DNA of 64,000 bases from Urechis unicinctus (taxonomy: Eukaryota; Annelida; Polychaeta; Xenopneusta; Urechidae), in the NCBI GenBank assembly GCA_034190875.2, contig CM067354.1:44835258-44899257 (forward strand), given 5' to 3'. The notes under the pieces were generated by a model. The model was not told the DNA's origin and did not search any database. It saw only the letters and a list, made by a program, of their open reading frames with translations. Position 1 is the stretch's first letter. Every line of letters begins with the position of its first letter. Made by a program: the position numbers and the translations under genes. Of this stretch, positions 1-64,000 are shown one piece after another.

Positions 1-332
1 CACCCACACCACCAAATGTACTTTGAGGATAGCCTATGTTTCCCGGGGCTTGTGGTATCGAATCGATTGGCGCACCTCCATCATGAGATGGGCCAGTGGC
101 AGCTATTAGAGCTGACACACCCGATGTGGGTGCTTCACTATCAACCCTACCAGCTACTGAAGCCAACATATTGAAACCATTGGATATGTCTAGAGCCTTT
201 TTGCACCTGACCTATTTGGGAACCAACTTGGGCAGCATCCTCATCAATATGAGGTAAAGCGCCCTCACGTACAACTGAACTTGCCACAGAATTTGGCAAA
301 CTCTCAAAGGCAGGACTACTCCAGTCACTCAT
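1..332 (-). pseudogene. Gag N-terminus, copy A (cut by window edge)
   Basis: A minus-strand reading frame begins with ATG at 332 (MSDWSSPAFESLPN...), 170 bp downstream of the primer-binding site. This is where a Ty3-type gag should start. It is interrupted near 147, and the DNA continues to the left edge in a form that matches copy B (4324-4637). It is interpreted as gag only because of its position after the primer site and its homology to copy B, which carries recognisable gag further on. Whether the complete ORF is intact outside the window cannot be seen. Confidence 0.55.
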
Positions 333-501
333 AGTTTAGAAATCTTTGGCACAGACAGAATGAAACAGCGATTGCGTAACCTACGAATCGCACCAACTAT
401 GTATCCAAAGGGAACACAACAACAATCAAATTAAAAGGGAATATAAATCAACAGGCTATATAGCGCTGAAGGGTATGAACCTAAACAAGGTTCAACTTTA
501 T

Positions 502-519
502 ATCCCATCGCTGCCACCA
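502..519 (-). other. Primer-binding site, tRNA-Leu type
   Basis: The minus strand reads TGGTGGCAGCGATGGGAT four bases after the LTR end. It is complementary to the 3' end of animal tRNA-Leu (AAG/TAA type, ...CCGCTGCCACCA) with one mismatch. It marks the start of the internal region of copy A. Confidence 0.75.
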
Positions 520-523
520 ATTT

Positions 524-1685
524 TGTAGCGTGAACCCTGACCGATTGCTGGCGCTATTGCAGCGCCCAGTATATGCCTTCAATCTCTATAACTAGTCCGC
601 AACCAAACTTAACCTTACACAAGTGAACATTTAAGGTAAAAACAAGTTTTATTAACTTCTTATACTGCAAGATCGCGACCAAGTAAACGACGCCCTCTAG
701 ATTAGGGCGCCAAAACCTGAACGCTAACAATACAAATTAACACTAGAAGTCAAACCAATGACGCCCTCTAGAATAGGGCACCAAAACCCGGACATTAGAA
801 ATACAACGAACAGGGTACAATTGCAATATTATGAGGAACGACAACCCCACACCAGCGATCGAGTAAACGACGCCCTCTAGATTAGGGCGCCAAAACCTGA
901 ACGCTAACAATACAAATTAACACTAGAAGTCAAACCAACGACGCCCTCTAGAATAGGGCACCAAAACCCGGACACTAGAAATACAAAGAACAGGGTACAA
1001 ATGCAATATTATGAGGAACGACAACCCCACACCAGCGATCGAGTAAACGACGCCCTCTAGATTAGGGCGCCAAAACCTGAACGCTAACAATACAAATTAA
1101 CACTAGAAGTCAAACCAACGACGCCCTCTAGAATAGGGCGCCAAAACCCGGACACTAGAAATACAACGAACAGGGTACAAATGCAATGACACAACCAACG
1201 ACGCCCTCAAAAATAGGGCGCCAAAACCCGAACCACTATCAATACAAATTAACAAGGCCCAACCGCAACTGTTACGAGCAACGGCGCCCACCAAAACAGT
1301 ACCACAAATGGTACTTACCACAAGCGATGTTATTCCGACTAATCACAATAAAGCTGGCGCTTGGATCGTCCGACTAATCGGAACAATTGGTGAGACTTCT
1401 CCAACTTGCTCGGAGACCGACTAATCGCAATCTGCCCTGACGGGCTCATGCCCCAGGTTAAATACAGTTAAAGTGGGTCACGAGACCACACCATAACAAA
1501 CGACAAATATCACGGTGATTACAATAAAAACAACAGAATAAGTTGGCCAAACACATTAAATAGTGAAATACATAAAGAAAACAACCAATGAACCTTTGCC
1601 AATAAAAATACATAAATCATAAAAAAATGCAGGTACAGCCGTACAAACGGTAATACCCAATACGATGAAAACCGTGTGCGTCACA
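524..1685 (-). repeat. Long terminal repeat shared by copies A and B
   Basis: On the plus strand it begins TGTAGCGTGAACC and ends GTGTGCGTCACA, so it has TGT...ACA ends. It is bounded by a primer-binding site on one side and a polypurine tract on the other, which is what fixes its length at about 1.16 kb. It contains the internal tandem repeats at 688-1220. There is no second full LTR in the window to align it with, so the ends rest on PBS, PPT and terminal TG/CA alone. Confidence 0.6.
688..1220. repeat. 180-bp tandem repeats inside the LTR, with hairpin motifs
   Basis: About three copies of a 180-bp unit (starting near 688, 868 and 1048, with a partial fourth near 1198). Each unit contains two variants of a short inverted motif, CGCCCTCTAGAATAGGGCG, that can form a 6-bp stem. 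The position inside an LTR suggests enhancer-like repeats; that role is inferred. Confidence 0.85.
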
Positions 1686-1696
1686 CTGCCCTCCCT
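1686..1696 (-). other. Polypurine tract of copy B
   Basis: The minus strand reads AGGGAGGGCAG immediately before the LTR start TGTGACGC. This is the expected place and composition of a plus-strand primer site. Confidence 0.6.
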
Positions 1697-1975
1697 ATGA
1701 AACCTGTTTGTCCCAAACAGACATCACTGACAATACAAAACACTATTTTAAAAAAATATGTGTACCAAAAATACTTTTGACAAGTATGATATGAAAGTAA
1801 CGTACCCTGCAGTATTAAAACATGAAAGAAAACAATCTTATGAACACAACCTGGTTACATAGCAAAATACCTGAGAAACCAAAAATGCACGATACAAAAC
1901 AAAATAATAAATCAAACAAGAAAATCACTCGTCTGAGTAGACTTGGTTCTTCTTGTCCTCAACGCAGGGTCAGGA

Positions 1976-2554
1976 TCAGGGTCGACTGCAGCTTGTATGT
2001 CGCTCCATTGGGTCAGGTGGTCCTTCCCTGTACGGAGGGTGGCTCCGGCCGAGTCCTCGGGGAAGTTTGGGGCTCTGCCTCCTAGCCTCCCGCCAGAATC
2101 CGCGTGAAATGGCAGTGGACAATCGATAGGTCAAAGATGGCACTATATGACTTTCTGACTTATTAGTCATCATTTCTTGATTTATGACTTGCTTGTTGGC
2201 ATATGAGCGTCCCAGCCCATTCGGCTTACACTCCTTACTTCCAGGCATATTCTGTGACTGCCCTTCTGAGGGTGTGATAGCCGATTCGTCCCTCGGATGG
2301 TGTCTGGCAACATGCCTTTTCATTTTCTTTCCTTCTCCGCGAGGAAGACGGAAGTCACATCCATGCCAACAAGACATGAATTCCCCATGAACTCTGGCCT
2401 TGTGAAACCACAACGGCCGCTTGCTGGGCCATTGCAGGTTGCACCTTTTGCAGTTGCTCTCCATGACAACGTTATCCATGCAGCCGTCGATATGGCCAGA
2501 CTGAATTCCCTCACTATGGGATGGGACAACAGTAGTCTCAATCAACGAGACCTA
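1976..2554 (-). CDS. Two-zinc-finger ORF downstream of protease
   Basis: An open minus-strand frame of about 190 codons lies between protease and polypurine tract. It has two zinc-finger-like clusters, numbered from its first in-frame TTG (2545): C32-x2-C35-x12-H48-x4-H53 and C59-x3-C63-x14-H78-x3-H82. The first fits the C2H2 spacing also seen in N-terminal fingers of R2-type retroelements and in host transcription factors. The rest is low-complexity and basic. No ATG opens the frame; the first ATG is just before the fingers, and a TAG stop precedes the frame. It could be a separate protein, a spliced exon or a degraded remnant. Zinc-binding is inferred from spacing only. Confidence 0.5.
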
Positions 2555-2596
2555 GTAAATGGAATCCTTAACAACCGATTCCCTTTTACATCTACT

Positions 2597-3010
2597 CTAG
2601 CAATGACCTAGAGTCAATATGCCCTTCCTGGCATCCAATACCCCATTATGAGTATGTAGGAAATCCATCCCTAGTATCCCAGCAGCCTCAATGTCAACTA
2701 TTACTACAGAATGGTTCATAACTTGGCTCCCAACCTCAAATGGCAAAACTGCTCTACCATGTGCATTGAGCAGGCCACCATCAGCCAACCTGACCTTAGT
2801 TGCTAATGGCTGGAGTTGTGGCCTCAACTTTTCTGATATGGCCTGGTACTTATTTGGGTGTATCACTGTAATTGTCGACCCCGTGTCAATTAGACAGTCA
2901 ACAAGAACCCCAAAGACTGAAGCTGTAAAAAAACAAGCTATCAATACCTCCATCTTCAACAGGCACCTTAGGAACTCCCTCTGCTGTAACATGGTCCTCT
3001 GTCGCAGCAT
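2597..3010 (-). CDS. Retropepsin-like aspartic protease of copy B
   Basis: The 137-residue frame contains the retropepsin active-site motif LIDTGSTITVI and, about 75 residues later, the flap/C-terminal motif ILGMDFLHTHNGVLD. Both are characteristic of Ty3/Gypsy proteases (cleavage of the Gag/Pol polyprotein inside virus-like particles). It overlaps the end of the zinc-knuckle frame by 113 bp in another frame, so a frameshift or programmed shift separates gag and protease. It ends in a stop without entering RT sequence. Confidence 0.8.
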   Translation of the reverse strand: MLRQRTMLQQREFLRCLLKMEVLIACFFTASVFGVLVDCLIDTGSTITVIHPNKYQAISEKLRPQLQPLATKVRLADGGLLNAHGRAVLPFEVGSQVMNHSVVIVDIEAAGILGMDFLHTHNGVLDARKGILTLGHC

Positions 3011-4640
3011 CTCTTAGTTTCCCTATTGTGGGGGATTTTGGGTTCCAACTTATGCTACTAGCTAGGTTTTCACCATGCTTTCCCTTCTGCCTGGCCTCAT
3101 CATTCTGCCGTTTGTAGCAATTGGCCTTGAAGTGGCCTTGCTTACCACAATAATGGCAGCTTTTGTCACCCTTCCCCTTGTGAGCAATTTTCACTTCTTT
3201 CTTTTGAAGCCTAGACCCCTGTTTCTCAACATTTGATGAAAGTTGAGCCAACTTAGTCTGCATCCTCAATAACTCAGCCTTTATGGAATCATCCCTCATG
3301 GAATCATCCTCCTTTAAATCACCCAGAGATGACTGTCTGTCTAGCTCTTTCCTCTGGGACCTCACATTGTGTGGTTTGCTAGATCCTGTCCTATGGGCCC
3401 TGCCTTCAACAAAGGCTTCATACTCTAAAGCTGACTTCAGAGGTCATCTAAGCTGTTAGGTTTGGCCTGAAATATGAACAGTTGCATATTTGAATCACTC
3501 AGCGAGTCCATGAAGCAATCGCGAGCCAGTGTTTCCATAACCTCACTCGATGCTGTAGGATAGGCGAGCCTAACCATCCTTTTAATATCCTGTACGAGCT
3601 CACTGAGTGCCTCGGTCCTACGCATGACCCTGCACTTCAACTGAGCTCTGTAGACTTCTGCCTGGTTATCTGGTTCAAACCTGGACATGAGTATGCGAGT
3701 CAGGATCCCGTAATCAGTCTTTTGTGACTTTTCGAGTTCGCTAAGTACACCCTGAGCCTAACCCTGCAAGCTTGCGGCCAATTCAAGGGCACATTCCTGA
3801 GAAGACCAACCATTCATTTTCGCAAGTAGTTCAAACTGAGAAAAATAGTCTCGAAAACTAGATTTTCCATCAAACGTTGGTGCACGTTTTTGTTCTCAAC
3901 GAATCTGTCCTGTCGTTGGGACATTTCTATATGATTGGAATCCTAGCCAAGGGGGCCTTCCCATATTTCCAACAACCACACCCAAGTCACCCTCTCTGTC
4001 ACAACTGGGACAAGATCTGCTCATGCCTGAAGGTGGCCAAACCGGTTGGCCCACACCTGGCGGCATGTCCCAGGGAGTAGGTGGGCCACAAGACTGAGCG
4101 TTGGCGGGCTGTGGTCCACAAGAATTGTTCGGACAGAGCGGAGCCCCTACTTCTGCAACACATCAGTTGTATTGCCAAGCCCCATAATACCCTGGGCCTC
4201 CCCATAGCCTAGCTGGGTGCCCTGGTCATGCGAATGGATATCCGTATGGTGGGTACATTGAAGGTGAGTTAGGGTAAAAGCCAGAAGGAATACCTGACAT
4301 ACAAGCACTGTGGTAGTGGGGGCCACCCACACCACCAAATGTACTTTGAGGATAGCCTATGTTTCCCGGGGCTTGTGGTATCGAATCGATTGGCGCACCT
4401 CCATCATGAGATGGGCCAGTGGCAGCTATTAGAGCTGACACACCCGATGTGGGTGCTTCACTATCAACCCTACCAGCTACTGAAGCCAACATATTGAAAC
4501 CATTGGATATGTCTAGAGCCTTTTTGCACCTGACCTATTTGGGAACCAACTTGGGCAGCATCCTCATCAATATGAGGTAAAGCGCCCTCACCTACAACTG
4601 AACTTGCCACAGAATTCGGCAAACTCTCAAAGGCAGGCGT
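2898..4640 (-). pseudogene. Gag of copy B, broken into several frames
   Basis: Three pieces read in order on the minus strand. The N-terminus (4640-4470) matches copy A. A conserved Ty3 capsid segment lies at 3688-3437 (RFEPDN...YRAQLKCRV...ELVQDIKRMVRLAYP). The nucleocapsid piece at 3365-2898 has a zinc knuckle CHYCGKQGHFKANC, i.e. CX2CX4HX4C. The pieces lie in different frames with stops between them, so this copy cannot make one Gag protein. Above 4638 the sequence no longer matches copy A and supplies a different, probably spurious, N-terminus. Confidence 0.75.
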
Positions 4641-4757
4641 AAAATAGTCTGGTGAACACATTGCTCCTTTATGACGAACTCTACGCTTATCACGCATGTT
4701 GATACAGTTTATCAGGTTCACATCATAGCGGTAAAACAAATGAGAAATTACAAGCAC

Positions 4758-5059
4758 AACCCATGAAAATGCAAGTTGTAAATAATGACGCGGTTAGGAT
4801 CAGGCTATGATAACCGAGTAGTCAAAGGACCGCAAATTGCAAAGACCCATGCCATTTTATATTTACACTGACAGATTGAGTCGTTAGTTTCACTTCAGTT
4901 TCTTTGTGGCACAGAGATGAGCAGTATATAATTGAACCACAACTATTCTATTGAGCGATGGAGAGACGCATTAAGGACCACTCTGAACCATTCAGAGAGC
5001 AGTTAGACGGAATAGGCAACCTACCCAAAGAGTTTATCTGTTTATAGCTACGCCAAGAG
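4758..5059. other. Unassigned spacer
   Basis: I see no ORF, RNA gene or repeat I can support between the gag-protease element and the inverted repeat. Confidence 0.5.
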
Positions 5060-5501
5060 GGTTCACTAGTAGTATACAAAGTGGCTACTCTGGCGCACTA
5101 CCACTTTTCTACACTACACGTTAAATTATGGGTTATACAGGATTTGGATTTTTTCCTCCCTACTCACTTTGGTTGAGCTTCACTCGAGAGAAAGGTGGGT
5201 CGGGTCCGACCCCCAACGGGCCCGGCTCCGCCACGTTAGTTTCGTGGTAAACTAACGTGACCATAGGCCAAGGTGTCAGCACCGTTCGCGGCTATCCACC
5301 ACTTTGAGTCAAACGGGGAGAGTGTCACCTTGTTGACACGCTGACCATCTATCTTGTTCATACAATGGCGGTACTGCTTCTTTGTGAACAGAAACACCAT
5401 GTACTGTGCGTGGCTTCTTCACCGCAACCTTCTTCACTTCCTTTGCCTTTCTAATCTCGCCCTTGTCAGACATCAGGATAGAACACATATTGAGGGGCAG
5501 G
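5060..5501. repeat. Left arm of long inverted repeat
   Basis: This arm is the reverse complement, with scattered differences, of 8396-8840. It covers the last part of a PolB gene and about 175 bp of its 3' flank. Shared landmarks include CTCTCGAGTGAAGCTCA, the phrase encoding DTLAYGH, and CACGTTAAATTATGG. The arms are about 2.9 kb apart. Confidence 0.85.
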
Positions 5502-5900
5502 CCCACAAATTCCTTGATAGGCACACCAGCGCACTCATCCTTCATTTCCCAAAGAACTTTTTATTGGTGTCGTGAGGAGTATTTGATCAGGTGAGTAGAT
5601 GCTCGCGTAATAGTGGGTGAGGTCCACCTGCATGTCTGCGTACACGTCAGCTGTGTGGATCTCCATGAGCAGCAAGTCCATGTCTCTGTATAGCAGGCCC
5701 AGGTCGCTACCATATCTAGATTCCATAGTGTCGTACATCAGGTACTTGGAGAGGTCGAGTATTCACATGAGCACATACACCTGGGGGTTTAACACTATGC
5801 GGGTCTTGTGCATATGCAGGGCAGCCAGGTAGTCATCGAATATTTTGTGACGAGCATAGACGGGACCTGTGTATTTTGTGAAGGAGTCAAGGAACAGCAA
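5236..5900 (-). pseudogene. C-terminal part of a virus/Polinton-type family B DNA polymerase
   Basis: Reading the minus strand from about 5900, family landmarks appear in order: FTKYTGPVYARHKIF, KTRIVLNPQVYV, LDLSKYLMYD, the polymerase motif C region as LLYRDMDLLLMEIH (normally YxDTDSL, so the catalytic motif is altered), KDECAGVPIKEFVGL, a basic GEIRKAKEVKKVAVKK stretch, and the terminal DTLAYGH ending with TAA at 5238. An in-frame stop near 5766 and shifts near 5540 and 5350 break it. Polymerases of this type occur in Polintons/Mavericks and related adintoviruses and are protein-primed. No other genes of such an element are seen here. It is clearly non-functional. Confidence 0.75.
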
Positions 5901-6339
5901 TGTGTGGGTAAAAAAATCACATTCGGTATTACATAATAGGATACCGAGTAATCCCCGAGTGCAGGAACACTACAAATCAATTACCGGTATTACAATGAGG
6001 CAGATAATGATAACAAGTATAGTAAAGTGATGACAGCTAAAGGTATATGTATGATGTTGATACAATAAGTGAGATACATAACTATGATATGTCTAGGACA
6101 GGTTACACTTCGCAGGATAAAGCTACTTTAATTGGTCATGACACACATATGATTAATTGATATACCTATACAGTCATACATATTACAACAGCTAGTGTTG
6201 AATGACAAAACTAGAGTAAAGCATGTACAAAAGTTGGGATGGCTTTGAAAACGCCAAAGTCAGAGGTTGAGGCTCTGACTGACATCCCACAAGACAGACA
6301 TAAAAATGGCAAAGAAATATTCACTAACAAGAAAGAAAC
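5901..6339. other. Non-coding spacer
   Basis: AT-rich sequence with no supported gene. The PolB similarity fades out around 5900. Confidence 0.4.
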
Positions 6340-6700
6340 TGACCCCTAGCGGAAGGGTGATTATTGATCGATGGTGCTGGGATATCAGGGGAGTAAAGTA
6401 CTGACCCCTGGTGTTGTGGTTTTGAAATCAGGGGAGTAAAGTACTGACCCCTTGTGTTGCATTTTAGGATATGTGCTGACCCCTGGTGTGTGCATGTTTG
6501 GATATCAGGGGAATAAAGTACTGACCCATTGTGTGTGGTTTTGAAATCAGGGGAGTAAAGTACTGACCCCTTGTGTTGCATTTTAGGATATGTGCTGACC
6601 CCTGGTGTGTGCATGTTTGGATATCAGGGGAATAAAGTACTGACCCATTGTGTGTGGTTTTGAATATCAGGCGAGTAAAGTACTAACCCCTTATGTGTGG
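6340..6700. repeat. 119-bp tandem repeat with inner ~40-60 bp sub-repeats
   Basis: Two near-identical 119-bp units start at 6422 and 6541. Each is built from shorter repeats around the phrase AGTAAAGTACTGACCCC, which recurs about six times from 6340 to 6690. Confidence 0.85.
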
Positions 6701-6724
6701 TTTAGGATATGTTTTATGTAGTAT

Positions 6725-7056
6725 TTTAGTGAGGAAGTGTGAATGTCCCAGGATGTACTTGGTATAGGCAGAACTTCCATCTGCCTGTGGATTTGATGAC
6801 TGTAGCAGGAGTGCTGTCAGATGCCAGCTGTGTAGATCTACCGATGCGGAATGAATGAGTGTTGTAACGTGATCTGGGAAGTGATGCTAGGACAAGGCTT
6901 TGTTGTAGAAAAGATGCAAAAAGATGTCAGGTAAATGGTTTTGACTTGTTATCGAGGAAAATGGGTCCTTTTGAATTTCCTCTCAAGTGTAGGTATTTCC
7001 GTAAGGCAACTACCGGGCAGTAAGTGGAGTTTTGTAATGGTTTAAGATTAAGTTAG
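6725..7056 (-). pseudogene. Tyrosine recombinase fragment (Crypton/DIRS-like)
   Basis: The minus-strand translation contains TYCPVVALRKYLHLRG, then GPIFLDNKSKPFT, a stop (TGA near 6918), then SRYNTHSFRIGRS and STGRWKFCLYQ. HSFRIG (6840-6857) supplies the His and Arg of the tyrosine-recombinase box II, GRW (6777-6785) the third position, and the Tyr in LYQ is the expected nucleophile position. Such C-terminal domains are common in Crypton, Ngaro and DIRS elements of invertebrates; the subtype cannot be decided. The stop and the lack of the N-terminal half show it is dead. Confidence 0.65.
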
Positions 7057-7272
7057 GGGTGTGTTGATTGCTATGTTTGTAGGAGGTGAAATGAATCTGG
7101 TAGCTGGGAGGATTTGTGTTTCGCAAAGATACTGCTGGCACTCTTCCAACAGAGGTGCTAGTTGTTGGGAGGTTTGCAACTGTAGTGCCAAATATAATAC
7201 AATGGGCAACTGCCTTGCCAAACATAATACAATGGGCAACAGTTTAGACGCACAGATCATGCAAGTTTGATT

Positions 7273-7486
7273 TGGCTATTGAAGTTTAAAGAGCCACAGG
7301 GGAAGCTGGCAAGGTGGATGGAGGAATTGTCACAGTACAACATGATCCTCAAACACTGGGCTGGCGGGAAACATAGCAATGCGGATGCTTTATCTAGGAG
7401 GCCCCAAGAACAATAAGGTTGCCATGAATATGCGGCTGGAGCCAAATTGTGTGATCTGCCCTGCGAAATATGTTCATACTGTTAAC
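7273..7486 (+). pseudogene. Ty3/Gypsy RNase H tail and connector fragment
   Basis: The plus frame from 7273 reads WLLKFKEPQGKLARWMEELS, then a segment ending HSNADALSRRP, the classic end of the Ty3 RNase H domain. A TAA at 7414-7416 interrupts it, and the same frame then continues with a Cys-rich LPCEICSYC stretch typical of the region before integrase. It is a short orphan fragment, opposite in strand to the recombinase remnant and unrelated in sequence to the 32-37 kb element. Confidence 0.75.
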
Positions 7487-8395
7487 GTGTCCAGGAGCGC
7501 TGGTGAAGTTTTGTCCACGAATTGAATGGGGCAACGCCTCTGACAACTCTGGCTTGCAGTGAGCTGCCAGGGTACTGAGTAGAGAAGTGTGAGAGAGTGA
7601 ATGAGTTTCGGGTGTAACGACACACCAACACTAATGTGTTATATGGCGCCTAGAAAGGTCAATAGATAAGTTTGACCTGATTAAGCAGCCGCCTTCTAGG
7701 ATATATTGAAAAAAAGACGGAAAACAGAAGGATGCAGGGGGCCAATTCTACCCCCGGACCCTAGAGGGGTGCAGCAGGGAAGAGGTAGCGTACGGAAATG
7801 CCACGGACTAAATCAGTAAAGGCAGTTTACAGAGGGAACCGGAAGGGGAGGTTGGGGAACAGGTCATTAATATGCTCAATGTTCCAGCCCCAAACCTGTG
7901 TGCGAGGACGTGGGAAGGATGGGAGAGCTGAGGTCACAAAATGAAGGGGGATATTGAGGCTAGATCTTTCAAAGCGTACCAGACTGTTTCAATTGATGAA
8001 AAAACTGCAATGATCCAACGTGGGAAAGACGAAGCATTGGAAGAAATCAAAACAAAATTGAGTGCTCCTGCTTCTACACCATCCAGCAGACTGAGAATGA
8101 TATCAACCCACCTCAATACACAGAGTGATTTCATTTCGCAGACTTTTACGCGCTGAAAATACCAACCTATAGAATAAACGAGGGTGTTAGGTATAGAAAT
8201 GAACACCGAAGAGCGCTGAAGGTTGTGTAAAAGAGTTGAAGTTACACATAGATTATCTGAGAGACGAGAAAATGGATTTATAAATCCAGCTAAGGGATGT
8301 TGTCTGTGATTTTGAGACTAGGAACGATGACCTTATGGAACAAGTAAAACACCTAGAAGAGCTTGTCAGAAGGTGTGAGATGAAGGCCACGAGCT
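7487..8395. other. Non-coding stretch with a possible coiled-coil remnant
   Basis: Two plus-strand open stretches (7941-8156 and about 8236-8393) encode charged, helix-forming peptides, the second with a leucine-spaced phrase (DDLMEQVKHLEELVRR) and one in-frame stop. I do not recognise a family. The right inverted-repeat arm starts directly after, so this may be the edge of an unrelated insertion. Confidence 0.3.
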
Positions 8396-8661
8396 TGTGA
8401 TGTCTGACGAGGGCGAGATTAGAAAGGCAAAGGGAGTGAAGAAGGTTGTGGTGAAGAAGCACCTATGCCACGCTCAGTACAAGGAGTCTCTGTTCACAAA
8501 GAAGCAGTTCTGCCATGGTATCAACGTGCTGCGCAGTGAAGGTCCAAGAAGGTCAGCGTGTCAACAAGGTGTCACTCTCCCTGTTTGACTTAAAGCGGTG
8601 GATAGCCGCGAACGACGTAGACACCTTGGCATATGGTCATGTTAGTTTACCAGCAAACTAA
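8396..8661 (+). pseudogene. PolB C-terminus, second copy (inverted relative to 5236-5900)
   Basis: The plus strand encodes GEIRKAKGVKKVVVKK, then HAQYKESLFTKKQF, then after a frame change RVNKVSLSLFDLKRWIAAN and DTLAYGH, ending at TAA 8659-8661. This is the same PolB tail as at 5236-5540 but independently degraded. In places it is better preserved (HAQYKESLF is intact here and scrambled in the left copy). It lacks the polymerase motifs. Confidence 0.7.
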
Positions 8662-8840
8662 CGTGGCGGAGTCGAGCCGTTGGGTGTCGGACCCGACCCT
8701 GCTTTCTCTCGAGTGAAGCTCACCCAAAGTGAGTAACGGGCAAAAAATCTCAATACTGTACAAGCCATAATTTAACGTGTTGTAATGATAAGTGGTGGTG
8801 CGCCAGAACCGCCACATTCTATACTACTTCACTAAATCCT
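8396..8840. repeat. Right arm of long inverted repeat
   Basis: Reverse complement of 5060-5501. Homology starts abruptly at TGATGTCTGAC (8396) and fades near 8840. Confidence 0.85.
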
Positions 8841-10804
8841 CAGCTCGAGAAAAACACCTGTGAGCCGCCGTGTTTTGTTTTGTTATGGTATTCCTCTGAC
8901 TAATTCGGAGCCGTGGAAGCCTCGACCAATCAAATGACTCAATATCTTTAGCAGATGCCGACCCCAAGACGGCCAGCACAGAAGCCTGCCTCAAGTGTTT
9001 TTAAAAGGGAGCACCAGTGTATCTTATGATATTCGTCAATTCCAGTTGAACTCACAAAAGGGCATGCCCTGTCGATTTTCAATCACGTCCTAGGTGTAGG
9101 TAATTTAGGCAGACTGATCACCAACAATCCAGCGCGGAGGATGTTACTGTTTTCGCTAATTGTTCCCATCATGTCGTGACTAATTGCAATCATTCCAGCC
9201 AATTAAGTTGTATTCAGATCTGCATTTCCGACAAGCTAATTTCCTTTTACATTTTTCGCCGAACAAATACTAAAGATACATGCAAGCATCGGGCCTTTGC
9301 AAGTGAAACGACCAAGACTTACTCACCAACAGCCTTATACCTAACTAGTTTATAAGTAAAACGGTAATGACTAAGTGAGTAACGGGCAAGGTTAATCAAA
9401 TCTGCGTCGCATCCCTCATACGCCCCCTGTGTAAATTAATTTTACTGTTGAAGTGCACAAGACACCATACTGCCTGTCCGGCTCAGTTTCACCAGGGTAA
9501 GACGAATTGAGCTATATCTTCTTGCTGGTGATATCGCCGCTTTGGAAATAATAGAGCCTATTGCTGGGTGAAGCTGGAGTAAAAGAGATGCCCTGGTCAT
9601 AGACAATGCACCATGCCCAATAAGCAATTTGAAAACATGGTTCAATTTCCACCCCAGCAACTCCCAACCCCAGCCTCCAAGGAAATAGGCCAGTACTGGA
9701 TACTAACTTCACACAGCGGCAAGACGATATTCAATCTGGGGTCAGATTGTAAAATTATCCGCTTGGAATTGTAAAGGTCCATCCATTTTATAGAGCATAT
9801 TGTAGTGATAAATTGCTAATCCAATAATACTTTCTCTATAATACAGCAATTTAAATCTTTGGTTTGCTTTGATAGCCATACAGGAAATTTCCTCAATGAA
9901 ATCTGCATGAATGCTCAAATGTAGAATACACATAGTTAATAATACGTTGTGCTCTACGAAAACCCTCCCACACGCAATTCGTTTCACTTCAGGTCTTCAT
10001 CATAGGATGCATAAAGCTCTCAGTACTACAACGCTACTCCGCAATTTCCTGTTTTATAAACGATTATATATTGCGACGCCATAAAATAACATCATTGTAT
10101 AAATTCAACACAAAAATAGTCAAGTATTCCTTGAATGTGCATGCGACTTAGTGTGAAACACACAAGCACGCATTAGAATAGGAACTGTTCGAGTCTATGT
10201 ACAAAGGAGTCATATTGCAATAGTGAAACACATATTTCTTTAAGTATTAGGGAGAGCAATACGGAAACCGGTATATCGCAAGGTAAGCATGGATATAGGC
10301 AGGTAGGCGGACAGACAGGTGGCCAGACATGGATGTATATTGCTTAATAATTGTTAAAACAAACCATTGTCTTGTTGTTTGTCCCATCTACCTTTATCAC
10401 CAGCCTATTTAGGTGCACCGGAAGTTGCTACTGAACAACGTTATATGCTGTCTTTGAGCTATTATATACATATTCGCCGACAAAGATGGCTGGCGCTAAA
10501 CGCACTTTATTTGTGGTATTGATGTCTGGTCTTTTTGTGTTAAACGAGTTGGTGAGAAATCCACTCCATTTTCTATTGACACAGAAGGGACCGTTTTCAA
10601 TAACACCGGCACATCCGGTTTCATGTGTCTAGGCAACAAATTACAGCATAAACATGAGGTTCTTGGGTGATAATGGACAAAATGTTGCACTTGCGTAGCC
10701 TAGATGCATTAGCAATCTCATTGGTGCATCAGCTGACAATGCCTGGCTTGGACGTTAAATAGCCCCGTATCATTTCACACGCCTGCATCGACAATAAAAT
10801 AAGC
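8841..10804. other. Non-coding region
   Basis: No gene is supported. The phrase GTGAGTAACGGGCAA, present just outside the PolB tail at 8729, recurs at 9375, suggesting a further small repeat relic. Several short open frames on the minus strand (9442-9987) have no recognisable content. Confidence 0.4.
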
Positions 10805-10810
10805 GTTGCT

Positions 10811-10918
10811 TATATATAAGTGGTTCGAATAAGGAATTTCCCATAAAACAGCAGCCGAATCACAGCACAAGTGCTGTGTTGAATCCAAGGGGCCGTCGCT
10901 CAAGCCAAACATCGCAAG
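10811..10918 (+). promoter_or_regulatory. Candidate TATA promoter and non-coding first exon of the GPCR gene
   Basis: TATATATAAG at 10811-10820 is followed about 100 bp later by a strong splice donor, CGCAAG|GTGAGT, after 10918. A good acceptor with a T-rich tract (TTTTGTGTTAG|ATACG) lies at 12972/12973, 116 bp before the GPCR start codon. Inference: transcription starts near 10843, exon 1 ends at 10918 and exon 2 carries the whole coding region. Confidence 0.4.
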
Positions 10919-11065
10919 GTGAGTTGAAACTAATCGTGTGACATATACGTTATTAGAAGAGGAGGTGAATATCGACTCAATTATGAATAAAGCATCTATA
11001 ATGTTATTTAGAAAGGCTTATTCACGCTTTTTGCTTGACTTGCTTCAATATATGGGCGCACTTCT

Positions 11066-11285
11066 GGTCATTTCGTGTGATTCATATTTTATTTCCTTAT
11101 TGTCTTGTTGATAAAATTAATTGATTGCGCCACTTTCCTTCCTAAGGATATGTGCGCACTTCTGGTGATTTAAATGCTTAATATTAGTTATTAAAGATGC
11201 TTTTTCATCGGTCATTTAGTGTGATTCGCATTTTATTTCCTTTTTGTCCTGTTGATAAAATTAGTTGATTGCACCACTTTCCTGC
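11066..11285. repeat. Direct duplication of ~72 bp
   Basis: Bases 11069-11139 and 11213-11284 match with a few substitutions (shared phrase TTGATAAAATTA). The surrounding GTGCGCACTTCTGGT motif also occurs twice (about 11055 and 11152). Confidence 0.8.
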
Positions 11286-11520
11286 TTCATATATTTCCAA
11301 ACCGATAATTTGTCGATATCAGCGTCTTGAAAACAGCTTTCGAACATTTATTTTTATACCAATGCAAACCAGTGGAGGACTAGTCGAGAATGCAATTCAA
11401 TCACAATTATCTCTCAAACTCTGCGTCGCGTGTCTAATAGTGTCTCACTTCCAATCAAAAGGGCCGAGGTCACCAATTGGACTCGATTTTACGGCTACCA
11501 TTGTCAAAAAGTAGCAGCGA

Positions 11521-12972
11521 ATCAGGTATTTATTTGGACATAAGATATGCGTTGCTTTTTTATTCTAGCGATTCAAAATTTGGCTTGGTACTATCAGCGA
11601 CAAACAAACGCTGATTGCTAATGGTGTCGAAAAGGTTATAGGGTCGTTCAAAACATGATAAATGACGAACTACTCTGCGCAAGGGTGTCATTCTGCATGA
11701 CGTCATTTTCAGTGGATAACTTGGAAAACACCATTGTTTGGACTGAGGATCTTTACTAATCTTAAGCAGACGCCGTGGTGATCTGCTACCCTAGATTAAT
11801 TCCACTCACACACCAGAATAATTAATTATCATCTGAAGAAAGTTTATTGACTTGTCATATTCCTGAGTTGAATATGTAAATCAGTATTTTACAGTTTGTG
11901 GTTTCATCTTGACTGGCCGACTTTGTCGCTGTCTTATTGTCCATCTTATCCGGCCATACAGGCCGTCCTTGTACTTTCATGTTTCTTTATTCTGTGTCTC
12001 ATCCCGTCATGCTTGACCATACTTGTACCTTTGATGTGTTCTAAATTGTATGTCTCATCCAGTCATGTGCGGTCACCTTGGTGCATTTTATGTTATTATC
12101 ATCCGGTCAGATTGGATTAACATATTGTAATAATGCGGAGGCGGGTTTGCCACCATCAGCCGAGATGGACCATACTCCTCGCATCCTCTGATTGGATGGA
12201 TGCGGTTTTATGTATATAAACACGAGCGAGATATCGTGGTACGGTTGAGGTGCGAGGCAGTCGGGACTCGAGGCTCAAAAACGGACTTGAACTATTTATC
12301 CCCAACCTTAGTACATAACAGACTGTTACCAACAAGTCTACAGTAGTTGATAGCTCACTCCTAGGTCGCGCACCCCTTCAGTCAGGCCATCAAATCCTCA
12401 AATTAGAGATGGGCAAATCTCACATTTTTTTCAAAAATGTGCCATTCTTTGCCATTTGTGGTGGGGATAAATAGTTCCCAAAGATTAGTGGCCCAATATA
12501 ATTTTGTTTGGTTGGTTAGACTTGGGGTGGAGTGCTTAAAAATAGATTCGAACTGCAGAAGGGGTGATATTTTTAAGAGGCTTTTCCGTGAAATTTCCAA
12601 GGAAAATGAATTTGTTCCAAATTGAAAATAACCGAGCGGAGCCCTTGGGATTGGATGTATGCTGCATTTGTGTGGCAAATCTGATAATTCATACAAAGCT
12701 ATAAGCTCAGCAGCAATATGTAAGAACTAGGTTGAATTACAGAAACAAAAGCACAACGACGCAAGGTCAGTTGGAAAGAGAAAAGGAGAGATGGGTGGTT
12801 CGGAACGCTGGAATATTGATAATTGCATATGATTCATTTGTGGTCGTAAAAAGTGCCACAAAGAACCCAAGCTGGTGTGAAACGATTCTTCTAGCAAAAG
12901 CAGATTTTAACTAAAACATTAGCAGACGGAATCTGCATTGTTTGAATCTAGTATTGCTTTGTTTTGTGTTAG
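11521..12972. other. Non-coding, with an isolated TATA-like promoter motif
   Basis: ATTGG at 12191 (inverted CCAAT) lies about 20 bp upstream of TATATAAA at 12213-12220, a promoter-like pair on the plus strand with no coding sequence attached. It could belong to a solo LTR or non-coding RNA. A minus-strand open frame at 12403-12696 has no recognised domain. Confidence 0.35.
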
Positions 12973-13088
12973 ATACGAAGTTTGACGCGCACAATCACCC
13001 ACAGGCCTTGCGTCAACAGTACTACAGGCGAAATCACTGGTTGATATGAGAGAGCGCCCAGCTAAAGCATAGGTATTGTTTCAAAAAT

Positions 13089-14222
13089 ATGGCAGAAGAA
13101 ACAACTCGTGATGAAGTCACCACAGGCAGTCTGACACAATCGGAAGGCATTACTGGTGTCAGCAACTCGTTATTTATCACTCGTCTACAATCAGTTACTC
13201 GCAACCTCAATTGGTATCTCGGGGTCATCATTCTTGTCATTGGCATATTTGGTAACCTTCTTTCTATCATGGTATTTCGCCGCCCTCTCATGCGTCGACT
13301 TCCGCTATCTAACTTTTTGACCTATTTGGCAGTGACCGATCTTCTGTTGGTCGTTTTCGGACATGGCATAAGCTCGTTTCCAGACTACACTGTGAATTTC
13401 GATGTTTTCTCTCTGACGCCATGGGCCTGCAAACTGTGGTATCTGGTAATTCCATCTCTTCGCACGCTATCATCTTTGATTGTTTCAGGCCTTTCAGTGG
13501 AACGCTGTGTGGCCATCAAAAGTCCTCTCAAGCTACTGACACACCAGGCGTGGGGGCGATGGGGGGCCCTCATTTTTGTAGGCTCTGTATTCATGGCGGC
13601 TCTGATCTATAATATCCATGCCTTTTTTGTATTTGACCTGCAAGACGACTTCCGCGACGGTCATTTGGTTCATCGTTGTAACCCTATCCATGGCACGAAC
13701 TTAGTTTTCGTGGCTTATATAAGACCAGTTGTATCGGTGGTAATAAACTGCTTGTTGCCATTTGCTGTTATCCTCATATGTAATATTCTCATTGCTGTTG
13801 AGCTTAGACGATCCACGGCTCTCATTGGTCCATTTCAAGGTCAATCGTATGGAAGAGACACCCGGTCTGTGCTTATTACACAATTGGTTGTAAGTTTTGT
13901 CTTTGTCCTTCTTAACATTCCTATCAATACGGCCATGATTCTCACCCGAATCTACCCAGCTGGATATTGGTGGAGCACCCCCAAGCTAGCTGCCAGCAGT
14001 GAATTCCTTTGGTCCTTTGCTCTCAACACCCTTTACTTGAACTCGGCGATCAACTTTTTCCTTTATGTTGTTAGTGGCAATGCTTACCGCCGAGAGCTGG
14101 CTCTGACCTTGTGTGGGCCATTCCGCTGCCATTCTTCGAAATATCTCGATAAGGAGACTTCTGAATTCAAATCTACTACTGGAAAATCAAGAATCACAGG
14201 AAATACGGAGGAATCTTGCTAA
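13089..14222 (+). CDS. Rhodopsin-like G protein-coupled receptor (orphan, peptide-receptor-like)
   Basis: A 377-residue single-exon receptor with seven hydrophobic segments (about 42-64, 75-95, 112-135, 156-175, 210-235, 261-285, 305-327). Class A landmarks are GN (55-56) in TM1, LAVTD (80-84) in TM2, Cys114 at the start of TM3 and its partner Cys197 in loop 2, Pro224 in TM5, Pro278 in TM6, and NSAINFFLY (318-326) in TM7 in place of NPxxY. The DRY box is ERC (138-140). This TM7 form followed by SGNAYRREL resembles invertebrate neuropeptide receptors of the FMRFamide/thyrotropin-releasing-type group; the ligand cannot be told. The short N-terminus has no signal peptide. The start is the first ATG, with stops upstream. 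Confidence 0.93.
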   Translation: MAEETTRDEVTTGSLTQSEGITGVSNSLFITRLQSVTRNLNWYLGVIILVIGIFGNLLSIMVFRRPLMRRLPLSNFLTYLAVTDLLLVVFGHGISSFPDYTVNFDVFSLTPWACKLWYLVIPSLRTLSSLIVSGLSVERCVAIKSPLKLLTHQAWGRWGALIFVGSVFMAALIYNIHAFFVFDLQDDFRDGHLVHRCNPIHGTNLVFVAYIRPVVSVVINCLLPFAVILICNILIAVELRRSTALIGPFQGQSYGRDTRSVLITQLVVSFVFVLLNIPINTAMILTRIYPAGYWWSTPKLAASSEFLWSFALNTLYLNSAINFFLYVVSGNAYRRELALTLCGPFRCHSSKYLDKETSEFKSTTGKSRITGNTEESC

Positions 14223-14636
14223 GATCATTTTCAAGTATTCTCATTTGGAAGCTGAGTCTATATTTCCATAATTGATTATTGCAAATTTTGTGTTTTGACT
14301 CAAGCGTTATATATAATTTTTTTCGTTTGCGCAATCACCTGCTGTAATTGGGCATATGACTGACCTCAATTTTACAAATAAGTTGAGAAAGGTAAAGTTT
14401 AACACAACTAATGCTCAATAAGCAAAATGTTCGAACATTTATATTCTTAATAATTATTTAAAGTATCAATTCGTTTAATACAAGTAAATGCATGTTGAGA
14501 ATGAAATGATGTGATATTCACAATTATTCCGTATAGTGTTGTATTTTGTCGTTGTACGTAGATTTTTAAACGAAATTTGTGTTAATGAATCAGCTAGCTC
14601 GATATACTCAACAGAATTTGTTGATAATTTAGTTTT
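14223..14636. other. 3' flank of the GPCR gene
   Basis: AT-rich, no ORF. No canonical AATAAA was found close to the stop, so the 3' end of the transcript is not defined. Confidence 0.4.
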
Positions 14637-15272
14637 AATGCTCGAGTACTATTATGTATATCAGACTACTTTCTATTACAGGTATCATATTTAATGCTCG
14701 AGTACTATCATGTATATCAGACTACTTTCTATTGTAGGTATCATATTAAATGCTTGTATACTATTATGTATATCAGTCTACTTTCTATTACAGGTATCAT
14801 ATTTAATGCTTGTATGCCATTATGTATATCAGTCTACTTTCTATTATAGGTATCATATTTAATGCTTGTATGCTATTATGTATATCAGTCTACTTTCTAT
14901 TATAGGTATCATATTTAATGCTTGTATTCTGTTATGTATATCAGTCTACTTTCTATTATAAGTATCATATTTAATGCTTGTATGCTATTATGTATATCGG
15001 TCTACTTTCTATTATAGGTATCATATTTAATGCTTGTATGCTATTATGTATATCAGTCTACTTTCTATTATATGTATCATATTTAATGCTTGTATTCTGT
15101 TATGTATATCAGTCTACTTTCTATTATAAGTATCATATTTAATGCTTGTATGCTATTATGTATATCAGTCTACTTTCTATTATAGGTATCAGATTTAATG
15201 CTTGTATTCTATTATGTATATCAGTCTACTTTCTATTATAGGTATCATATTTAATGCTTGTATGCTATTAGA
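14637..15272. repeat. 56-bp minisatellite, about 11 copies
   Basis: Unit contains TATGTATATCAGTCTACTTT and GGTATCATATTTAATGC. Period is 56 bp (for example 14682, 14738, 14794). Early units carry GCTCGAGTACT where later ones have GCTTGTATGCT. Confidence 0.95.
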
Positions 15273-16922
15273 AGTATCAGTCTTGGTGTATTGCTGTGTC
15301 CTGTTATATATATATCTGCCCTTATGCTCCTTGAGCAAAGAGCCATTTTGTTTTGGATCTTATCAATTGTCATGAACCTTTTTCTCATCACCTGTTCTCA
15401 CACATATCACTGTCACATGGTAGAAAGACAGCTCATGTGAGATGAAGAAGTGTATGGTAAAATCAAACTCTGCTGTCAAACCGTGTCCTTTTGGGGAATT
15501 TAGTCGATATCTCGAAGCAGATTTTGGGTTCCAGATATCAAGTAAGATGAATTTAATTTGTCTTAATTATTTGTTGTACTTCTGTTATATATTGCTCTTA
15601 TTGTAGATTTCCAGTGAAGCGTTTCCCAAATGTTTTCCTCTCCGGTGGTTGATTGTGTGTATAATTTAAGTTTTCGAATATAGCAGGAAAAGAGCTTAAG
15701 CCTGAACGGGGACTCGGACATACAGTGGATACTTGTTGTTGTATTCTTTTACGTGTGTAATGTTCAACTTGCTCATTGTGTCATTTTGCATGAATTGTTA
15801 GAACTATTTGACCGGCTATCGAGGGTGCAAAGTTTCACTGCTGTAAAATTTTCCAGGTTTCAATCCAATTGTGCTTTTCCAAGCTGCAACATTCTTATAA
15901 TATAGACATTGAAATTTAGTCACAGATACATCATCGACAGTAGCCATGTAGATACATGGTAAGTAACAATGATAATTTGGCCATGTTCATTTGATCCTCT
16001 AGGTTTCAAGCATCGATCTTATATAATATAAGAAATGAAGAAAAGTAACAATAAACAAGCATAATTATATCTTAGAGATTTGTAGTGATTTCGTAAATGT
16101 GAGATTTGCTGAAAATCGACGCTTTCATTAAGGTACACATCCATCCCATTGACCCATGCTTATCAACCAACGTGATACTGATATGCAAACCGAACCATCC
16201 TGGAACCGGTCGTTATGGGAACTCAAACCAGTAAATGCGATCATATCACATAATATCACTTCAAATTAAGTCATAATTCACATCACACAATACTTGTTAC
16301 ATTGTGACATTAACTACATATCCACAAAAAGACGTCAAACTTGATCATAATAACCACGTTTTACATGGCGAAATGGAGACATTGTTTCACATGACGTAAA
16401 TTCCCCATATTACTAATGAGTTGAGGAAGATCACCTTTAAGCGAATTTGTATATAAAGCAACCATTACACTTAATCCAAGAGAGTTATATTAGAATTTGT
16501 AGCATGACATATTTTTGACATAAATATGCTGCGTGGTCATTATAAGAGTACATATTGATATTCTGTCACATAGCGTAAGTTGCTTGCAGTTATCGTTATA
16601 AATGGGATGTTTATAACTAACCCAAAAATTCACATAACATCCTAATGTGGAAAAATCAAATAAGCTTCAAAAGATAAATATTCGAAATAATAATTGCTAA
16701 CCTGTTTTGGAATGCTGTTACTTGCAATTGAATAATGTACCGTGAGTAACATCAAAGGAAAATGATGCAATGATCATTATTCAAAATAGTAAAATATACA
16801 TTTTGGACACTCATCCCCCCCCCCCCCTAAAACTAGGCATTTCAATACATGTTTTATTTCTAACTTAAATGAACTTGCCAAAAACTGCATTTTCTCGGCT
16901 TTTTCAATTATTCCATCCCAAA
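15273..16922. other. Non-coding region
   Basis: AT-rich, no supported gene. A C-homopolymer of about 13 bases lies near 16816. Confidence 0.45.
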
Positions 16923-18581
16923 TCAAGGCCAATCGAAAATGATCCCAATAATCGGAATGATTGCAAGATAGGTAAAAACCAGATAATTAGAGCTGTTACA
17001 AAGATCTGTTGAGCAGCATAATCTCTCAATGCCGCCTTCGCCAGTCAGAGGTGTACAATAACCATCGATACATCTTCTTCCTGTGTGTCTTGCACTAAAC
17101 ATGGTCACCAGCATTTCCTTCTGAAACAACATACAAATCCCTTTGCTGTGCTAATAAAAAATTCGATAGAAATATAGATATTTGCTCAGGTATAAAGTGG
17201 GTTCTTACCACACAATAACCACGGCAGTATTCGGTCACCGGGGCTCGGACAAGAGACTCGAAGTTTTCTTCATGACAAGGTTCGCCGTTAGAGCTGTTGC
17301 ACGCGTAACATAGAACCCAACCAGTGGATTTCGAAGTGATGTTCACAGAATAAATCTCGTGTTCTTGCGGTGTGGTGTAAGTATCAGTCAAATTTGACGT
17401 CACCCTGGAAGCGGTTTTCCCCTGGCTTGACGTACTACCAAAAGATACGGGGTCTACTTTCATAGTACTTGAAAAATCGTCTCGTCCCCCCTTTTTATCA
17501 GCGACTCCTATGGACTCGCTATAGCTATTTTCTTTGAAAACACTAATTGTTTCTCTATTAGCATCTACGGAAGCCCCCGCAAACCTGATATCGGTTGTCA
17601 TCGAAACTAAACTGGTACTTTTATAAGCATTAACGTCTGCATGGTTAGAGGAATCACCAGCACTATACACAAGTGTCTCTCTGTCGTAAATAGCACCGAT
17701 TGTCAGCGTAGCCCGCTCTTTCTCTGTTGAGAGGGAAGCAAGACGCGTCCCCGCATCACTGGGGGCTTTGTTGGCTTTTGTTGCCCTATTATCGTCACTA
17801 AATTTACTAATTGGATGAAACCATATAATTGATTGATCTTTTTCGCCCATGGAGGTTTTGTGTGTTATACTCGTTCTCCGGGTCATCGCAGCGGTCGTGA
17901 AAGCGTCGCTGATATCACCGGTGGATGGTGATGTTGACAATCTGTCATTTTCTCCGTTTGTTTCAGAAGTGTAACTCGCTTTGTCCTTATTTGATGACGT
18001 CGATTGAAACCCACCAAATTGGCTTTGTCCCGTTATTTCCTGTGGTATTTCAAGTAATGGTGTATTCTGGACGTCTCTAGGGCCAGTGTTACTTTCACTT
18101 GTCCCCTGAACTGAAAATGGCTGCGAGTTCGTCGTTTTCCCGTCGTTTTCTTGTCGTTCCATTGGTGAAGTCAATGTCTTTGAGGGAAAGCCATTTTTCT
18201 CTATACTCCCATAACCAACATTTAAAGTGGTCACTTTGAGTTCATTATCTGTAATTTCCACTGTTGTTTGAGTCAAAACTGGGTCGATAAGTAGATGCGT
18301 TGAAGCTTTCCATGAATTTCTATTTACTCCTGAGTCAACGAATGTCTCCGTGTGTGTACCTGTGATAATTTCTCCATCTCCTCTTAATGTTGAGTTCAAA
18401 GCATATTCGTCAGAACTTACGTTAGTTGTATTTATTTCAGTATCATTCTGTCTAGTTATGGTAAGGTTAGCGTTAGCCCTGTCCAACGCAGCATTCTGCT
18501 CCACGTAGCTAGTCTCCTGACTGGCATATATCTCCGGGGCGATTGTTGGCCCGTTATCCGATGACGTCATCGCGAGATGTC
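16923..18581 (-). CDS. Mucin-like Ly6/uPAR (LU) domain protein, GPI-anchored; 5' exon not found
   Basis: Two exons are supported on the minus strand: 18581-17209 (457 codons, after an acceptor TTAGTTCCAG at 18582) and 17120-16923 (65 codons plus stop), joined across an 88-bp intron with donor GTAAGAA and acceptor TTGTTTCAG. The first is Ser/Thr-rich with many N-glycosylation sites, a likely extended O-glycosylated stalk. Its end and exon 2 together give an LU three-finger domain: CYAC...C...C..GYC, then RRC..GYC, and the family signature CCSTDLCN, ten cysteines in all. The C-terminus is hydrophobic (LVFTYLAIIPIIGIIF), as in GPI-anchor signals. The exon starts in phase 1 with HLAMTSS, so a signal-peptide exon must lie upstream; I could not identify it. 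Confidence 0.8.
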
Positions 18582-18589
18582 CTGGAACT

Positions 18590-19774
18590 AATAAAATAAT
18601 TTAGTGCCAGAAAGAGCAACCTCGCCCCCTCTCACATAAAAAAGATGCCGGGATATTTAAAATCGCCAGCGTAATTAACGAAGAAGTATATCGATGGGTC
18701 CATTTAACAAAGATTTGATATATCGATGGTCCCATTTTTCTCACTTTTGGTTGCTCTAGATGTGTGTCAGGTTATTTGCCACATGGAGACTCATCCCCAC
18801 CCATTTGATGGGAGTGAACTTACCCCCCCCCCCCCCTCACCCCCACACAAACCCCGTGGGGAAGAGGCGGACTTGCAACGGATAATGCCCTTAGCTGCTT
18901 CGTTACGGGATGGAAGTGGTAGAATGAAGGCAAGGCACTCGCCCCTGGTGTTTTGATGATCTGATGCCACCTTAGGGGCGAGGGTCCGTATGGCAGAATC
19001 TTTAAGGATGTATACAAATATGCTCCCTCTCGCAATGCAGACAAGGGACAGTTAAAATAATATGCATTATCATATCCATAAATGTCGCATCATCAATCTT
19101 TCCTAGAGTGCAACAACAATCATACTCCTTAATCAACAGAATCAACGTTCCAGTGGGCGGATGTGAGAGATCGTAAGTAGTAAATAGCGCGGAGCTGTCA
19201 GAGGCGGAGTTTCTTTGCCTAGGTAGAATGTAGCTCTTTCGAACTAAGTACGGGAGTAATGCATGCACTCCCTCTTAGTGATAAATAGAACCTGACGTTG
19301 GTCCAAATATCTTGTTATAACAAGATCTTGGGTTGGTCTACTGGGCTAGTAGAATGCCGGTATCGGCTAGAGTGTCATAGTTTGATACGTAATTTGGCGG
19401 GCGTTTGCTGTAAACGAATTATTTGCTCAATATCCTATGTCACCGGGCAACAAAATCATCTGTTTTGTATTGATACTATCTTCTATCAATATTGACCGGT
19501 AAGAGCTCCAGAACGATTTGATTTATCTTGCAAATGACTGTCGAGATACATCGTTGCTTTGTGAGCGATAAAATAAGGTGTTGTCATTGACATTACTGGG
19601 ATCGGGTGTTATTTCCGGGTAACTCCACTTTCATTAGCGGAAATTAAGGCTTGCCTGTCAAGGTCTAAGCTAAGTTCCGGCTACTCAAAAACCCTTCTCG
19701 TCCCTAGCCCATCATCATCATGATATATTAAGACAAGCAAACCATCCTGTGGCACAAACCATCCACTGATGCAA
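18590..19774. other. 5' flank/intron of the LU-domain gene and non-coding DNA
   Basis: A signal-peptide exon for the LU gene is expected here or further up, but none is convincing. A C-rich run lies at 18822-18842. No other gene is supported. Confidence 0.35.
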
Positions 19775-19779
19775 TTATC
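19775..19779. other. Target-site duplication, left copy
   Basis: ATTAT directly abuts the left terminus; the same five bases follow the right terminus at 25350-25354. Confidence 0.7.
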
Positions 19780-19868
19780 AGGTTGGGGATCACCGCAGAT
19801 TGACGTGTCCCTTAATCGAAGGACGTACCTTGATCAACGTACGCCGTACTTCGATCGACGGTCGGACA
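19780..19868 (+). repeat. Left terminal inverted repeat
   Basis: About 88 bp matching the reverse complement of 25262-25349, with one 2-bp indel and a few substitutions. Inside it are iterated, partly palindromic motifs (CGTACCTTGATCAACGTACG, CCGTACTTCGATCGACGG) that look like repeated protein-binding sites. Confidence 0.9.
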
Positions 19869-20244
19869 AGATCAGTTCATCTATTCAGAGGGTGCTTTAG
19901 TTTATCTCCGTTATTTTTTCTTACAGCACATTTTATTGGTCAACCGTTATTTTGACTCCGTTCCGGACATATTTAGCTATATTTAGAATGCGAAATTCCC
20001 TACCTACGTCATTTTGGGAGTGCCCATCAGCTGGCGGTATGTCAACACACGAGATCATTTCCCGATTTTCGCGTCTTTGTTTCATCGTATCTTCTTTTCA
20101 TCAGACAGATGGGTATTGATTTTTGTTTCTCCCGATAGAATAATCATTCCTCTAGTGTTTCAAAGTAATTTAAATCAAATCGTATGTCCGCAACTTTAGA
20201 TAATTAGTAAATTGTAAGTATAGCTGTCGTGCAAATGTCGCCGT

Positions 20245-20290
20245 ACGTTAAACAAAGGACGATGGCGTACTTAAATCGAGGTCTGGTAAA
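20245..20290. repeat. Left subterminal repeat
   Basis: CGTACTTAAATCGAGG and neighbouring CGTACGTTAAACAAAGGACG resemble the motif units of the TIR (CGTAC-TT-ATCGA). A similar block lies near the other end at 24847-24895, so the element has paired subterminal motifs, possible accessory binding sites. Confidence 0.5.
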
Positions 20291-20427
20291 TAAGAGTCTC
20301 AACACTGTATTTGCTTCATTTGAGTTTTTTATTGACCAAATTCACACATGAAAAAAGTCTGTGCAATAATGAATAATATAATTGTGTTCTAGAACTAAAG
20401 TACAAATGCCAACACTGAACCAAGGAA

Positions 20428-23316
20428 ATGCCCTTCCAAAAACGCTGTGCTAGTGAAAAACTACATGAAAAGTGGGGAATTTCTTCCGTTGTAGGTCTAT
20501 CTGATTATGTAGCAGTACCTGTAACAAACAAACTGCTTACATTAGTACAGAAAACCCTGTGCAAAAATTATACCAAAAGTGCACCCAAATTTTGTCAAGC
20601 TTGTGTGACAAAAGTGGTAGAGCTTCACCCAGATTTGGATACCTCCAAGAGGAAAACACTCTCTCTATCAAGAGGGCTACATCCTGTGAAGGTTTTAAGA
20701 CTTGATATAGATGCAAAACAGTCCAGCTCTAAATGTGATGATGTGAATGAACCAACCCCTTCACTGCCTGGAGAAGAGAATGAACCAACCCCTTCACTGC
20801 CTCTAGAGAATGAACCAACCTCTTCACTGCCTGTAGAGAATGAACCAACCCCTTCACTGCCTGTAGAAGAGAATGAACCAACCCCTTCACTGCCTCTAGA
20901 GAATGAACCAACCCCTTCACTGCCTGTAGAGAATGAACCAACCCCTTCACTGCCTCTAGAGAATGAACCATCCCCTTCACTGCCTGTAGTAGGAGTGGAA
21001 GACAAATTTGATTTAGAAGGCCTCACCTCAACTGGAAAATGTGACCTTGCCTACCACCTGGGCAAGCTCGAGGGATATGCAGTGCGTAAGCATGCTTTAG
21101 CTTCAACCAGTAAAGATCTTGACCATCTACTATCAGTTGACATCAATGACGGAGCAGCAACAAATGGATCAAAGGTTCTAAGTGCATTTATATCTGGACT
21201 AAGTGGTGAATCCAAGGCACACACTCCATATCAACTCTCCAAAGCTGTGGAAAGCATTCAAAATCTGACAGCCCACAATTTGACACTGCCTTTGCACTTC
21301 AGAGAGTCTGTGTTATTGTATGCATTGACAGGAAGTAAATTGGCCCTTCATATTCTTGGAGCCGGTGGTGCACACGCATCATATAAAGCGGTCAAATCAT
21401 GGTTGTCTGGACTTGGGACTGAGTTGCGTGAGGTACCAGAGGGCGATATTTTACTAGCATTTGACAATAATCAGGTTCTTCAGCGTAGATGGAGGGTAAA
21501 GTTGAAGAATGAAGTAAAATGCAGTATAGTAACAATGGTTGCAATATTCAACATCAGTCAGGACAAACTACAGTATGAGGCCAAGTTCAAACCGTCTGAA
21601 TGGAGCCTCACTCAGTTGAATGACACTCAAATCCAATCACTAAAAATCATTGACAAAGATGAAAAAATAAAAAGTGACCATTATTCGCATCTGCACCAAT
21701 TCCTCCAAAACATTATTCAAGAAGTGAAAGAGGAACATGGAGAAGAAAGGACAGACTTTATCGACAAAAAGGTCGAGGCCGAAAACATATCAAAACTATA
21801 CAAACGCTGTTATAATTGCAACTTCGCTCAGGTGCCGAAACAGAAGAGAAGCTGTCCCGTTTGTAAGGTGGATGTCACTAAGAGCAAAATGAAGTCCATG
21901 GGCCTTACTGTAACTGGTGATGCCATCACTTATAATGAAGAAGTTGGTAAAGCCCTAGAGTTCAGGATGACCGTTGCTGAGGGAGCCAGCATGAGAAGCT
22001 CATATAGCTTACAGTATGAAACAAGGATGGGAGACAGCAGACAACAACAGCTAAGTAGTAGTGAACAGACTCATGCTCCTGTAAAACCAGCAAGTGTGCT
22101 GGTCAGAGAGCCAGTATATGTCAATCCATGCAGTTACGAAGCAGTGTGCATTGTCCTAAGGAATCTTGGTATGAAAGCAGGTATAAAACAGTATGGAGGT
22201 CAGCGTGAATGGGCCATTGTGGTCTGTGATGGCATTCCGTATTCACTTGGTAAGCGAGCTATTACATCAGCACACATTTGTCCATCATGCAAGGAATCAA
22301 TATATGGATTAGAGTCTTGTGAACAGCACAAAAATGATAAACATCAAGGAGAAAACATAGTGTTTTCCAAGGAATTTGATTGGGTTGTACTACAACCAGG
22401 CAATGGGCACATTGAAATGAATATGGTAAAAGGACTATTTGAATTAGGCTGGGATGTTGTATTGAAAAGTCTTGCCATCTGCATGAATTTCCGTTCAGAG
22501 AGTGCCTTACAAAACTGTAAAAAAGTGTCGGACCACCACAAAGGATGGACAATGTGTAGGATTGCTAGACAAGCATTAGCCAAAGAACTGGTTGTTCCTT
22601 TTGTTAGGGAAGAACTGACAAAAGAAAGCCCTGACATGTCTGTCTCGGGATTCATGAAGTTTGTCATGAAAGCTAAAGACCCAAACTATTCATTCATGGC
22701 TGACTTTACATTTGAATTGTTGGACAGCCTTTTTATGTTCAGAGAAGGTATACGCAGTGGAAATGTGGGGTACATTAAAGCTGGACGTGGGAAATTTGCG
22801 AAACTTTGGAGTGGAAGGACCCATCCTATATATCGCGAACTTGAGGTGGCCGATTCTTTGCTTCAAGAAAGAATGCCCCAGGAAATTAAGCACCTTATAC
22901 TTGCGTCAGGATCGCTCACCCTCAGTGGTGAGCCTCACACTGGGGAAGGAGCAGATTTCCGTTTAGAGGAAATTAACCGCCAGGTTCAGCACTGGCTGCC
23001 AAATATTCCTTCAGCGAATGACTGGAAAATTGCAAGTTGCAATTACAACAAGCTTGCAAACCTACGCACAAGTCTCTTTGAACAGATGGGCATTAAAGAT
23101 CCCAAAGACAACACCAGTAAAGTTCAGCAAGATGTTACAGAAGAAGTGACTGCATTCAGAATGAAGCTTAGGTCAGTTAACTATCTCCTCACACCATATG
23201 ACCCAAAACCACATGTATCTCTGGAAGGGGAATTAGTAGATGTGGACCTCCAGAATTTTTGTCAGTCAGCAAGAGAGAAAAGATCTAGATATGTTGAAGC
23301 CATTGCACACAGCTGA
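20428..23316 (+). CDS. Candidate transposase, ORF1 (962 residues, unassigned family)
   Basis: Starts at ATG 20428. Features: a basic N-terminus with C56-x2-C59; a repeat region (about 107-186) of the unit ENEPTPSLP; a predicted strand ILLAFDNNQ (D346); a zinc ribbon C461-x2-C464-x11-C476-x2-C479; a strand WAIVVCDG (D601); a second Cys/His cluster from C618-x2-C621 to H635/H639; then PGNGHIEMN (658-665), DHHKGW (702-707), FREGIR (771-776), and EGADFRLEEINRQ (840-852). The order strand-Asp, insertion, strand-Asp, zinc cluster, conserved His/Glu motif is compatible with an RNase H-fold transposase with a zinc insertion, but I cannot assign catalytic residues. It loosely resembles uncharacterised invertebrate proteins of DUF6589-like style; this is memory-based and uncertain. 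It reads into 23240-23635 after a frameshift. Confidence 0.7.
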   Translation: MPFQKRCASEKLHEKWGISSVVGLSDYVAVPVTNKLLTLVQKTLCKNYTKSAPKFCQACVTKVVELHPDLDTSKRKTLSLSRGLHPVKVLRLDIDAKQSSSKCDDVNEPTPSLPGEENEPTPSLPLENEPTSSLPVENEPTPSLPVEENEPTPSLPLENEPTPSLPVENEPTPSLPLENEPSPSLPVVGVEDKFDLEGLTSTGKCDLAYHLGKLEGYAVRKHALASTSKDLDHLLSVDINDGAATNGSKVLSAFISGLSGESKAHTPYQLSKAVESIQNLTAHNLTLPLHFRESVLLYALTGSKLALHILGAGGAHASYKAVKSWLSGLGTELREVPEGDILLAFDNNQVLQRRWRVKLKNEVKCSIVTMVAIFNISQDKLQYEAKFKPSEWSLTQLNDTQIQSLKIIDKDEKIKSDHYSHLHQFLQNIIQEVKEEHGEERTDFIDKKVEAENISKLYKRCYNCNFAQVPKQKRSCPVCKVDVTKSKMKSMGLTVTGDAITYNEEVGKALEFRMTVAEGASMRSSYSLQYETRMGDSRQQQLSSSEQTHAPVKPASVLVREPVYVNPCSYEAVCIVLRNLGMKAGIKQYGGQREWAIVVCDGIPYSLGKRAITSAHICPSCKESIYGLESCEQHKNDKHQGENIVFSKEFDWVVLQPGNGHIEMNMVKGLFELGWDVVLKSLAICMNFRSESALQNCKKVSDHHKGWTMCRIARQALAKELVVPFVREELTKESPDMSVSGFMKFVMKAKDPNYSFMADFTFELLDSLFMFREGIRSGNVGYIKAGRGKFAKLWSGRTHPIYRELEVADSLLQERMPQEIKHLILASGSLTLSGEPHTGEGADFRLEEINRQVQHWLPNIPSANDWKIASCNYNKLANLRTSLFEQMGIKDPKDNTSKVQQDVTEEVTAFRMKLRSVNYLLTPYDPKPHVSLEGELVDVDLQNFCQSAREKRSRYVEAIAHS
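20744..20996 (+). repeat. In-frame coding minisatellite (NEPTPSLP repeats)
   Basis: Eight copies of a 24-30 bp unit encode NEPTPSLP separated by PVE, PLE, PVEE or similar. Unit length varies only in multiples of three, so the reading frame is kept. Confidence 0.95.
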
Positions 23317-23635
23317 GCTATTCAAACCCCGGCCACCACACTTCAAGGAGCATCCTGTGTTCATAACAGAGCAGGAGCGTCAAAAGTTCACCTCTTTGGA
23401 AAACCAAACAATTCCAGAAATTAAACATATGATTGAAGAGGGTATACAACTGATGAATGACAATGAGGCAAGGGAGGCTTTAGCTTTGTACTGGAATGAT
23501 ATTAAACAATCAAGAAAGTCAGTTCTGTTGGATTTCTACAGAGAACTTATTGAATTTATAAATCAAGATACCATTAATATCAGTGATGATCAAGGATTAT
23601 TCTCACCTAATGCTGTGCAGGACTCACAAAAGTAG
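23240..23635 (+). CDS. ORF1 C-terminal continuation after a frameshift
   Basis: This frame overlaps the end of the 962-residue frame by 77 bp and continues 131 codons of well-behaved sequence (AELFKPRPPHFKEHPVFITE, then a helical, charged stretch). The main frame ends soon after entering the overlap, at AIAHS-stop. The natural reading is one protein of roughly 1060-1070 residues interrupted by a single one-base shift between about 23240 and 23313. It could be a mutation in this copy, a sequencing error or a programmed shift. The end overlaps ORF2 tail to tail by 46 bp. Confidence 0.65.
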   Translation: MWTSRIFVSQQERKDLDMLKPLHTAELFKPRPPHFKEHPVFITEQERQKFTSLENQTIPEIKHMIEEGIQLMNDNEAREALALYWNDIKQSRKSVLLDFYRELIEFINQDTINISDDQGLFSPNAVQDSQK

Positions 23636-24303
23636 TCCTTTGTGTCGACATCCTGCTCGCTCCAACCAATGCATTTTCTGTGCACCCATGTGTGGCAAAC
23701 TTCGGTGTTCTCACACCCCACCCATCTCCCAAACCTCTGTATGTCTCTCTTCTTATTGTAAAGCTGCCGACACACTCTACATGTGACCTCATCTTCTTCT
23801 TCAGTAGTTCCGACTACTATATCAATGACAGATGGCTCTTTGTCAAAGCCCAAGCTCCTCACCGCCTCTGCTGCCACTTCCCGACTACAGCCTGCAGCTT
23901 CTTCAGGCCTCGACTGTGTGGACGCGGATGGCTGACTCACAACAAAATTACAGTCCCCACCACCTTCCTTACTTGGTGTGGGGAACTCCACAGGGGCCAG
24001 ACAACCAACTTTACCTCTGTCATCGAGGCGATGCCCAGACTCAGTCTCCCTCGGCTTGATGCCTTCTCTGTTATATCGCTCCCATAGATCATCGTTTGAT
24101 GCATATGTCCAGATCTTGCCCTGATCATCGGAGTACTGCAGGAAAACCTCCCCACCACATCTTGTTACTAATTCATGTGCTTTAACACAGAGTGTCTTTT
24201 TCCTCTCATTACGCGTCTTCCTTCTTTCTGTCACATCCTTTATGTACTCCATTGGGATTTTCCCTACATGATGTTTCCATTTTGGGTTTCTGTGAATTAC
24301 CAA
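23590..24303 (-). CDS. MADS-box plus PHD-like finger protein, ORF2 of the TIR element
   Basis: A 237-codon open frame on the minus strand. Residues 15-69 align without gaps over 55 positions to the MADS domain of animal SRF: KIPMEYI, then ERRKT...ERK, KAHELVT, GGEVFLQ, GKIWTYAS. Residues 175-229 have a C4HC3 layout (C175, C178, C197, C203, H208, C211, C226, C229), as in PHD fingers. The linker is acidic and low complexity. The frame opens with TTG; the first ATG is inside the MADS domain, and a possible splice acceptor (GGTAATTCACAG) sits at 24289, so an upstream exon probably supplies the start. MADS domains bind DNA as dimers; PHD fingers often read histone tails. A role in element targeting or regulation is inference. 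Confidence 0.75.
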   Translation of the reverse strand: MVIHRNPKWKHHVGKIPMEYIKDVTERRKTRNERKKTLCVKAHELVTRCGGEVFLQYSDDQGKIWTYASNDDLWERYNREGIKPRETESGHRLDDRGKVGCLAPVEFPTPSKEGGGDCNFVVSQPSASTQSRPEEAAGCSREVAAEAVRSLGFDKEPSVIDIVVGTTEEEDEVTCRVCRQLYNKKRDIQRFGRWVGCENTEVCHTWVHRKCIGWSEQDVDTKDYFCESCTALGENNP

Positions 24304-24846
24304 GATATATGTTATTGTACCTATGTACTTGACCTAACTCACAACTTATTTAACTTCTACTCAATCACTACATAAGCATTTCATTCAAGTTATGTAACCA
24401 TTATGTGTAGATATATAGAAAGTTATTTCAGAAGTGGATACATAAAATCTTCAAGTATACTCACACATTTTTCCGCTTTAAAATGTGTCTGCTCCATAAC
24501 TAAGTATTTGATTGAAGACTTGGAAGTGAACTGAATTTAGTTCATGAAATAAAAGCATGCAGGTTGATAATCATTGTCTACAAAACCAGGGAAAACGCAA
24601 ACAGAACAAGGCACTCAAACTGCCAAACATGTTCATCTCAGCATGCAGATGAATTTGCAATACTGTAATTGTAACTTGAACGTTTTTGATCCAAAATACA
24701 TGCATGGATCACATCACTTACTGAGCAGGATTTTTGGGTGGCATTTTGCAGTTACAAGGAAAATATTCTGCATGAATAAATAAAAATAACAACAAAGATA
24801 TACAGTAACCAAGACAAACTTCCAAAATGCACAGCATTCATTTATT
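24304..24846. other. Region between ORF2 and the right end
   Basis: AT-rich DNA expected to contain the promoter and any 5' exon of ORF2 (minus strand). I cannot identify either with confidence. Confidence 0.3.
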
Positions 24847-24895
24847 TCATTCGTACTTAAATCAAGGGACGCAGCGTACGTCGATTGACGTCTGA
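24847..24895. repeat. Right subterminal repeat
   Basis: CGTACTTAAATCAAGGGACG and CGTACGTCGATTGACG repeat the TIR motif style and mirror the left subterminal block at 20245-20290. Confidence 0.5.
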
Positions 24896-25261
24896 CAGTG
24901 TTGACTCAACATGCTCAATTTTTAAAGTTGGTTTTCAAGCAAAGCGGACATACAATTTCAACAAAAACATTGTCAAACAATTAATTTCAATGTCAGTTAT
25001 TACCAGACACTTGAATTAACAGATAGGATGCAGGATGAGTGACGAATAAACGGGTTTAAACAGGGCAATGAGCTCGAACGTAGCAGCACACTTGACAGAA
25101 ATCAGCTGTTGGGGAAACTTTACGATGCAAGGGGGTCTATTTCCGGGAGCTAAATTTAGTTAATGATGTCATGAACCTATTAAAATGAACCCGAGATAAT
25201 ACAAATGTTTGCGAGTCATCGAAAATTAGATTATTCTCGGGCACCCCGTGCACATTGCAAC

Positions 25262-25349
25262 CGTCCGCCGATCGAAGTACGGCGTACGTTGATCAAGGTA
25301 CGTCCTTCGATTAAGGGACGTACGTCAATCTGCGGTGATCCCCGACCTG
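25262..25349 (-). repeat. Right terminal inverted repeat
   Basis: Reverse complement of the left TIR; ends ...GGGGATCCCC-like core shifted to CCCCGACCTG at 25341-25349, followed by ATTAT. Confidence 0.9.
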
Positions 25350-25395
25350 ATTATGTTCCAATTAAAGTGAAAAACCATTAATGAAATGTTCCAAG

Positions 25396-25760
25396 CAGGG
25401 CTCTCGCTAGCCAAAAATTATCAAGGATCCAGGACCCTCAGGTTCAAATCCCCAAGGGTCCCCAACACATTTCAGGGGTCCACAAGAAACTCGAGGGTCT
25501 AAATAGATGTTTATTGATAACTGAACACAACACCACAAACGCCTATGTACAAATATTGCATGCGTATTAATTCGTTTATCAGCTATAAAGCTTATAGCTG
25601 CTTTCTGACAGTCAAAGTCCTGAACAGCTGGACCCTCAATCTTGATGCGCATCAGTATCTCCAGCACTCTCTCTGACAACGATGCACGTTTGGGAGATTT
25701 TGTGACATTTGTATGGAGAAGTTCATGAAGCAGCTCAGAATAAATCTCACCACAGACTCA
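25396..25760 (-). pseudogene. hAT transposase C-terminal fragment with CAGGG terminus
   Basis: The minus strand reads GEIYSELLHELLHTNV, then LSERVLEILMRIKIEGP and VQDFDCQKA. The RxxxEGP...DFD phrase is like the C-terminal end of ZNF862/hAT-type transposases (dimerisation region). Just beyond, the sequence CAGGGCTCTCGC at 25396 has the CAGGG start typical of hAT terminal repeats, in the expected place for the 3' end. The usual Trp-rich tail is degraded and no other end was found. It begins 47 bp outside the TIR element and is a separate relic. Confidence 0.45.
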
Positions 25761-27761
25761 ACGCTACGCGAAACGCGCGATCGCCCTTTGATGTTCTTTA
25801 ACAGAGTTTCGATAGCACAGCGCCCAGCGCTGCCATGGTAACAAGCCAACTGGGTGAAGTTCAGTTGGTAAAACACGCTGTGAAAATGATTCTATATGCA
25901 TATCTCTTTCCAACAGAACATCTTTCGCCAGATAGTGTCATTACTCTGAAACCAAACCTTCTCATCACTATCATCTAGACCAATGATTGAATTCGCTTAC
26001 ATTTGCCGATTAAAGAAAGCGTAATACCCGTACGCTGTAGCGCATTTCTTGGCGAGAAAAGCTGTCGCCACTGCGTTGACCTGGCGGGCGCAGAGTGAGC
26101 TTATCAGCGTGCTCTTTATTCAAACAAGTCAGGAGACGCAACTTATTTTAGTCGGTAATTAAAATTTGCACCCGCCAGTCGGGCGACGACTTTCGAGTTT
26201 TCATTTCACCTGCAGACGGGCCAATTAACGATCTCGCGAATTTGGTAGCTTTGCGTAATGGATGCACAGTATTACAAATCTCGCGCGTCCACCTGACCCG
26301 CAGGCCGTATTGACGCGGGTCCACTGCAAGAATCGCGGGTCAGGGACCCGGAACCTCGGGTTCCCGAGAGCCCTGGTCGACGTACTGGACATCATTCTTT
26401 GGTTCCCACAGCTTTTGGTTGACTGGGTCTTTTCTACCACAAGCTCTTACCCACCGGGCCCTCCGCTCAGGCTGCTTCTCAAAACTCGGAAATTTGTAGA
26501 AGGAAAATGCGGCATTACTGTCACTATCCTTCATTAAATTGTGATTTTTGCAAGTGCCTGCGCTGCGCCATTGTTCCGGATATCTTGCAAAATAACTTTA
26601 AACATGGCAGACGTATGTTAAAAAAGTATCGCTCTTGTCGTAATTCCTTGATAGACTCGCAAAACTTTTTGTTGGTGTGCACCTAGAACAAACTGGCGGA
26701 TTGCGTTGCTAACCGAAAGTCAATGGCGCCCTCTTAGAATGGCTGTATGTGTGTGTGTCAATGAATATGACCAAACAAAACTTTGAAGTTGTGTGCGCTT
26801 ACTGTGAACATAAGCGGACGGCCTTGTAGTAGTGGTAATGGTCCTGTCAAAGCTGCTTCATTACCTGTTTTAGTCATAATTTTTGACAGTTCTACTTTGG
26901 TTTTTATCACCAGTGAAAATGGTGATTCAGTTATTGTTTTTAAGCTAAAAAGTCATGTTTTAGTTACTTGAGGAAAAAGGGTTGTACCATTACATTCTCC
27001 ATACAATAGTTTGAACATTGTTTTCTTACTTACAAAACAAAAGGGAACTCATCGGCAAATAACCAATTTTCCTATCCACTTGGAATGGCCAGTCACAACA
27101 AATAATAAGTAAAATCATCCCCCCTGCCCCTACCACTCCCCATGAATCCTATTTATGTCCCCTGATTCAGCTGGCTACCTGACTATCTGCAACAAAGCAG
27201 TATGGGTTGACATATATGAAACAGTTATTTTATGCAATGAAAGTTAGATAGCGTACTACATATGAAGTGTCGGGAAACCCAAATCAGGTGGTATTTTTTC
27301 TGAAACAATTTCAATTCTTACATTCTCATATGCATAGGTCTATATACCAGTGCAATTTGAGTAGTAGTTGCATTGTCCCTATGAAGTCCATTTTTGGTAA
27401 TTATAACATTGGTAATTATAATCATATAAAAGGATTGTAGAAATAATTCAGAAATATTTTCCAGTTACAGATCATTATACACCTTTTAGATTGTTCAGTG
27501 TCTGCTGAGAAAACTATTTGAGCAGTGCCTTGCTGGAGGAGGATATGAATGGGAAGATAAGGCACTACAATAAGTTGGTAAATGGGGATCGTAAGAAGCA
27601 GATGTTGAGTCTCTTAATCACTTTGATCACTTGACTTGGGAGGTCTGCTGATGAATGCTTTGGTGCTCTATTCAGACAACCTTCAGAAGCTAAATATCAA
27701 GGGTTTTTTTTGTGAGGAATAAAGTTTAGCCAGAATCCCAAATGTGGGAGACTTCTTGAAC
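25761..27761. other. Non-coding region
   Basis: No gene is supported. A GC-richer patch at 26040-26540 contains short open frames on both strands without recognisable domains. Confidence 0.4.
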
Positions 27762-28239
27762 CAGGGCTTAACACTAACCGCCATCTGTTAGCCCGGGGCT
27801 AGTAAGACAGTCATTCAGGCTAGCAGATATCCCAGAATAGTTGGGACTAATAGCCCGATCGTGCTTGTGGGTGGTGACATGGGGAGAAACAGTGGAGGAC
27901 ATATTTTCTTAATGATCTTTGCTAAGGTCAAGGTCTACACCACTCACAGCCATTCTGCATGCCCTTTACGAAACGGGAACGGGACGCTTCTTTAAATGCC
28001 AATCAGAACACTTCTTGTTTGTGGTATCACGCAGGGATTCTAAAAAACAGTTTTTAGTAACAACAATAAGATTAGGGGTTTTAACAGCTAAGATGGCGAA
28101 AGAAACCACAAAAAGGACCATAGAGGCAGATTGTTAAGTTCACATACTTCAAATAAATATACTTTACTTGGGCTAGTTAGTTTCACAACCCACTAGCCCA
28201 ACTGGGCAAGTGGAATCTGTTGGGTAATGTTAAGCCTTG
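27762..28239. mobile_element. Possible hAT-type MITE (non-autonomous)
   Basis: Left end CAGGGCTTAACACTAACC and right end, read inward, CAAGGCTTAACATTACCC are imperfect inverted repeats. Inner phrases CTAGCCC also recur inverted. CAGGG-type ends fit hAT. I found no clear 8-bp target duplication, so the boundary call is tentative. Confidence 0.4.
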
Positions 28240-28542
28240 TTAACCACTGTATAAAGTAGTAACAACTATTGATGGCTATGAGACACAAGAGGATTATAAA
28301 TAGTTGTATAAGTGAAATGTTGTAGTCCATGATTCTCCTTTCTAGAATCCTATCGCCCGGGACTAGCAGATTTCAACATAAGGCGAGCGATGTTTAAAAT
28401 CGCGGGTGGCAGATATTTCTAGAGAAGTAATTGAGTTGGTGATGTATGTTTGTCTGTATAAATATCATAATATATTTTTGTGATCCCACCATAATCCTGG
28501 CCATTACCATACATTGATTCCAAGCTCTTATTTCACCTTAAT

Positions 28543-28576
28543 CCCCCCCCCCCCACACACACACACACACACACCA
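28543..28576. repeat. C homopolymer and AC dinucleotide array
   Basis: A run of C followed by about ten AC units. Confidence 0.95.
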
Positions 28577-29710
28577 CCACCCCCTCTAGATTAGGTAGTA
28601 ATTTGTGTAAATGTTGACCAATTCATCATAGACTAGGAGCAGCCCTATGTTAGGTGGGAGACAACAGACAAATGGACAACTTATCTGAGATATAAATTAG
28701 ATAATTTTAACTACCTAAGACCTCAAGAATAAACTTACTGGCTTGGAAAAAAACCTCAACTGTTGATATCTGAGGCTATTTTCACACAACTTAAGTGGGA
28801 AGTATTTCAGACGTGACATGAAAGTTATGACCGCTCTTGATTTATGATAATGGTCACCAGTGAACAGTATACACTCGGCCAACATGATTGCAAGAGTGCT
28901 GTTGGTGCGCCACAGGAATATTAGTCTGGACCTGGGGAATCAACAGTTATGTCCCCAATTCGGTGATACAAAATATCTATCAGCCTGGATTAATAATTAT
29001 TATGAACAGAACACTGTTATACTCACGCCAAACTCTAGCCACGGGGGCACTTTCACGCTCAAAGAATTTTGAGTGACCAGACTTACTGCGGGCTTGATGG
29101 CCATACTGACCGTGGGAGATATTACCAGACTTGAGCACGGGCGATATTGCTGAACTTGACTGGGGGCGAGATTAGATGACTTGACCAGGGGCAAAGTGTG
29201 ACATTGCACATATGTTCAGTCTCATATTCAATTTCAAGCATTCTACAAGCAAAGATAAGACTACCCATATATTAGGACATGAATTATCTCACTTTTCCAT
29301 TTATTTCCCAACCCCCATTACTGGCAGACGACTTATTTATCTGCAGTCCAGCTGTGTATGCTTAATTGCAACCTCCCACTTGCAATGCATGTATAAGCCT
29401 CTCGTATCAAAAGCATTAGCAGAAGACAATGGCGATTGTCTGTTCCAGAAATATGTTTTTATTGACTTGTCTAAATCGAAATGGTCTGCTTACAAACTTT
29501 GTTGTTAATTTGGGGGAAAAAAGCAAGCTTTCTTTTGTATATACTAAGTTGTGAGATATGCCTGAATGATTCTTGCAAATATGAAATCATTCTCATTTGC
29601 TGCCTGAGCATTATCAGTCAGTGCTGGTCAGTCATCTGCGCTGATATGAAACACCATTGTAAGTCATGTACCTCTGTTTCGTTCAGTAATATATATTTGA
29701 TATCTTTCAG
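28577..29710. other. Non-coding region upstream of the kelch gene
   Basis: No coding exon recognised. It should contain the promoter and 5' exon(s) of the kelch gene because its coding exon starts at a splice acceptor. A short GC-richer block around 29080-29200 repeats the phrase GGGCGA/GGGGCGAGATTA irregularly. Confidence 0.35.
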
Positions 29711-29712
29711 AA

Positions 29713-30960
29713 ATGGAAAGAAAAGGTGGTAGAGGTGAGAAGAAACGGGCCAGGATGGGTGTTGAGAAAACACCTGACCATTCCCGGGCCAGACCCACCC
29801 CTAAGAAAGCCCGCCATTCCACCCGTGTTCGAGCTCTCAGGGATATCCTCAACGACTGTCCCTTGGAAGAGGTTGAACAGACGCCTGTGGTTGATGAAGA
29901 GAGGCAACAGCAGGAGAAGCATGAGAGAGTTGTTGTAGCTAACCAGAAGATGGTGATGGGGAGTTTGACTTTGATGGTCACCCCACAAACAGCACCCAGT
30001 GCCCGCTGGGGACACAGTCTCAGTATGCTGGCCGACGGGGAAGCCGTTATGATCGGGGGTCAGGGGGACAAACACATGTTCTGTAAAGACTCTATCTGGA
30101 TTATCAATGTCAATACGAATGGATGGAAGGCTCTCGAGACATCATCCGAGGGTCCTAAACCAGAGGCCAGAATGGGGCATACAGCCGTGTACGATCACAC
30201 GGTGCGCTGTGTGTATTTGTATGGGGGATCTAAGCTGAAGAAGTGGTACAGCGATATGCATGTTTTGGACACGGATGACTGGAAATGGACCATGGTCAAG
30301 GCGAGCGGCCGGGCACCCACACGCGCTTACCACACCTGTAACCTCTATCGACACGAGTTGTGGATCTTTGGCGGAGTTTTTCCCAACCCCGACCCTCAAC
30401 CCGACGGCTGTAGTAACAACATACAGGTATATAGCCCTATAGAAGAAAACTGGTACTCTCCAATTGTCATGGGTGACAAACCAACGGCGCGGTCGGGACA
30501 TTCCGCCACTCGTCTGGGGGATAAACTCGTCGTATTTGGTGGCTGGGATGCTCCACAGTGCTTCAACGACCTTCACATCCTCGACCTGTGTATCGTCGAG
30601 TGGTCACAACCAAATACACTAGGAGCGCCCCCATCTCCTCGCAGCTGGCATGGCGCATGCGTACTCACTGGCAACCGTATGCTGGTTTCTGGTGGATACA
30701 ATGGGAATAATGCCTTGAATGATTGCTTCATATTTAACATTGACACGCGATGCTGGACTGAGGTAGGCATCGAGCAGTCTCTGACCGCCCGAGCTGGACA
30801 CGCCGTGATGTACCAACCGTACAAACAGAAGAATGGCAAGCGAGATCAGGTCCTCGTCTTCGGGGGCGGCGATAATGAAGGGAAATTCTTCAAGGATCAG
30901 TTTACCATGATGATCCCCTTTGAGACGGACTCTGTCCTCAGTTTGTCGGCCTCTGTTTGA
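29713..30960 (+). CDS. Six-kelch-repeat protein (RABEPK-like architecture)
   Basis: A 415-residue protein from one coding exon. The ATG lies two bases after a good acceptor, ATATCTTTCAG|AA, so at least one upstream non-coding exon exists. Residues 1-45 are basic, with KKRAR and KKAR clusters that could direct nuclear import. Residues 95-400 form six kelch blades with the hallmark double Gly at 115, 171, 220, 276, 327 and 384, each followed by the conserved Trp about 25-30 residues later. A complete six-blade propeller suggests a protein-interaction scaffold. The overall layout recalls RABEPK and related kelch-only proteins, but the basic N-terminus is different, so no symbol is given. Confidence 0.9.
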   Translation: MERKGGRGEKKRARMGVEKTPDHSRARPTPKKARHSTRVRALRDILNDCPLEEVEQTPVVDEERQQQEKHERVVVANQKMVMGSLTLMVTPQTAPSARWGHSLSMLADGEAVMIGGQGDKHMFCKDSIWIINVNTNGWKALETSSEGPKPEARMGHTAVYDHTVRCVYLYGGSKLKKWYSDMHVLDTDDWKWTMVKASGRAPTRAYHTCNLYRHELWIFGGVFPNPDPQPDGCSNNIQVYSPIEENWYSPIVMGDKPTARSGHSATRLGDKLVVFGGWDAPQCFNDLHILDLCIVEWSQPNTLGAPPSPRSWHGACVLTGNRMLVSGGYNGNNALNDCFIFNIDTRCWTEVGIEQSLTARAGHAVMYQPYKQKNGKRDQVLVFGGGDNEGKFFKDQFTMMIPFETDSVLSLSASV

Positions 30961-31009
30961 GGAGTGAGTGACTTCCTGTCACTATGACAGTGTTTCCATA
31001 TCTATACTT

Positions 31010-31015
31010 AATAAA
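31010..31015 (+). terminator. Polyadenylation signal of the kelch gene
   Basis: AATAAA 50 bp after the stop codon. A second AATAAA at 31231-31236 is an alternative. Confidence 0.6.
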
Positions 31016-31239
31016 CAGGCAGCTCTCTATATCCATGCATGATATGTTCTGTAGATTCTGTTCTTGTTAATTTGTAGACAACGTTGATTGAGTATTAACT
31101 GCATATCGTTACTAACAAACGTTATTTGGTAAAATGATGTCTGAATTACAAGCCACACTATAACGAAGCGGTTAATGTTACACATCAAAACAACTTTAAA
31201 AATTAATCTTGCAAGTGCATGTCTTTGATAAATAAAATC

Positions 31240-32241
31240 TTTCAGTGAGCCTTTCTTAATTTAGTCTAGTTTGACTTCCCACAAATATTTCCTGTCATGT
31301 TCCAGCAACAGATGCCAATCCTTACTTTATGGAAGTCTCTGAGATGAGGAATTTCGAAGGTAATTGTACAGTCTGTATAATATATTTACCAAGACTGAGT
31401 CGCTTGAGGCTGTATTTATATATTGCCATAACAAACAGCTTGTGAAAGCTGTCTATTGAACACCATACTCTACCTTGTGATTACACAGGAAATGTTAGCC
31501 TCCCTCAGGTACAAAAGATTCAACTCCGCTGTTTTCTCGGAGAGACGGCATTGAATCTAATCCGGAAGGTTGAACAAAAACAAATAGCGGTTCTATAAAT
31601 GCGGTGTATGTCCCAGTAGAGCGGCATGATGGTCAATGAAAACATCATTACAGCCAGCACACAGCCCGAGGCAATTCATTTGTGATATGCTATCTAATAA
31701 TATTAAACGCATTGATCGCTGCGAAGTACAAAGGAAGAATGGGAAGGCCTCGACTCCGTACTGCTACACTGTCACTGAGGCTTGTTACACACCGTACTCG
31801 CAAACGTGTGTAATACAAGAAAAGGTTTAAAAAAAGCGTTCGCGTTGCTAAATTCCCTTGGTGTTTCATGACCGCGCTGTAATCTGGTAATCCATTCTTC
31901 ACAACTTAACCACTGAGAGCACGCGAGCCGTTGGGAGGTGTGAGTAATGCGTAACTTGATATCCGCACTCTCTTGACATATCTTATTACAAATACTTAAC
32001 TAACTCACATACTTCCTTTATCATTCTCATCATATCCTGCCTCTCGCTCTCTCTTTCTATCTCTTTCTTTCTCTCACTCTCTGTAGAAAACACCGGAAGC
32101 TATTTCTGCCAACTTGTATGCAGCAAAAATACCTGCATGCCGCCGCATCTCAACAAGGTCCCGATCTCCTTGCGCATCGGCTTCTGCGCAGGCTAGGATT
32201 CGCCTCTGCACCACATAGATCGTTTTGGGGCAAATATGGGC
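31240..32241. other. Non-coding region with a dispersed repeat
   Basis: A CT-rich tract lies at 32040-32082. The block 32163-32205 (CGATCTCCTTGCGCATCGGC and following) matches 55098-55142 closely, so it is a piece of a dispersed repeat. Confidence 0.45.
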
Positions 32242-32353
32242 TGTTAGGTGAACCGAGTAGAGATGCGATTAATACCACAGACACGCGACTTGCGTAGTTT
32301 ATTATGTCACAACAAGCAACAAGAAGAAGTCAAACAAGACCGGGAACGTAACA
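32242..32353 (-). repeat. 3' LTR
   Basis: 112 bp, TG...CA, matching 36599-36691. It carries a ~19-bp insertion relative to the 5' LTR near its outer end (AAGTCAAACAAGACCGGG). LTRs this short are unusual but known in Ty3 elements. Confidence 0.85.
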
Positions 32354-32364
32354 CCCCCCTTTCC
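32354..32364 (-). other. Polypurine tract
   Basis: The minus strand reads GGAAAGGGGGG directly before the 3' LTR (TGTTACG). Confidence 0.75.
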
Positions 32365-32412
32365 AAAGAGAAGCTTTAAGATGGAGCTATATAATGAAAA
32401 CAGAATTGTCAG

Positions 32413-33640
32413 TTATGCATAAATCAGTTTATCTGGAGGTCTATCAGTTCGACCCGAACGTGTAATGACTGGCTCTGTTGGTGATGGAGTTTTGGCCTTT
32501 TCAGCTGGAGTTGACTGTAGAATTGATTTAGTCGGACCGGTCAGTTGACTGGCAAATAATAGGCTGTCTGGTGCAGAGTTTGGAATAGTTATAGGGGTCA
32601 AACTCAAAGATGGAGCTTTAGAACTGCGTAAATATTGTCTGTTGCGTTTGAATATTTTCCCAGCAGGCGTGGTCACTTCGTATGTCCGGTGACCTAGATC
32701 TTTCGACACTGTTGCTGGGAGCCATTCACGCTTTCCTGATTCTATGGGTTGCATCCTCACATTATCTCTTATGTGAAGCGGTGTCAGCACTCTGCGATCA
32801 TCGTAGCGGTGAGACATCATGGCTTTCCGATCATCTTGAAGAGACCTAGTTTCCATGTGGCCACTTGTTGGGGTAAGCAGTTTTGAGTTCATGGGAATGT
32901 CACCTCTGGTACGGCGACCAAAGAGTCTCTGAACAGGGCTCGATTCCACGCCTTCAGTTGGCGTGTTACGGTGATTAAGCAATCCTAAGTATGGATCATC
33001 CCCTGATCTTTTGCATTTAAGCATCAACCGCTTGGCAATCTTGACTGCGGCTTCAGCGGCACCGTTTGCCCTGCTGTTACCAGGAGCTGATGTGACGCGC
33101 TTGAATCCCCACTTCTGAGCGAAGATCTTGAATTTCGACGAGGTGTATTGAGTTCCATTGTCGCTCACAAGCACATCTGGGATACCATGTCTGGCAAACT
33201 GCATTTTTATTTTGGTTATAACAATTTCAGATGTAATATCTGGTAGATAGTCAAGTTCGAAGAATTTGCTATAGTAGTCCACCGAGATGAGGTATTTTCG
33301 ACCTTCTACTTCGAAAATGTCCGTCCCAACCTTTTGCCAAGGTCTGTCAGGTACTTCGTGAACCATCAATGGCTCAGGTGCTTGCTGGTCTGGCATTGAG
33401 GCACAAGTGTCACTGCATTCGATTAACTGGCGGATTTCTGCCGGCATGCCTGGCCAGAACACTAGCTCGCGTGCACGGCACAAGCAAGAGTTTATTCCCA
33501 TATGTCCAGTATGCAGGCGCTGCTTAATGTCCTTGCAGAGTGTCATTGGAATCACAATGCGTTCCCCTCGAAATACAATTCCATCCTGGAGGGAGAATTC
33601 ATCTCTGTGATGGTAGTATGGAACAAGGTTTTTCTGCAGT
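32413..33640 (-). pseudogene. Integrase of the Ty3 element
   Basis: The frame is open from about 33640 to 32413; numbering here starts at the in-frame GTG at 33555. An HHCC zinc domain (H15, H18, C48, C51) is followed by the catalytic core with D79 (GTDIFE), D132 (SDNGTQY) and E168 (NGAAEAAVK), the D-D-35-E spacing of retroviral-type integrases. The C-terminal ~150 residues are basic and proline/serine rich, with a RYDDRR...VRMQPI...YEVTTPAGKIFKRN stretch typical of the chromatin/DNA-binding tail. The domain itself looks intact, but a one-base shift in an A-rich run at about 33640 separates it from RNase H. Confidence 0.88.
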
Positions 33641-33648
33641 TTTTCTTT

Positions 33649-34250
33649 TTATGGCCATACACACAGGATCACAGTGATGAGGTCCTGAAGAGTCGAATCA
33701 CGAGATGTGTGATCTCGGATTGTAGCCAGTTTCTCTGGGCTAATTGGCACATAAGTCAACATGTTTACATCACATGGCTCATGCTTAGGACATTCTGAGA
33801 ATGGAGCTCGAGATAGAGTGTCAGGGAGTACCATATCTGCTCCTGGCTTATACAACAGATATACATCGTATCTGCTTATTATTTTCATCATCATGAGCTG
33901 CAGACGTTTTGGGATGTCTCTCAAGGGCTTCTTCCACAAGGAGCTGAGAGGTTTGTGGTCGTTTTCAATGATCACTGGACGACCGTAAGTATACTGGTCG
34001 AAATGTTCGAGACCGTAGATTACACTGAGACATTCCTTTTCAATCTGCGCAAAGTTCTTTTCGGCAGGTGTCATAGTTCTCGAAGCGTACGCGATCGGCA
34101 CGTCTTCTTGTAGCAAGACTGCTCCAAGACCGTGACTTGAGGCATCAGTTTGTAGCGCTAATGGAGCTCTCTCGGATCATAGTGTCTCAAAAGAGGAGCT
34201 TCACATGTCATCTTCTTGATCTGACAAAATGCATCGTCATGGACTTTGCT
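33649..34250 (-). pseudogene. RNase H domain of the Ty3 element
   Basis: The frame 34116-33649 contains YASRTMTPAEKNFAQIEKEC, then TYGRPVIIENDHKPL and ADMVLPDTLSRAP, the canonical Ty3 RNase H sequence. It is joined upstream to RT through a frame break and stop between 34116 and 34251, and downstream to integrase by another shift near 33640. Confidence 0.85.
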
Positions 34251-35075
34251 TCACTCGAATTTCGCATCTTTATGAGTGAGCTCTCGCAGAGGAGTAGCAA
34301 CTTCTGATAGGTGAGGAAGAAAACGCGAGAGGTATTGTACAGTGCCACAAAAACGGCGTACTCCAGATGCATCCTGAGGCTTAGGCATATCCTGAATGGC
34401 CTTTCCCTTTGAAGGATCTGCTTTTATTCCATTTGGAGAAAACACATGACCATGTAGGGTCATCTCTGATGTACGTAGCTGGAATTTGTCTGGTGACTTG
34501 TTGAGCTTTATACCTTTGGCTCGGCATGTTTGTAAGAGGTTTTCCAGTTGGCTATCATGATGGGCATCGTCTTTGCCCATCAGAGCGATGTCATCAGCGA
34601 TGCAAGTGACACCAGGCACAGACTCTAGTACTTGCGCTATGTGTCGCTGGAAGATTTCGCCAGAGACGCTTAATCCAAAAGGTACTCGAAGCCAACGGAA
34701 TCTGCCCCATGGGGTGATCATACATGTCAGGAGACTAGAATCATCTTCAAGTTCCAGATGCCAGTAAGCGCTGGTAACGTCCAGCTTGGAGAATACTTTG
34801 GAGTCACTAAATTTATCGAGAATATCATCCACTACAGGCAGTTGGTAGTGCTCCCTCATGAGGGCCTGATTCAGAGGACCAGGATCTATACAGATCCTCA
34901 CCTGTCCTTTCTTCTTTCTGGCGATCGCCATCTGGCTGACCCATTCAGTTGGTTCATCAACTGGCGCCAATACACCGAATTCGACAAGTCGCTGTAATTC
35001 CGCTCTCACCTCGTCTTGGATCGCGAACGGAATTAGCCTTGCAGGTAAGACTCTAGATCTATTGTCTGGTTTCAT
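34251..35075 (-). pseudogene. Reverse transcriptase of the Ty3 element
   Basis: A 274-codon frame with RT motifs in order: VRICIDPGPLNQAL, KLDVTSAYWHLEL (97-109), VPFGLSVSGEIFQ (131-143), CIADDIALMG with the catalytic Asp pair at 161-162, LHGHVFSPNGIKADPSK, and the thumb RRFCGTVQYLSRFLPH. IADD replaces the commoner YxDD. It overlaps the protease frame by 17 bp in another frame, so a shift is needed to make a polyprotein. It uses element RNA as template inside virus-like particles. Confidence 0.92.
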
Positions 35076-35463
35076 GTAACGTGACTTTTCCAGGTAGCTT
35101 TCCTAGCTCCCCATCGAATACATCAGCATACTTCGTCGTGATGTCTTCTACACTGAGTGAAGAGATGTTAAAACTGTGACTGTTCACTGAAATTAAGTTC
35201 ATATCCAGGAGAGTTTCTATACCAAGAAGACATGTGTAGCCTTTAGGCATGACAGTATAAGTCACATGGTGAGTTGTGTTGGTAGCTACATTTAAGACAT
35301 CGGTTGTAACTTCGCCAATTGGAATACACTTTTCTCCAACCCAAGCCTGGAGACGACGTGTGCAAGGCTTGATGTTGCAGGGATCTAGGTATTCACTTGT
35401 GATAATGTTGGTTTCTGCCCCACTGTCAAGTTGGAAGCCTATCTCATGAGAGTTAACAACCAT
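35059..35463 (-). pseudogene. Aspartic protease of the Ty3 element
   Basis: 134 codons with FQLDSGAETNIIT, the retropepsin active site in DSGA form, and later CLLGIETLLDMNLI. It directly follows the zinc knuckles and ends at LPGKVTLHETRQ just inside the RT frame. Confidence 0.85.
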
Positions 35464-36367
35464 TATTGCAAAAAGCCTCCGGCCATTGGACTTGAGAGAT
35501 CCAATCCAATGTCCGTCATCTGAATTCTCTGGATCGACAACCAGTGAGTGGACTTTTCCATCTCTAGACTGATGGAAACTCTTGAACGAGGTACCACACT
35601 TGAGTGCGAAGTGGTTCTTGTTGCCACACTTCCGGCAGGCTTTGCCCCAGGCAGGGCACTGTTCCTTGTCGCGAGGATGACTTTGACCACAAAACTTACA
35701 ATGGCTGAGAATTTGTGGCCTAGACTGAGATGGCCAAGGTTTTCGAGAGACTACACCTTTTGATGTGGCATATCATTGAGGTAGTTTCGACTTTATGGCC
35801 TGGACTTTCTCTGTTACTTACTCGGCCTCCCTGGACATTTTCTTCATTTGGTGCTTTGAATACTCGAAATTCCTTGCAGTTTTTATTGCACTGTCTAGTG
35901 AGTTGTGCACCCTCATTCAGCAATTTCTCCCTGATTGACTTTGAATTTGTCCCAAATACGATTCTGTCCCTGATCATTTCATTGGAATTTGAAAAGGCAC
36001 ATTCCTTCGCCTGCATTCGGAGATCAGTAACGAAGTCTTCTATCCCTTCCTCAGGGCCTTGTGTTCTGCAGTGAAATTTATATCTTGCAAACACGGGATT
36101 CGCAGTCGGAGTCACATGATTTTTGAATTTTGTGTACAATGTTGTTAGGGACTTTTTCTCTACATTTGTTAGTGTCCAAGTATTGTAGATATCTCTCCCT
36201 CTCTCACCTGACCACAGTAAGAGGTACTTGCATTTTACCGCTTCTGGCTTATCGGCTAATGGGCCGTCGAAGACAAGTTCCGCGTGCTTGTGGAATCGTT
36301 TCCACGCATCTGGCGAATTTAAAGAGTCCCAATTCATGCAGGGAAACTGTAACCCTAGACCTTCCAT
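35464..36367 (-). pseudogene. Gag of the Ty3 element, frameshifted
   Basis: ATG at 36367 opens a capsid-like frame (WKRFHKHAELVFDG, GRDIYNTWTL, EEGIEDFVTDLR) that ends out of frame at 35720. The nucleocapsid region appears in another frame: two zinc knuckles, CKFCGQSHPRDKEQC and CRKCGNKNHFALKC, at about 35705-35600. At least one shift lies near 35720-35760. Confidence 0.85.
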
Positions 36368-36586
36368 AATGACAATTCAATTTGACAGATTGAGCAGAGG
36401 TGTTTCAGAACCGGCAGTCTGTATACTACTAGACAAGAATACACGTGCAGCCGCTGAGTGATAATGGAGAAGATTGATTCCGCGCAAAGACAAAGACATA
36501 CGTTCAAACGATGTCGAGAGGAATAGAGTGAAATATTGTTCTTACAAATTGCTCTATAGTGAGCATGTACTCAAGTACAGGTTCTT

Positions 36587-36598
36587 CCGCTGCCACCA
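36587..36598 (-). other. Primer-binding site, tRNA-Leu type
   Basis: The minus strand reads TGGTGGCAGCGG directly after the 5' LTR end (...CCTAACA), complementary to the last 12 bases of animal tRNA-Leu (AAG/TAA) with CCA. Homology stops after 12 bases. Confidence 0.75.
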
Positions 36599-36691
36599 TG
36601 TTAGGTGAACCGAGTAGAGATGCGATTAATACCACAGGCACGCGACTTGCGTAGTTTATTATGTCACAACCAGCAACAAGAAAACGTAACA
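36599..36691 (-). repeat. 5' LTR
   Basis: 93 bp; on the plus strand TGTTAGGTGAACC ... AACGTAACA. Apart from the indel noted for the 3' LTR the two copies differ by very few bases, so the insertion is fairly young. Confidence 0.85.
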
Positions 36692-36881
36692 CGGGCCATT
36701 ACGCGAGGAAATATTGATACGAATTTTCAACTCTTAAATGTTACAAAAATATTTTCTACTGTGTTCAATTAGAAGAATAATATACATATTGTTATGAAAA
36801 TTTTTCAGTAGGCCCAAAATGAGGCATTTATCGGAAAAAATAGTTCCGCGGACGTTTCATGGCCGTCTAGCGTTTCTAAAA

Positions 36882-37082
36882 ATGGCGGCAGTCAGATGTG
36901 AAGACGAATTCGTTATCGAAAATCGTCTGAAAAAAGTAATAGAGAGTTGCAAGCCGGGATTGGAAATGACAGACAAGCAGCGAGAGTGTTAGGAGAAGTT
37001 GTTCTTGGGAAACGACGATGTTGCTTATCTACCAACGGGGTATGGGAAAAGCCTGATATACCATTTGCTCCCAGATTTTGCT
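36882..37082 (+). pseudogene. RecQ-like helicase N-terminal fragment
   Basis: From ATG 36882 the plus frame reads MAAVRCEDEFVIENRL, then an in-frame TAG after DKQREC, then EKLFLGNDDVAYLPTGYGKS and LIYHLLPDF. PTGYGKS is the Walker A motif of RecQ-type DEAD-box helicases, and the preceding text is the normal Q-motif-side context. It ends in a C-rich run, after which the phrase AAAAAAGTAATAGAGAGTT repeats (37117), a local duplication. Only the first ~65 residues are present, so it is a retro- or transposon-borne fragment or dead 5' exon. Confidence 0.6.
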
Positions 37083-37914
37083 GCCCCACCCCCAACCCCC
37101 ACCCCCCCCACGTGTGAAAAAAGTAATAGAGAGTTACAAGCCGGTATTCACATGTTTTATGGAAAAAAATAAAAAGACACACAACCAACAAAATTTGCCA
37201 AAATTTAACACTTGTGACTGCAGGGCCTTGGTTATATAACCTAAATAACTGCAGCGTATAAAGCAAAGAAAGTACATAATCAAAGACATCAAAATGCTGC
37301 CTTTGTGGACAGTAAACACAGATTTATTTCCCACAGAAGGGCTTACTTCCGAGCTTCACCGATAAGCTCCATTCATGTTGACCATTCATGTTTGTTTATG
37401 TTTGACGCGCGCTGCTTGTTATCGACAGGTCATAACTTAAAACCGGGTCAAATCGCATGCGCTCCGTTAACTATTGCAGAGATGTTATGTTAGCATAACG
37501 TCAAACATGTCTGCCATGGAGAGTGAACAACCCCCATATGTTTTGGGAAGCTACTTATATATTGAGAAATTGTATAAGCAACTGGTATTGTGCAAGCAGC
37601 TCTTTCACTCATGCATTCATCTAATTCCCTTCTCGATAAAGCCAAAAACACTTACCTTCGAAAAATATGCATAAAACATACAAGAAATGGGCTGTGCTAA
37701 AAGCTGTGGACGAGAACATATTGTGGTAATCCCACTCCCGCAGCACACGCTCAGTTGGAATGATGTTAGGATGGAATATCCAACGCCTGTATTTCCGCCT
37801 GAAACCGGTTTTGATCGGGTAGTATTTCACGTAGGGAATAGGCCGGGATTGGCTGTGGGTTAAACTTACTGTGGTGATGAAATGGTACACCAAGCAAAGA
37901 TCAGATAATCGTGT
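37083..37914. other. Non-coding, with a repeated ATG-containing motif
   Basis: CGTCAAACATGTCTGCCATG, followed by GAGAGTG, at 37498-37524 recurs exactly at 55183-55209. A plus frame continues from it to 37674 but has no recognisable domain. Otherwise nothing is supported. Confidence 0.4.
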
Positions 37915-38304
37915 ATACAAATACATACATACATACATACATACATACATACATACATACATACATACATACATACATACATACATACATACATACATAC
38001 ATACATACATACATACATACATACATACATACATACATACATACATACATACATACGCACGCACGCACGCGCATACATACAGACAGACAGACAGACATAC
38101 ATACATACATACATACATACATACATACATACATACATACATACATACATACATACATACATACATACATACATACATACATACATACATACATACATAC
38201 ATACGCACGCACGCACGCACAGACAGACACACAGACAGACACACAGACACACAGACACACAGACAGACAGACAGACAGACATACATACATACATACATAC
38301 ATTT
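37915..38304. repeat. TACA tetranucleotide microsatellite, ~390 bp
   Basis: An almost pure (TACA)n array with interruptions of GCAC, ACAG and ACAC type near 38056 and 38204-38280. Long reading frames through it on both strands are artefacts of the repeat. Confidence 0.98.
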
Positions 38305-38389
38305 TGTTATATTGAAACTCTCACTTGGACTACTGTAGCAAGGATATGGTGATACAATAGCTCTCATCCTTCCCCGAACTGTTGTAGTT

Positions 38390-39745
38390 AACATTTGATT
38401 ATGCAATAGCTCTCATCCTGTTCTGGACTGCTCAAATAAACATTTGTCAATGCAACAATTTTCATCCTCCTCTAGACTGTTCAAGTAATGGTTTGTTTAT
38501 ACATTAGCTCTCATCCTTGTCTTGACAGTTCGACAGTATACAATATCTCTCATCCTGCTGGATTGCACTAGTAAACATTAGTTTATACAATAACACCCAT
38601 TCTTCTCTGGACTGTTCTTTTCAACATTTGGTTATACAATATGTCTCTTCCATCTCTAAGATCTCTTCCTTCTCTGGACTGTTCTATCAAACACTTAGTT
38701 ACACATTAGGTCTCATCCTTCTCTGGACTGTTCGAGTATACTTATGGTTGTACTATATCTCTCATCTTTCTCTGGATTGTTCAAGTAAACATTTGTTGAT
38801 AATGTAATACAAAACATTTGGTTATACAATAGCTCTTATCCTTCTAAGGACTGTTCTAGTAAATTTTTGGATGTACTATAGCGCTCATCCTGCTCTGGAA
38901 TGTTCTAATAACATTTGGTTATACAACAGCTTTCATCCTTCTCTGGATTGTTATAATCAATATTTTGTTATACAATTGCTCTCAACCTTTTCTGGATTGT
39001 TCTAATAAACATTTGGTTATGTAATCGCTCTCGTCCGCTCCAGAGAATATACGGTTTTACATTTACATAACTCTCATCTTTCTCTGGACTCTTCTATACA
39101 ATAGCTCCCATCATTCTCTGGACTGATCTGTTAAACATTTGGTTGTACCATAGCTCTCATACTCCTATGGAATGTTCAATAAACATTTCGTTATGCAATA
39201 GCTCTCATCCTTTTCTGGACTAAACATATGATCATACATTAACTCTCCTCCTTCTCGGAACACTATATAACCAGTCCGCGGATATGAAAAAGAGGAGATC
39301 ATCTAGTTAGAAACGAGATTCAGACCGAGATTCATTGCATACATTTTGTTATAAAATAGCTCTCTTCCTTCACTGGACTGTTCCAGGGAACTTTTGGTTG
39401 TGCAATAGCTCTCATACTTTCTTTGTACTGTTCAAGCTCTCATTGTTCTCTGGATTTTCCTACTAAATTTTTTGTTATCCATTAGCTCTCATCCTTTTCT
39501 GTGCTGTTCTGGTAAACATTTGGTTGTTCTATAGCTCTCATCCTTCCTTGACCTGTTCTAATAAACATTTGGTTGTACAATAGTTCTCATCCTTCTCTAA
39601 ACTATTCTTCTAGACCTTTGGTTACACAATAGCTCTCATCCTTCTCTGGACTACTCTAGATAGTTCTATTAAACATTTGATTATGCAATAGCTTTCATCT
39701 CTCTCTCTGGACTGTTCAAGTAAACCTTTGGTTATACAACAGACC
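38390..39745. repeat. ~49-bp degenerate minisatellite, about 27 copies
   Basis: The unit resembles AACATTTGGTTATACAATAG, then CTCTCATCCTTCTCTGGACT and GTTCTAGTA. Copies are well diverged. The same unit resumes at 43365-43715 and once near 44765. Confidence 0.9.
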
Positions 39746-40519
39746 TCATCTTATTATGTCTTCCAACGATAGTTTGACGCGCATGCGCTGTGTTGGAGGC
39801 TTAATGGGATCGATTTTTCCCGATTTTTCCCTTCATTTTCTACGACTATCTCCTCCATCACTACTGCAGTTACGAACATATGAATTATATGGTTGTAACA
39901 AGCAATTATCGTAGCATGGAATAGGCGACAAAAATACTTGTTTTCACCTTTTGTACTTTGTATAATGACATGTATTTTAGAGTATCTATCGTGATTTTTG
40001 CTACGAGTTCTCTCCTCGCTGATATCTCTGAAACGGCTGTATTTACGCACATGAAATTTTGTCAGTATTTAGAACTTGGCCTCGTGATAATGATTGTAAC
40101 AGAATTTTTAGCATTCACAGTAACAAAAAACAGTAAAAAGGGAGATTAGTTTCAAGGTTTTTCTACTGCAGCAGCTTAGCGCGCAGGCTAACTGCAGGTG
40201 CTGTTTAAGTAGGCCAAACCTTACGTAATCGACCAGAGCCATTCATTGCTTGCCTTGGCTGGGTTTGCATTGACTTGGCTAGGGGTCATGTCAAAACAGG
40301 CCAAACCTTACGTAATCGACCAGCAGCATTTATCACTTTCGTCGGCTCAATATTGACTTGGCAAAGGGTTCATGTCAAAAGATCTACGCGGCAGCAGCTT
40401 ATGACATCTATCTTAAAATAGTGCGCGTTACCAGCTTTTCTCGGTCCGTGTATACACTGTCTTTTTGTCTCAGCGACAGTGTGCACTGGATGTCCCCGTG
40501 CAATCAAAGTGGGTATATA
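39746..40519. repeat. Dispersed-repeat block
   Basis: GGCCAAACCTTACGTAATCG occurs at about 40212 and 40298 and again near 42749. Phrases CTATCTTAAAATAGTGCGCG (about 40408) and related text recur at 43124. Confidence 0.6.
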
Positions 40520-41300
<781 letters not shown>

Positions 41301-41334
41301 ATTTTTGTTTAGAGATAATATTGTTTGTGTTAAA

Positions 41335-41425
41335 TTGTTGGTACCGTAATGCTGGTCGTCCAAGCTTGCCGTTGGAAGACATGCCGTTGGCGCTTGTGCC
41401 AACTCTAATTAGGCCAAACCTACAA
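41335..41425. repeat. Dispersed repeat copy
   Basis: Phrases GCTGGTCGTCCAAGCTTGCC, GGAAGACATGCCGTTGGCGC and AGGCCAAACCT recur at 42672-42775 and 43289-43360. Confidence 0.8.
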
Positions 41426-41435
41426 GTGTGTGTGT

Positions 41436-42364
<929 letters not shown>

Positions 42365-43364
42365 ATATATATATACCTTGAGCTTAATATTTCAATGTTA
42401 TGTGTTATTCGAGTTGTTTGTTTTAAAATAATAAGTATTATCTAAGTAATTTTACTATGTTATATGTGTTATTTATCAAATATGATATTTGAGTGCGAAA
42501 AATTATGCGCATAATTTACCATGAATAATGACTCACAATAAAGTGTCACAATGGCGTTATAAATATATTATACTTCAATTTTTCACTAATAAATTCTTCA
42601 CTGACACTGCTCTTCTGAGACTGATCATATCGCTGTGAATTTAAGTATGATATAACATCAGTTTGGGGTAATATGTTGATACCGTATTGATGGTCGTCCA
42701 GACTAGGCGTTGGAAGACATGCCGTTGGCGCTTGTGCCAAATCAAAGTAGTCCAAACCTTACGTAATCGACCAGTAACGTGGATGTGTGTGTTTGTGTGC
42801 ATCGAAGCTATGTACGACTACAATTGATTAAATTACTCTAAACTGGTCACTGCTACGGAGCACGTCGTCCTCAAATGATCTTTTAATCCCTTTTCAAAGA
42901 TGGGACCGCCATTTGTACGTGATCATCCGAGTCACGAGTCAGGTTGTCACACCTTTGAGTCAAACCCACAGCCTGTGGATCAAAAGGCGAAGCAGTAAAC
43001 CACCAAGCCACTGAGACTGGCTTAGTGCCATTCCCTCGGCTTTGTATTGACTTGGTTAAGGGGTCATGTCAAAACATCTGCTAAGGGGTCATATCAAAAC
43101 ATCTAAGGGGCTGCAGCTTGTGACATCTATCCAAAAATAGTGCGCGTTACCAGCCCCCCTCGCTGACATCTATCGTAAACGTGTGCGGCGCATAGGGTTT
43201 CTTAACAAGGCACAATCACAGACCCGATTGCTAAACTAATAGGTCAAGAATTCATTTTGTTTAGAGATAACATTTGTTTGTGTAATATTGTTGATACCGT
43301 ATTGCTGGTCGTCCAGGCTTGCTATTGGAAGACATGCCGTTGGCGTTCCTGCCGAATCTAGTTA
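42365..43364. repeat. Dispersed-repeat copies in non-coding DNA
   Basis: 42672-42775 and 43289-43360 repeat the GGAAGACATGCCGTTGGCG block; 43020-43190 repeats the GGGGTCATGTCAAAACATCT and ATAGTGCGCGTTACCAGC phrases of 40350-40440. No gene seen. Confidence 0.7.
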
Positions 43365-43715
43365 TAAAATAGCTCTCCTGCTTCTCTTGACTGTTCCTGA
43401 CAACATTTGGTTATACAATAGCTCTCGTCCATTTCTATACTGTTCTAGTAAACATTTGGTTATACATTAATTCTCATCCTTCTCTGGACTGTTCTGGTAA
43501 ATTATCATTTGGTAATATCACTGCTCTCATCCTTCTCTGGGATGTTATTGTAAACATGTAGTTATACAATAACTCTCATCAAAACATTTGGTTGTACTGT
43601 AGCTCTCATCCTTCTCTGGACTGCTCTAGTAAACATTTGGTTATACAACAGCTCTCATCCTTTCTCTGGACTGTTGGAGTAATCATTTGGTTATACGATA
43701 GTTTTTAAAAATCAT
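43365..43715. repeat. ~49-bp minisatellite, second block
   Basis: About seven units of the same type as 38390-39745 (AACATTTGGTTATAC, CTCTCATCCTTCTCTGG). Confidence 0.85.
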
Positions 43716-45590
43716 GATGGTAAACAATTTGTGAACAAAGATCTGAACATTAAACATCACATTGGCATTGTTACAAAGACTGTTATGTAACAGTGGATTC
43801 TGACCATGACTACATGCAAACACTGAGGGCTGGTTGATTGGCTTCTACATTGGACAACCTGATTGGCATACACCCTCAATTTGAAGATATGAAGAAAGAG
43901 TCCAGAAATGCTGAAAAAAATATGGAAGAAAAGGGCCAGATGTTGAGTTTGAACCTTATCAAGGTAAACTCTTTTCATTTTTCCTATTACATGGCATTCC
44001 ATCATATGAAACATTCAGTTTTTCACTACATGGATGATAAGGCAGAGGAAACGCAGTAAGTGTCACAGACTGGCTGTGATCATCACTCATCAATATTCAA
44101 AACGGAACCTGGTTGACAAAGAGCATTGACCTTTAAAGAGAAACTTTTTGCACGCCTTTCTTTAACATATACCAAGTAATATCTGGTAAATTATTCTTGT
44201 CACAGTTAATAACTTTAAAGGCTATTTAAGGCACCTTGTAACAACAACTGATGAGCATGATAGGTGATGATTCACAAACTATAAGCCTATACAAAAAAAT
44301 ATATTATTCTGACAAATCACACTTTGATACATGTTTACATGACAATCTTATGACGCACTAATAATACATGCTTAGTGCATTAACTTGTGCCATACCCATG
44401 TACATTTAAACAACCAGTGTCACAACAAATCACATACAAATTATATACACTATACTAGCCCCACCCCAGTCGGACGGTAGTATACATAGCCCCGGTCGGA
44501 CGGTAGTATACATATATAAGACGTCGTGCACTGATAACGCTACACATAACTTGTGTCTCAACAAAGCACATTTTCTCCCTGAATGATACTTGCATCTTGA
44601 ATGAGTACCTTACACCTATTATTTCCACAAACGTATTGTTTGAGGAAGTCATCCCGTGCCACCTGGTTAAGCTGACAGCAGGAGCACCACGAAGCAGAAA
44701 CCGGAAGTCAGCAGAAGTTAGTTACACAAAGCTCACCAGGGCGGCGCGCGCGACTACGCGAACTCCTGAATAGCTCTCATCCTCCTCTGGACTGTTCGAG
44801 TAATCATTTGGTTGTACACCAGCTCTCTTGTCAATTTGTTTTACAGCAGCTGTAATATTTCTCAGATACTGCTTAATGCTTTGTCAAAATAAGCCTGTAC
44901 TGAATATTATATTCTGTCATTGTGTAGCGTCCTACATAATCATATGTAGTACAACGAATGTATGAAGAATTATATTGTGAGTCACTTCATAATGCTGTGC
45001 AATTATATAATGGTATGATAACCAAGAGGCCCGAATCCTGGCCATACCGTATGCAGTAAAACTTTAAATCTGAAACCAAAATCATTTTGGCAATTTAGGC
45101 TTTGATAAGCGAAAAGACGCCTTTTATATACTTAGTGTAATAATGACAGTAACAACAATCTCTTACACTTTGTTTTTGTAAAACTACCTGAGTTCACATA
45201 TAAATTGATGGCTATGCAGATCCTGGCATCCTCAGGGTTTGCAGGCAGGGTATATCTGCATACTGCCTCATGCAAGAACTGCATCACATATGTTGAATAT
45301 GTCAGAGGGACATTGGATTATGATATCATTGTTTGGTCGATTGTCGATGGTCTGTTACTTTACTTTTTATCTGTCTGTAGATTCTGAGGCGGTCACTTTA
45401 GAGCTAACCATGTCCAGGTCGGCATGGGTTTCTATGAATTTTCTGACCACACATTTGAACACAGACATTAAAAAGAAATTTAATGAAAACAAACACCTAT
45501 AAAAATATCCATCAAAATTTTACACTGCACATCTTGTTTTGAGTTAACAATTATCCAAGGGGATATATTGACACAAATAATTGTTTCTCG
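43716..45590. other. Non-coding, with one possible orphan exon
   Basis: The plus strand at 43838-43962 is open, charged (DMKKESRNAEKNMEEKGQM) and ends ATCAAG at a donor-like GTAAAC, but no acceptor or partner exon is visible. One further minisatellite-like unit lies at 44765-44825, and a direct duplicate of CGGTCGGACGGTAGTATACA-type text at 44470-44512. Confidence 0.3.
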
Positions 45591-46118
45591 TTATGATCCC
45601 ATTAGCGTAGCCTGATTCTCGCGAGCGCGGTCATACGGGTCACAACATTTTCCACACTTCCCGCCCTGGCTGTACCACTGATACTGGTTACCAATAAAAC
45701 GCCAGCAATCAAAATAATTTCAACCTTGATATATACTATTAATAATAGTTGGGGGAATCATAGTTTATAGAGTAAACGGGCATTCAATAAAGTAATATGC
45801 TCTGTAATCGATAAGTGTATGTCGCACAATGAGTCAGTGGGCTTATAATAATTGTGTTGATGTCACCATAAGAGTGACATTTCTCTATTAATTGATGATA
45901 TAATTACAAAGGTTACATACCGAAAATCCATCCCAGAAGAGTTATTTGTCTTTTTAGTAGGCGGGATTGTCGTAACCAAATCTCCACAAAGAAGATCTGC
46001 CCGGTGGCTCCCACAATCTCCCATGGCCACTCACAGTGCCAAATACACAAAACACCAGTACACAGATCGCATAATGACGTGCGATTCGATATGATCGACT
46101 AGTTGATGCTAGAATCAT
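45591..46118 (-). pseudogene. AA15-type lytic polysaccharide monooxygenase (LPMO) pseudogene, 5' part
   Basis: Two minus-strand exons. Exon 1 (46118-45921) starts with ATG, encodes a 31-residue signal peptide with hydrophobic core AICVLVFCVFGTVSG, then mature HGRLWEPPGRSSLWRFGYDN, the N-terminal copper-binding His and conserved start of AA15 enzymes. Two in-frame TAA codons follow, then LF.DGFS at a strong donor (GTATGT). Exon 2 (45683-45591), after acceptor GGTAACCAG, continues in phase as YQWYSQGGKCGKCCDPYDRA, matching the family text QW..GGKCGVCGDPYD. It then runs into unrelated sequence and a stop. AA15 LPMOs oxidatively cleave chitin or cellulose. The stops, a Cys-to-Trp change and the missing catalytic C-terminal half show it is dead. 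Confidence 0.75.
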
Positions 46119-46472
46119 GATGGTGTTTTATAGCAGATAATGCCGCTGATACCGCGATAAGATCTTGATCAATATATATCCTGGCGTCCACATGAATGGC
46201 GATGCGTCATCCCCGTCGAAAACAGGCGATAAATGTCAATGCTAGTATTCTTGCTCAAATAAAAAAGTATTAACATTTGTCAAGAAAGTTGCATTCGTTA
46301 CATAATTGTTTTATACAATTGCCTTATTAATCGTTTCGTGACGAACAGCACCGACGCCTTACGAAGCCCCCATCCCTGTCTACCCCCTACGATAACACTC
46401 AATAGGGGATTAAAAACATTTCAAAAATCTTTATTACCAAATATCAGGCAAGTTGCTTTGTGGAACTGTATA

Positions 46473-47231
46473 TCATCTCTCTGTGACACCATTATGCAAA
46501 TCATCAGTTTCTGGCGAGGTGATCCCATTAACCACCAGTGAACAATTACGGTCATCAGTTACACCAGTACACCCCACCCCCTGACCGTCACGTGACTTTA
46601 AATTCCCATAAAAGGCCAGGTCAGAGTTCACATTCCAGGACGCGTTCCCCTGGAACACCTCTATCGGAGTGCCACTGTCAGAACGCTTTATTGTAGGTCG
46701 GCTCCATCTCCTGCAGTTGCGGAGACTGAGTATGAGCGCTATGGTTACTGCCAGCGTAAGGATGCTCATCCATAGCACGTAACTGGTGGGCATGGACGAT
46801 GACGTCATCAGCGACGTATCCTCGGCAACCAAGCCGCCTGTATTGATAAATATTACAGATCCATATAAGGCCATAAACAAACCGCCGTACCGGATAGCGG
46901 TTGCTCTCGCGATGGTTTATCGACACCTGTCTAACATCAAGAGAAAAACTTAATTACACACTGCGGACAATGTTATGAAATAAATCAATGGGCCAATTAT
47001 TACATTAGTTTTATGGCAGGCATATCGAGTTCCATGGTGAAGGCAATCAACCCCCATTGATAGTTCAAAGCCAGAGCCTGTTGAGGATTTTAATCCCGGG
47101 ATTTTAATTCACTTGGTCACCTTGAGCATGATTCGGCGGAAACACGGACGTGTTGTCACCGCACAGAGATAATCAAAGGAGTGTTTGATCACTCTAAGGC
47201 CTATATGCACTAGGGCAATAAGAAGAACGCG

Positions 47232-47284
<53 letters not shown>

Positions 47285-47387
47285 CAAAGATAATCATCAT
47301 AATGAAGATAATCACGCAACGTTTTTCTTGTCGATGATAATGATGATGATAATATTGTTGCTTCGATGATAAGGTAGATGCTTTTAT

Positions 47388-47421
<34 letters not shown>

Positions 47422-50400
47422 AACATTGAGTATGATCCCTATCCTTACGACGACGATGACGATGAAGAAACCAATGTTTTGTGTACTCACTGCTCGTCCC
47501 TGAGGTCTGTCTGACACGGATCCCCAGACAGACGAAGCTGCCAGCTGTATTGATACAAAGCTGACTACACACCATCTGCTGACACTCGTTAATATCTGAC
47601 ACACAACATCACTACACCGTCAGTGATACTTTATTCCAAATCCCACAACGTATGGATGTAAAATACTAATGGGTGTTCCCTGAGGTTTAACGGCACCTTG
47701 GCAGCTCCTCTGATTGGGAGAGAGCAGGTAGCCGGTTGTACAAGAGCAGTTGAAGCTTCCGGGGACGTTGACACAGTCCATCTCACATCCACCGTTTTTC
47801 TCAGCGCATTCGTCAATATCTAAAATGTATCTGTTCAAGAATTAGCATATCGTCGAGTTTTCTCAAAATGGTAGGTCACTCAGTAAGTTCGTGAATTATA
47901 CGGGACTATCATCTCTCGAACAGCAGCATTTCGCTCATTTCCAATGCCATACATTCATTTCAGAGACAACACGATCCGTCATAACACAGAACAATGAATA
48001 CATCTTGTAAATAAACAAGCCAGTGAAAACCCAGAAGAAGTGACACCTGTTTTACTTAGTTATATATTCAGAATTAAACGGGCTTCTTTCGAGTGAAATT
48101 AAATCTACGTTATGATCAATAACGACGGAGCCACGACACGTTTACTTCAGATTTCAGTCCCGTTTGAACTTTGATTCGTAAGTAACCAGAAGTGACGACT
48201 TCGATATCCATCTAATTAAAAGATTAGATTCGCGCTGTCCATGACAACAACTGGCCCAATTTTTTATGATCATGTCTATATCGATATTTTTTTTCCAACT
48301 CAACGCGCTTTGAATACGACGAATATTTTGATAGCTGATAGCATATGTCAATTATCAAAGATGGTAACTGAATCAGCTTTCAGAAAATGTTGTTTTGTTA
48401 CGATCGGACTATAATTAGTGCGAAATTAAAATGTTTAGAGTTTAGACTACCAGAAATTTTCGACCTGCTAGAATTTTTTCAACAATGCATTATTTACAAC
48501 TACATGCAAATTAACAAGGACATTACACTCTCAGAATATGTAAACTGTTTTAAAATCGAATTATTATGCATGCATATACTAAGCATTGAACTTGAGTCAT
48601 TTTTTGAAAACTGTGACGCTTTCGTTACCGGAAGTTACGCCATCGACATCCATGAAATCTTGGGATCCGACTTAAGCTATCACAGAAAACATGTAACCCA
48701 ATTTTGATTACAATCGGACATGTATTGACGGTTTTATAGGCGCTCGAAATAATCATGACACTTTTGTTGACATTCGGACTGATACAACGATTTTCGTAAA
48801 TAACGGTGTCCATATCTTCAAGGCCACGCCCACCTTCACATGTGGTGCCATCCATGCCTAGGATGTAACCCACTCCACAAAGGTCATCGTTCCGTGGGGG
48901 TCCCGGGGGTCCTTGTTCTCCCTGGGGACCAGGTTCACCTGGCGGACCTTTAATTCCAGGGTCTCCTTTGTCACCCCGTGGGCCCTGCGGACCTACTGGT
49001 CCAATCGTCACTGAAGGAGACAGCCCTAGTAGATCTGCAGCAGTTTAGTATGCGAACAATATGATTTATATATCATTGGCTTTATGGCACCGTCTTCTCC
49101 TCCAAGTGTCTCAAACGTGATCATTACAGTAAATAATATATTCACACTCAAACGAAGAAAGGTAGATATCAATTATTAAAAAGAAATGTCTTCGATAGCT
49201 TCATCAGGATACAGTAAATATTAGCACCATTGATTCTGTTTTCTGTCATAATGTGAATATTTAGTAGATCCAGTTAAGGATATCCAAACCAAACCCACTT
49301 GTCTCTATAAGCGCTGATCCCGAGAACACTGCTGGGTAGGGTAAGATGGAGAAGAGAGCAGACTGCCCCACGCTAAGTAGCCCTGCCACTTGCTGGAAGT
49401 ATGACTCGTAATCCTGAACAAAGTCGAAACTGATAGACGTCTTGTTGGTGCCGAATGACCACCCCAAACGATGACCAGAGGTGGTGAAGAAGTTCCCCAC
49501 AACCGGAACCTAGTATGGGGTACAAGTAAATTGCTTGGAAATAATACATACCATATTTTGTGTCTTTGAGAAAACGCTGAATATCATTCTCCTTATTGCA
49601 AGGCGCAAGTTCCAGGATAATATTTTGCCTGATTTCACCATTCCTATATATCATAGATTGTAGAGATACTTTATTGTAGAGACGCTACACTAGACACGTC
49701 ATGATAGAGACGCTACACTAGACACGTCATGGAAGAGATGCTACACTAGACACGTCATGGTAGAGACGCTACACTAGACACGTCAAGGAAGAGATGCTAC
49801 ACTAGACACGTCATGATAGAGACGCTAAATTAGACACGTCATGGAAGAGATGCTACACTAGACACGTCATGGTAGAGACGCTACACTAGACACGTCAAAG
49901 AAGAGATGCTACACTAGACATGTCATGATAGAGACGCTAAATTAGACAAGTCATGATAGAGACGCTACACTAGACACGTCATGGTAGAGACGCTACTCTA
50001 GACACGTCATGATAGAGACGCTATACTAGACACGTCATGGAAGAGATGCTACACTAAAAACGCCAAGGAAGAGATGCTACACTAGACACATCATGATAGA
50101 GACGCTAAACTAGACACGTCATAGTAGAGACGCTACTCTAGACACGTCATGATAGAGACGCTACACTAGACACGTCATGGAAGAGATGCTACACTAGACA
50201 CGTCATGATAGAGACGCTACACTAGACACGTCAAGGAAGAGACGCTACACTAGACACGTCATGGAAGAGATGCTACACTAGACACGTCATAGAAGAGATG
50301 CTACACTAGACATGTCAAAGAAGAGATGCTACTCTAGACACGTCATGGTAGAGACGCTACACTAGACACGTCATGGAAGAGATGCTACACTAGACACGTC

Positions 50401-51782
50401 ATGATAGAGACGCTACACTAGACACGTCATGGAAGAGATGTTACTCTAGATCCGTCATGGTAGAGACGCTACACTAGACACGTCATGGAAGAGATGTTAC
50501 ACTAGACACGTCATGATAGAGACGCTACACTAGACACGTCATGGAAGAGATGCTACACTAGACACGTCATGGAAGAGATGCTACACTAAACACGTCATGA
50601 TAGAGACGCTACACTAGACACGTCATGGAAGAGATGCTACACTAGACCCGTCATGGTAGAGACGCTACTCTAGACACGTCATGATAGAGCCGCTACACTA
50701 GACACGTCATGGAAGAGACGCTACACTAGACACGTCATGGAAGAGATGCTACACTAGACACGTCATGATAGAGACGCTACTCTAGACACGTCATGGAAGA
50801 GATGCTACACTAAACACGTCATGATAGAGACGCTACACTAGACACGTCATGGAAGAGATGCTACACTAGACCCGTCATGATAGAGACGCTACACTAGACA
50901 CGTCATGGTAGAGACGCTACACTAGACATGCATGGTAGAGACACTTCATAAGACGCCTCATAGTACACATGCATGTTGGACTCGCTATGCCGAGTAGTCA
51001 CGTGGTAAGCAGCTTGTTTCACCTCAACAGGTCCCGCTGCGTTCGCGACGAGTACTCGGATCTGATAACGCAGTCTGTATATGTGTGGCTCCGCCTCAGC
51101 CTCCCATAGCTGGAAATAAATCTCGACCGGATCTTTTGCTCCGACATTAGCATCAGTAATCTGAAACCAACAATGATTCACACAAGTTAAAAATAAACGA
51201 AAAAAACTGCAAATTAATCATTTGGTTATCATAGATTCCATCCCGATAATATATCGGTTGATCAATAAACTTGGGATGACGTACAGGGGTGAGATAGGCG
51301 GAGAAGGAGATCAGTCTTCCAGGTGCCAGTCTGACCCGAGTATCTACGTAAGCGCGGTGTGGCAGAACACGAACATCGTATTCCTGCCGACGGACAACAT
51401 CGTGACCAAACGACTGTCTCAAACCTGGACATCAAAAACGATACTTGTTATTCAGGGAGGGTTATAGGCGGATACATGATAGATTCATCTTATTTTCGTG
51501 AGCACAGAGGCATGTTCTTGCAGTTAATGTATATTTGATCTGATAGTAAATGTCAAACAAACGTTAGTAGATAATTCCCCTGCAGCAGTATAATTAATGC
51601 TAGTGAAATCAAAGTATTGCCCAGATAGCCGACAAGATTATTCACCTTCAAAAATATAGCTCATCTGGTCCTCCTGTAAATAAAACCAAATCATCGTCTT
51701 TATTTCTCTACTCACCCTGTACTGCTAGGCGGCCCAGCGAGAGCAGGATGATAACAACGATGATGTCTGATAAGGATTTCAT
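46473..51782 (-). CDS. Transmembrane collagen-EGF protein, eight exons, 467 residues
   Basis: Exons on the minus strand: 51782-51716, 51424-51285, 51160-50945, 49509-49299, 49010-48834, 47819-47697, 47595-47491, 46837-46473. All junctions use GT-AG and phases agree (1,0,0,1,1,1,1); the total is 1404 nt, exactly 468 codons. Product: signal peptide 1-22 ([20 protein letters not shown]); an unrecognised, probably beta-rich module 23-211 ([25 protein letters not shown]); twelve Gly-X-Y triplets (about 214-249); a Cys pair segment [14 protein letters not shown]; a calcium-binding EGF domain 271-311 ([12 protein letters not shown]); a truncated EGF 312-346; a membrane helix 364-384 ([20 protein letters not shown]); and an 83-residue cytoplasmic tail. 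The third-exon donor (GAA|GTGTCT) is the weakest call. It is likely a cell-surface adhesion or matrix protein. I know no protein with this exact order. Confidence 0.7.
47234..47283. repeat. ATG/GAT trinucleotide array
   Basis: About 16 units in the last intron of the collagen-EGF gene; a second array of about 11 units lies at 47386-47420. Confidence 0.97.
49668..50938. repeat. 28-bp minisatellite, about 45 copies, in an intron
   Basis: Unit GACGCTACACTAGACACGTC plus eight variable bases. Two main variants alternate irregularly: ATGATAGAGACG and ATGGAAGAGATG. It fills nearly all of the intron between exons 3 and 4 of the collagen-EGF gene and reaches within a few bases of the predicted donor. 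Confidence 0.98.
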
Positions 51783-52270
51783 TCTGCATCAAATGTACAC
51801 ACACAGATGCTTCATGTTGTCGCATGCATCAGCGTAGAACATTGGGAAATGTGCTGTAAATAATCACACCGAGTCTATTTGTTATAATACTATTTTGGCT
51901 CACACGTTCTTAAAAAGCCTCCCCCTTTAATTATCAGCACGAGAGCCCGGGTTACATCACACCACTCTTTGGGAGGGGTGTAACCCTGATTTCAGCAATC
52001 CTCACAGCAAGCGAGTTCACCCTCCAAGTGGACTCGTCGTGTCACGTGGGGATTGTTTTAGCCTGGCCTATCAGGTGGACCCTTTATAAGGTCCACAGAT
52101 GGGTCAGTCACCGAGATTCATCTAGTCAGAGAAACGATTCGGACCGCGAGATTCCAGGGAGCTTCATTGTTGAAATTTAATCAACCAAATAAGCATCTCT
52201 ACTCCAGGACTCGCGTTAATTTCCTCTGATTAGTCCCCACTCCAGCAACTACAGGCAGTGAGTAACAGTA
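51783..52270 (+). promoter_or_regulatory. Candidate promoter with TATA palindrome
   Basis: GTGGACCCTTTATAAGGTCC followed by AC (52075-52096) is an inverted repeat centred on TTATAAG. Downstream is CATCTAGTCAGAGAAACG, similar to text 30-60 bp after a TATATAA at 39266. About 170 bp further on, GGCAGTGAGTAAC could be a splice donor. It lies head to head with the collagen-EGF gene (start 51782). Either a host promoter or part of a repeat. Confidence 0.3.
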
Positions 52271-53283
52271 CTATAACGAATAGCGTGCATAAGCAAGAAA
52301 AGCTAAGAAATTCTATCTTTACATATTCATCATAGTGATTGTGTCGAGGTTATGCATATGTGGTTCAGTTTATCATTTTGTGATGTCATGAAATACTGTG
52401 GCGTTTTGGGGTGTAACGATTGCATAATCGTGACAAGATGGGGTGGTTAGTGGCGTTTATTGTGGGCAGATCTGATTGAGTTATTGTGAAATTGTTAACA
52501 TTTGCTTTTGATATCACCTTTACATCCAAGTTCGCTTTTTAGTCATGCGTACCCAAGTCGCAATTTGACTAGCGACCCTCCGACAACTTGTCTAGACGCA
52601 TGCTACCTAGTCACCAGCGCCGTCGTTGTTGGAGAATATATGATCGATACCAGTACTCAAAGCCAGACCGCTCGTGGCAGCAAGCAACCACAGTTGGTCT
52701 AATCACAAGGAAGGTTACTATATATATACGGAGCACATTGGTCATCTATTCCTAAAGCACAGACAAACTTGGATATATATATTATAAAACATAAAAGATT
52801 GTGAATATTTCACAAATAAACTGATTACAAAATGATGTGCAATCAAACTTCTGCAGAATTTTCAGCTTTAACGCTTTTCTCACGCCAGGCAGTGAAAATT
52901 ATTTTCCATGTGAAAACAAGATCTGCCTCGTACTAGTGAGCTTCCGGGTACCAGATAATGATGATAATGATGATAATGATGATAATGATGATAATGATGA
53001 TGATGATATTATTATTTTAGCCACGCCATTATAAAAAGATTTAACTCGCCCCTCTAACCGACAAAATTTGTGACGATAAACAGCAGCGCCTCCTGTTCGC
53101 TGGGAAGCTACTCGTCAAAACGTCTGGTTGATTTTAAGGGGCGTGGTCATCTCGACCAGTAAAGAGACTCCATTTCTTCAACATAAGCCACAAGACGGCG
53201 ACCACGGTGACGTCGGGTCACCAGGCCCATGTGATTTTGTTTATTTTATGGTCACCTCATAGCCAATCAGAGTGAGCCCTCTC
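52271..53283. other. Non-coding region
   Basis: No supported gene. A GATAAT trinucleotide-type array lies at 52960-53010. Confidence 0.45.
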
Positions 53284-53390
53284 GGCACATGGATTTGCAT
53301 TGGCCGGCAAGCAGCTATCTTAAAAGAATACATAAAGTTTATGTATACATAGAAGATAGCGGCCGACCGGAAAATGCTAATCCCTGTGCC
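53284..53390. repeat. Imperfect inverted repeat (fold-back)
   Basis: Arms 53284-53322 and 53352-53390 pair with several mismatches (GGCACATGGATTTGCATT against GGCACAGGGATTAGCATT, and GCTATCTT in both). About a 30-bp AT-rich loop. MITE-like, origin unknown. Confidence 0.7.
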
Positions 53391-54781
53391 TCTCGGCGTA
53401 GCTATACTTTTGAATTGAACCGACCCATACGAAAGCTTCACCCACACAAATGTACAACAATTAGTATTATATGAAGCGAATTAAGGACAGCGAACAGGAC
53501 ACTTAGCCTTTGGTAACCTATAATCGATTTCTATACGAACCAACTGGCCAGCTGATATAGACCTGTAGCGTGAATTGGCTAGGACTGGAAGCATGAATCT
53601 ATAGGCCGGATCATTGTTTTTAGGTAATAAGTATTTGGTGGAGACATTAAAGCACCATATCATTGACAAGTGAGCCATAAAATGTCACCTAATGATAATG
53701 AACTGGACATGATCATGATATTTACTTCCATAACTCGCCCCTCTTTATAGTCTGCTGTCATGGGTCTGTAGCGTTCAAATCGATCTCATTACATCCTGGC
53801 ACAAGTGTCCCGGACAAGCTCAGATGAACACACGACAGTGGGCTGTTGCACGATTATGCGCATGTGTACATTAAACGCCAAACATGGATGAAATGGCAGG
53901 CTAATAAAGACAGTCAATGAACGTGAGGGAGATGCTTATTTCAATGGGTTGCGAACCCCATATGCCCTGGTTTGAATAGTTAAGCACTTTCAGTGAATAT
54001 GCTTTAGTCTAGACTATAGTGAGCCAAATATTGATTATTTTTGTGGTCACTTACGAGTTCGTTTGACAGAAATCACTTTGTCTGTTGATCCTGATTTTAC
54101 CCATGACTTGAATGCATCTGTCTCTGTGATTATTTTAAACATGAACGAGCTCTAATAATTCACCAATGAAAGAGGAAGACAGGAAGCTCACTTCATAAAA
54201 GCTAGGCTCTCACCAGCTCACGGGGTGTATATGACAACCAAAATTCTATTCATTTCCAACAACTTATAGGCGTTCCTCGCTTGAACGAGCTTACCTGGCA
54301 AACTGAGCTCAATAAACAGGTAGGTTTTCCCACATGCGCGTCTGTCAATCATTACGCCACAACGTGGGAGTCATGTTTAAAGCAGAGGGTAATAGTAAAA
54401 AATAAACAGCAGTAATTTCGCCCAATGCTCTAAGAACAAATGTAAGCCCGATGTCTTAGGGTATGTACTGCATGACACACAGTATAAAATATCATACGCA
54501 ACAAGTTATACATTAAATATTTATACGCGGGATGTTTCAAGCAATAAAATTCAAGATGGTAACTCACGTCATTATCAGCTATTTTGACAATCAAAGCTGA
54601 TTCTTTGGTCTGGCTGTTTTCGCTGTGTTAGAAGCTGGTTTACTGTTTAAATACTGGCTATATCACTGAAACGTTTGGGTGGTATGTTAACCAGCTTATT
54701 CCACTTGGGTTGTGACGTGAAAATTAATACTGACAACATATCAAAAGCCGTGAGCTTGCTATGCCCGTTCTTGGTTTTTTT
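53391..54781. other. Non-coding region
   Basis: No gene, RNA or repeat I can support. Confidence 0.4.
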
Positions 54782-54929
54782 ATAAGTAGCATCAGTATAC
54801 TACATAACGGCTTGATGACATTGGTGTCTATAAATAGCATCAGTATACTACATAACGGCTTGATGACACTGGTGTCTATAAATAGCATCATTATACTACA
54901 CAACGGCTTGATGACATTGGTGTCTATAA
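54782..54929. repeat. 48-bp tandem repeat, three copies
   Basis: Units contain AGCATCAGTATACTACATAA and CGGCTTGATGACATTGGTG with one or two differences each. Confidence 0.95.
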
Positions 54930-56669
54930 GACAACAGCAGCAGTTCTGGGTTCTTGCACTAACCTTGTCGATTCATGGTACTACCTTCATTTAAGCCGAT
55001 AATGCTCGTCACTGAGCTATCTGGTTTGGTTAACTCGACAGCAGCTCTCAGGGAGTGATGATGGCCTCTGCGCCAGGTATCGTCGATCCCAGAGCGCTTA
55101 AGGCGCTCCGATCTCCTTACGCCTCGGCTTCTGCGCAGACTAGGATTTTAGTTAGCGTACGTAGCACGTAATGTAAGGGTAGCGTCAAACATGTCTGCCA
55201 TGGAGAGTGGAGGCGCTAGTTAGCCTCTAATCCGCTGATAGGTTACTGCGCTGACATCAGAGTCACCAGGTTAGCGTGTTTAGTACAGCGCGACTGCTGG
55301 AATACACGGAACAGGTGTAGCAAATAGGAAGCCCATCTGGCGTCTGTACGGGGTTTTTCACGGTATGGTAAGTCACAGGGGTTCGCAATGAAAGCTTGGT
55401 TTGTGGAAACGGTGACCGTTGCTATGAATTTACAAAAAGCAACGGTTCCAGATTTGGGTGATTATATTGATTAGTTGATGATAATGATGATGATAATGTT
55501 GATGGAGATTATGTTGATGATCATTATATTGAATGAGATTAAATCGATTACTATCATAATTATGTTAATTATTATCAAATTAATGACGATGATGATGATA
55601 ATATTGATGGTGATAATTATTTTTATCATTGACTATGATTGTCATGTTGTTGTTGATGATGATGATGATGATGATGATGATGCTGACAATGACGATATCG
55701 ATAACGATAATGATGACGACGACGTTAAGCAGCATTGCATAAGTAAATCAAATGCGCATACCGGGTTGGTGAAGTACTGACTAAATGCATCATATATTGT
55801 CAAATAACACATTGCGAATATCCGGGATACTTTGTACACTTTGTTCAAGGAGATATCATCAATTGTGATATCACTGACTGTGAAGCACCATAGCTGTCCC
55901 GTGAAAGATGTATTAAACAAACGTAGGAAGCTTGGTAGATCTATACACTAAAGACGGCTGCAACACAGGTTAATTCATGTTAGATTCGCGGGTCAAAAAT
56001 GGATAATGGATCATATCGTATCCTGCCAGTGAAATATTTCTTATTAAAAAAAAATATATGTTATCATAACGTTAACAGCTTAGTGTGATAATAAATGAGT
56101 TGGAAATCAAAGGTACGTTATGCTCCGTAGGCAAGCGTCCTTGTAACTGATGCTGCATATGGTCAAATCGTTTAGCTGTATTGATGTTGATTATTAGTCA
56201 ACGTCCAGCATTCGGTTCTTTATATTTTAGGTTAAGACTATAACTCACCGAGTCACTCGATTGTGAACCCTTGTTTAACACTCCTTCGTTGACTAATATT
56301 ATTTCTGTTTGAAGACCGTAAGCCTGTTGTGACCATGTGGAGTGTAAGGATTAGGACATAATTTGCGTAGCATTTTGGACATAATTGATTTTCTGTTGTA
56401 ATCTACGCTGGTCCAATCATCCGTGATTCAGTGTTAACTTATTTTCTTTGATTCTTTCCGGCAAACCGCCGGAAATAAGCCGCGCCTATTGGCTAGCACA
56501 CTGTGACCGGGTCCTCGTCCTCCTTGTATAAAGGGTGGTTACGTAAGAGGAATACTCTTAAGACCAATACAAAGATAAGGTTGCGGTTACAGTCTAAAAG
56601 GTTACGGGTCCACCGCATCAGAAGTATTAGTGAATAGCCTACCACGGTCATTTGATCTAGAAAAACGGC
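54930..56669. other. Non-coding, with dispersed repeat copy, GAT arrays and a TATA-like site
   Basis: 55098-55142 matches 32163-32205, and 55183-55209 matches 37498-37524. GAT-type arrays run from 55480 to 55725. TATAAAG at 56527 follows GTCCTCGTCCTCCTTG and could be a promoter, but nothing coding follows before the TA array. Confidence 0.4.
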
Positions 56670-56681
56670 TTACATATATAC

Positions 56682-56757
<76 letters not shown>

Positions 56758-56946
56758 ATATATATATATAAATATATATATATATGTATATATATATACA
56801 TATATAATATATATATATATATATAAATATATATATATACATATATATGTGTATATATATATACATATATGTATATATATATGTATCTATATATATGTTG
56901 TATATATATATATATCTCTATATATATATATATCTCTATATATATC

Positions 56947-56991
<45 letters not shown>

Positions 56992-57038
56992 ATATCTATA
57001 TCTCTATATATATATATATATATCTATCTCTATATATA

Positions 57039-57069
<31 letters not shown>

Positions 57070-57075
57070 TTTAAG
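56670..57075. repeat. TA and TC dinucleotide arrays
   Basis: Mostly TA, with a TC-rich core near 56935-57030. Confidence 0.98.
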
Positions 57076-58028
57076 AGACACGGATTGAGCCGGGATGAGA
57101 GGAAGGGACTGAGACAGAAAGAGTTGCAAAGACACTGCAGTGACTTGAGACAGGGGTGAGGCGAAGTTGCAAGGAGTAGTGGTTGGGGCCGTGGGGTTAA
57201 AGAGCAGCGTTGGAGTGAGGTTTAGTCGTGACGAGTGGTAGAGTTGAATTACGCTTGTAGACGTGGTAGGTGTGGAGTGGGGGAGTGGCGAGAGAAACAG
57301 GCTGACATAAAGGAATGAAACAGGATTTTAGAAAGGGAGCTAGTATAAGCATGAGTTTGAGGGAGAGGTACTCGAGGAAGACAGAAGAACATATTTCCTT
57401 CAGTATTGATTCCAGGAAAAGTGAGCACTGTCATAGATGTGTCATAGAGACCAACGTCTCAGCCGAGAACTTCCAAGAATGCCCTAAATGAAAACTATGC
57501 CACCTCAGTGCTTTTATTGACAGGTATAAAAAACTGAGTATTCGGTTTTCAACAAATCCTCAAATTCAAGGGTCGTCATCGAGGCCTCATTGTCATGACC
57601 CTGGTGTGATGTCGGTAACGCCCTTTGTGGCAATTTCACTCACATCGACACTTGTCTGTGCCCCCAATGACATCTTGATGAGTCTAGAAATACAAAGCTA
57701 AGGCGTTCAGTAGTTGTGAATGCGGAGCTTCTGCAAGGGTCGGCTGATTCGGATATGGTGGAGAATTTGTTATTCCACCGTGACCATCACTGGATTGGAA
57801 TGAGCAACCCAAGCAGATTTTATTGATGACCTTCAATGCAGAAGTAGGATCAACTGTGATGAAGGGCCGCAGTGTCTATTGTGTCTGGTGTGGTAGGCTG
57901 CTCGCACCCAGGCGGAGTGTAGCCATTAACTGGGAGCGTTTGGGTGCTTCGGTTGGAAGCCAGTCAGCCAAACATGTGGCATGCCAAACGTATCATTTGG
58001 AAGTAGAAGTTTCCTTGCTATGAGTGGG
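57076..58028. other. Non-coding region
   Basis: No supported gene. Confidence 0.4.
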
Positions 58029-58750
58029 CTGGAGATACCTAGCCAGGTCAGGTCTTGGGTTGGGGATACCTAGCCTGGTCAGGTCTTGGGTTGGGGATAC
58101 CTAGCCTGGTCAGGACTTGGGTTGGGGATACCTAGCCTGGTCAGGTCGGGGGATACCTAGCCTGGTCAGGACTTGGGTTGGGGATACCTAGCCTGGTCAG
58201 GTCGGGGGATACCTAGCCTGGTCAGGTCTTGGGTTGGATGATACCTAGCCAGGTAAGGTCGAGGGATACCTAGTCAGGTCAGGGCTTGGGTTGGATGGTA
58301 CCTAACCACGGCAGGTCGGGGGATACCTAGTCAGATCGGGTCGCAAGTTGGGAATACCTAGCCAGGTCAGGTCGGGGGATACCTAGTCAGGTCAGGTATT
58401 GGGTTGGATGATACATAGCCAGGTCAGGTCTTGGGTTGGATGATACCTAGTCAGGTCAGGTCTTGGGTTGGATGATACCTAGCCAGGTCAGGTCGGGGGA
58501 TACCTAGTCAGGTCAGGTCTTGGGTTGGATGGTACCTAACCACGGCAGGTCGGGGGATACCTAGTCAGATCGGGTCGCAAGTTGGGAATACCTAGCCAGG
58601 TCAGGTCGTGTACTGGGTGATACCTACCCAGGTCAGGTTGCAGGTTGGGAATACCTAGCCAGGTCAGGTCGCAAGTTGGGAATACCTAGCCAGGTCAGGT
58701 CGTGTATTGGGTGATACCTACCCAGGTCAGGTTACAGGTTGGGAATAAAT
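58029..58750. repeat. ~25-33 bp minisatellite, about 24 copies
   Basis: Unit GGATACCTAGCCTGGTCAGG plus TC and a variable tail (TTGGGTTG, GGG, GCAAGTTGG). Higher-order duplication is visible: 58303-58350 and 58531-58600 share the same run of variants. Confidence 0.95.
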
Positions 58751-59029
58751 AGCCAGTTTGCGGGCTGGACATATATGGCCGAGCCAGGTCGTGTGTCCAG
58801 GATACAAAGCTGCATCATACCAGCGTATGGCTCTGCTCACAGCCGACAGTCCGTCGTGCCAGGGGGTCCTACCTTTGAGAAGCAAAAATAGGTGTGAGAT
58901 GCGCGAATAACAGGTGGGTTGAAAGGCACATACCACCACAGCTGCTTGGCCGAATTTACCTCATCTCCCGTGAAAGCGAATTGATTTTGTCCATTATATT
59001 GACGGTATTACTACTAGTGATACGAGGAG
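58751..59029. other. Spacer between minisatellites
   Basis: Nothing recognised. Confidence 0.4.
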
Positions 59030-59732
59030 GGGACGTTAAAAAGGCTATACTACTAGCAATGTGATGTGGGACGTTATAAAGGTAATACTACTAGCGATGT
59101 GATGTGGGACGTTATAAAGGTAATACTACTTGCGATGTGACGTGGGACGTTATAAAGGTAATACTACTTGCGATGTGATGTGGGACGTTATAAAGGTAAT
59201 ACTACTTGCGATGTGATGTGGGGCGTTATAAAGGTAATACTACTTGCGATGTGATGTGGGACGTTATAAAGGTAATACTACTTGCGATGTGATGTGGGAC
59301 GTTATAAAGGTAATACTACTTGCGATGTGATGTGGGACGTTATAAAGGTAATACTACTTGCGATGTGATGTGGGACGTTATAAAGGTAATACTACTTGCG
59401 ATGTGATGTGGGACGTTATAAAGGCAATACTACTAGCGATGTGATGTGGGACGTTATAAAGGTAATACTACTTGCGATGTGATGTGGGACGTTATAAAGG
59501 TAATACTACTTGCGATGTGATGTGGGACGTTATAAAGGTAATACTACTAGCGATGTGATGCGGGACGTTATAAAGGTAATACTACTAGCGATGTGATGTG
59601 GGACGTTATAAAGGTAATACTACTTGCGATGTGATGTGGGACGTTATAAAGGTAATACTACTTGCGATGTGATGTGGGACGTTGTAAAGGTAATACTACT
59701 TGCGATGTGATGTGGGACGGTAATACTACTGG
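59030..59732. repeat. 38-bp minisatellite, about 18 copies
   Basis: Unit GATGTGATGTGGGACGTTAT plus AAAGGTAATACTACTTGC; very homogeneous, with an A/T switch (ACTAGC or ACTTGC). Degenerate copies continue to about 59820. Confidence 0.97.
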
Positions 59733-62700
59733 CGATCTGAGGTGGGGACGTTATAGTGGTAATGCTACTAGCACTCTGATTTGGGGACGTTATAATGGTA
59801 ATGATACTTGCACTGTGATGTTGAGATGTGGAGTTGTATTGCCTATCATACGCACAATCATATGTACTTTAAATCAAATCCTTAAATGTCCGTCCGGCAT
59901 TTTTACGTATACATCCATAAGACATTCCTGTATACACGTATACTGAGCATGACACCCATGAGATATAATGGCAATTAACGTTAAAATGTGCGCTGATTAT
60001 CATGTCGCCACCATGCCTGCGTCAGTTAACACGATGCACATCGACACTCGCACCGCCCCTTTCGACCGCTGATGTGCGGTCCCGCCCGAGGGATGCCAAC
60101 GGGCCATGCATTTGCGTTCCAGGTGTTTCCTCCTCAGTCGCTTACCTGTCCCCAATTATATATGCAAATTGTAGCGGGTATTCTTAATGTAGTGCATCAT
60201 TATTGACTTGAGTTTTCGCGGTGTGTTTTCTTGTGAAAAATGCTGAGTACGAGTAGGATGTTTGCTTGGATGGCAGATTGTGTTATGGAATACAACAAGC
60301 GAGGCGGGCTTTGAGCACCTGAACAAGGTGAGGACGATTTTGATCTCATATAACGACGGTCTTACTCATATAAATTTGGCGTCTTTGAGGTCTGGTTAAA
60401 CCTAAATGCCTTAACTGCCTTCGCTATATTTAGTAGTGACGTGAATTCCTCAGGCTGGTCATCGTGGGCGAGACTTGGCTCGACGTCTGCGAAGAGGAAA
60501 TGTTTTGTCAAATGGTTTCTTTTTCAGAATCGCGGTTGATAGTTGGGGGTTTTTTTCGTTGCGCTTTTAAACTCGTTTTTGCCGGTTTAAAGATCACACG
60601 TGTCTTTGGTAATTAGGTTATGTTTCGTTTTGTAAACCTCATTTGACTAATATATGCATGCCAATCATACGCCTAGACTGGAGAAAAAATAGTTTTTAAA
60701 GAAACGGGCGTTCTTTATAGCTCTCAACATTTTTGCAGTCTATAGTTCGGATGACAACTAAACAAATGGAAATTGACTTTGAGTTAATGTGGAAACAAAA
60801 GGAAACATGTTCTTTTCACGCCTGTAATTATTGCTCAAAATCATGATGGAGGCAGCAAAAAAATAATAGCTTGGGCGTATTCTGCAATAAGTTTATTCCA
60901 CCTACCTGACCACCTCCTCCCCCCCCCCCCCTTACATCCACCCCCTCCCCCCCACACCCCTACTATAGCGGCTCTCAGCATGTTCAGGTCATACAACGAC
61001 GCCCCAATTTACCAGTAACGATTTTTTTACTGAGAATTGACGCTAATATCACGGTGACGTGATTGCAACTGTGGAAAAAAATATGTTGACATTTCACTCA
61101 GTCAAAGTTAACGACGATAGGAATGTAAAACTGATGGTAACTGATTATATAGATACAGGGCAGACCATTTGTACGTGGGGAGGGGGTGCACTTATACCAG
61201 GTGACCGGCTGCGCGCGCAGTCTTCGCGCTGCTGCATGTCATCCTGACTTCAGTCAATGCTTAGCAGACGAGACTGTGATGAACTTGTCCTGCTCGGGGT
61301 CTTTCATCACCATTTACGCATAAAGTTGCCTCATTATTTGTGATTCAGGTTCTTCAGTGTCCCATCAACTAGGATCATTCATTCATACAACTGCCTGGGG
61401 TTCGCTCTGTGATTGAAAGTACCTATATCTTATGCGCCATATCCGATATATTTGTTTTTATAGCCATATATACAAAAATGGAACTACATGTGAATGTTGG
61501 CCAGCGTGATTGTTCAATGTAAGCTGAGTTGACCTCGGGGGCGTTCGATGTCGACATCCCCTGCTTTACATACATAAGAGCTCTGCCAGGCCAATTTATT
61601 GCTCAGCGAAAACAAAGGGGTTATTATACGAAATTGTGCAATGAACTACATGGAGTGGTAATTGACTTTAAGATGACGTCAGTGATGGTCCATTGTGATA
61701 TTGTTGTGAATGCTCACGGCACGGTCACGAGCGATACCGCCACAGGTGACACCCGAGTGGGACATGCTTGGTGGTTTGTGTAGGTCGGCGATATTGGATG
61801 TTGCGAAACGGACTTCAAAGGGAAGTCCTTCTAGATGATGGGCGTGCGAGACGGTGTGACGCGCAGCACGCGTCTTAGGTTAACAACAATGACACGCCAC
61901 ATGATACCGGAACGCGCATGTGCGTGGATTAGATTAGTTCCGTGCGAACGATGCATCACATTCAACTTAATTTTCATCATCTTTCAGAGCCTTAATAACC
62001 AGCAACGCACTGGACTACACGTAGATAGGATTTTCGTTTCTGCATGGTAGTAGGCCGAAGACCACCTCATCTAGTGACATAGTTACGGTCTTTGTAGCGT
62101 CACCGCTGGGGTTAAATAAAAGATGGACTTATAGAGTATCGTGCGTTACTAATTGAGAGAAGTTGAGTCTGTATTTTCTAAACAAAATTGTTTTACATAG
62201 GATATATTCTACATCTATCTATTTCTTCTGAAGCCGAGGAACTTGAGAACAACACAGACGAAAAAATGCCGGGCCACTTTATCGCCGTGTAGTTGCTGTT
62301 TGACAAATTTTATTGCGTACTGGTTACATAAAAGGTGTATTTGTTCGCGTTAATTTACCTATTGAGAGGGGGCATTCCTCAGAGGCGGATATCCAAATAA
62401 AAAACGCTTTGCTTCTGCAAACCACCCCTGCGTGAAGCAATATCGTATGCTAACATGTGTAATGGCCCATGAAGGAAATAGCAACTAATGTTGAGTTTTT
62501 ATTACTGACGCTGTGACTTACACCTATGTGATATTTCCTGAGATTTCATTCAAAACCTGCTATGTAAGAACACCCAGTGTAACAGTCGACTGGTGCAAAC
62601 ACAGGCAATTGTGTCTTAAAGCCTCCTCACTTGTCGCCATAGTGAAACAAAAGTCTTGATATATTTAAAAGTAGGGGCGTTTTTAGACTTGAATGCCAAT

Positions 62701-64000
62701 TAGCACAAACGTCAAATGAAACTGGAGATTGACAAACGCCAGCTCTCGTTGTGAGAGGGAATGAAATAGACGCGCCATGGTTCATAACTTATTTTGTTTG
62801 ACTTGGTGATGTACAAATGGGCAAGAAAGTGATGGTGCGTGAGGGATACCTTAGTTGACGAGGTGGCTGCAATAAAGGTGTTGTGTATGATGAAAGCGTT
62901 GTAGACCAATGTTCCACTCATTGCGACAATCGTTCAAAAACTGCGGTAGTTTATTCGCCCACATTGCAACCACCATGTTTTTTTTTCATAATTGCTTCTC
63001 CTATATCAGCCATTCTTCTGCATTAAAGACATCCATTGGCAAATTTAAGGTCATTCGTAATATATGATGACAAGTTGATTTCGCTCCAAAGTGGCCGGGC
63101 GGACAGTTTTGAACTCAACACCCATATTCAAAATAAGACTCGTTATACTGCTTGTAAATAAGTGTAAAAAAGATAGATATGATGTCGGTGACAAATACTA
63201 GGTTTGTTATTGCATAGAAAGCATGTAGGTAGTCAAGCTTGGCACCCGGTGCAAGACAAGTTAGATCAAGCACTGTAGAAGGGGATACCATCGCCCGGGA
63301 ATCGTCAATCAATTCCTTGATACCATATACACACGTTGTGTCTTTTTTGTCATTAATTGTTATAATTAAAGTTCGACGTCGGATGCAATTCTGCGGCATA
63401 AAAAAGGTTTCAGTGCGGGTTTGGTGCTATAACAATATAATGTGATGTGGAGCTAGGCGCCATAAAAAAACGGGTCTGTACGGCGCTATCAACGGTATGC
63501 AATCAATCAAATGAAAAAAACATCACCGTCAGGTTCCGAGAGATAGTTCGGGAAATCATTGATAATAATAGCTGCGTTCTATGATGTACGTTTCAAGATT
63601 ATTTTTCCATGAAACTACGCACAAAGACCGTCTGTAGATCCTGAATGTATATAAATGCTAAAGGTGGTATGGAAGACTAGCATAAAACCGTCACCTACGG
63701 CGAAGGACAAGAATGAAATATTTAACTTTAGGTATCACCCTCTTTCAAATTGGTCTCTGTAGTCGAGAAATAAGGTCATATGTCTGAAATATGGCGGCAT
63801 CAGTTTCAGGTATATCAACTATCTGAATTGATCAAGTTTTTGAGGAAAACGTCTGCTTTCATCCGAGCATGGAAACATTGCCTCTGTGAATATATGCTGT
63901 TTTCACACGCACGAAGTGTCATAGGCGTAATGTTAATAGTGGAATGGGTCTGCGCCTGAGGCACGGGGCGAAGGCAGTAGCGAGTGAGGTAAGAGGTGAA
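59733..64000. other. Non-coding region to the right edge
   Basis: No gene, RNA or structured repeat is supported. C-homopolymers lie at 60917-60958. Short open frames on both strands have no recognisable domains. Confidence 0.4.

What the first reader, a model, noticed from the sequence alone, without database searches (positions are those of the whole stretch)
19780..25349. A 5.57-kb DNA transposon encoding a candidate transposase and a MADS-PHD protein
TIRs of about 88 bp, a perfect 5-bp target duplication and two convergent genes define a complete element. Its large protein does not match a superfamily I can name, and the second gene carries a eukaryotic MADS DNA-binding domain joined to a PHD-like finger. 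I know of no described transposon family with that cargo. This is the best candidate for an undescribed system in the window.
Basis: partly seen in the sequence, partly recalled or inferred. Interest (0 to 1): 0.9.

Follow-up and report, generated by a model that had tools for sequence, protein, structure and literature searches.

The report
Transposon carrying a MADS-PHD partner gene
This is one old, broken copy of a family of jumping genes whose members carry, next to their transposase-like gene, a second gene joining a MADS DNA-binding domain to a histone-reader-like PHD finger, a two-gene layout that recalls the transposon behind vertebrate antibody-gene recombination although no kinship of the proteins was found.

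Summary
The element is 19779-25349 (5,571 bp), with 87/89-bp TIRs (94% alike, CAGGT...ACCTG) and a perfect 5-bp duplication, ATTAT. Two genes converge: a 962-aa transposase-like ORF (frameshifted near its 3' end here) and a MADS-PHD gene. It is not a one-off: 45 places in the genome have the transposase, and 32 of 45 have a MADS and/or PHD match or ORF just downstream on the opposite strand. Nine copies from four lineages have both ends and a perfect 5-bp duplication. In one lineage five copies are 99.1-99.5% identical where compared, so it moved recently. The TIR recurs at 38 scored places elsewhere; the two I read are internally deleted. MADS-PHD diverges in step with the transposase (six lineages, r = 0.86, 6 of 720 permutations). 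The MADS call is firm (profile to SRF, E about 1e-7). The transposase is at most distantly related to Pfam DUF6589, candidate triad D346-D601-E663; no fold was shown. Most likely: an undescribed lineage of cut-and-paste transposons whose MADS-PHD protein is a co-inherited accessory; its job (end binding, chromatin targeting or self-regulation) is inferred. Repbase and Dfam could not be searched.

The parts
19774..19778 (.). left 5-bp target-site duplication ATTAT
   Evidence: sequence
19779..19865 (+). left terminal inverted repeat, begins CAGGTTGGGGATCACCGCAGATT
   Evidence: a 92-bp probe matches 38 other places in the genome at 91-94%
19977..19986 (.). MEF2-type box CTATATTTAG, 198 bp from the left end (a lead only)
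   Evidence: of the full elements tested there only this one has it near both ends; the two deleted derivatives of this clade keep the left one
20239..20282 (.). subterminal cluster of CGTAC-type words like those of the TIR (left; a lead only)
   Evidence: 16 CGTAC/GTACG in the two 600-bp ends, 1.9 expected, most in 200 shuffles 6; word chosen after reading the sequence
20428..23316 (+). transposase-like ORF, 962 aa; candidate triad D346 (21463-21465), D601 (22228-22230), E663 (22414-22416); C2H2-type zinc motif between D601 and E663
   Evidence: triad by conservation and by motif likeness to a true DUF6589 protein, not by structure
20745..20989 (+). in-frame 30-bp tandem repeat (8 copies, NEPTPSLPVE) inside the transposase ORF
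23240..23635 (+). C-terminal tail of the transposase in another frame: this copy is frameshifted near 23,300
23590..24252 (-). second gene, MADS-PHD, 220 aa from the first in-frame Met; the open frame runs upstream to 24333 and an acceptor-like TTCACAG lies just before the PKWKHHVGKIP motif that the copies share
   Evidence: the acceptor is read from the sequence, no transcript seen
24103..24246 (-). MADS (SRF-TF) domain, residues 3-50
   Evidence: seven-sequence profile to SRF 9.7e-8, MCM1 4.5e-7, MEF2D 9.8e-7
23617..23781 (-). PHD finger, residues 158-212, Cx2Cx18Cx5Cx4Hx2Cx14Cx2C
24852..24880 (.). subterminal cluster of CGTAC-type words (right; a lead only)
25150..25159 (.). MEF2-type box CTAAATTTAG, 190 bp from the right end (a lead only)
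25261..25349 (-). right terminal inverted repeat, ends ...CCCCGACCTG
25350..25354 (.). right 5-bp target-site duplication ATTAT
   Evidence: sequence

Best explanation
The element is one decayed copy of an undescribed lineage of two-gene cut-and-paste DNA transposons in what is inferred to be an animal genome. Shown: TIRs with CAGGT...ACCTG termini, 5-bp duplications on insertion, many copies, recent near-identical copies, non-autonomous deletion derivatives, a conserved transposase-like protein with weak similarity to DUF6589, and a convergent second gene coding MADS plus PHD that is inherited with the transposase. Inferred: the first protein is a DDE transposase (D346, D601, E663) that binds the TIR ends, cuts the element out and joins it to 5-bp staggered target cuts. 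The MADS-PHD protein is an accessory that dimerises and binds the ends or the internal promoter through its MADS domain, and docks on histone H3 tails through its PHD finger, so that transposition or expression is tied to accessible chromatin. In layout it works like the RAG-like transposon (transposase plus a convergent PHD-bearing partner, CA..TG termini, 5-bp duplications) without being shown to be one.
For: Termini and duplications: window; C7:10.34 Mb TTTAA and C10:32.51 Mb ATAAA; C12:7.417 Mb ATAAC and C2:4.98 Mb GTAAT; C15:30.44 Mb GATAA; C12:81.72 Mb ACATT; derivatives C17:70.55 Mb AAAAT and C1:58.04 Mb TCTAC. Mobility: a 6,785-bp element with 72-bp perfect TIRs matches one other copy over its whole length at 99.5% and three more at 99.1-99.4% over the 5.0-5.1 kb held. 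Gene pairing: 71 matches make 45 places; 23 of 45 have a listed MADS/PHD match within 6 kb downstream, all 23 on the opposite strand, against one upstream match that belongs to a neighbouring place; with the SRF-TF search eight more, and with one PHD ORF one more: 32 of 45. Co-inheritance: r 0.86 for six lineages, 6 of 720 permutations reach it; r 0.92, 0 of 5000 for nine copies that include close pairs. Constraint: pN/pS of MADS-PHD against transposase is 0.31/0.29, 0.32/0.36, 0.51/0.50 for three window comparisons. Transposase family. MADS.
Against: No catalytic fold was shown: both AlphaFold jobs were poor (mean pLDDT 47.7 and 46.5). The link to DUF6589 is weak: below the Pfam cut-off, and a profile comparison with one true DUF6589 protein gave only 9% probability (E 0.0036, 38 columns). 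Synonymous sites are saturated in every pair, and a fourth pair showed looser constraint on MADS-PHD (0.65) than on the transposase (0.45). 13 of 45 places showed no MADS/PHD match, among them all four of the most divergent group (31-32% identity), one of which has a perfect 5-bp duplication, so MADS-PHD may not be needed for movement in every lineage. The MEF2-type boxes are absent from the C7, C10 and C12 elements. No transcript, binding or transposition evidence exists here. Relatives from other sources are known only as proteins; whether they carry MADS-PHD was not testable, and a database search with MADS-PHD found none.
Confidence: 0.75

Rival explanations
1. MADS-PHD is a self-regulator (activator or repressor of the element's own promoters, or an anti-silencing factor) and takes no part in the transposition reaction.
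For: MADS proteins are transcription factors and PHD fingers read chromatin (established knowledge). In the window clade two MEF2-type boxes lie 198 and 190 bp from the ends, 2 found against 0.24 expected, reached by 1.3% of shuffles. An element with a MADS frame but no transposase has moved (C12:7417197-7419346, duplication ATAAC).
Against: That 1.3% is one of 20 motif-by-element tests, and the boxes are not found in the C7, C10 or C12 elements. In RAG the PHD-bearing partner assists DNA binding and cleavage (PMC7204232, passages), so a direct part is possible. An element without transposase can be moved in trans, so C12:7.417 Mb does not decide.
Confidence: 0.35
2. The element is a deep branch of the CMCT clade (CACTA/EnSpm-Mirage-Chapaev-Transib), perhaps near Transib.
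For: [quoted passage not shown] Here: CAGGT..ACCTG, 5 bp, and C618xxC621 with H634-x4-H639 between D601 and E663 in most members (alignments).
Against: For the window protein Pfam shows only DUF6589 and a double zinc ribbon at E up to 1, and the family profile finds in the PDB only ten chance-like matches, best 0.11, none a transposase; that Pfam and the PDB hold RAG1 is recalled. A DUF6589 protein of this genome lacks the zinc motif at that place (by eye), so the motif may be an insertion of its own.
Confidence: 0.15
3. The element belongs to a known superfamily by another name (for instance an hAT lineage with 5-bp duplications, or an unsearched Repbase entry).
For: hAT lineages with 5-bp duplications exist (hAT5, PMC12730594, passage); CAG..CTG-type hAT termini are recalled, not tested. 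Repbase and Dfam are not held here.
Against: No hAT, BED or KDZ model appears for the window protein at E up to 1 (HMMER drops most matches above about 0.1) nor for 14 family members at 0.01.
Confidence: 0.15
4. The second gene is a host gene picked up by one copy, a passenger with no role.
For: MADS and PHD are eukaryotic host domains; the genome has one much stronger SRF-TF match (C13:9693087, 75 bits), presumably a host gene.
Against: Same place and orientation in 32 of 45 transposase places, divergence in step with the transposase, and conservation of MADS and PHD against a fast linker (72% and 65% against 40% identity in the one pair split).
Confidence: 0.03

Closest known systems
RAG-like (RAGL/ProtoRAG) transposons, from which RAG1-RAG2 derive
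   Same: Transposase gene plus a convergent second gene that ends in a PHD finger; 5-bp duplications; termini starting CA (PMC7204232, passages).
   Different: The first protein has no RAG1/Transib similarity that I could detect. The partner has MADS instead of a kelch propeller. The PHD zinc spacing is Cx2C..., not the Cx4-7C given for invertebrate RAG2L. Termini are CAGGT, not CACTW.
Pfam DUF6589 (PF20231) proteins
   Same: Weak profile match (7e-5; best member 8.6e-7) and, by eye, the same ordered motifs TGSK, FDN, D and PGxxHIEM in a true DUF6589 protein of this genome.
   Different: The window protein is under the family's cut-off (22.1 of 27 bits); profile comparison with that one protein is weak (9% probability); none of the 70 listed DUF6589 matches in the genome lies at the 45 places; an extra C2H2-type zinc motif.
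[quoted passage not shown]
   Same: CA..TG termini, duplications of 2-5 bp, C2C and H4H between the second D and E (PMC12730594).
   Different: No sequence similarity found; zinc motif compact (12 residues between C2C and H4H); no MADS-PHD cargo in the sections read.
DNA transposons with chromatin-related cargo (TET/JBP in fungal transposons; SET methyltransferases)
   Same: A transposon lineage that carries a eukaryotic chromatin or DNA-regulating protein (PMC12730594, sections and passages).
   Different: There the cargo has passed between superfamilies in part of the groups; here MADS-PHD diverges in step with its transposase.
MADS proteins SRF, MCM1 and MEF2
   Same: MADS domain aligned over 56 profile positions to SRF (E 9.7e-8; MEF2D 9.8e-7).
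   Different: Joined to a PHD finger and to a PTPTK-type linker motif; encoded by a mobile element.

Membership tests
cut-and-paste DNA transposon | terminal inverted repeats | tested here: met
cut-and-paste DNA transposon | target-site duplication of fixed length | tested here: met
   9 of 11 copies with both ends located have a perfect 5-bp duplication; one 4 of 5 (C7:32.33 Mb); one with decayed ends and unequal flanks (C7:42.54 Mb). In ten further copies an end was lost or not found
cut-and-paste DNA transposon | multiple dispersed copies, some recent | tested here: met
cut-and-paste DNA transposon | transposase with RNase H-like DDE core | tested here: inconclusive
   conserved D346, D601, E663 (D601 is missing from the gapped member P0007); models too poor to show the fold
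DUF6589 (PF20231) | score over the curated cut-off | tested here: not met
   22.1 against 27 bits for the window protein
DUF6589 (PF20231) | shared ordered motifs FDN / D / PGxxHIEM | tested here: inconclusive
   seen by eye; the profile comparison aligned only 38 columns before the FDN motif, E 0.0036, probability 9%
Transib / RAG-like transposon | 5-bp duplication | tested here: met
   as above
Transib / RAG-like transposon | termini like the RSS heptamer (CAC...) | tested here: not met
   CAGGT in eight of nine copies with perfect duplications, CAGTC in one
Transib / RAG-like transposon | RAG1/Transib transposase sequence | tested here: not met
   no match: Pfam at E up to 1, PDB at E up to 10 with the family profile; that both hold RAG1 is recalled; a direct search of the genome with the RAG1 model did not complete
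Transib / RAG-like transposon | convergent partner with kelch repeats and PHD | tested here: not met
   convergent and PHD met, no kelch match, MADS instead
CMCT clade | C(2)C and H(3-4)H between second D and E | tested here: inconclusive
   motif present in most members, homology not shown
hAT | hAT dimerisation or BED domains | tested here: not met
   no such Pfam match at E up to 1 for the window protein
KDZ / Zisupton | KDZ transposase, 8-bp duplication | tested here: not met
   no Pfam match; duplication is 5 bp; the 8 bp of Zisupton is from PMC12730594
MADS-box protein | SRF-TF domain over cut-off | tested here: met
   33.5 and 33.0 bits against 26 in two of the seven accessory proteins scanned; two others 18.1 and 13.7, three without a match (one of the three was given without its MADS part); the window copy is 25.9
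any named superfamily in Repbase or Dfam | nucleotide or protein match to a library entry | not testable with these tools
   libraries not held

The most novel reading that the evidence does not exclude
A second, independently evolved RAG-type recombinase: a DUF6589-related transposase whose obligate partner is a convergent MADS-PHD protein that binds the element ends and reads histone H3 marks, so that the layout 'transposase plus convergent DNA-binding PHD subunit, 5-bp joins' arose twice in animal transposons and defines a new superfamily.
Probability: 0.25. Interest if true: 0.87.

Novelty: new variant of a known kind. Interest (0 to 1): 0.66.

Why it matters
MADS-box proteins are known as host transcription factors. 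Here a MADS domain joined to a PHD finger is a long-term, co-inherited gene of a mobile element lineage; 13 of the 22 SRF-TF matches in this genome lie beside its transposase (my reading of coordinates). If the partner is needed for transposition, it would be a second case of the RAG1-RAG2 type of division of labour and would let one ask why a PHD subunit is useful to a cut-and-paste element. It would also point to a transposase role for DUF6589, a family of unknown function that no paper in the searched library names.

Tried and rejected
Host-gene capture by a single copy: rejected. Chance TIR: rejected. Fold search: not run, because both models were poor. Viral relatives: 15 pattern matches, none confirmed. 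CArG or MEF2 sites as a general rule for the MADS protein: not supported (four motif types in five elements; only the window element has MEF2-type boxes near both ends, the C2 element has one near its right end). In some searches the window element was cut 5 bp short, at 25344. A MADS match for the second ORF of the divergent group (C2:4986818-4987354): profile comparison gave 1.4% probability and no Pfam match, so I do not claim it. Ends of C13:18.88, C17:30.26, C17:61.14, C16:42.78, C10:66.1, C13:2.09, C5:5.68, C14:31.7 and C17:56.4 Mb were not both found, and C15:48.49 Mb has lost its right end; these are not counted as support. L032 and L048 were seen at one end only. The first Mantel test held three close pairs and some partial MADS-PHD frames, so I repeated it on six lineages; the result is weaker but stands.

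Full report
What is there. The window reads ATTAT | CAGGTTGGGG...CCCCGACCTG | ATTAT, so the element is 19779-25349 (5,571 bp) and the duplication is 19774-19778 and 25350-25354. The TIRs are 87 and 89 bp long and 94% alike. ORF1 (20428-23316, +) and ORF2 (23590-24252, -) converge. Relatives of ORF1 run roughly 100 aa further; the missing tail lies in another frame (23240-23635), so this copy carries one frameshift near 23,300 and is probably dead. ORF2 extends in frame upstream of its first Met, with the motif PKWKHHVGKIP shared in variant form by the other copies and an acceptor-like TTCACAG before it, so a short first exon is likely.

Copies in the genome. The window lies in a 1.19-Gb genome. 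The ORF1 protein gives 71 matches (47 of 2,853 first-look candidates scored, so a lower bound), which I grouped into 45 places. The MADS-PHD protein gives 153 matches, of which 150 were listed. Of 45 transposase places, 23 have a listed MADS/PHD match within 6 kb downstream, all 23 on the opposite strand; the one upstream match belongs to a neighbouring place. A search of the genome with Pfam SRF-TF gave 22 matches over the cut-off; by my reading of the coordinates 13 of the 22 lie downstream of a transposase place on the opposite strand. That adds eight places, and one PHD ORF beside L023 adds another: 32 of 45 in all. Some of the 32 rest on a MADS or a PHD match alone, and several copies hold stops. 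Of 150 listed MADS/PHD matches, 115 lie away from the 45 places; some are elements that kept the MADS part only, such as C12:7417197-7419346.

Ends and duplications. I sought both ends in 21 copies, including the window. Nine have both ends and a perfect 5-bp duplication: window ATTAT; C7:10.34 Mb TTTAA and C10:32.51 Mb ATAAA; C12:7.417 Mb ATAAC and C2:4.98 Mb GTAAT; C15:30.44 Mb GATAA; C12:81.72 Mb ACATT; C17:70.55 Mb AAAAT and C1:58.04 Mb TCTAC. One has 4 of 5 bases (C7:32.33 Mb). One has decayed ends with unequal flanks (C7:42.54 Mb). One lost its right end (C15:48.49 Mb). In nine others one or both ends were not found. Eight of the nine perfect copies start CAGGT; the most divergent one starts CAGTC.

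Activity. The C7 element is 6,785 bp with 72-bp perfect TIRs; it matches the C10 copy over its whole length at 99.5% and three more copies at 99.1-99.4% over the 5.0-5.1 kb held. Its transposase and MADS-PHD frames are open. The window's TIR matches 38 other places at 91-94% (40 scored of 212 candidates, two being the element's own ends). I read parts of two of them. They are 96.7% alike over 781 bp, keep about 600 bp of the left end and then jump to sequence that matches the window from about 24271, just beyond ORF2; with the right ends they span about 1.7 kb, so they are internally deleted derivatives (the middle of each was not read).

The transposase. Relatives found in the protein collection number seven, then ten with a 14-member profile, eleven distinct in all; one is named from the annelid Capitella teleta, one bears a JGI name that does not fit (pilus assembly), the others none. 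The only transposase-like Pfam family is DUF6589, below its cut-off for the window protein and at E up to 0.01 in 10 of 14 members, best 8.6e-7. The genome has 70 listed matches to DUF6589 and none coincides with the 45 places. A true DUF6589 protein of the genome (35.5 bits) shares, by eye, the ordered motifs TGSK, FDN, D and PGTFHIEM; a profile comparison aligned 38 columns around TGSK, with E 0.0036 but only 9% probability. From this I infer the triad D346-D601-E663, with a C2H2-type zinc motif (C618, C621, H634, H639) between D601 and E663 in most members. Both structure predictions were poor, so the RNase H fold is not shown. The family profile finds ten PDB matches at E up to 10, best 0.11, none a transposase.

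The MADS-PHD gene. A profile of seven MADS regions finds SRF (9.7e-8), MCM1 and MEF2 in the PDB. The PHD finger has the ordinary zinc spacing and is just under the Pfam cut-off in the window. Across nine copies, pairwise identities of transposase and MADS-PHD correlate with r = 0.92 and none of 5,000 permutations reaches it; that set holds three close pairs and some partial frames. With six lineages only, r = 0.86 and 6 of 720 permutations reach it. pN/pS is nearly the same for both genes (transposase/MADS-PHD) in three window comparisons (0.29/0.31, 0.36/0.32, 0.50/0.51), while a fourth pair is 0.45/0.65; synonymous sites are saturated throughout. In the one pair that I split, MADS and PHD are 72% and 65% identical and the linker 40%.

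Candidate binding sites. In the window clade two MEF2-type boxes lie 198 and 190 bp from the ends (2 found, 0.24 expected, reached by 1.3% of shuffles), but this is one of 20 motif-by-element tests and the boxes are absent from the C7, C10 and C12 elements. The word CGTAC/GTACG, chosen after reading the sequence, is enriched in the ends of the window element (16 against 1.9, most in shuffles 6), of C12:7.417 Mb (10, most 7) and of C13:2.09 Mb (7, most 5); C17:30.26 Mb only ties with its shuffles (5), and the C7 and C2 elements have none. These are leads, not evidence of binding.

Comparison. RAG-like transposons of animals have convergent RAG1L and RAG2L genes, 5-bp duplications and a PHD finger at the end of RAG2L (PMC7204232, passages seen; PMC4411706, passages). 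The layout here is the same; no kinship of the proteins was found. The CMCT clade shares CA..TG termini, 2-5 bp duplications and C2C plus H3-4H motifs (PMC12730594: abstract, sections 4, 15 and 16 and passages), but no sequence link was found. Searches of the held literature for DUF6589, for MADS or SRF-TF with transposons and PHD, and for a superfamily with 5-bp duplications listed no description of such an element (listings only, papers listed there not opened except PMC12730594 and PMC4411706). Repbase and Dfam are not held, so novelty is stated with that limit.

Verdict. I file it as an undescribed lineage of DNA transposons with a new kind of accessory gene: a new variant of a known kind. 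How the accessory works is inferred.

Noticed in passing
window 32413-36376 (- strand): ORFs that, by eye, show a CCHC zinc knuckle, reverse transcriptase and integrase, like a Ty3/Gypsy-type retroelement; not scanned.
   Followed up: no
window 29701-30960 (+): 419-aa frame with kelch-like repeats by eye, perhaps a host gene; not scanned.
   Followed up: no
window 13050-14222 (+): 390-aa frame that reads like a seven-helix receptor; not scanned.
   Followed up: no
window 58025-58732: Tandem array of 31/57-bp units containing CCAGGTCAGGTC, which gives short chance matches to the element's CAGGT end.
   Followed up: partly
L078 (C2:4986818-4987354): In the most divergent group the ORF downstream lies on the same strand as the transposase and holds FPSPQK, which recalls the PTPTK linker motif of MADS-PHD; profile comparison did not support a MADS domain.
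   Followed up: partly
L079, L080 and others among the 150 listed matches: Places without transposase that keep a 102-aa MADS frame; L079 has CAGGT ends and a perfect 5-bp duplication.
   Followed up: partly
C13:18877694-18879586 (L041/L045): The linker between MADS and PHD has grown into a long proline-rich tandem repeat (631-codon frame).
   Followed up: no
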